DNA from: Polyangiaceae bacterium
GTDB lineage: Bacteria > Myxococcota_A > Polyangia > Polyangiales > Houyiibacteriaceae
Length of the DNA: 36,434 bases
NCBI GenBank assembly: GCA_027009115.1
Contig: JALVDI010000206.1
Span: 1 to 36,434 of the forward strand
Direction of reading: 5' to 3'
Part shown: positions 1-36,434 of the stretch, one piece after another
Layout of the letters: the number at the start of each line of letters is the position of its first letter
Numbering within the stretch: position 1 is the stretch's first letter
Program-made: the position numbers and the translations under genes
The notes under the pieces: generated by a model
What the model was told of the DNA's origin: nothing
Databases searched by the model: none
What the model saw: only the letters and a program-made list of their open reading frames with translations

Positions 1-564
1 GGCAAACGCAGTCTGCGAGTGGGTCCCGGAGCGAACGGGGTGCGTGAGCTTCGGCAACCACTCGCTCAGGTGCGTCGCAGCGACGAGCGCGACGGGCTCG
101 ACGCGAGCCGCCCAGCGCCGCGCATCCGCGTCGTCCCACTCCGCAAGCTCGGCGTGGAGCTGCAGCAGCCACGCCAGCCCATAGGGGCGCTCGAAGGCCG
201 GGTGCGCACGAAGATGGGCGGCCTCGGCGGCGAGGCGGTCCGGGTGAAAGCTGACGGCGAGTCGCTCACGGCAGGCCTGCTCCAGCACCCCCCAGCGCGC
301 GGCCCGAACGAGCGTCCAATGGCCGTGAACCGCCGAGTGCCAGTCGTAGCACCCGTAGAACGCTGGGGTGAGCTGCCGTGGAGGCTTGAGGTCGCCATCG
401 CACTCGAGACGGAGGGCGGGCTGATTGGGATACTCGCGGTGCACACAGCGCAAGGCGAGGGCCACGAAGCGCCCGAGCTCCTCGGAGCCGTTCCCCTCCT
501 TGGAGACGTTCCCCTCCTCGGAGACGTTCCCCTCCGAGCCGTTCCCCTCCTCGGAGCCGGTCAT
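1..564 (-). CDS. DUF2891-like protein, partial (runs off the left edge)
   Basis: Open minus frame from ATG at 564 to position 1, absent from the ORF track because it has no stop in the window. Translation: MTGSEEGNGSEGNVSEEGNVSKEGNGSEELGRFVALALRCVHREYPNQPALRLECDGDLKPPRQLTPAFYGCYDWHSAVHGHWTLVRAARWG... The 'FYGCYDWHSAVHGHW' and 'REYPN' blocks resemble DUF2891. Confidence 0.75.
   Translation of the reverse strand, partial: MTGSEEGNGSEGNVSEEGNVSKEGNGSEELGRFVALALRCVHREYPNQPALRLECDGDLKPPRQLTPAFYGCYDWHSAVHGHWTLVRAARWGVLEQACRERLAVSFHPDRLAAEAAHLRAHPAFERPYGLAWLLQLHAELAEWDDADARRWAARVEPVALVAATHLSEWLPKLTHPVRSGTHSQTAFA
484..560. repeat. 18-bp in-frame tandem repeat (ggagmcgttcccctcctc), about 4 copies, one shortened by 3 bp
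   Basis: Units at 484-501, 502-519, 520-535/536-552 (3-nt deletion) and partial 553-560. They encode (S)EEGN(V/G)-type repeats at the N-terminus of the DUF2891-like CDS. Confidence 0.8.
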
Positions 565-607
565 GGCCCGGAAATGCCCCCCGCCCGCACACGCCTTCCT
601 GGCACGG

Positions 608-1129
608 TCAGCGCACCTTCGGGCCGACCAGGGTCCGGAGCGTGGCCCTGGCCACCTCCTCGCCTCGCCCGTCTCGGAGAATCACCTCGACATCGTACTC
701 ACGACGCTCGCTCGTCGCGACGACCGGGCACGTGCAGTGGCCGGTGATCGTCCCCCGAGCCTTCTTCAGGTACTCGATGGACAAGCCGGCGACAATGAAG
801 CGCGCGTCGTCGGGCATCGAGTAGGCGAGCGCCACGTTGCCGGTGAGCTCCGCCAGGTTGACGAGGGCGACGGCGTGGACGGAGCGCAAATGGTTGCGGA
901 CCGCCGGGCGGTCCCGCAGCGTGACCTTCGAGCGACCCAAGGCGAGCTCCTCGACGCGGGCGTCGATCGTACCGGTGTAGGGGGCAACCCGGCCGATGAG
1001 CTTCGAGAAGAGCACCTTGCCTCCCGGAAGCCGGGCGAGCTTGTCCCAGGCCTCGCGCACAAAGTTGCGGTCGGAGGCCTCGACGGAGAGACCTGGCACG
1101 AGCTTCCCAAGGGTGGTCGCGACACTCAT
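608..1129 (-). CDS. DUF4442-like hotdog-fold protein (thioesterase-like)
   Basis: ORF 608..1219 with likely start ATG at 1129 (MSVATTLGKLVPGLSVEASDRNFVREAWDKLARLPGGKVLFSKLIGRVAPYTGTI...RNHLRSVHAVALVNLAELTGNVALAY); typical DUF4442 'NHLxSVHAxALxNLxE' motif. Confidence 0.75.
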   Translation of the reverse strand: MSVATTLGKLVPGLSVEASDRNFVREAWDKLARLPGGKVLFSKLIGRVAPYTGTIDARVEELALGRSKVTLRDRPAVRNHLRSVHAVALVNLAELTGNVALAYSMPDDARFIVAGLSIEYLKKARGTITGHCTCPVVATSERREYDVEVILRDGRGEEVARATLRTLVGPKVR

Positions 1130-1237
1130 GGGCCGAGGTTGGCACGCGGCCTCCGGTCCGTCGAATCGTACCGGGTGCCGGGCGCGGGGCCGGCGGCAAG
1201 GGAGCGTGCGGACCGCCATAGGGCACAGGGCAGCACC

Positions 1238-1432
1238 CTAGGGCCGAGAGGCCTCGGGCGGCTTGGGGGGACCATCGGGCGCCGGCTCGTACGCGCCACA
1301 ACGCAGCACCGGCAGCGGCGGGTACTTGGGCGTCTGGGGCGCCAGGCAGCGAAAGAACTCGGAGCCCCGGACCGAGACGACCCGCCGCACATGGAGACAG
1401 CTTCGGCACAGGCCGATGGAGGCGGCGCTCAC
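1238..1432 (-). CDS. Small Cys-containing (CxxC) conserved-type protein, coupled to recD
   Basis: 64 aa: MSAASIGLCRSCLHVRRVVSVRGSEFFRCLAPQTPKYPPLPVLRCGAYEPAPDGPPKPPEASRP. GTG start overlaps the recD stop by 4 nt (GTGA). Four Cys: CxxC plus two more. Confidence 0.6.
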   Translation of the reverse strand: MSAASIGLCRSCLHVRRVVSVRGSEFFRCLAPQTPKYPPLPVLRCGAYEPAPDGPPKPPEASRP

Positions 1433-3345
1433 AAGCCACCTCGCACGAACTCCGACAGCCCACTCGAGCGCTCCACGCGCCGTCGGACGCCCGCTTCGAT
1501 CATGGCCCGCGACCCCGCGAGGACCACACCGCGGCGCGCCCGGGTGATCGCCGTGTAGAGCATCTCCCGGGTCAACAGCGGGATGGGCTCGGCGGGGAGT
1601 ACGACCGCCACGACCTCGTGCTCGGAGCCCTGGGCCTTGTGGACGGTCACCGCGTGCGCGAGCTCGAGGATCGGCGCGACGGTCTCGACCGGAAAGGCCA
1701 CGAACCCGCCGGTGCGACGAAACACGGCGCAGGGGCGGCGGCCGGAGCGAACGCCCTCGACCCAGAGCACGAGCCCCTGGTCACCGTTGAAGAGGCCGCG
1801 CTCGTAGTCGTTGCGCATGACGAGCACCGGCTCGCCGACCGTCCAGCGGACGGAAGCGGGCAGCCCGCGAGCCTCGCTACGCCGCCGGTGAAATCGCTCG
1901 TTGATCGCGTGGACACCGGTCCCTCGCGCGCGGGTGAGGCAGAGGATCCGTGCCCGCTCGGCGTTGGCGAAGAGCGCATCGAGACCCGCGATGGAGTCGG
2001 CCTCGAAGGCGCCGTCTTCGTCCACGGACCAGGTCCGCCCCACGGCCGACGGGGGCGGCTTGAAGCGGGACTCCCAATGGTCGAGGAGCGCGTCGAGCTC
2101 CCCCGTCCAGTGCTCGACGCCCTCGAGCTCCAACGCCTCGACGCGGTCCCGGGGGCGCAGCCCGCGGGGGCGAAAGAGCGGGGCTGGATCGCCGGCTTGC
2201 ACCTGCCGCGCGGTGAGCAGTACATGGCGCCCGGCGGGGTCCTTCGGATCCATGCGGTAGGAGCGAGTCAGGCGCACGACCCTCCCAGTCCCGTCGAGGG
2301 CTTCGCAGAGGTCTCGAAACACGGCCCCCGCATCAACCGAGGGGAGCTGCTCGGCGTCGCCGAGCAAGACGAGCCGCGCCTCGGGCCGAAGGGCCCGGAG
2401 CAGCCGATCGACCATGGCCACGTCGATCATCGAGCTCTCGTCGACGATGACGACGTCCTCGGCGAGGGGGTTCGCCTCATGATGACGATAGCGCCCGGCG
2501 CTCGGTGAAAAGCCGAGCAGCCGGTGCAAGGTCTGCGAGCGCGGGCCGTCCTGAAGCAGCGCGCGATCCGACAGCCCCGGGGAGCGGAGACTCCCGAGCG
2601 TCCCCTCGACGGAGCGCCGCATGCGATCGGCGGCCTTGCCCGTGGGCGCCGTCAGCGCAATGCGCCCGAGGGGTACGCCGAGGCGCGCCAGCACCCGCAG
2701 GACGCTCACGACGATCGAGGTCTTGCCCGTTCCCGGTTCGCCGCTGATCAGCGTCAGGTGCCCGCGGCAGGCCTCCTCGACGGCGGTGAGCTGCTCGTCG
2801 GAGAGGACGAGAGGCCGCCTCCCCGACCAGGGCTGCGCGGCCTGAACCTCCGCCAGGGCCTGCCGCCGCGCCGCCGCGGCGTCGTCCCGCACCGAGAGAC
2901 GGGCGCGGACAGCGCTGGCGACCCGTTGCTCGAGGGCGTAGAGGCGTTGGGAGTACAGGTAGCCCCCCTGGACGACCAGGGGGCGATGCCTTCCCGCGGG
3001 CCCCGAGAGGGGCGCGAAGGTGTCGGGCTCGCCGGCCAGGCGTCGCGCAAGCGCGCGCGCCTCGGGGACGCCAAGCTCCGCGAGGTGTGCGGCGAGCGGC
3101 GGCCCCGAGAGCGGCAGGCGCGTCGAACCGCGCGCCTGCGCCAACCGCAGCGCCGCCACGAGGGCCGCCAACCCCTCCGTCTGCTCCGCTGGGGGGACCC
3201 AGCGCAAGACCTCGAACGCCAGCACCAGCTCCGCGACGTCGAGGTCGATCCCGCGGGCCGCCTCGACCCATCGGGCCGGGAGGACGCCGCCCTCGACCGC
3301 CGCCGTGCCGGCACCGCGGGGATCGATGGTTCCCTCGTCGCTCAC
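1429..3345 (-). CDS. recD: Exodeoxyribonuclease V subunit alpha (RecD helicase)
   Basis: SF1 helicase motifs: Walker A 'ISGEPGTGKTSIV', Walker B 'DVVIVDESSMIDVAMVDRLL', 'LLGDAEQLPSVDAGAVF', 'AHAVTVHKAQGSEHEVVAVVLP'. Likely GTG start at 3345 overlapping the recB stop (GTGA); the ORF track extends to 3411. Confidence 0.92.
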   Translation of the reverse strand: MSDEGTIDPRGAGTAAVEGGVLPARWVEAARGIDLDVAELVLAFEVLRWVPPAEQTEGLAALVAALRLAQARGSTRLPLSGPPLAAHLAELGVPEARALARRLAGEPDTFAPLSGPAGRHRPLVVQGGYLYSQRLYALEQRVASAVRARLSVRDDAAAARRQALAEVQAAQPWSGRRPLVLSDEQLTAVEEACRGHLTLISGEPGTGKTSIVVSVLRVLARLGVPLGRIALTAPTGKAADRMRRSVEGTLGSLRSPGLSDRALLQDGPRSQTLHRLLGFSPSAGRYRHHEANPLAEDVVIVDESSMIDVAMVDRLLRALRPEARLVLLGDAEQLPSVDAGAVFRDLCEALDGTGRVVRLTRSYRMDPKDPAGRHVLLTARQVQAGDPAPLFRPRGLRPRDRVEALELEGVEHWTGELDALLDHWESRFKPPPSAVGRTWSVDEDGAFEADSIAGLDALFANAERARILCLTRARGTGVHAINERFHRRRSEARGLPASVRWTVGEPVLVMRNDYERGLFNGDQGLVLWVEGVRSGRRPCAVFRRTGGFVAFPVETVAPILELAHAVTVHKAQGSEHEVVAVVLPAEPIPLLTREMLYTAITRARRGVVLAGSRAMIEAGVRRRVERSSGLSEFVRGGL

Positions 3346-6300
3346 CGGTCCAGCTCCGTTCGCAGAGCGTAACCCCAGGGCCGATCGCTCGTGCGCAGCT
3401 CCTCCTCCCACCTCAGGATCTCAGCCCAGGACGGCCGCTCGAAGTGCACGCCGCGGCCCTCACCGTTCATGGCGCGCAGGAAACAGTAGAGAAGGCCACC
3501 GAAGCGCGCTTCCAGGTCCGCCTCGCCGCGCACCTCCAAGAGGCGCACGATGCCTAGGGTATAGAGCTTTGCCTGCAACCCGTAGTTCGCCGCGACATGC
3601 GCCGCGATCGTGCGCGGATCGCCCGACGGGAGGCGGTCGGACTTCCAGTCGAGGAAGTAGGTGCGCCCCTCGTGATCGAACACCAGATCGACGACGCCCC
3701 GGACGATGCCCCTGCGAGCGGGCCGCGGCCCGGGCTGGCCCAGCGGCAGGTGGTCCGGCTCGGGCACCGGGTAGTGGAAGCTCATCTCCGCGACCTTCGC
3801 CTCGATCTGCGCGAACCCCCCTTCGAGCTGTGCGCCACCGAAGCACTGGGGGGTCTTGAGGGCCTGGAAAATGAGCTCGGCGGCGCCCGGAAGGTGCGCC
3901 TCGTCGATTCCACTGCCCCGCGCCCGCTGCTCGAAGACGCGCCGCACCTCCGGGCGCGCCGCCCACGCGCCAGGCTCGTCGCTCCGGTGCAGGGTCGAGA
4001 AGTCCAGGTCCTCGAGAACGCCGTGCAGAAAGACGCCCATCGCGGCGCCGCCGGGCAGGTCGTGCGGCTCGGCTCCAGCCGCGTCGCGTACATCGGCGGC
4101 GAACTCCTCCACCGGAGCGTCGTCCTCGGCCAGCGTGGGAGCTACGTATCCCCCTTCGTGCCCCTTCATGCGCGTATACGAGGTCAACACATAACCGAGG
4201 TGCTCGCGCCGGAGGCGCCGGAGGTCGAGCCGTTCCGGTGGCCGCACCGGCGGCAGCTTCTCCAGGAGCCCGACCTCGAGATCCCGACGCTCCTCGTGCC
4301 CGGGCTCGACGATTGGCACGCTCTCGTAGGTCACCCGACGACCGTCGACAAAGCCCTGAGCGACGAGGGACTCCAGGCGCGCGGAGAGCCACCGGTAAGG
4401 TCCTGTGAGCCCCTCGTAGCGCTGGCCGACCTCGAGCCCATGGCTGACCGGAGGCATCCCGAAGTAGGGCAGGTACAGCCGCCCCACCGCCCGTGTCAGG
4501 GCTACGTAGAGCAGCCGCTCGTCCTCTTCCCGTGCCTCCTGCGCGATGCGCCCGTCGACCTCCGCCGGCACCGGCGGAAGCCAGGCCTCACGCTCGCCGC
4601 CACGGTGACAGACCTTCGGCGCGTACGGACTCGCGCTGCCGCCACGGGTGAAGCCCCCGAGGACGAACACGACCGCCGCCTCGAGGCCCTTCGACTTGTG
4701 CATCGTCAGCAACTGGACGGCCGAGCGCTCGGACTCGACGCGCTGCACCGAACCTTCGCCTCCCACCGGCTGCGCGCGTCCATCGACGAACGCCTCCAAG
4801 AGCGCCACCAGCTCATCGACGCCTCGACGACCACCGGACTCCTCCAGGAGGATCTCGAGGATGTGCCGGTAGTTCGTGAGCGCTCGCTCCCCTTGGCGTG
4901 CAAAGAGGAGTCGGCGCGCCAGCCCGCTCTCTTCGAGCAGCGCCCGCAGGAGTCCGGCGCCCTCCCGTCGCTCGGCCAGACTGCGCAGACGGTGCAGCCG
5001 CCCGATGAGCGGGTGCTGCGGATCGAGCTCGCGGCATGCCTCGAGATCGGCGAGGGGCACCGCGAAGAACGGGGTCAGCCAGGCCTTCATACGCGCCGAT
5101 CGGTCGTGAGGATCGGCCACGGCACGGAGCACCGCCAGCACATCGCGAGCCTCATCCGTCAGAAAGAGTCCGTCCTGCTTGTAGAACGCGTGCGGCACGC
5201 CGTGCGCGCGCAAGACCTCCGCCACCGCCAAGCCCTCTCGCGCGTTTCGGGTGAGGATGAAGATGTCGCCGTAGCGCAGTGGGCGCTCGCCCTCGCGCCC
5301 CGCGACGTGCAGCGCCTGTTCCTCCACGAGATGTCGGATCTCCCGCGCACAACGCTCGGCGAGGGTGTAGCGCACGTCGCTGACGGTCGGTTTCTCGGCG
5401 CCCAACGGCTGCCAAAGGCAAACCGAGGGTGCGTCCCGGCCGGCGTTGTCCAGCGCGCGGAGGGAACGATCGCCACAGCGCACCGGCTCGTCGTAGCGGA
5501 TCGCCCCTTGGAAGAAGTCCTCGGCGAAGATCGTATTGGTCGCCTCGATGAGCGAGGCCGTCGAGCGGAAGTTCTCGCGCAGGACGACCCGCGGCGCGCC
5601 GGCTTCTTCCAGGGTGACCCGCGCGCGCCAATAGGTGTGCACGTCGGCGTTCCGGAACCCGTAGATCGCCTGCTTGGGGTCGCCGATCACATAGAGCGCC
5701 CGGCCCTCACCCAGGTCGGCCGCATCGACGAAGAGGCGCTGAAAGATCCTCCATTGGATCGCGTCGGTGTCCTGGAACTCGTCGACCAACGCGTAGCGAT
5801 GCTGAAGACGCAGCGCGGCGACGAGCTCCTCCCCCGACGGCCCCTCGATCGCCTCGAGAACCAGCCGCAACATGTCGTCGAAGTCGATCCAGCCTTGACG
5901 CGCCTTGTCCGCTTCGAGGCGACGGCGCACCCGTGGCAGCAGCTCGTGAACGAGCACCCCGAAGGGGGACGTCGCCACATCGAGCAGCTCCGCGACCCAT
6001 CGACGCGCCTCGGCGAGGTCCTGCTTCGCAAGGCGGGCCGGCAACCACGTGCGCGCGGGCGCACCGCGGACGACCTCCCGCCGCCCCCAGACGTCGACGG
6101 CGAGGAGCGCGTCGAGGAGCGTCGCGTCGTCTGCATGCTCGCGGGCGATGCCGTGAAGCGCCTCGAGCTCCGCGCAGATGCGGGCCGCGACGTCGCGCCG
6201 TGGAACGTTGCCCTGGACGAGCGCGACCGCCCGCTGCAGCTGCGTCGCGTCGGCCAGGGCCGCGAGCCCACGCTCAAAAGCACGACGCTCGAACGCGGGG

Positions 6301-6881
6301 CGCGGCAGACCGTGCTCAACGTACCAGGGGAACAGCGCCCCTTCGAGGCGCTCCGCGTCGAGGGACTCGAGCACCCGCAGCACGACCTCCCGAAGGGGCC
6401 CCCTGTCTCGGAGCACGGCCCGCAGCTCGTCGCGAAACGCGCGCCCGAAAACCCTCCGCGGCTCGACCAAAGTCTGCCGGAAGGGGCGCCGGCTTCGAAA
6501 GGCGTGCTCGGCCAAGACGCGCTGGCAAAACCCGTGAATCGTCGAGATGGGCGCGCGGTCGAAGGCCACGAGGGCCTCGACGAGCCGAGCGCGGGTCGCC
6601 GCGTCGATCGTCCAGGCGGGCCCCTCCGGCGGATCGACCCGCGGGTCGTCGGACCGGGGATGCACGATTGCATCGAGGGTCTTGCGGACCCGGGCCCGCA
6701 TCTCCCGAGTCGCCTTCTCCGTGAAGGTCACCACGAGCACCTCGTCGAGCGTCGCTCCACCGATGAGGAGATCGACGAAGAGGTGCTCGAGGGTCCAGGT
6801 CTTCCCGGTCCCCGCCGAGGCCTCGATGACCGCCGGGCCCTTCGGGATCGCGTCGAGGATGGCCGGCCGCGCGAACCTCAT
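3342..6881 (-). CDS. recB: Exodeoxyribonuclease V subunit beta (RecB helicase-nuclease)
   Basis: UvrD-like helicase: 'VIEASAGTGKTWTLEHLFVDLL', 'VTFTEKATREMRARVR', 'YALVDEFQDTDAIQWRIFQRLF', 'VIGDPKQAIYGFRNAD', 'LLTMHKSKGLEAAVVFVLG'; C-terminal nuclease motif 'YFLDWKSDRLP'. Confidence 0.95.
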   Translation of the reverse strand: MRFARPAILDAIPKGPAVIEASAGTGKTWTLEHLFVDLLIGGATLDEVLVVTFTEKATREMRARVRKTLDAIVHPRSDDPRVDPPEGPAWTIDAATRARLVEALVAFDRAPISTIHGFCQRVLAEHAFRSRRPFRQTLVEPRRVFGRAFRDELRAVLRDRGPLREVVLRVLESLDAERLEGALFPWYVEHGLPRPAFERRAFERGLAALADATQLQRAVALVQGNVPRRDVAARICAELEALHGIAREHADDATLLDALLAVDVWGRREVVRGAPARTWLPARLAKQDLAEARRWVAELLDVATSPFGVLVHELLPRVRRRLEADKARQGWIDFDDMLRLVLEAIEGPSGEELVAALRLQHRYALVDEFQDTDAIQWRIFQRLFVDAADLGEGRALYVIGDPKQAIYGFRNADVHTYWRARVTLEEAGAPRVVLRENFRSTASLIEATNTIFAEDFFQGAIRYDEPVRCGDRSLRALDNAGRDAPSVCLWQPLGAEKPTVSDVRYTLAERCAREIRHLVEEQALHVAGREGERPLRYGDIFILTRNAREGLAVAEVLRAHGVPHAFYKQDGLFLTDEARDVLAVLRAVADPHDRSARMKAWLTPFFAVPLADLEACRELDPQHPLIGRLHRLRSLAERREGAGLLRALLEESGLARRLLFARQGERALTNYRHILEILLEESGGRRGVDELVALLEAFVDGRAQPVGGEGSVQRVESERSAVQLLTMHKSKGLEAAVVFVLGGFTRGGSASPYAPKVCHRGGEREAWLPPVPAEVDGRIAQEAREEDERLLYVALTRAVGRLYLPYFGMPPVSHGLEVGQRYEGLTGPYRWLSARLESLVAQGFVDGRRVTYESVPIVEPGHEERRDLEVGLLEKLPPVRPPERLDLRRLRREHLGYVLTSYTRMKGHEGGYVAPTLAEDDAPVEEFAADVRDAAGAEPHDLPGGAAMGVFLHGVLEDLDFSTLHRSDEPGAWAARPEVRRVFEQRARGSGIDEAHLPGAAELIFQALKTPQCFGGAQLEGGFAQIEAKVAEMSFHYPVPEPDHLPLGQPGPRPARRGIVRGVVDLVFDHEGRTYFLDWKSDRLPSGDPRTIAAHVAANYGLQAKLYTLGIVRLLEVRGEADLEARFGGLLYCFLRAMNGEGRGVHFERPSWAEILRWEEELRTSDRPWGYALRTELDR

Positions 6882-9800
6882 CGCGACAGCCCCACGAGCT
6901 GGAAGTAGAGCCCGAAGCGGCGCCTCACCATCGCAAGGGCCTCGTCAGGGTCCGGCAGGGCGTAACGTTCCCCACCGGACACGGGCCCGTAGCGCGATCG
7001 GCCGCCCTTCTCCTGAAGACGCACGGCCGTGGCCTGCGCCAGGAGCTTGCGCCCGGTGAGCTCGCGCCACCCCTTGGCGTCCCGCATCACCGCCTCGCAG
7101 GGGAGAAAGTAGTCGTGTGCCCTGCCGAAAAGCTCGCCGGCGATCTGCCGCAGGTACGACATCGCCGTCTGTGGGGTCAGCTCGGCGAAGTGCAGCGAGG
7201 CGTCCTGCGCCGCAGCGCCCCCGTAGAGGATGAGCGCTCGGTGTGCTGAGCGTTCGTCGCCGGACGCGACGAGCGCCACATAGTCGAGGAAAGCGCGCAG
7301 GCCGTAGACGAGGCGCTCCCGCTGCAGCTGGGCGCCGACGGGCCCACGGCGGGGCACGAGGATCAACGACGCCTGACCGTCCTCGACAAGCACCTGCGTG
7401 CGCCCCGTGATCCGCACGCCGATGGAGCGCCCTTGCACGTTCACACCCACGCGGATCGCCTCGCGCAGCTCGTCGGTCGGGTCGGCGCGGCTGCCGCTAC
7501 CGAAGCGCACTCGCCGCGGTCGCGCCCCGTCCGGAGCGACGGCGACACGGAACACGCGCTGCCAGCTCCGAAGGACCTCCTCGTCGAATCGGCGGCGCTG
7601 CGACGCGAGGGTCCCGACGGGCCATCGGCCGTGCGCCTGAAGGCGCTCGACCTGCTCGGCGTAGCGTGCGACCGGAGGGCAACATTGCCGGAGCCCTTCG
7701 ACGAAGGCCTCGCGCAAAGTCTGGGCGAGCTCCAGGGGCGCCGGCGCGAAGGGTTCGTCCTCGCGCGCACCCGCGTCCCCCTCGAGCTCGTCGGCCAGCC
7801 CCAAGACCGCCGCCGCCCAACCTTGCAGGGGCGCTTCGAGAAAGCGCCGCAGCGCGTCGAGGGAGACCTCCACCTCCGTGGGCAGCGTGCGGCCCGCCGG
7901 GATGTGGGGCAGCGCGAGCATCCTCGTCACGGCCCGAGCGTGCGGGCGATCCGTGCCGGCGAGAGTGCGCAGATCGCGCTCGTCGAGATCACGCCCCAAC
8001 TCCGTCCGAAGCTTCGCCCCCAGCTCTGCGGCCTGCCGCTCCCAGCCCGCCTCGACGATGGCCCGGCGACCCCTCCCCTCGTCGTGACGGCGCAAAGGGA
8101 ACTCGCGCACCAGGGCCTCGGCGTCCACCACGTAGCTACGACCGAGAAGGTCGAGGAGCTGCCGGACCACCGGCGAAGGCTCGATCGGGTCGCCGGTCAG
8201 GGAATCGCGCGCCACCCACGAACAGACCACGGCGTCCCGGGCACAGAGCAGAGTCTCCAGGAACACGTACTTGTCGCGTTCGACGGGGGTCACGTCGCCG
8301 ACGCGCCGGCGCCTCGTGCGTAGGTCGAGCGGATCGCGACGTTCGGTGGTGGGGAACACGCCCTCCCCCATCCCAAGCATGAACACCACCCGAAACGGGA
8401 TGGCCCGCATCGGCGTCAACGCCGAGACGACCACGCCTTCGGCCAGGTACTCTCCCCGGGCGCCCCCGAGTCCAGCGAGGGCCTCCGCGACGAGCTCGGC
8501 AGCCACCCCGAAGCCCACCTCCGCGCCGTCCGCGTCCCGGTCCGCGAGGCTCTCGGCCGCCGCCAGGCAGCGTCGCAGCTCCGCCTCTTCCCGCGCCGTG
8601 CGCGCGTCCAGGTACCCGCGAAAGAGCCCCGCGACGAAGCGCGACCAGCCCGTGAGCGAGAGCCGCGCCTGGCGCGCATAGCGGGCGTCCCCCAGGAGGC
8701 TCCGCAGCAGCGCGGCGAGCACGACGCCCCCCTCGTCGGCGCTGGTCTCCTCGGGCAGATAGCGCTCCCCATCCATCTCGATGGTGCGCGGGTCGCCGGA
8801 CGCCTCACCGGTGAGGAACGTGCCAAGGGCCAGGCGCCGCACGGCCTGGTCCCAGTTGACGAGGTCCCGATCGATGTAGGTCTCGGCGTGTTCCCCCCGG
8901 TCGAGGCCATGGAACGCCCCGAGGCGGTCGACCAAACGCGCCCATCGGCCGCGGTCGACGACGGCGCGCGTCGGCAAGCGAAGCGAGGGATGCAAGAGCA
9001 GCGCAAGCACGTCCGGGCGGCGGAAGCGCGACACGAGCAGGTCGAGGAGCCTCGCGGCGGCGTCCACCAGGGTGCTCTCGGCCGCGAGCGGCAGGTCGAC
9101 GACGTGGTGTGGCAGATCGCCGGCCTCGGCGAACACGCTCGCGACGTGAGGGAGGTAGAGGTCGCGAACGTCGGAGTGCACGAATACGGCGATGTCGTTG
9201 AAGCGGAGCGTCGAGCCCTCCGCGTCGATACGGCGCCAGATCTCCTCCGCCACGATTTCGACCTCGCGACGGATCCCCGGGCAGGCCAGCGCACACACGC
9301 TGTCGTCGGCGCGCAGCGAAGGGCGCCGCGGCGCAGGCTCGCGCAGCAAGATGTCGCGCTGGAGCACCCGGAGCACGCTGCGTTCGTCGGCGGTGGGGTC
9401 CACGAAACGTGGCTCGAAGTCGGCGCCCGTCAGCTCGTTGAGCAGGTGCACGTGCTCCCGCCCCGGCCGCCCCCACCAGGTGAGCGCCGGCGGATCGTCG
9501 GCGTCGGATGCGACGAGGGGATGCAGCTCCCCGTCGACGGAAGGGACCCGCTCACTCCGTCGCGGCAGACGCCGACGCGCCTCGTGCTCCGTCGGCACAT
9601 CCTCCCAAAACTCCATGCACGGATTGAGCACGTAGAGGTAAAGGTCCGTCCGCTCGCCGAGCGCCGCGAAAGCCCACTGGAACACGCGCGCGACGTAGCT
9701 CAGCCCGAAGACGTGGAGCTCCTGCGGCAAAGCGTCCGGGCGGGCCGAACCGAGCTTACGCAGGGCCGCATGCAAGGGCAGCTCCCCCCGCTCCATCGCC

Positions 9801-10318
9801 CGGCGCGCCAAGCGGGCCTGCCAGGCCTCGGTCGGCTCGCTCGGGACAGGCCCCTCGGACCATCGGTCCAAGAGCTCTGGCCGCGAATAACCGTAGGCCT
9901 CGAAGAGCCGCGCCAGCCGCAGCGCAAGCTGCACCCGCCGCACCTCCGAGGTCTCGCGGTCCTCGGCGTCCACGTAACCGGCCAGCGCGCCACCAGGCTC
10001 GGCGGCGAGCCAGTCGTCGTCGAGGAGCGCACCGAGGATGTGGCGCTCGAGGGCGCGCCGGTCCAGCACCGGTCCCACCCCTTCCTGGGCGAGCCAGCGC
10101 GCCACGAAGCGCTCCAGACGGTGAAATCGCAAGTTCGCCGCGATCCCGAGCGCCTGCGCGATCGAGAGCTCCAGGTAGCGCTCGAGGTTGCGGTTGGGCA
10201 CCACGAGGTGCGCTGGCGTCAGTGGCGACACGCCCCGGACCCGACGCTCCCTCAAGCGCTCGGTCAGGGCCTGGACGAGGGCCTCCGTCGCGTTCGAGTA
10301 GGTCAGGTGGATCGCCAC
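6878..10318 (-). CDS. recC: Exodeoxyribonuclease V subunit gamma (RecC)
   Basis: 1146 aa; N-term 'MAIHLTYSNATEALVQAL...VVPNRNLERYLELSIAQALGIAANLRF' typical of RecC. Directly upstream of recB with a 4-nt overlap. Confidence 0.92.
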   Translation of the reverse strand: MAIHLTYSNATEALVQALTERLRERRVRGVSPLTPAHLVVPNRNLERYLELSIAQALGIAANLRFHRLERFVARWLAQEGVGPVLDRRALERHILGALLDDDWLAAEPGGALAGYVDAEDRETSEVRRVQLALRLARLFEAYGYSRPELLDRWSEGPVPSEPTEAWQARLARRAMERGELPLHAALRKLGSARPDALPQELHVFGLSYVARVFQWAFAALGERTDLYLYVLNPCMEFWEDVPTEHEARRRLPRRSERVPSVDGELHPLVASDADDPPALTWWGRPGREHVHLLNELTGADFEPRFVDPTADERSVLRVLQRDILLREPAPRRPSLRADDSVCALACPGIRREVEIVAEEIWRRIDAEGSTLRFNDIAVFVHSDVRDLYLPHVASVFAEAGDLPHHVVDLPLAAESTLVDAAARLLDLLVSRFRRPDVLALLLHPSLRLPTRAVVDRGRWARLVDRLGAFHGLDRGEHAETYIDRDLVNWDQAVRRLALGTFLTGEASGDPRTIEMDGERYLPEETSADEGGVVLAALLRSLLGDARYARQARLSLTGWSRFVAGLFRGYLDARTAREEAELRRCLAAAESLADRDADGAEVGFGVAAELVAEALAGLGGARGEYLAEGVVVSALTPMRAIPFRVVFMLGMGEGVFPTTERRDPLDLRTRRRRVGDVTPVERDKYVFLETLLCARDAVVCSWVARDSLTGDPIEPSPVVRQLLDLLGRSYVVDAEALVREFPLRRHDEGRGRRAIVEAGWERQAAELGAKLRTELGRDLDERDLRTLAGTDRPHARAVTRMLALPHIPAGRTLPTEVEVSLDALRRFLEAPLQGWAAAVLGLADELEGDAGAREDEPFAPAPLELAQTLREAFVEGLRQCCPPVARYAEQVERLQAHGRWPVGTLASQRRRFDEEVLRSWQRVFRVAVAPDGARPRRVRFGSGSRADPTDELREAIRVGVNVQGRSIGVRITGRTQVLVEDGQASLILVPRRGPVGAQLQRERLVYGLRAFLDYVALVASGDERSAHRALILYGGAAAQDASLHFAELTPQTAMSYLRQIAGELFGRAHDYFLPCEAVMRDAKGWRELTGRKLLAQATAVRLQEKGGRSRYGPVSGGERYALPDPDEALAMVRRRFGLYFQLVGLSR

Positions 10319-10346
10319 GACCGGACTCTCGCACGAACCCCTGACA

Positions 10347-11021
10347 TCAGGCGCCGTCGCGGATCATGATCGCCCACACGATCAGCCCCGCGACCACCAC
10401 CAGCAAGAGCAAGGCGGCGCGGGCCGTGCTCCGGCGCCGAGAGATGGGCCGGCGGCGACGGCGGGTCGCCGGTCCGAGGAACGCCCCGAGCCCCACCGTC
10501 GCGAGGGCCGCAGCCACGACCGCCGTGAGGACCTGGGCTGCCTCGGCCGCCTCACCCCAGTCACGGCGCGGCGCGCCCCCCAGCCTCGGTGCCAGGACCG
10601 CCAGGAGAAGCGCACCGGCGCCCCCGAAGACCAGTAGCCGGCGCTGCCCTCGGCGACGCCGCAGGGCCTCCGCGTCCCTCGGCCCGGGCGTCAGCGGCTC
10701 GGACACGGAGGGCTCACACTCCACCCGCGTCACGATCCGCGCGCAGACCGCGCCATAGAGCCAGAGACTGGCGGCAGCCAGGAGCGTAGGGAGAGGCGGA
10801 TAGGGCGAGCCGAAGGTGTGCGCCGGCAATGCGCCGATCGCCGCGGTCACAGACGTCGGAAAGAGCACGAGTGCCGACAGGGCGTCCCGGCGGCGCGCGG
10901 CGAGCGCGAGGAGCGGGAGCGGAAACGCGACCAGCACGGCAGCCCAGAGATCCCGCGGACCGGCGACGAGCGCAGGCACGACAACCGCGACAGCCCAAAA
11001 ATTCAAACCGACGGCACTCAC
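10347..11021 (-). CDS. Hypothetical multi-pass membrane protein
   Basis: Several hydrophobic segments (VGLNFWAVAVVVPALVAG, LWAAVLVAFPLPLLALA, LLLLVVVAGLIVWAIMI). The ORF track starts at GTG 11111; an internal GTG at 11021 is plausible because 11111 would lie 4 bp from the divergent kinase start. Confidence 0.55.
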   Translation of the reverse strand: MSAVGLNFWAVAVVVPALVAGPRDLWAAVLVAFPLPLLALAARRRDALSALVLFPTSVTAAIGALPAHTFGSPYPPLPTLLAAASLWLYGAVCARIVTRVECEPSVSEPLTPGPRDAEALRRRRGQRRLLVFGGAGALLLAVLAPRLGGAPRRDWGEAAEAAQVLTAVVAAALATVGLGAFLGPATRRRRRPISRRRSTARAALLLLVVVAGLIVWAIMIRDGA

Positions 11022-11115
11022 GGCCCAAGCTTCGGTGCGCGGTAGAGCATTCGAGGGCTCCGAACCCGGTTTTCCCTTTCCGCCGGGGGCCGCCGCTGCG
11101 TTAACATCCACCGCG

Positions 11116-14100
11116 GTGCGAGTTTGTCACCAGTGCGGCGCGGCGGCTAGCGCGGACGATCGGTTCTGTGCGAGCTGTGGATCACCGCTGGCGTCGGAGG
11201 GGTCGTCCGCGGGCACCGACCCTTTGGTTGGTCGCACCATCGGCTCGTACATGATCCAGGAGATCGTCGGCGTGGGGGGCATGGGGCGCGTCTACCGCGC
11301 CGAGCAGACGACCCTCGGCCGCACGGTGGCCATCAAGGTGATCCACCCTCACCTGCTCGGCGACGAGCAGACGGTCGCGCGCTTCTACACCGAGGCGCGC
11401 GCCGCCAGCCGCCTCAACCATCCCAACAGCGTCGGCATCATCGACTTCGGACGGACGGACGACGGGATCCTCTATCTGGCGATGGAGTTCCTCCAGGGCA
11501 GGGACCTCGCCATGGTGATGCAGGAAGAAGGACCGCTGCCCTTCCCGCGCATCTGCGACGTGCTCGTCGGCACCCTCGACGCCCTCGGCGAAGCGCACGC
11601 GCTCAACATCGTCCACCGGGACCTCAAACCCGAGAACATCATCCTCCGGAAGATGCGCACCGGCGGTGACCTCGTGAAGGTCGTCGACTTCGGGCTCGCG
11701 ACGATCGTGGGCCCGGGCAATACCTCGATCACGAGGCCGGGGCTCGTCTGCGGCACGCCGGACTACATGTCTCCCGAACAGGGCCGCGGCGAGGAGGTCG
11801 ATGGCCGCGGCGACCTCTACGCTTGCGGGGTCGTCCTTTTCGAGCTGCTGACCGATCAGCTCCCCTACGACGACGAGACCCCGACCCGCGTCGTGCTGCG
11901 CCACATCAACGATCCGATCCCGGATCCTCGGGAGGTCGCACCTCACCGCGCCATCCCGGATGCCCTGGCTGAAATCGCGATCAAGGCCCTCGCCAAGCGC
12001 CCCGAGGACCGCTACCAGACCGCGGCGGACATGGCGGAAGCCATCCGTCGAGCCCGAGCCCAGCTCACCGCCGAAAAAGCCCGACAGGTCGTCTGCCCCG
12101 GCTGCGGCACGGTGAACCCGAGCCACATGCGCTTCTGCGGTGCCTGTGGAAACCGCCTGGACAGCGAAATGGCCCAGGCCCCCAGGACGGCGCCGACCGC
12201 AAAGAACCGTGCCTCCTTCTACCCCATCTTCGAATCGGAGCGCCGCCTCATCGGCCGGGAGGAGGAGCTCGCAACGATCGAAGCCCTGCGCCGGGAGGCC
12301 GGCCACGGCCTCGTCCACGTGGCGGTGACGGGCGACGCGGGCGTCGGCAAGACGCGGCTGCTCAAGGAGGCCGCCGAGCGCTTCGCGGAGCTCGGCGACG
12401 CGGTGGTCGGGGCCGGCGGCCAGCCCTTTGGCATCCCTCTCCCCTACGGTCCGATCCGGACCATCGTCGCGGCGCTTCTGGAGGTCGAGCCGAACGATCT
12501 CGGGCGCCTCGCTCGGGACGCTGGGACCTTCGCCGACCCTCTGACCCGCGCGGGCCTCGAAGAGCTCGCCGAACCGCGCGGCGTCGTCGGCCTGGACCAA
12601 AGTCGGGCGGGAGCGGTGGCTCAGGCCGTGGCCACGGCGATCCACGTCGCGCTGGCGCGCACGGACGCCGAACGCGCCGTCCTCCTCATCGATGATCTCT
12701 CGCGATGCGACGGACTCACGCACCAGGTGCTGTCGGAGCTCCACGGGATGCTCCGCTCCGACCCCGTGCTGCTCCTGACCGCCGACCTCGGCCCTGACAC
12801 GGCCTTCGATGCCACCGTCCTCAACCTCGACGGGCTCGACGCCGCGGAAGCCCAGGCGTTCCTCGATCCCCAAAGCTCGGAGAGCGGAGCCAAGGCGACG
12901 CTCCCGGCGCCGGGCGGGCGGCGGCTGCTCCCTCTCTACCTCGAGCAGATCCACGCCCTCGGCGCTGCGGCAGGCGACTCGACGCTCCCACCGCGCCTCG
13001 CGGACGCCGTGGCCCAGCGCATCGAGAGGCTGGAGGTTCGCTCTCGACGCGTCCTTCAGACCCTCGCCGCCTTCGGCGGCCAAGTGGATCTGCGGGAGCT
13101 CAAGGAGATCATCGGCGCCGACGACCTCGCCGGCCTCGACGAGCTACGCGACAAGGCATTGGTCCAGCTCCGAGGCACCGCCGTCGAGATCGCACACCCC
13201 TTCATCGCGGAGCTTGTCGAGGCCTTCATCCCGGCGTCGGCGCGCAAAGAGCTGCACGCCCGCATCTTGAAGCTGAAGACCGACGCCAGCGCACCCCTCG
13301 AAGTCCGGGCGGAGCACGCCTACCGCGGGGGCGACACCCTCCCGACCCTGATGACCCTGGAACGCATGGGGGACGCGGCGATCCGCCGGGGCGATCCGCG
13401 GGCGGCGATCCTCGCGTACCGGCGCGCCCTCGATCTGGCGCGCCGCGAGATGCTCGAAGCGGGAGAAACAGTGCTGGACACCGCCATCGTCACCTTCAGC
13501 CGCAAGCTCGGCTGGGCCCTCGCGCTCCAAGGGGAGCTGGCGGGCGCCGATGGCGTGGTGCGCGAGGCGCTGGACCTGACCCACCGACACGACCCCGCCC
13601 GCGCTCGGATGCTCCTCGTGCTCGGACGCGTCAGCCTGCTGCGCGCGCGCCCCCGGGACGCGATGCGCCACTTTGGCCAGGCCCTCGAGATCGTGGCCGG
13701 CGTCGAGCCCTCGGTGGAGTCGGAGGTCCAGCTCGCGCTGGGCCGGATGCGCCGCGATGCCGGGGACCCCCTCGCCGCCGCCAACGCCTACCGGCGGGCC
13801 CTCGAGCTCTACGACCAGCTCGAGGCCCCCCCGCTCCAGCGCGCCCTGCCCGCCGTCGAGCTCGCAGAGGTCCTGTTCGCGGCGGGCGAGCGGGGGCGCT
13901 GCCTCGACCGGGCCCAACAAGCCCAGCGCCTCGCCCGCCTCGCCCACGCGCCGGCCATCGAAGCACGCGCCCTGGGTCTCCTCGCCAAGGTCGACGAGCT
14001 CGATGGCAGCCTCGAGGCGGCGCGCAGGCACTACGCGAGCGCCGCCGAGCTGGCCGCCACCGGGGGCGACGCCTCGCAGTTTCGGCGTTGGACCGACGCC

Positions 14101-14121
14101 CAGAGGCTGCTGGCGGGCTGA
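11116..14121 (+). CDS. Zinc-ribbon Ser/Thr protein kinase with AAA-type ATPase and TPR-like C-terminus
   Basis: GTG start at 11116 (VRVCHQCGAAASADDRFCASCGSPL). Kinase motifs 'VGVGGMGRVYRAEQTTLGRTVAIKVI', 'IVHRDLKPENIIL', 'VVDFGLA', 'GTPDYMSPEQ'; second zinc ribbon 'VVCPGCGTVNPSHMRFCGACGNRL'; P-loop 'VTGDAGVGKTRLLKEAAE'; TPR-like helices at the C-terminus. Confidence 0.9.
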   Translation: MRVCHQCGAAASADDRFCASCGSPLASEGSSAGTDPLVGRTIGSYMIQEIVGVGGMGRVYRAEQTTLGRTVAIKVIHPHLLGDEQTVARFYTEARAASRLNHPNSVGIIDFGRTDDGILYLAMEFLQGRDLAMVMQEEGPLPFPRICDVLVGTLDALGEAHALNIVHRDLKPENIILRKMRTGGDLVKVVDFGLATIVGPGNTSITRPGLVCGTPDYMSPEQGRGEEVDGRGDLYACGVVLFELLTDQLPYDDETPTRVVLRHINDPIPDPREVAPHRAIPDALAEIAIKALAKRPEDRYQTAADMAEAIRRARAQLTAEKARQVVCPGCGTVNPSHMRFCGACGNRLDSEMAQAPRTAPTAKNRASFYPIFESERRLIGREEELATIEALRREAGHGLVHVAVTGDAGVGKTRLLKEAAERFAELGDAVVGAGGQPFGIPLPYGPIRTIVAALLEVEPNDLGRLARDAGTFADPLTRAGLEELAEPRGVVGLDQSRAGAVAQAVATAIHVALARTDAERAVLLIDDLSRCDGLTHQVLSELHGMLRSDPVLLLTADLGPDTAFDATVLNLDGLDAAEAQAFLDPQSSESGAKATLPAPGGRRLLPLYLEQIHALGAAAGDSTLPPRLADAVAQRIERLEVRSRRVLQTLAAFGGQVDLRELKEIIGADDLAGLDELRDKALVQLRGTAVEIAHPFIAELVEAFIPASARKELHARILKLKTDASAPLEVRAEHAYRGGDTLPTLMTLERMGDAAIRRGDPRAAILAYRRALDLARREMLEAGETVLDTAIVTFSRKLGWALALQGELAGADGVVREALDLTHRHDPARARMLLVLGRVSLLRARPRDAMRHFGQALEIVAGVEPSVESEVQLALGRMRRDAGDPLAAANAYRRALELYDQLEAPPLQRALPAVELAEVLFAAGERGRCLDRAQQAQRLARLAHAPAIEARALGLLAKVDELDGSLEAARRHYASAAELAATGGDASQFRRWTDAQRLLAG

Positions 14122-14209
14122 ACCCTCAGGGGCCGATGCGCGGCGCTCTGTTCAGCCTTTGCACAGTCGTCTCGCATGCTAGGCTGCGCGCACTTTTTCC
14201 TTCGTAGCT

Positions 14210-14250
14210 CCGCCGGCTCGCTCGGCCGGCGGGCCGACCCAGGAGGTCGG
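14210..14250 (+). promoter_or_regulatory. Two consecutive 5'UTR hairpins, the second sequestering the Shine-Dalgarno
   Basis: Hairpin 1: ccgccggc(14210-14217)/gccggcgg(14225-14232), 8-bp perfect. Hairpin 2: ccgacc(14234-14239)/ggtcgg(14245-14250), 6-bp perfect, loop cagga. AGGAGG (14241-14246) lies in the loop and 3' arm, immediately before ATG 14251. Confidence 0.6.
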
Positions 14251-16080
14251 ATGCGTTCCTTCCATCGCCCGTTACCGCTCGCCTCGCTCCTCCTCGCCCT
14301 GAGCTGCGCCCAAGCGCCGCCGCCGGACGTGGGCACCCAGGCCGACGCCATCGTCGATGGAGAACGCACGAGCAACGACGAGCCTGCGGTCGTCGCCGTC
14401 CTCAACCGCTTTGGCGGGCTGTGCACCGGAACCTTGATCGCGCCGCGGGTGGTCCTCACCGCCAAGCACTGCGTCCAGAACCCGGGCGCCTCCGGACCGA
14501 ACGCGCCGAGCGCGTTCGTCATCGGCATCGGCGACACCATCAACCGCCTGACGCAGACCTTTGGCGCCACGGATGTCGTGACCACGCCCGGCACCTACAC
14601 CGATCGAAACGGCCTCGGCGGCGCGTTGGTCGGCGTTGACGTCGCGCTCATCACCCTCGCCTCGCCAGCGGCGATCGCGCCCATCCCTGTGCACCGGGGC
14701 CGCGCCCAGGACATCGTCGGCGACCGGATGCGCGCCGTGGGCTTCGGCCAGATCCCGAGCGGCAGCGTGGGCACCAAGTACCGCACGATGACCCGAGTCT
14801 CCGGCGTGATGGGGGGCGTCCTCTACACGCCGCCGACGATCTGCCAGGGCGACTCCGGCGGGCCGCTCCTCACGCTCTCCAACGAAGTCGCCGGCGTAGC
14901 CTCCTTCGGAAGCGGTGGCTGCGGCAGCGGCATCAACGGCTACAACCGCGTCGACACTTACCTCGACATGATCGATGAAGCGATCCGCGCCAGCGGCGCC
15001 TGCGTCGGCGACGGGACCGAGGTCTGCGACGGCGAAGACAACGACTGCGACGACCTCTTCGACGAGGACTGCACGCCCATTGGCGATCCCTGCGGCGCCG
15101 ACGACGAGTGCGTCGGGACCACCTGCCGCGACGTCCTGGGCGAAGGTCGCTTCTGCACGCAGGCCTGCGACCCGCTGCGCCCCATGACCGGTTGCCCGCC
15201 GGGGATGTTCTGCGCGAGCGCCGGCGACTGCGAGGGCTACTGCGCGCCCGGGAGTGCCGGCGACGGCCCGAGCGGCAGCGACTGCGAGACCGACACGGAC
15301 TGCGCCACGCTCTTCTGCGCCGACCCCGGCGACGGGCGTCGCCGCTGCCTGAGCCCTTGCCGCGGCGACAGCGGGATGTGCCTGGCGGGCGAAGCCTGCG
15401 CGGCCCCAGCGGGCGCCTGCGGAGGCTGTGTCCCCGCCGAGATCGTCGTGGGCGCGCGAGGCCTGAGCGAGCCGTGCAACGAGGACTCCGACTGCGGCAG
15501 CGGCATGTGCCTCGACGACAGCGGAGCCCACTACTGCACGCGGACCTGCAGCCGGGACCTCGACTGCGGAGAAGGGTTCCACTGCCGCCTCGCCGAGGGC
15601 GACTCGGGCCTCTGCGCCCGGGGCAGCCGCGGCGGCATCGGCAGCGCATGCCTGCACAGTGAGGACTGCGACGACACTCTGTTCTGCGCGACGCGGGGCG
15701 AAGAAACCTGGTGCACCGCCTTCTGCGATGGCGCCGACGACTGTCCGCCCGACTTCGACTGCGTCGACGCCGGCGGCGCCCAAGTCTGCGCTCCCAGCCG
15801 GGGTGTGACCGGCGCGGCCTGCACCACGGCGGAAGACTGCATCTCGGGCACCTGCCAGCCTGTAGGTCGCGACGGGGAGCTGCGCTGCACGCGCCTGTGC
15901 GGACCCGACAACCTCTGCGAGCCGGGCTTCGAGTGCGTGCTCAGCGCCGACGGGGTCAACGCCGTGTGCGTGCCGGTCACCCCCCCCACGGAGGGAGGCG
16001 GCGGCTGCGCCGCGGCGGGCGAAGGTCGAGGCTCGCTCCTCGCCCTGCTCCTGCTGATGCTGCTACGGAGAAGACGATGA
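14251..16080 (+). CDS. Secreted/anchored trypsin-like serine protease (S1) with Cys-rich modules and MYXO-CTERM-like tail
   Basis: Signal-like N-term MRSFHRPLPLASLLLALSCA; triad blocks 'VLTAKHCV', 'GVDVALITL', 'CQGDSGGPLL'; MopE-like 'CDGEDNDCDDLFDEDC'; five Cys-rich modules; C-term 'GGGCAAAGEGRGSLLALLLLMLLRRRR'. AGGAGG 4 nt upstream of ATG 14251. Confidence 0.88.
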   Translation: MRSFHRPLPLASLLLALSCAQAPPPDVGTQADAIVDGERTSNDEPAVVAVLNRFGGLCTGTLIAPRVVLTAKHCVQNPGASGPNAPSAFVIGIGDTINRLTQTFGATDVVTTPGTYTDRNGLGGALVGVDVALITLASPAAIAPIPVHRGRAQDIVGDRMRAVGFGQIPSGSVGTKYRTMTRVSGVMGGVLYTPPTICQGDSGGPLLTLSNEVAGVASFGSGGCGSGINGYNRVDTYLDMIDEAIRASGACVGDGTEVCDGEDNDCDDLFDEDCTPIGDPCGADDECVGTTCRDVLGEGRFCTQACDPLRPMTGCPPGMFCASAGDCEGYCAPGSAGDGPSGSDCETDTDCATLFCADPGDGRRRCLSPCRGDSGMCLAGEACAAPAGACGGCVPAEIVVGARGLSEPCNEDSDCGSGMCLDDSGAHYCTRTCSRDLDCGEGFHCRLAEGDSGLCARGSRGGIGSACLHSEDCDDTLFCATRGEETWCTAFCDGADDCPPDFDCVDAGGAQVCAPSRGVTGAACTTAEDCISGTCQPVGRDGELRCTRLCGPDNLCEPGFECVLSADGVNAVCVPVTPPTEGGGGCAAAGEGRGSLLALLLLMLLRRRR

Positions 16081-17867
16081 ACCGACTGTTGCTTCTGGCC
16101 CTGGCGCTGGGGTGCGTCGCGGGTGACCCCCCTGGTTCACTCCAATCCGGCATCGTCGACGGACGTCGGGAGACAGGCCGCCCGGAGGTCGTCTACCTGC
16201 TGAACTACAGCGGCGGCGCCTGCACCGCCACCCTCGTCGCGCCTCGGGTGGTGTTGACGGCCAAGCACTGTGTCCAGAGCGGACGCAGCCCGAGAGCCGC
16301 GGACCCGAGCGCGTTCCGCGTGCTCGTCGGCCCCGACCAGCGCAGCTTCACCGCGCAGTACTTCGTCCAGGAGGTGCGCCCCGCCCCTGGACGCTGGGAC
16401 CTTCGAGACGGCAGCGATGTCGCGGTGCTCATCCTCTCGAGCGCGGCGCGGGCGACGCCCATGGAGATCTCCTGGGAGAGCCCCACCGACCTCGCCGGTG
16501 AAACCTTCACCGCGGTCGGCTACGGGCAGACCCCCTCGGGCTCCGCGGGCACGAAGTACGCCACGAGCAAGCGCGTCAACGGGTTCATGGGGGGCTTCAT
16601 CTTCGTGGAGCCTGCGGTGTGCTCCGGAGACTCCGGTGGCCCTCTCATCGGACCGGACGGAAAGATCTGGGGCGTGGCCTCCTTCATCTTCAGCCAAAAC
16701 GGCGGCGAGCCCCGCTGCGGCTCCGCACCCGGCGCCTACAACTCGGTGCGCGCCTACCGCGACTTCATCGAGCAGGCCATCGAGGACTCGGGCGCCTGCG
16801 TGCCCCGCGAGGAGACGTGCAACAACGTCGACGACAACTGCGATGGAACCGTCGACGAGGGCTGCACGCCCGTGGGCGCGCCCTGCTCCACCGATGAGGA
16901 GTGCGTGGGCAACACCTGTCGGGTCGTCGTCGAAGGCTCCGGCCGCATTTGCACTGTCCCCTGCGACCCGCTTCGGCCGCTTCTCGGCTGCCCCATCGGC
17001 ATGTACTGCGCGAACGCCGAGACGAGCTGCGAAGGTCTCTGCGCGCCCGGGGACGCTGGCGAGACGCCCCTCGACGGGGACTGCACCGACGACACCGACT
17101 GCGTGTCCGCGCGCTGCGCGGACCCAGGGGACGGCCGACGACGATGCCTGGCGCCCTGCCAAGGCGACGGCGGCGACTGCCTCGCTGGCGAGGTCTGCGC
17201 AGCCCCGGCCGGCGCTTGCGGAAGCTGCGTTGGCGAGGATCTCGTGGCCGGCGCCCGAGGCATCGGCGAATCGTGCGCGGCCGACGAGGAGTGCCACAGC
17301 GGCGTCTGCTTCGAGGACGAGGGGGCGGCCTACTGCTCTCGCGCCTGCGAGGACGACGAGGCCTGCGGCGAAGGCTTCCACTGCCGGGGCGACCGCTGCG
17401 TGCGGGGGCCGCGGGCCGACGTCGGCGACACCTGCGTGACCAACGAAGACTGCGGCTCGGGGATCTGCGCGACCTCGGGAGAACGACGCTGGTGCACTGC
17501 CTTCTGCGACACCGACGACGACTGCCCCTCCGGGCTCAGTTGCACCGACACAGGCGGCGGCCAGGTCTGTGCGCCGGAGTCGAACCTCGTGGGAGAGCCC
17601 TGCGAGGTCAACGAAGACTGCGCGACGGGCCTGTGCGCCACGGGCACCGCGGCCGGGAGCGTGTGCACCCGCTTCTGCGGCCCGGACCACGCCTGCGCGC
17701 CAGGCCTGGAGTGCGTGCGCATCGGCGACGGCGCCGAGGCGCTCTGCGTGCCCGTTGCGCGCCCGAGCGCCGGCGGGGGTTGTTCGGCCACCGGCACCGG
17801 GGCCTCGGGCGGCATCCTCGCGCTGCTCGCGCCGCTGCTGCTGGCTGGACGCCGCCGCCGGCGCTGA
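16077..17867 (+). CDS. Paralogous trypsin-like serine protease with Cys-rich modules and MYXO-CTERM-like tail
   Basis: ATG 16077 overlaps the previous stop (ATGA). 'MNRLLLLALALGCVAG', 'VVLTAKHCVQSG', 'DGSDVAVLIL', 'VCSGDSGGPLIG', 'CNNVDDNCDGTVDEGC', C-term 'GGGCSATGTGASGGILALLAPLLLAGRRRRR'. Aligns throughout with the preceding protease. Confidence 0.88.
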   Translation: MNRLLLLALALGCVAGDPPGSLQSGIVDGRRETGRPEVVYLLNYSGGACTATLVAPRVVLTAKHCVQSGRSPRAADPSAFRVLVGPDQRSFTAQYFVQEVRPAPGRWDLRDGSDVAVLILSSAARATPMEISWESPTDLAGETFTAVGYGQTPSGSAGTKYATSKRVNGFMGGFIFVEPAVCSGDSGGPLIGPDGKIWGVASFIFSQNGGEPRCGSAPGAYNSVRAYRDFIEQAIEDSGACVPREETCNNVDDNCDGTVDEGCTPVGAPCSTDEECVGNTCRVVVEGSGRICTVPCDPLRPLLGCPIGMYCANAETSCEGLCAPGDAGETPLDGDCTDDTDCVSARCADPGDGRRRCLAPCQGDGGDCLAGEVCAAPAGACGSCVGEDLVAGARGIGESCAADEECHSGVCFEDEGAAYCSRACEDDEACGEGFHCRGDRCVRGPRADVGDTCVTNEDCGSGICATSGERRWCTAFCDTDDDCPSGLSCTDTGGGQVCAPESNLVGEPCEVNEDCATGLCATGTAAGSVCTRFCGPDHACAPGLECVRIGDGAEALCVPVARPSAGGGCSATGTGASGGILALLAPLLLAGRRRRR

Positions 17868-18037
17868 GCCCTGCTATCCGCCGCCATACCTCCATGGGCC
17901 TCAGACCCGCCAGCGCCCCCCTGCGCAGCGCGTCGCGCCTCGAGAATCTCCAGGAGGTCCTCGCCCGAGTGCACCGGGCACCCTCGCGACGGCGATCCAT
18001 CACGGCCGATGCTGGGGCGGGCTGCTATGTTCGGTCG

Positions 18038-18610
18038 GTGCCCTCGTTCCGGCCATCGCTGTGGGTGTCGCTCGCGCTCGCGGTCCTCGGCGCCTGCGAC
18101 GACCTGGGGGAGTTCCGAGCCGTCGGCGACCAGGTCTTCCGAGGCCGCGTCGTCGGACAGGACGAAACCGACTGCGTCGCCGGCGAGCCTTGCTCCTTCA
18201 TCCGGCGGGGGTTCGTCGAGGGAACCACCGCGGAGCTGGAGTTCGACCCGGCACGGGCCGACTCGGCGCCGGGGAGCCTCACCACCCTTGACGAAACCTG
18301 CGGCCCCACCTTCGCGGCGACGCCGCTCCAGCCCATCCCGGCGCTCTTCCACGATCAGCTCAGCCTCTACGACTTCCCCGGGGAGGCGCGCCTTCAGAAC
18401 TACATCTTCGCGCTGCGCCCGGTAACCGGCCCCCTCGCCGGACGCGACGCCCTCGCCTTCGTGTCGCTCCTGCGCAACGGCGACGTCGAGCTCCGCGTGC
18501 TGAGCGGCGCCGGCCGTCAGGACTGCAGCCGCGACGCCGACTGCAGCCGCTACCTCGCGGGCGAGTGCGACTACTTCGGGGTGTTCCGACTGAAACGGAC
18601 GGCCCGCTGA
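18038..18610 (+). CDS. Hypothetical lipoprotein
   Basis: GTG 18038; 'VPSFRPSLWVSLALAVLGACDDLGEF' with lipobox LGAC. The stop overlaps the tsaD start. Upstream start ATG 17894 is possible but would bury the signal peptide. Confidence 0.6.
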   Translation: MPSFRPSLWVSLALAVLGACDDLGEFRAVGDQVFRGRVVGQDETDCVAGEPCSFIRRGFVEGTTAELEFDPARADSAPGSLTTLDETCGPTFAATPLQPIPALFHDQLSLYDFPGEARLQNYIFALRPVTGPLAGRDALAFVSLLRNGDVELRVLSGAGRQDCSRDADCSRYLAGECDYFGVFRLKRTAR

Positions 18611-19668
18611 TGCGCATCCTGGGCATCGAGTCGTCCTGCGACGAGACCGCCGCCGCCGTCGTCACCACCGAGGGCGCCGTGCTCAGCGACGTCGTCGCCA
18701 GCCAGATCGACGAGCACGCGCCCTACGGCGGCGTGGTCCCCGAGTTGGCGGCGCGCGCCCATCTTCGCGCCGTCCTCCCCGTCGTCGCCCAGGCCCTGGC
18801 GCCCCTGCCCCGCGGCCTGAACGACATCGACGGGATCGCCGTCACCAACGGCCCCGGCCTGGTCGGCGCGCTCATCGTCGGTGTCCAGTTCGCCCGCACC
18901 CTCGCCTTCTGCACCGGACTCCCACTGGTCGGGGTCAACCACCTCGACGGACATCTCCTTGCGGCTCACCTCCGATACGAAGGCGCCCGCGCCCCGAGCT
19001 ACCCCTACGTCGCCCTCCTCGTCAGCGGAGGACACACGGCGCTCTACCGTGTCGACGCCTACGACGAGATCACGATCCTCGGTCAGACCCGCGACGACGC
19101 CGCCGGCGAAGCCTTCGACAAAGCCGCGAAGGTGCTCGGGCTCGGGTACCCTGGGGGGCCCGTCATCGACCGCCTGGCCTCTCACGGCGATCCCGCCGCC
19201 GTGCCCTTCCCCGTTCCGATGGCCTCCAAGGCGACCCTCGACTTCAGCTTCTCGGGCCTCAAAACAGCGGTCGCGCGCTACGTCCAGGCGCACGGCCGAC
19301 CCGACGACGACAAGACGCTGGCCGACGTCTGCGCGTCCTTCCAGGCCTCCGTGGTCCAGGTCCTCGCGCGCAAGAGCGTCATCGCGTGTCAGCGCCAGGG
19401 GATCGATCGCCTCGTCCTCTGCGGTGGCGTCGCCGCCAACCGCGGGTTGCGCGCACGGACGGCCGAGCTCGCGGCCAGGGCGGGCGTCGAGCTCGTCGTG
19501 CCCCCCGTCCGCGCATGCACCGACAACGCCGCCATGATCGCCTACGCCGGGGCGCTGCGGCTCGCACACGGAGCGCGCGACGAGGACCTTTCGGTCTACT
19601 CGCGCGATCCGATGGCGCGGCGTCGAGGCAAGTTTCGCCGCGACGGGACGCTCGTAAAGCGGCGATGA
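18610..19668 (+). CDS. tsaD: tRNA N6-adenosine threonylcarbamoyltransferase TsaD (Kae1/Gcp family)
   Basis: 'MRILGIESSCDETAAAVV', 'GPGLVGALIVGVQFARTLAF', 'GVNHLDGHLLAAHL', 'VSGGHTALYRV', 'FSFSGLKTAV', 'LCGGVAANRGLR'. Confidence 0.97.
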   Translation: MRILGIESSCDETAAAVVTTEGAVLSDVVASQIDEHAPYGGVVPELAARAHLRAVLPVVAQALAPLPRGLNDIDGIAVTNGPGLVGALIVGVQFARTLAFCTGLPLVGVNHLDGHLLAAHLRYEGARAPSYPYVALLVSGGHTALYRVDAYDEITILGQTRDDAAGEAFDKAAKVLGLGYPGGPVIDRLASHGDPAAVPFPVPMASKATLDFSFSGLKTAVARYVQAHGRPDDDKTLADVCASFQASVVQVLARKSVIACQRQGIDRLVLCGGVAANRGLRARTAELAARAGVELVVPPVRACTDNAAMIAYAGALRLAHGARDEDLSVYSRDPMARRRGKFRRDGTLVKRR

Positions 19669-20753
19669 GCGTCTTCTCGCGCCGCTGCGACTTCGCCTCG
19701 ACGCCCGGGCCCTTCGAGGCGGCTCGCCGACGGAACCCACCGCGCCTCGATCTCACACGCTCGAACCCCTCGCGCGTCGGTCTCGCGCTCCCTTCGCCGC
19801 CGCCGCTGCCCTGCCGCGACTACGACCCACACCCCCTCGGCGCACCCGCGGCGCGCGAGGCGATCGCTACGGCCATCGGGGGCGCCCCCGAGAGACTAGC
19901 GCTCACCGCGAGCACGAGCGAAGCCTACGGCCATCTCTTCAAGCTCCTTTGCGATCCTGGCGACGCGGTGCTCGTCCCGCGCCCAAGCTACCCGCTCTTC
20001 GAAGTCCTCGGTCGCCTCGAAGGGATCCGCGTCGAGACCTACCCGCTTCGCTTCGCCGGCGAGTGGATGCTCGACCACGACGCCTTCGCCGAGGCGATGC
20101 ACGACGGAGTCCGTGCCGTCGTGATCGTGCAACCGAACAACCCGACCGGATCGTTCCTGCGGGCCGCGGACCTCGCACACATCGCCAGCTTCGGCCGCCC
20201 GGTGATCAGCGACGAGGTCTTCGCATCCTACCCGCTGCGCGCGACGGAGCGTCCTCCGCTGCCAGGGCTCTGCTTCCGCCTCGATGGGCTGAGCAAATCG
20301 GCCGGGCTCCCCCAAGCCAAGCTCGCGTGGATCCGGGTCGACGGGCCGGGCTCCGACGAAGCGCTCGGGCGGCTGGAGCACGTCCTCGACGCCTACCTCT
20401 CGCCGGGCGGTCCGGTGATGGATGCGATCGACGCGGTGCTCGAGGTGGGCCAAGAGCGCCGCCGGGTGATCCAGCGGCGGATCGAAGAGACCCTCGGCGT
20501 ATTGCGCGCCCAGCGCGGCGCGGCGTTCGACGTCCTGCCGGTGGAGGCGGGCTGGTACGCGCTCCTGCGCCTTCCTGCGACCCGCTCGGACGAGTCCTGG
20601 GCGCTGGCCCTCCTCGAACGTGGAATCGGCGTACAGCCGGGCTACTTCTACGACATCGAGGCGGAAGCCCACCTCGTCGTCAGCCTGCTGACGCCGCCGG
20701 AGGAAATGCGCGCGGCGCTACGAATCCTCTCGGAGCTCCTCGACGCTTCCTGA
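19665..20753 (+). CDS. Pyridoxal-phosphate aminotransferase class I/II
   Basis: ATG 19665 overlaps the tsaD stop. 'LTASTSEAYGHLFKLLCDPGDAVLVPRPSYPLFE', 'VQPNNPTGSFL', 'ISDEVFASYPL', 'LDGLSKSAGLPQAKLAWI' (PLP lysine). Confidence 0.9.
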   Translation: MSVFSRRCDFASTPGPFEAARRRNPPRLDLTRSNPSRVGLALPSPPPLPCRDYDPHPLGAPAAREAIATAIGGAPERLALTASTSEAYGHLFKLLCDPGDAVLVPRPSYPLFEVLGRLEGIRVETYPLRFAGEWMLDHDAFAEAMHDGVRAVVIVQPNNPTGSFLRAADLAHIASFGRPVISDEVFASYPLRATERPPLPGLCFRLDGLSKSAGLPQAKLAWIRVDGPGSDEALGRLEHVLDAYLSPGGPVMDAIDAVLEVGQERRRVIQRRIEETLGVLRAQRGAAFDVLPVEAGWYALLRLPATRSDESWALALLERGIGVQPGYFYDIEAEAHLVVSLLTPPEEMRAALRILSELLDAS

Positions 20754-20801
20754 CCAACGACGCGCACCTCTGGGCGTCGGCCGCCGGACGCATCGCAGCG
20801 G

Positions 20802-20869
20802 CCCGGTCATAACATCGACACCGGGTCTACACCGACCCGGTCACAACATCGACACCGGGTCCACGTCGA
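20802..20869. repeat. 34-bp tandem duplication of the priA 3' end (2 copies, 30/34 identical), each containing an inverted repeat
   Basis: Copy 1 20802-20835 cccggtcataacatcgacaccgggtctacaccga; copy 2 20836-20869 cccggtcacaacatcgacaccgggtccacgtcga. Copy 2 contains the priA stop (tca at 20841-20843). Each has cccggt...accggg arms. Confidence 0.9.
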
Positions 20870-23090
20870 CCGTCGCCCGCGCCGGCTGCACGCCCTCGTC
20901 GATGCGCGCGACCACCCGGCGGGCCACCTGCCGAACGAGCGCGCGAGGGCCACGAACCAAAAAGCGGAACCGGTAGCGCCCCCGCAGCCGCGCGAGCGGC
21001 GCTGGCGCGGGCCCCTGGACGAGGAGCACTCCCTCGCGCACCGCGGGGTGGGCCTTCGCCAGGGTCGCCAGCTCCTCGGCCACGGCGCGCCCGCGGGCCT
21101 CGTCCCCCGCGTCGATGCGCACGGCGACCATATGAGCGAAGGGTGGGTAGCACAGCTCCCGCCGCTCCTCTCGCTCCGCCGCGTAGAACGCCTCGTAGTC
21201 GTGTGCAGCCGCTGCGCGGATCGCCGGATGCTCGGGCTGAAAGGTCTGAAAGATCACCCGACCGGGCCGTTCGCCGCGACCGGCGCGGCCCGCGACCTGC
21301 GCGAGCAACTGGAAGGTCCTCTCGCCCGCGCGAAAGTCTGGGAAGGCGAGGGACTGATCGGCCAGGAGCACCCCGACGAGCGTGACCCCAGGAAGGTCGT
21401 GCCCCTTCGTCACCATCTGCGTGCCGACGAGCAGGTCCACCTCCCGGCGACGGAGCCGGTCGAGCACGGCCTCGGCGCTCTTGCCCGTCGCTGTGTCGCG
21501 GTCGAGGCGGGCCACCACCTTGGGGGCATAGAGCTCGGCGAGCGCCTGTTCGAGCTGCTCGGTGCCGATGCCCATCGCGTCGACGCGCGTCGAGCCACAG
21601 GACGGGCAACGCTCGGGGACGGCCTGCTGGAAGTCGCAGTAGTGGCACCGCAAGCGACCCTGGGCGCGGTGCTCCGTCAACGCCACCGAGCAGGCCGGAC
21701 ACTCCACGAGCTTCCCGCAGTCGCCACAGCGGACACTCGGTGCGTAGCCTCTACGGTTCAAGAAGAGGATGGCCTGCTCCCCCGCGTCGAGGCAGTCACG
21801 GATGGCTCGCCGCAGCGGCTCGGTGAGGAGAGGATGGGTCGCCCCAGAAGTGCGCTGGCGGCGTAAGTCGAGCGTCTCCACCGCCGGGAGCGCCTGAGCG
21901 GTCGGTCGCTCCGGCAGGCTCAGGAGCCGGAGCTTTCCGGCGGCCGCCCGGTGAAACGACTCCACCGAAGGGGTCGCGCTCCCCAAAATGCAGATCGCGC
22001 CGGCTCGGTACGCCCGCAGGAGCGCCAAGTCTCGGGCGTGGTAGCGAAACCCCTCCTCCTGCTTGAAGGACGGGTCGTGCTCCTCGTCGACGACCAAGAC
22101 GCCCAGGTCCGGCACGGGTGCGAAGAGCGCGCTCCGCGCCCCGACGGCGAGGCGGAGGTCGCCGCGGCGCAGCGCCCGCCAATGATCGTCCCGCTCGCGC
22201 TCGCTGAGCCCGCTGTGGAGCACGGCGATGGCGTCGCCGAAGCGGGCCCGGAAACGCGACACGAGCTGAGGCGTCAGGGCGATTTCCGGGACGAGAAGGA
22301 GGGCGCCCTGGCCTCGATCGCGGGCTGCGGCGATGACGTGCAGGTAGACCTCGGTCTTGCCCGAGCCGGTGACCCCGTGAAGCAGGAAGGCGTCGCCGCC
22401 TCCGCCCACGATCGCGGAGACCGCGTGCCGCTGGGCGGGCGTGAGCTCCGGCGGCGTGTCTGGCGCGACGGGCGTACGGAAGAAGGGGTCGATGTGAACC
22501 TCCCGCTCGTCCGTCGTCACCAACCCTCGCGCTTCGAGGCGCCGCACGATGCCGCGGGCGCCGGCACCCACCCGCTCCCGGAGCTCCGCCAGGGGGACCT
22601 CGTCGCGGCTCGCGACCAGCGCAAGGATCTCGCGCTGCCTGGGCCCGAGCCGCTCCGCCTCGAAGGAACCCGAAACGCGAACGAAGAGCTCGCAGCGAGT
22701 ACCCACGCGCCGGCCCGGGAGCGCCTCGCCGGGGGCCAAAAAGCCGCGCTCCCGAAGCCGACGAAAGGCTCCTGCGGGCAGGGCCGGCGCCGCGGCGCGC
22801 AGCACCTCGCCGATCGGGTGCAGATAGTAGCGAGCCGCCTCCAGAAGAAAGCGAAGCAGCTCTTGAGGGAACACAGGCTCGGGCTCCAGGAGCCCCGCGA
22901 CGGTGGCGATCCGCGTCACCCCCTCGGGCGGCTCGTCGCGGTGCGCCACGACGAAGCCCGCGAGCTTGCGGCCATGGAAAGGCACCGCGACCCGCGAACC
23001 GAGCGCCGGGACCGGCTCATCCGGAGGCGCGCGATAAGTGAACGTCCGACGCAGCGGCACCGGCAAAGCGACGTCGACGAGCTCGCTCAT
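20841..23090 (-). CDS. priA: Primosomal protein N' / replication restart helicase PriA
   Basis: 'LLHGVTGSGKTEVYLHVI', 'VVDEEHDPSFKQEEGFRYHARDLA', zinc-binding 'CGDCGKLVECPACS...LRCHYCDF...CPSCGS', 'LLVGTQMVTKGHDLPGVTLVGVL', 'QVAGRAGRGERPGRVIFQT'. Start ATG 23090; the track ORF extends to 23483. Confidence 0.95.
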   Translation of the reverse strand: MSELVDVALPVPLRRTFTYRAPPDEPVPALGSRVAVPFHGRKLAGFVVAHRDEPPEGVTRIATVAGLLEPEPVFPQELLRFLLEAARYYLHPIGEVLRAAAPALPAGAFRRLRERGFLAPGEALPGRRVGTRCELFVRVSGSFEAERLGPRQREILALVASRDEVPLAELRERVGAGARGIVRRLEARGLVTTDEREVHIDPFFRTPVAPDTPPELTPAQRHAVSAIVGGGGDAFLLHGVTGSGKTEVYLHVIAAARDRGQGALLLVPEIALTPQLVSRFRARFGDAIAVLHSGLSERERDDHWRALRRGDLRLAVGARSALFAPVPDLGVLVVDEEHDPSFKQEEGFRYHARDLALLRAYRAGAICILGSATPSVESFHRAAAGKLRLLSLPERPTAQALPAVETLDLRRQRTSGATHPLLTEPLRRAIRDCLDAGEQAILFLNRRGYAPSVRCGDCGKLVECPACSVALTEHRAQGRLRCHYCDFQQAVPERCPSCGSTRVDAMGIGTEQLEQALAELYAPKVVARLDRDTATGKSAEAVLDRLRRREVDLLVGTQMVTKGHDLPGVTLVGVLLADQSLAFPDFRAGERTFQLLAQVAGRAGRGERPGRVIFQTFQPEHPAIRAAAAHDYEAFYAAEREERRELCYPPFAHMVAVRIDAGDEARGRAVAEELATLAKAHPAVREGVLLVQGPAPAPLARLRGRYRFRFLVRGPRALVRQVARRVVARIDEGVQPARATVDVDPVSML

Positions 23091-23449
23091 GGCGCGGTGG
23101 CGCGAAGGCGGTCCCGCAGAGCGCGGGCCGTCGCGCTCCCCAAGCCCTGAAGGCAAGCGTGGGCGGTCGCCCGATCGCCCCGGGCGAGCGCGAGGCGCGC
23201 CTCCAGCAGCCGCGCCGCCGGATCCGCCGGGTGCCGCTGCCGGGCAAAGCGTACCACCTCCTCGGCAAAGCGAAGGTCGCCCCGGGCGATGGCGACCCGA
23301 GCAAGCGCGAGCGTCGCCCACCGATCGTCGGGCGCAGCGGTCACACACCCGAGCAAGAGGTCGTGGGCGAGCTCCCAGCGGCGACCCCGGAGCGCCCCGT
23401 CGGCGAGCCAACGGACCGCCGCCAGGGCGTCCTCCGGCACCACGCTCAA
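23087..23449 (-). CDS. Small TPR-like helical protein (possibly T3SS-associated chaperone-like)
   Basis: MSVVPEDALAAVRWLADGALRGRRWELAHDLLLGCVTAAPDDRWATLALARVAIARGDLRFAEEVVRFARQRHPADPAARLLEARLALARGDRATAHACL...; TPR-like helix pairs; overlaps the priA start by 4 nt (ATGA). Confidence 0.65.
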   Translation of the reverse strand: MSVVPEDALAAVRWLADGALRGRRWELAHDLLLGCVTAAPDDRWATLALARVAIARGDLRFAEEVVRFARQRHPADPAARLLEARLALARGDRATAHACLQGLGSATARALRDRLRATAP

Positions 23450-23769
23450 GCCGGGCCTCCCGCGCGGCGACGATCGATCTCACCGTGGAGCGCCATCAGC
23501 TCTTGGGCACGCCGGAGCATGGTGGCCACCCTCGGGTCGAACCCGCCCTGCGCCGCTCGCGCAGCGGCCGCCTGCAGAGACGCAAAGGCGTTCGGCGAGG
23601 GTCGCGGCAGGGACGCCTGTCGGGGCAAGGCGCTCGCCACGTCGGGGGCGAGCCCCCCCAGCCGCAGCTCCCCCGGCGGCCGCTCCAGCGGCGCCTCGCC
23701 GGCGGCCACCTCGCCAGCCCGCGGAAGGCTCTTGAGGGAAGCCTCGTGGATTCGAACGCGTACCTTCAT
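23446..23769 (-). CDS. Small hypothetical protein between sctU-like and TPR-like genes
   Basis: ATG 23769: MKVRVRIHEASLKSLPRAGEVAAGEAPLERPPGELRLGG...RVATMLRRAQELMALHGEIDRRRAGGPA; 4-nt overlaps with both neighbours. Confidence 0.6.
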   Translation of the reverse strand: MKVRVRIHEASLKSLPRAGEVAAGEAPLERPPGELRLGGLAPDVASALPRQASLPRPSPNAFASLQAAAARAAQGGFDPRVATMLRRAQELMALHGEIDRRRAGGPA

Positions 23770-24821
23770 TCTTTCGACTCCTCGGCCTCGGCCCAAGCGG
23801 CCTGGAGCACCGCCGCAACCGCCTCATAGAGGTCCTCGGGGATAACCTCGCCGACCTCGAGCCCGAAGAGAGCGCGCGCCAGGGGCACGTCGCGCATGAC
23901 CGGCACGCCCGACTCCTCGGCCGCCTCGATCATCCGGCGCGCCAGGTGCTCTGCGCCGCGGGCGACCACCTCCGGCGCATCCGTCACGCCTTCTTCGTAG
24001 CGAAGCGCCACCGCAAGATGGGTCGGGTTCACGACCAACACGTCCGCGGTGCGCACCTGCTCGACCATGTCGTGCTCGATGATCTCGCGGTGGAGACGTT
24101 CACGCTGCTGCTTCGCATGGGGATCCCCCTCGGCCTCCTTGTACTCACGTTTCACCTCGTCCTTGCTCATGCGCTGATCGCGCCGATGTCGCCACCGCTG
24201 GTAGAACACGTCGAGCACGCCGATCGCCAGGATCGCGCCGCCGACCCTCAGGACCAACCCGGCCACCAACTCCCCGGCCGCCTCCAGGGTGAACAAGGCG
24301 TCATGACCTGCGAGGGCGACCACCCCACGCAGCGCCCCCCGCAGCACGCGCCAGGCCACCAGCCCGACGACGAGCATCTTGAACAGCGTCTTGAGGAGCT
24401 CGACGAGCTGCCGCTGGCTGAAAAGGTTCTTGACGCCCTTGATCGGATCAAGCCTCTCGAGCTTGGGGGCGATCGGCGCGAACGTCACCAAGGGCCCCAC
24501 CTGGAGAAAGGTCGCGAGCGCCCCCGCCAGGAGCGCGGCGAGGACCAGCGGAAACGCCGCGTCGACGCCGAGCGAGAAGCCCGCCTCCAGCAGCCCCTGG
24601 CCCGCCGGCAGCTCCCCTTCGACAGCGCGCAGCGAGAGGCGGAAGACCTCGCTCAGGCTCAGCAGAGCCCGGGGGCCGCTCGCAAACCCCGCCCCCACGA
24701 CCGCGAGGAGCACCGCGGCGGTGGCGAGGTCCCGACTCTTGGGGACCTGCCCTTTCTTGCGGGCCTCACGCAGCCGCTTGGGAGTGGCCTCCTCGGTCTT
24801 CTCGCCGGACATCGCGGACAC
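23766..24821 (-). CDS. SctU/FlhB-family type III export apparatus protein
   Basis: 'MSGEKTEEATPKRLREARKKGQVPKSRDLATAAVLL', several TM segments, 'DPIKGVKNLFSQRQLVELLKTLFK', 'MSKDEVKREYKEAEGDPHAKQQRERLHREI', NPTH autocleavage motif in 'TADVLVVNPTHLAVALRYEEG'. Confidence 0.93.
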   Translation of the reverse strand: MSAMSGEKTEEATPKRLREARKKGQVPKSRDLATAAVLLAVVGAGFASGPRALLSLSEVFRLSLRAVEGELPAGQGLLEAGFSLGVDAAFPLVLAALLAGALATFLQVGPLVTFAPIAPKLERLDPIKGVKNLFSQRQLVELLKTLFKMLVVGLVAWRVLRGALRGVVALAGHDALFTLEAAGELVAGLVLRVGGAILAIGVLDVFYQRWRHRRDQRMSKDEVKREYKEAEGDPHAKQQRERLHREIIEHDMVEQVRTADVLVVNPTHLAVALRYEEGVTDAPEVVARGAEHLARRMIEAAEESGVPVMRDVPLARALFGLEVGEVIPEDLYEAVAAVLQAAWAEAEESKE

Positions 24822-24848
24822 CTTATCAGGCCGTCACGAGGGCGGGTT

Positions 24849-24886
24849 GCGAGCGTGTTTTCGTTTCGCGAGCGTGTTTTCGTTCC
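24849..24886. repeat. 19-bp tandem direct repeat in a divergent intergenic region (18/19 identical)
   Basis: gcgagcgtgttttcgtttc (24849-24867) and gcgagcgtgttttcgttcc (24868-24886), between sctU-like (-) and the receiver-like gene (+). Confidence 0.85.
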
Positions 24887-24912
24887 GCACGGGCACGGTT
24901 ATCCTGCGGCCC

Positions 24913-26820
24913 GTGAGCCGCCCTCGCGTCGACGTCGTGGTCCCAGGAGCCGAGGGGAGCTGGATCGCCCGGGCCCTGCGTCAGGCGGGCTACGACGTGC
25001 GCGAGGCGGACGACGCCAAGGGCAGCGCCGACGCCGACGCCGTGATCCTCGACCGCTCCGTACCCGGGTTCGAGGCCATCCTCACCGAGCTGGGGGCCCC
25101 AGCGCGGATCGTGGTGGGGTGGGAGCCGGCCGAACCCGAGGACCGGCAGGCGTGGGGGGCGCGCGCGGTGTTCACGCGCCCCGTTTCATCCCACCGCCTC
25201 CTGGAGACGCTCGCCGAGGCGATCGGACGGCCGCCACCGCCGTCGTCGGCGCGCACCACCTTGCCGGCACCGAGCTCACGTCCGCCGGAGGCGCCGCCCC
25301 CGCTGCGAGAGCCAACGATCAGCCTCGGCGAAGGGACGCCGGCGCGGGAGCCGACCCTCAACCTGGAGGTCTCGGAGGTCCCCACATCGCCCAACACCCA
25401 AGCCGCCGACCAAGGCAGCCCGGAGCCGCCGCCGTCCTCATCCTCACAGGACCTCTCTTCGGCGGGCATCCACGTCGAGTTCGGACCGCGCATCGACGCG
25501 CTCTTGCGCGAGGCGGACAGGCGGGTCTTTCCCAACGAACGGCCCCTCGACCTGCGCTTTCCGGGGGGCGACGAGCCCGCCCAGGAGCTCGTCCCCGATG
25601 ACCTCTTGGCGGAAGTCTCCATGCCTCTCGACGTGCCCGACGCAGATCCCCTGGATGCCTTCACCTTCGTGGGGACGCCGGACCTCGTCACCGGTGGGGA
25701 ACGCGCCGAGGCCCCCCCCTCCGATGCCGGGAGCACGAGCGGCCGCACGCCGCGCACCGTCGACGATCGCCCGGGCCGATCCTCCGACCCGGGCAGCGCC
25801 TCGACCGCGGTGCGCTCCGGGGTCGCCCGAGAGGGGATGCTCCCAGCGGCCGGGGCCATCCGGGTACTGTGGCAGGCCCACGACGAGCCACGACCGGTTC
25901 AACTGAGCTTTCAGATCGCCGGGGGACCGGCGCTGATCCTGGCGAGCCACGGGGGTCGGCTGCTCTCCCTGGAAGGCCCTGTCCACCTCCGCGCGGCCGC
26001 CCGGCTCCGAGCAGACCAACGCCTGCGGGCGGTCCCGAACGACGAGGAAAGCGCCCGCGCGCTACTCCAGGACGAGGTCCGCTTTGGGCGACTCGACGCC
26101 TTCGAGCTGTCCCAGCTCCTGCGGCGAGCGCGCGAGACGCTCATCCACGAGTTGGTGGTCGCGCCGGAGGCTCGGTTCCGGATGGAACCCTTCACCGGCA
26201 GCGCCGGAGAACGCCCGTTGGTGCATGGTCGGCTGGTCGCCGTCGCCTGCGAGGGAGCCCGCCAGCGTGTGAGGGCGCGGGAGGCGCTGCGCTGGCTCGG
26301 GTTGGCTCCCCAAGAAAAGCTCGTGCTCTCCAGTACCTTCGGACCACGCGCCCTCGACGCGGGGCTGGAGCCCGAGCTCATCGAGGCGTTCGAAGCCGCC
26401 GCCGATCGCGCCGTGGGCGAGCTCCTGGGCTCCACGCCTACCGTCGCGGGCGTCGCCGGGGCCCTGCTGACCCTGGCCTCGGCGGACGCCGTGCGCACGG
26501 AGGGCACCGCGGACTCGATGGAGGTCCGGGCCGGCGTGGCCCGCGAGCGCATCCTCCGAGCGGCACGCCTCGCGCGCGAAGGGAACTACTTCGTCATCCT
26601 CGGCGTCGACCCCCAGGCCTCCGGTCGTGCGATCGAGCGCGCCCGCCGCCGAGCAACCCGGGAGCTCCTCCAGATCGACCTCGCCTTCCTCGACCTCGAG
26701 AACCTGGAGGATGTGCGGCGCGAAGCCCTGGTTGCGATCGAAGAGGCCGCTGCCGTTCTCGCCGACCGCCGACTGCGGGAGGCCTACGCGCGAGCCCTCG
26801 AGCGCCCACCCTTGCGGTAG
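24913..26820 (+). CDS. Multidomain regulator-like protein: N-terminal receiver-like domain, PATAN/DUF4388-like middle, degenerate J-domain-like C-terminus
   Basis: GTG 24913 (VSRPRVDVVVPGAEGSWIARALRQAGYDVREADDAKGSADADAVILDRSVPGFEAI...); middle 'VQLSFQIAGGPALILASHGGRLLSLEGP...LLQDEVRFGRLDAFELSQLLRRARETLIHELVVAPEARFRMEPF'; C-term 'REGNYFVILGVDPQASGRAIERARRRATRELL' without HPD. Confidence 0.7.
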   Translation: MSRPRVDVVVPGAEGSWIARALRQAGYDVREADDAKGSADADAVILDRSVPGFEAILTELGAPARIVVGWEPAEPEDRQAWGARAVFTRPVSSHRLLETLAEAIGRPPPPSSARTTLPAPSSRPPEAPPPLREPTISLGEGTPAREPTLNLEVSEVPTSPNTQAADQGSPEPPPSSSSQDLSSAGIHVEFGPRIDALLREADRRVFPNERPLDLRFPGGDEPAQELVPDDLLAEVSMPLDVPDADPLDAFTFVGTPDLVTGGERAEAPPSDAGSTSGRTPRTVDDRPGRSSDPGSASTAVRSGVAREGMLPAAGAIRVLWQAHDEPRPVQLSFQIAGGPALILASHGGRLLSLEGPVHLRAAARLRADQRLRAVPNDEESARALLQDEVRFGRLDAFELSQLLRRARETLIHELVVAPEARFRMEPFTGSAGERPLVHGRLVAVACEGARQRVRAREALRWLGLAPQEKLVLSSTFGPRALDAGLEPELIEAFEAAADRAVGELLGSTPTVAGVAGALLTLASADAVRTEGTADSMEVRAGVARERILRAARLAREGNYFVILGVDPQASGRAIERARRRATRELLQIDLAFLDLENLEDVRREALVAIEEAAAVLADRRLREAYARALERPPLR

Positions 26821-26852
26821 GTTCTGAGCAGCACTACAGCGATACGGTCAAC

Positions 26853-27371
26853 ATGGCGATCCGACCCATCCTCCACTACCCCGACAAACGCCTGCGGATC
26901 CCGGGCAAACCGGTGACCGACTTCGGCCCCGAATTCCAGCAGCTCGTCGAGGACATGGCCGAGACGATGTACGCAGCGCCCGGCGTCGGCCTCGCTGCTC
27001 CACAGATTGGGGTGTCTCTCCGCCTCTTCGTCATCGACGTGGCTACCGGCGACGACGAGCCGAGCGACCTTCGCGTGTTCACCAACCCGGAGCTGCTCGA
27101 GCTCGAGGGCTCCGTGCTCTTCGACGAGGGCTGCCTCTCCTTCCCGGGCGCTCGCGAGGAGATCGAACGGGCCGAGCGGGTCCGCGTTCGGGCCCTGGAT
27201 CGCCACGGCGAAGCTTTCGAGCTCGAGGCGGACGGACTCCTCGCCATCGCTATCCAACACGAAAACGACCACCTCGACGGCAAGCTGATGATCGACAAGC
27301 TCGGGGTGCTGCGCCGTCGGCTCTTGCATCGCTCGATGGTCAAGCGCGCGACCGCCGCGGCCATGGCCTGA
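26853..27371 (+). CDS. def: Peptide deformylase
   Basis: 'GVGLAAPQIG', 'EGCLSFPG', 'IAIQHENDHLDGKLMID' metal-binding motifs. Confidence 0.96.
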   Translation: MAIRPILHYPDKRLRIPGKPVTDFGPEFQQLVEDMAETMYAAPGVGLAAPQIGVSLRLFVIDVATGDDEPSDLRVFTNPELLELEGSVLFDEGCLSFPGAREEIERAERVRVRALDRHGEAFELEADGLLAIAIQHENDHLDGKLMIDKLGVLRRRLLHRSMVKRATAAAMA

Positions 27372-27389
27372 GCGGCACGAGCGGGGACG

Positions 27390-28325
27390 ATGCGCGCGCT
27401 CTTCTTCGGTAGCCCAGCATTCGCCGTGCCGTGTCTCGACGCGCTCCACGAGATCGCCGAGGTCGTCGCGGTCTTCTCTCAGCCCGATCGGCCCGCCGGC
27501 CGTGGCCTGGCGCTCCGAGCGCCGGCGGTGAAGGTGCGCGCCCTGGAGCTCGGGCTGCCCGTCTCCCAGCCCACCAAGGTGCGGACGGCTGCCTTCGCCG
27601 AAGAGCTCCGGGCCCACGAGGCGGACATCGCCGTGGTCGTCGCCTATGGTCGGATCCTGCCGAAGGCCGTGCTCGACGCACCGCGGCGGGGCTGCGTCAA
27701 CGTCCACGCCTCGCTGCTCCCACGCTGGCGCGGAGCCGCGCCGATTCAGTGGGCCCTCGCGACCGGTGACCAAGAGACCGGCGTGACCTTGATGCAAATG
27801 GACGAGGGGATGGACACGGGCCCGATCCTGGCGACCCGGCGTACGCCTATCGCTCCCGACGAGACGACCCCCGAGCTCGCCGAGCGCCTTTCGGACCTGG
27901 GAGCCCAACTCCTTCGGGAGGAGCTTCCGCGTTGGGTCGCCGGAGCGCTCGCTCCGATGCCTCAGCCTCCCGATGGGGTGACGATGGCCCCGCTGCTGAC
28001 CAAGGAGGACGGGCGGCTGCCTTGGTCACGCAGCGCCCGCGCGGTCCACGACCGCGTCCGAGCCATGAAGCCGTGGCCTGGAGCGTTCACCGACGTGGAC
28101 GGCGAAGACCGCCGCATCAAGGTCCACGCCACCCATGTCGTGCACGAGACCGGCCACCATGGCGACCCCGGGGAAGTGATCGGCGCCGACGAAAGGGGCG
28201 TACGGGTGGCATGCGGCGAAGGCGTCATCGCGCTCGATGTGCTCCAGGACCCCAGCCGCCGACGCCTGGAGGCCGCGGCCTATCTTCGCGGGCCCGGACT
28301 CTCGCCCGGCACGCGGCTGCGCTGA
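27390..28325 (+). CDS. fmt: Methionyl-tRNA formyltransferase
   Basis: 'MRALFFGSPAFAVPCLDAL', 'VVVAYGRILPKAVLDAPRRGCVNVHASLLPRWRGAAPIQWALATGDQETGVTLMQMDEGMDTGPIL'. Confidence 0.96.
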   Translation: MRALFFGSPAFAVPCLDALHEIAEVVAVFSQPDRPAGRGLALRAPAVKVRALELGLPVSQPTKVRTAAFAEELRAHEADIAVVVAYGRILPKAVLDAPRRGCVNVHASLLPRWRGAAPIQWALATGDQETGVTLMQMDEGMDTGPILATRRTPIAPDETTPELAERLSDLGAQLLREELPRWVAGALAPMPQPPDGVTMAPLLTKEDGRLPWSRSARAVHDRVRAMKPWPGAFTDVDGEDRRIKVHATHVVHETGHHGDPGEVIGADERGVRVACGEGVIALDVLQDPSRRRLEAAAYLRGPGLSPGTRLR

Positions 28326-28339
28326 GAAGGGAAACCCCG

Positions 28340-28894
28340 ATGAAGATCTACACGAAGACGGGAGACCGCGGTCAGACGGGCTTGTTCGGAGGCGCGCGGG
28401 TGTCGAAGGCGACCGCCCGAGTCCGCGCCTACGGTGACGTCGACGAGCTCAACAGCGTGCTCGGGGTCGCCCGCGCGGGGGGTGTCCCCACCCCCGTGGA
28501 CGCCGTGCTGAGCATCGTCCAGAGCGAGCTGTTCGATGTGGGCGCCGAGCTCGCAACAGCCCCCGGGCGCAGCGCCCAAGGCTTCGCCCCAATCGACGAG
28601 CGAGCCATCGAGCGCCTCGAACGTGCCATCGATGAGGCCGTCGCGGCGCTGCCGCCGCTCAAGAGTTTCATCCTGCCCGGTGGTTGCCTTGGGGCGGCGC
28701 AGCTCCATGTGGCGCGAACGGTCTGCCGGCGGGCGGAACGCTCCGTCGTGGCCCTCGCCGACGACGAGGTCGTGCGCGACACGCTCGTCGTCTACCTCAA
28801 CCGCTTGAGCGACCTGCTCTTCGTCCTGGCCCGCCTCACCAACCAGGAGGCCGGATGCCCGGACGTCGAATGGAGAGGCCGCGCGCACCAATAG
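28340..28894 (+). CDS. Cob(I)yrinic acid a,c-diamide adenosyltransferase (PduO type)
   Basis: 'MKIYTKTGDRGQTGLFGGARVSKATARVRAYGDVDELNSVLGVAR', 'FILPGGCLGAAQLHVARTVCRRAERSVV', 'LNRLSDLLFVLAR'. Confidence 0.95.
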   Translation: MKIYTKTGDRGQTGLFGGARVSKATARVRAYGDVDELNSVLGVARAGGVPTPVDAVLSIVQSELFDVGAELATAPGRSAQGFAPIDERAIERLERAIDEAVAALPPLKSFILPGGCLGAAQLHVARTVCRRAERSVVALADDEVVRDTLVVYLNRLSDLLFVLARLTNQEAGCPDVEWRGRAHQ

Positions 28895-28896
28895 TG

Positions 28897-28924
28897 AAGA
28901 GCCGGCGCGTTGACGCCGGCTCTT
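28897..28924. terminator. Bidirectional terminator-like hairpin between the adenosyltransferase gene (+) and the 6S RNA candidate (-)
   Basis: Perfect 11-bp stem aagagccggcg(28897-28907) cgttga cgccggctctt(28914-28924); 3 nt after the adenosyltransferase stop. No long U tract on either side. Confidence 0.75.
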
Positions 28925-28925
28925 G

Positions 28926-29112
28926 GTCCTTACCGTGAGAGAGGAGGAGTGGTTTGAACCGAACCCCTACCATTCTGGTAGGTGGGTGCCGTGTCGCGCC
29001 GCTTCAGGCTTCCCAGTGATGCTTGCTGGGTCTGCACACCACGGGCGACTGAGCCCCCGGTTCGATGGAGTCAGGGATTCGTTTCGCTACCTCGCAAGCC
29101 ACAGAGGGACAT
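28926..29112 (-). ncRNA. ssrS: 6S RNA (SsrS) candidate
   Basis: On the minus strand, motif order matches E. coli 6S: GGTGTGCAGACCCAG[..]CTGGGAAGCCTGAAGCGGCGCGACACGGCACCCACCTACCAGAATGGTAGGGGTTCGGTTC, versus E. coli GGUGAGCAUGCUCGGUCCGUCCGAGAAGCCUUAAAACUGCGACGACACAUUCACCUUGAACCAAGGGUUC (recalled). Closing-stem complementarities GUCC/GGAC, GUG/CAC, GAGG/CCUC, GAACCG/CGGTTC. About 187 nt with its own promoter and a downstream hairpin. Confidence 0.8.
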
Positions 29113-29118
29113 AAAGAC

Positions 29119-29147
29119 ACCCTACGCACGCGGGCTGCCCCGGTCAA
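29119..29147 (-). promoter_or_regulatory. sigma70-type promoter for the 6S RNA candidate
   Basis: Minus strand TTGACC (29147-29142), 17-bp spacer, TAGGGT (29124-29119); predicted TSS A at about 29112. Confidence 0.65.
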
Positions 29148-29189
29148 CGGGCACGCGGGCACACAGGCGCACCGGTACCGCTCAGGGTC

Positions 29190-30887
29190 TCAGTCCTTCA
29201 CCGGTGTGGCCTTCAGAGCGGCCTTGCCGTTTTTCTTGTAAACGGTGAAGCGGACGCCCTTGGCACCGTGCTTGGCAACGATGGCGTCGCGGTTCTTGCG
29301 CAGCGTCTGGCTGAAGCGCTCGAAGGTGAGCCCCGCCGTCGGCTCGCCGCACGCGCGCTTCATGGCCACGAAGTCGTCGTAGACCTGACGGAAGTGGGCC
29401 TCCTCGTCGTCGGCCTCCGAAGCGGCGGCGAGAAGCTCCTCGGGGATTTGGGCGACCATCGTCTGCCCCTCGTCCTCGTCGAAGTCGTGCGCGAGCGGCG
29501 CCGCGGGCGCGGGGGGCTCCATGGCCGGCGGAGGCGGCGCAGGCGGAGGCGGAGGCGCAGGCGCGGGCGCAGCCGGTGGCGCTGCGGGCGCAGGCGCAGC
29601 GGGCGCAGGCGCAGGGGGCGCGGGCGCTGCGGCAGGCTCGGGCGCGGGCGGAATCTCAGCCGCCCCCCCCTCGTCCTGAGCGAAACCGAAGAACGGGGTC
29701 GAGCCGCCCCGCTCCGGCGCCGCACCGAGGATCTCGTCCAGATCCTTCGCGGGCTTCGCCGCCCCCGCGCCGGTCCCTGCGACGCGTTCGAGCCCCTGGT
29801 TGACGTCCTTGGCGATCTGCCGGTATCGGCGCGTCAGCTTCGTCTCGTCGAGACGCTGAAGCTGACCGCTGGCGAGCGCCTGTGCGACGTCGCGGAAGCG
29901 GCGATAGGGACGTACGTGCTCCAACCACATGAAGAGCAGTCCCAGCAGACCCAGGACAAGAGCGACCGCGCCCACCGCGATCCACGGCACGCTGTCGAGG
30001 GACTCCTCGTAGCGGAAGAGATCGAGCGGGGACGCGAGAGCGCTCGCCGGCCGTGTGATGACGTAGCCAACCTGAGCGTGGGAAGCGCTACCGGTCACCA
30101 GGGCGAAGATCCCGCGACCGCTCTCACCCACAGGCATCGGGTCCGTCCGCCCTTCGCTCGCGAGCGCCGGGTCTTCGAGAGCGCTCGCCAGGGCTGCCTC
30201 GATCTGGGGCGCCTGAGGCACCCCCTGGCCGGGCTCGATGTGCGACGCGAGCAGCCGCTCCCGGGCGAAGAAGCCCAGGCTGGCGCCGGGGATGCGCGAC
30301 GCGAGACGCGCCGTGAGCTGTGGGCTCACCTCCATGCAGTGGATGATGGCGCCGACGTAGCGGCCGCCGTCGATGACCGGGCGCGCCGCCACCCGGTAGA
30401 TGACCCCGTTGTAAAGGAGGACGTCGTCGGTGAGATAACCGCTGAGGGCGCGCTGCACGACGGGGAAGGCCCCAAGCCCCGCGCCCGCCGGAGGAGCGCT
30501 GCCCCCAAGCTGGGCGATGATCTCGCCTTGGGCATCGACGGCGAAGAGCAACTGCGCTGCTCCCTCCTGGAGCTGGGTGTTGAGCTCGGCGAGCTTGCGA
30601 CCGAGACCGTCGCGAAGGGAGCCCTCCAGCTCGCTGCGGTCGCGTCGGCTGCTCGCGCGCTGCAGCGCCGAACGCACGTCGCTGTTCGCCGCCATCGGGG
30701 CGATGTCGTCGAGGCGAGCCCTGGCGTCGTACCGGAGCCACAGCTCGAGCTCCACACGGTCACGGCGGAGCTGCTCCTCCAAGCGCGTGTCGTAGTTGCG
30801 GTTGATCTGGTCTTGCGCGATGAACGCGGCGGCGACTCCGGCCCCGGCCGCCACGGCGAGGAGGAAGTAGTAGAAGCGAGACAGCAT
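29190..30887 (-). CDS. Membrane-anchored sensor-like protein with periplasmic cache-like region, Pro/Ala-rich linker and conserved C-terminal domain (possibly MXAN_5187-like)
   Basis: N-term TM 'MLSRFYYFLLAVAAGAGVAAAFIAQDQ', second TM 'VPWIAVGAVALVLGLLGLLFMWLEHV', HAMP-like following segment, Pro/Ala-rich linker, C-term 'HFRQVYDDFVAMKRACGEPTAGLTFERFSQTLRKNRDAIVAKHGAKGVRFTVYKKNGKAALKATPVK'. Confidence 0.8.
   Translation of the reverse strand: MLSRFYYFLLAVAAGAGVAAAFIAQDQINRNYDTRLEEQLRRDRVELELWLRYDARARLDDIAPMAANSDVRSALQRASSRRDRSELEGSLRDGLGRKLAELNTQLQEGAAQLLFAVDAQGEIIAQLGGSAPPAGAGLGAFPVVQRALSGYLTDDVLLYNGVIYRVAARPVIDGGRYVGAIIHCMEVSPQLTARLASRIPGASLGFFARERLLASHIEPGQGVPQAPQIEAALASALEDPALASEGRTDPMPVGESGRGIFALVTGSASHAQVGYVITRPASALASPLDLFRYEESLDSVPWIAVGAVALVLGLLGLLFMWLEHVRPYRRFRDVAQALASGQLQRLDETKLTRRYRQIAKDVNQGLERVAGTGAGAAKPAKDLDEILGAAPERGGSTPFFGFAQDEGGAAEIPPAPEPAAAPAPPAPAPAAPAPAAPPAAPAPAPPPPPAPPPPAMEPPAPAAPLAHDFDEDEGQTMVAQIPEELLAAASEADDEEAHFRQVYDDFVAMKRACGEPTAGLTFERFSQTLRKNRDAIVAKHGAKGVRFTVYKKNGKAALKATPVKD
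29505..29655. repeat. Low-complexity GGCGCA/GGCGGA region encoding a Pro/Ala-rich linker
   Basis: Reiterated ggcggaggcgcaggcg...; encodes PAPEPAAAPAPPAPAPAAPAPAAPPAAPAPAPPPPPAPPPP. Confidence 0.8.
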
Positions 30888-30890
30888 CGT

Positions 30891-31568
30891 TCAGCTCCCC
30901 CCGCCGAGGGTGATCGGCTCGACCTGCAGGGGCACTCCCTCGGTTACCTGCACCGGAGCCGAATGCACCTCTTCGGCGCCGCGGAACACCTTGAGCGTGT
31001 AACTCCCCGCGGCGATCCCTTCGAAAGAGTAGCTTCCGTCGGGCGCCATCCGGGCGCACGCGACGAGGTCGCCCAGGGCATGCACGGTCCCACCCACGTG
31101 GGCGTAGAGGCGATCGGTGATCGTGTACGGACCGCCCGCGGGAACGTTGATGGCGCGGGCGTTGCCCGGGGCCGTCGCCAGGGGCGCGAAGTCGGGGATC
31201 TCGCTCGACTGGAGCTCGTGGGCGCAGCCATCACGGTTCTCGATGCGCAGCGCCGCGCCGGCCTTCGTGACGATCGTCTTGGGCATCAGATCGCCGCCCT
31301 GGATGCGGTACGTGCACCCGGTCGGGGCCTCGACCTCGGCCCCGGTCAGGACGACGGCGAGCTCGCGGTCGGGCCGAGGTCGCGGCGGACGCGGATCGAG
31401 GAAGCCATTCCAAACCTTCCAGTAGTAGGTGGCCGGTCCTTCCTCCGCCGCGGGTCTGGAGGCGTCGGACGCCATCCGAACCGTTCCGCGGATCGGCGCC
31501 GCCAGAGCGGTGGCCCCGGCCACCCCCGCGACGGCGATCACCCACTTGAGCACTGCCTTCGTCCGCAT
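30891..31568 (-). CDS. Secreted beta-sandwich / carboxypeptidase-regulatory-like protein
   Basis: Signal-like MRTKAVLKWVIAVAGVAGATALAAPIRGTV; 'PDGSYSFEGIAAGSYTLKVFRGAEEVHSAPVQVTEG' typical of CarboxypepD_reg-like domains; lies 3 nt upstream of the sensor-like gene. Confidence 0.65.
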   Translation of the reverse strand: MRTKAVLKWVIAVAGVAGATALAAPIRGTVRMASDASRPAAEEGPATYYWKVWNGFLDPRPPRPRPDRELAVVLTGAEVEAPTGCTYRIQGGDLMPKTIVTKAGAALRIENRDGCAHELQSSEIPDFAPLATAPGNARAINVPAGGPYTITDRLYAHVGGTVHALGDLVACARMAPDGSYSFEGIAAGSYTLKVFRGAEEVHSAPVQVTEGVPLQVEPITLGGGS

Positions 31569-31642
31569 GAAACCCCTTTTGAGTTCGGTGGGTTACGCGC
31601 GTCGATGGTACGGGGGCAGGGCCGGCGCGGTCAACGGAAAGC

Positions 31643-32662
31643 TCAGCCTCGACTGAGCGGCGGAGGCGCATAGTAGTCCACCACGCGGATCTTACGAGAG
31701 AGGCGGACCTCGAAGGTTTGGCGCTCCCCTTGGGCGTCGCCGCCGATCTCGAAAGGCAGCGGGCGGTCCAGCTCGACGCGCACATGCTCGACCAAGAAAT
31801 CATGAACGCGAGGATCCCGGTAGGTCCCTTTCCAGATCTCGCGGATGTGCCGCGCGACATCCAGGCTTCCGATGTCCACGACGCGGAGGTTGAAGCGGTC
31901 GTCGCGGTCCTCGGCGAAGGGGAAGATGCGCGCCCCAAAGCCCCAGTACGGAACCGTCGAGGCCCAGACACCACGCATCGGGCCTTCGTAGAGCAGCTCC
32001 CCAGGATCCATGGGAGCACCAACGGGCTGTCCGTCGACCCCAAGGCGCAGCGCCGGCTCGCCGAGGTTGGTGATCCGGACCGGGTGGTGGGGCCAGCGTA
32101 GGATCCGCGGCATCGACAGCAGCGGAATCGCGAGCGCGTAGGAGAGTGCCCCGGTCCCGTAGCGACGGAGGATCGGGAGGCGCCGCATCACGTCGCGGAC
32201 CCGATGGAAGTCCTCGAGGGCGACCGCCTCGACCCCCACGCCGCAGAAGGGCGCCATCATCCCTTCGCACTCGACGAGGCGAAGTTCGCGGCTCCCGCCT
32301 TCTTTGCGGAGTCGGCCCAGGTCCGCGACGACGCCCGCTTGGGCACCCAACACCCACGCCAAGGCGTTGCCGGTGCCGAGCTTGAGCATACCGAAGCGTG
32401 GCGGCTCACGGCCCTGAGCGTCGGCCTCCTTGCAGATCCAGGTCACCATCTGCGTAAAGGTTCCGTCGCCACCGCCCGTGAGCACCGTCGGGTAGCCACG
32501 CTCGACGATCCGCCGCGCGATCTCGCGACCTTCCTCCAGGCTGCGTGAAACGAAGAGGTCGCCGCTCTGGACGATCTGGTCGAGCATGCCGACGAGGTCC
32601 TCCGTGACCCCCTTCGCGTTCCCGTTGACGACGACCGCGACGCGGTCCTCTGCGGCACTCAC
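31643..32662 (-). CDS. Diacylglycerol kinase-like lipid kinase (DAGK catalytic family)
   Basis: GTG 32662 (VSAAEDRVAVVVNGNAKGVTEDL); 'YPTVLTGGGDGTFTQMVTWI', 'MLKLGTGNALAWVLGA'. Start overlaps the neighbour's stop (GTGA). Confidence 0.88.
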   Translation of the reverse strand: MSAAEDRVAVVVNGNAKGVTEDLVGMLDQIVQSGDLFVSRSLEEGREIARRIVERGYPTVLTGGGDGTFTQMVTWICKEADAQGREPPRFGMLKLGTGNALAWVLGAQAGVVADLGRLRKEGGSRELRLVECEGMMAPFCGVGVEAVALEDFHRVRDVMRRLPILRRYGTGALSYALAIPLLSMPRILRWPHHPVRITNLGEPALRLGVDGQPVGAPMDPGELLYEGPMRGVWASTVPYWGFGARIFPFAEDRDDRFNLRVVDIGSLDVARHIREIWKGTYRDPRVHDFLVEHVRVELDRPLPFEIGGDAQGERQTFEVRLSRKIRVVDYYAPPPLSRG

Positions 32663-32958
32663 CGGCGGGGCTCCCCGAGCACGTCGTCGATGCACGCGGC
32701 CAGGTGGATGTCGAGGGAAGTGACACCGCCGGCGTCGTGGGTCCAGAGGCGCACCGAGAGGCGGTCGTAGACCCAGTGGAGGTCCGGGTGATGGTTGGCC
32801 CCTTCGGCCAGGTCGCCGATGCGCTGGATCAAGCCAAGGGCCTCTCGAGCGGAACCGGCGCGGTGCTCACGAACGAGGGAGGCGCCGTCCCGTCGCCACG
32901 CAGGGTGACGCGCGAGGAAGGCATCGATGGCGGCGTCGTCGAGCAGGGGGCGAGGCAT
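32659..32958 (-). CDS. 4a-hydroxytetrahydrobiopterin dehydratase (pterin carbinolamine dehydratase)
   Basis: 99 aa; 'LIQRIGDLAEGANHHPDLHWVYDRLSVRLWTHDAGGVTSLDIHLAACID' typical PCD/DCoH motif. Confidence 0.93.
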   Translation of the reverse strand: MPRPLLDDAAIDAFLARHPAWRRDGASLVREHRAGSAREALGLIQRIGDLAEGANHHPDLHWVYDRLSVRLWTHDAGGVTSLDIHLAACIDDVLGEPRR

Positions 32959-33113
32959 GAATGAGCTCCGGGTCGAATCCGAAGGGGCGGCGCGTACCTT
33001 CGTCTGCCGCGCTTCGCAGCGCAGGATGGTTCGAGGGCTGCCTGGCGTGCTCTAGCGGAACCGACCGGAGCGCTCAAGGGGACGCCCCCACCCGTCCGCC
33101 TGCGGCGCAGGGC

Positions 33114-34016
33114 TCAGTAATACCAGGGGAACTTCGAGAAGTCCTTCTCCCGTTTCTCCAGGAAGGCGTCGCGCCCCTCCCGAGCCTCGTCGGTCATGTA
33201 GCCCAGCCGCGTCGCCTCGCCGGCGAAGATCTGCTGACCAACCAAGCCGTCGTCGATCATGTTCATGGCGAACTTGAGCATCCGGATGGCCGTCGGGCTC
33301 TTGTGGACGATCTCCTTCGCCCAGTCGAGGGCGACGCTCTCCAGTTGCTCGTGGGGGACCACGGCGTTGACCATCCCCATCGCCGCCGCCTCCTGAGCGG
33401 TGTAGGTCGCGCCGAGGAAAAAGATCTCCCGGGCCTTCTTCTGGCCCACCATCCGCGCGAGATAGGCCGAACCGTACCCCGCATCGTAGCTCGCCACGTC
33501 CGCGTCCGTTTGCTTGAACCGCGCCCTTTCGCTCGCGAGGGTCAGATCGCAGACCACGTGGAGGCTGTGCCCCCCGCCCACGGCCCAGCCCGGCACGACG
33601 CAGATGACGACCTTGGGCATGAAGCGGATCAGCCGCTGGACCTCGAGGATGTGCAGCCGACCCAGACGGGCCGGGTCGGCCCCGTCGTCGCCCTCGTATT
33701 GGTAACCGTCCTTGCCACGGATACGCTGGTCGCCGCCGGAACAGAACGCCCACCCGCCGTCCTTCGGCGAGGGACCGTTGCCCGTCAGCAGCACGCAGCC
33801 GACGTCGCTGGTCCTGCGGGCGTGGTCGAGGGCCCGAAAGAGCTCATCCACCGTCCGAGGACGAAAGGCGTTGCGCACCTCGGGCCGGTTGAAGGCGACG
33901 CGCACCGTCCCGTGCTCCTTCGCGCGGTGGTAGGTGAGGTCCGTCAGGTTCTCGAAGCCGGGAACCGGCTCCCATCGTGAGGGATCGAAGATCTCGGAGA
34001 CCATGGGGGCGGTCAT
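33114..34016 (-). CDS. menB: 1,4-dihydroxy-2-naphthoyl-CoA synthase (MenB)
   Basis: ATG 34016: 'ITYHRAKEHGTVRVAFNRPEVRNAFRPRTVDEL' type N-term, 'WAFCSGGDQRIRGKDGYQYEG', 'VVCDLTLASERARFKQTDADVASYDAGYGSAYLARMVGQKKAREIFFLG', C-term 'REGRDAFLEKREKDFSKFPWYY'. The 873-aa track ORF is an upstream over-extension. Confidence 0.94.
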   Translation of the reverse strand: MTAPMVSEIFDPSRWEPVPGFENLTDLTYHRAKEHGTVRVAFNRPEVRNAFRPRTVDELFRALDHARRTSDVGCVLLTGNGPSPKDGGWAFCSGGDQRIRGKDGYQYEGDDGADPARLGRLHILEVQRLIRFMPKVVICVVPGWAVGGGHSLHVVCDLTLASERARFKQTDADVASYDAGYGSAYLARMVGQKKAREIFFLGATYTAQEAAAMGMVNAVVPHEQLESVALDWAKEIVHKSPTAIRMLKFAMNMIDDGLVGQQIFAGEATRLGYMTDEAREGRDAFLEKREKDFSKFPWYY

Positions 34017-34058
34017 AGATCGGCCGCGTCCCCGCGCCAACCACGCTATCTTCGGAAG

Positions 34059-35279
34059 GTGAGCCAGCCTCCCGACCGCCCCGACGCTCCGGCGCCGGGG
34101 ACCCTGCTCGCGCCAGGCCTGCGCGTCGTCGCTCCGCTGGGCGGTGGGGGCATGGGGGTCGTTCTGCGGGTTCACGACGAGGCGCTCCAGCGAGACGTCG
34201 CGGCCAAACTGGTGCATCCGCACCTGCTCCGGAGCCAGGAGGCGCGCGCGGCCTTCTTGGCGCAGGCCCGAGCCATGGCTCAGGTCTGCCACCCGAACGT
34301 CGTCGAGATCTTCGCCTTCGGCGAGCACGACGAGCGCCCGTACTTCACGATGGAGCACATCGACGGCCCGACGCTGACGGAGTATCACGCCCGCCGGGAC
34401 CACCAGCCCATCTCCGTCGACGAGGCGCTGCGGCTTCTGCAGGGCGTCGCAGCGGGCGTGGCGGCGATCCACGAGAACGGCACAGTGCACGGCGATCTCA
34501 AGCCGGGGAATGTCCTGCTCGACGTCGAAGGCCGCACGCGGGTGACGGACTTCGGGATCACCCACGGGAGCGACGAGCTGCTCGGCACACCGGCGTACGT
34601 CGCGCCCGAGCGCATCGCCCGGCAGACACGCCCCGAGTTCTTGCCACGCGTCGATGTCTACGCCTTCGGAGCGTTGGCCCATGAGCTCCTGACGGGCGAG
34701 CCCCCGTTTCGGGCGCCGGACGTCGGGCGCCTCTACGCCCAACACCTGTACAAGCCGCCTCCCAGAGCGACCGATCGGAGGCCCGACCTGCCCAAAGAAA
34801 TCGACACCGTTCTGGCGGCGGCGCTCGCCAAGGATCCCGCCGAGCGTCCCGCCTCGGTCCTCGACGTCCTCGACGGGCTCGCCGCGGCGCGCCGGGCCAT
34901 GCGCCCCACCCGGCGAGTGCTCATCGCCGACGACGATCTGGACATGCGACGACTGATCCGCGCCTGTCTCGAGACCGATCTGGACGTCGACGTCATCGAA
35001 GAAGTCGACAACGGCGGCGACGCGCTGCGCCTGCTCGGGGCACGACACTTCGACCTGGCGGTCGTCGACTTGCACATGCCACGCTTGAACGGATTGGAGC
35101 TCACCGCCAGCATCCGGGAACGGGTGCCTCCTGTGGACCTCCGCATCGTGGTCGTCTCGGGCCACGGCAGCGCGTCCGACTGGCGAGTGCTCTCGCGACT
35201 GGGCGCCGACGCCTTCGTGGTCAAGCCGATCGAGCCCGAGGTATTCGTCGCGACCCTGGAGCCGCTCCTCTACGGCTGA
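34059..35279 (+). CDS. Ser/Thr protein kinase-like domain fused to a C-terminal response-regulator receiver domain
   Basis: GTG 34059; 'LGGGGMGVVLRVHDEALQRDVAAKLV', 'TVHGDLKPGNVLLD' (HGD rather than HRD), 'VTDFGITHGSDELLGTPAYVAPE'; receiver 'RVLIADDDLDMRRLIRAC...LAVVDLHMPRLNGLELTASI...VVVSGHG...GADAFVVKPIEPE'. Confidence 0.92.
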   Translation: MSQPPDRPDAPAPGTLLAPGLRVVAPLGGGGMGVVLRVHDEALQRDVAAKLVHPHLLRSQEARAAFLAQARAMAQVCHPNVVEIFAFGEHDERPYFTMEHIDGPTLTEYHARRDHQPISVDEALRLLQGVAAGVAAIHENGTVHGDLKPGNVLLDVEGRTRVTDFGITHGSDELLGTPAYVAPERIARQTRPEFLPRVDVYAFGALAHELLTGEPPFRAPDVGRLYAQHLYKPPPRATDRRPDLPKEIDTVLAAALAKDPAERPASVLDVLDGLAAARRAMRPTRRVLIADDDLDMRRLIRACLETDLDVDVIEEVDNGGDALRLLGARHFDLAVVDLHMPRLNGLELTASIRERVPPVDLRIVVVSGHGSASDWRVLSRLGADAFVVKPIEPEVFVATLEPLLYG

Positions 35280-36058
35280 GCGGCGCGCTGCCTTGGCGAG
35301 AGCGGGTCCCCCACCCGCAACACGCCCTCCGCATCGGGGCAGAGGTTCACCCCGAACCACACCTTGCCGTTCCAACGACGATAGCTCGCCAAAGTCCGCA
35401 GCGGCTCCCGGCCCTTGCTCGCCGTCTCGGGATCGATGGTCGTCACGACGCAGCGCTCGCAAGGCTTGACGCACCGGAACCCGATGCCGCCGATCCGCAG
35501 ACCTCCCCAGCGGTCTTCCTGGTACGGCCTGCCGCCCTCGACGACCAGGTTGGGGCGAAAGCGGTCCATGGACAGCGGCGGGCCTTCGAGGCGCCCGTTG
35601 AGGTCCGCGAGAGACGCCTCGCTCGCAAGAAGGTAGGGGTAGCCGTCGGCGAAAGCGACCTCTCCGTTGCCCTGGTCCGTCCGCCGCGTCGCGCCCTCCC
35701 AAAACCGCACGAGACGCACCGGCCGTCCCAGCCAAGAGGACAGGAGCCGCGTCCCCTCATCATGCACGCAAGCCTCGACCGCCCCACCCCAAATGCGGAC
35801 CGGCACCCGGGGGCCTTCGTACCGCTCCGGGATCCACACGCACCCCGCCTCGGTTCGGAGTGTGTAGCCGCCGCCTTCCAGGGCCACATCCACCAGGCAC
35901 AAGCGAGGCTCCTCGCGCTGGGAGACGAAGCGGCCTGTGGCATCGACGAGCATCCATCGCCGATCGTGACGGAAACCTCGACGCCGAACCTCACCCTCGT
36001 CCAGGCGCACGCCACGCAGGGCCTTGACGGGATAGACCGTGATCGCGCTGAGCCTCAC
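35270..36058 (-). CDS. MOSC domain protein (MOSC N-terminal beta barrel + MOSC)
   Basis: Likely GTG 36058 'VRLSAITVYPVKALRGVRLDEGEVRRRGFRHDRRWMLVDATGRFVSQRE', 'FRPNLVVEGGRPYQEDRWGGLRIGGIGFRCVKPCERCVVTTIDPET', 'KVWFGVNLCPDAEGVLRVGD'. Confidence 0.92.
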   Translation of the reverse strand: MRLSAITVYPVKALRGVRLDEGEVRRRGFRHDRRWMLVDATGRFVSQREEPRLCLVDVALEGGGYTLRTEAGCVWIPERYEGPRVPVRIWGGAVEACVHDEGTRLLSSWLGRPVRLVRFWEGATRRTDQGNGEVAFADGYPYLLASEASLADLNGRLEGPPLSMDRFRPNLVVEGGRPYQEDRWGGLRIGGIGFRCVKPCERCVVTTIDPETASKGREPLRTLASYRRWNGKVWFGVNLCPDAEGVLRVGDPLSPRQRAAQP

Positions 36059-36230
36059 GGGGAAGACATGGCACTGGGAGGCCCACCCCGCTACGCGGCC
36101 GGCGATGGCACTCGGCCCTCGGGGCGGACGCAGGCTGCCCGCGGCGCGACGCTGGGAGCCGCGCGCGGCGGTTGAGTTACCCTTGCCTGCGGCTCCTTCG
36201 GGCGGAGCTGGCCGAAAGGAAAAAGGACGC

Positions 36231-36434
36231 ATGAGACGACGACCCCAGGGCTGGAGCGAACGCTTCGCGCGCTCCCTCGAGGCGGACCCCAACCCGGCGC
36301 TCGAGGAGTGGCGATGGGCTCAGGAAGGCGAAGAGCCCTGCGACCCGCGCGCGATCGACGCGGCCTGGGACCTGGTGACGCTGCACGCCGCGGCCGAGGC
36401 CCACAAGCTCAACCACGCCATGCGCACCTTGGCC
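36231..36434 (+). CDS. Hypothetical protein, partial (runs off the right edge)
   Basis: ATG 36231 preceded by the purine-rich gaaaggaaaaagga; open to the end: MRRRPQGWSERFARSLEADPNPALEEWRWAQEGEEPCDPRAIDAAWDLVTLHAAAEAHKLNHAMRTLA. Not in the ORF track because it has no stop in the window. Confidence 0.6.
   Translation, partial: MRRRPQGWSERFARSLEADPNPALEEWRWAQEGEEPCDPRAIDAAWDLVTLHAAAEAHKLNHAMRTLA

Follow-up and report, generated by a model that had tools for sequence, protein, structure and literature searches.

The window, the complete stretch of 36,434 nucleotides analysed, contains two convergent genes separated by an intergenic gap (Table 1). On one side, the gap is bordered by plus-strand genes, fmt and the gene for a cobalamin adenosyltransferase of the PduO type. 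The gene on the other side, previously described as sensor-like, was present and its 565-residue product was identified as a protein of the MXAN_5187 family (NF041620, 271.8 bits, cut-off 200). The gap of approximately 295 bp between convergent genes and the sequence strings quoted from it in the initial annotation were found on the minus strand as claimed. The conserved termini, GTCC at 29110 and GGAC at 28926, delimit a candidate RNA of 185 nt, slightly shorter than the 187 nt estimated before. Exactly these ends were matched by R1, a lineage model built from 26 sequences with the window among them. A promoter-like sequence was read directly upstream of the RNA, with TTGACC at 29147-29142 and TAGGGT at 29124-29119, and most homologues possess TTGACC and a TAnnnT-like box at the same place. 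The terminator-like hairpin, also read directly and folded as a perfect stem, is situated just past the stop codon of the adenosyltransferase gene on the opposite strand and may serve both strands; hairpins occur at the corresponding downstream place in most homologues. In an automatic consensus scan of the locus, neither the promoter-like sequence nor the terminator-like hairpin was called.

Table 1 Genes and sequence features at the candidate 6S RNA locus of the window
Feature	Position	Strand	Remarks
PduO-type cobalamin adenosyltransferase gene	28337-28894	+	flanks the gap
Intergenic gap	28895-29189		295 bp, between convergent genes
Terminator-like hairpin	28897-28924	-	stem of 11 bp, loop of 6 bases, weak T tail
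6S RNA (ssrS), predicted mature RNA	28926-29110	-	GTCC to GGAC; based on RF00013, R1 ends and homologue ends
Conserved GAATCCCTGACTC	29068-29080	-	5' strand of the inner closing helix plus the beginning of the central bubble
Promoter-like TTGACC - 17 bases - TAGGGT	29119-29147	-	ends 8 bases before the RNA 5' end
MXAN_5187-family gene	29190-30887	-	other flank of the gap

Matches to the 6S RNA family

A search of 401 bases with an E-value threshold matched positions 37-150 of the 6S model RF00013 to 28961-29080 on the minus strand (44.0 bits, E 8.9e-8). The gathering score of RF00013 is 46.4 bits, an annotation threshold and not a biological feature. The window scored 2.4 bits below it, thus a default annotation reports nothing at this locus, and the comparison of the whole window with Rfam at the thresholds of Rfam revealed no RNA match. 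Two further matches in the gap, to RF02344 (ar14) and RF01409 (STnc250), were weak, far below the cut-off, and were rejected, leaving 6S as the sole credible Rfam match. The genome of 5.4 Mb presented a single RF00013 match in a whole-genome search (E 2.8e-7) and no second candidate even at E values up to 10.

The central part of the gap was detected by DNA similarity in 42 of 97 related genomes. Homologous loci of the same family begin and finish with the same GTCC...GGAC as the window, and a GTCCCTCTG start and a GG..GGAC end were common to nearly all extracted loci. Over all 187 positions of the RF00013 model, same-family loci obtained 69.6, 55.3, 54.4 and 54.1 bits; another locus reached 51.1 bits over the model core only. 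Homologous loci of seven genomes were above the Rfam cut-off, and several of the above-threshold loci adjoin the same neighbour genes as in the window. The check with a 6S covariance model that had been proposed in the initial annotation thus failed at the threshold for the window itself (44.0 vs 46.4 bits), but succeeded for homologous loci of the same family. The 6S identity proposed there was supported by the significant RF00013 match, the homologues above the cut-off, the single candidate in the genome and the covariation described below. On this sequence evidence, the minus strand between the two conserved ends almost certainly represents the single 6S RNA (ssrS) gene of an uncultured Myxococcota bacterium.

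Among the 290 genomes of the class, 233 had an RF00013 match, in 169 genomes above the cut-off. Of 94 relatives searched with R1, 84 had the RNA, with one locus per genome except for two each in G043 and G071. Strict filters were applied in both searches, so absences are partly a filter effect. The R1 score of the window, 159.5 bits, is not independent, the window being one of the 26 training sequences. The R1-positive genomes included close relatives, G018 to G025 among them, for which the RF00013 search gave nothing. In one genus of the same family, an apical motif GGGGGGCCU replaces GGGAAGCCU at twelve loci; strict-filter RF00013 searches reported no 6S RNA for many genomes of this genus, yet R1 found the RNA there. 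Two 6S matches per genome were observed for G043, G071 and eight members of the class. The pair in G043 had equal scores and is inverted, 2.2 kb apart on one contig (C83, 4257-4442 on the minus and 6681-6866 on the plus strand); it may be an assembly artefact. A pattern scan of genome contigs yielded 23 named records. All of them are metagenome assemblies, and almost every one carries the label Myxococcales, Myxococcota or Deltaproteobacteria; a Sandaracinus sp. and an uncultured Polyangiaceae are included. No paper devoted to the 6S RNA of myxobacteria was found in the literature searched.

Consensus structure and covariation

The folding energy of the 185-nt stretch was not exceptional in comparison to shuffled sequences (z = -0.61), and a longer stretch including the terminator hairpin reached z -1.59. 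Single-sequence folding energy alone would not have revealed this RNA; homology and covariation do. The alignment of 26 homologues gave a consensus structure of 45 pairs in eight helices. Paired cells amounted to 96.1 % in the alignment, 90.9 % in shuffles and 37-49 % with the 3' partners slid; the structure was derived from the same 26-sequence alignment and is therefore favoured over the slid versions. The weight of the argument lies on the pairs changed on both sides and on the RF00013 match, which is independent of the alignment. Thirteen pairs had changed on both sides, compared with 7.2 on average in shuffles. The covariation score was 0.203 vs 0.107 in shuffles; none of 500 shuffles reached the observed pairing, double-change or covariation values. 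Covariation in homologous intergenic regions, anticipated in the initial annotation, was hence present, and it keeps a rod-like fold of closing stem, central bubble and apical stem.

These results bear on a reading without a separate RNA gene, in which the stretch is the 3' untranslated part of the MXAN_5187-family mRNA, or read-through from it, with chance hairpins. A same-strand gene ending 79 bases before the stretch and the unremarkable folding energy would fit, but the RF00013 homology and the covariation among the homologues speak against it, a conserved promoter-like sequence lies between the MXAN_5187-family gene and the RNA, and in a different family of the order, for example in G075 and G080, the RNA appears on the opposite side of that gene. 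We regard this origin as extremely improbable.

Most of the stems read earlier from the single sequence, GTCC/GGAC, GTG/CAC, CCCAG/CTGGG and CTACC..GGTAG, agreed with the consensus structure. GAGG/CCTC was kept in part, as helix 3 with 92 % of the cells paired. The proposed GAACCG/CGGTTC stem, which a single-sequence fold seems to favour, had only 64.7 % of cells paired across the relatives and was not supported; conserved in its place is GAATCCC..GGGGTTC (helix 4), with 99.5 % of cells paired and GAATCCC invariant in the 26 sequences.

The closing stem of the window RNA is weaker and less regular than in the relatives. Together with the score under the Rfam cut-off, this could indicate a decayed 6S gene, in which the RNA is still homologous but its weakened closing stem has ceased to allow binding of the polymerase. 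However, every position invariant in the relatives is intact in the window RNA, promoter-like and terminator-like elements are retained, and the genome has no second copy able to replace the gene. Decay is accordingly very unlikely.

Proposed function and gene neighbourhood

In resting bacteria, RNA polymerase is held by the small 6S RNA. The RNA associates with the sigma70 holoenzyme in stationary phase; outgrowth brings its release, as a product RNA made on the 6S RNA rearranges the fold of the latter (PMC10406553). The locus in the window, with a promoter-like sequence and a terminator-like hairpin of its own, would give rise to a 185-nt RNA that folds as a long bubbled rod and imitates an open promoter. 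As judged from the family, this RNA would bind the RNA polymerase holoenzyme with the housekeeping sigma factor when growth stops, and would be released when the polymerase copies the 5' strand of the RNA's central bubble into a short product RNA. When aligned with the 6S family, the sequence predicts a product RNA start opposite U38 (29073), and the product should begin with AGGGAUUC. CTACCAGAATGGTAG would correspond to the hairpin described on the 3' side of this bubble in the 6S RNAs of E. coli and B. subtilis. In summary, the locus is an ordinary 6S RNA, a further instance of a well-known RNA, whose transcription, association with polymerase and use as a pRNA template are predicted from homology. 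Its biological role would be that of the expected global regulator.

The MXAN_5187-family gene adjoins the RNA in most genomes of the same family. It was again close in other families of the order, the 6S RNA often being located upstream of the gene start, not downstream of the gene end. The C-terminal domain of the protein was present in 285 of the 290 class genomes, whereas 14 control genomes all lacked it. In other groups, 6S RNA commonly has conserved neighbours within a family (PMC8414754), thus the proximity need not mean a functional link. The gene may be seen as a companion of 6S RNA on either side within the order, and a functional tie of the protein to 6S RNA or to the stationary-phase switch appears unlikely.

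The identification fills an annotation gap: judged by the Rfam threshold, this genome would appear to have no 6S RNA. In a genus of the same family, RF00013 is often blank where DNA similarity and the lineage model find the RNA. The lineage alignment could be used to repair the RF00013 family model.

Comparison with known RNAs

The window RNA resembles the 6S/SsrS family RF00013 in length (185 nt vs 187 model positions), in the closing stem and the central bubble, in an apical stem with a GGGAAGCCU..AA motif, in the CCCACCU 3' bubble strand and in the conserved GAAUCCC/GGGGUUC helix; it differs in a less regular closing stem and a score just under the curated threshold. The motifs match those of E. 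coli 6S RNA (ssrS) in order and spacing, as stated in the initial annotation. The neighbourhood is different: the window has the MXAN_5187-family gene and fmt/adenosyltransferase, whereas ygfA is the neighbour of ssrS in E. coli. Ms1 RNA of Actinobacteria is a structurally related small RNA that also binds RNA polymerase, but in the form of the core enzyme, from which the primary sigma factor is absent (PMC9130861). In contrast to Ms1, the window RNA has its sole credible Rfam match in 6S RNA.
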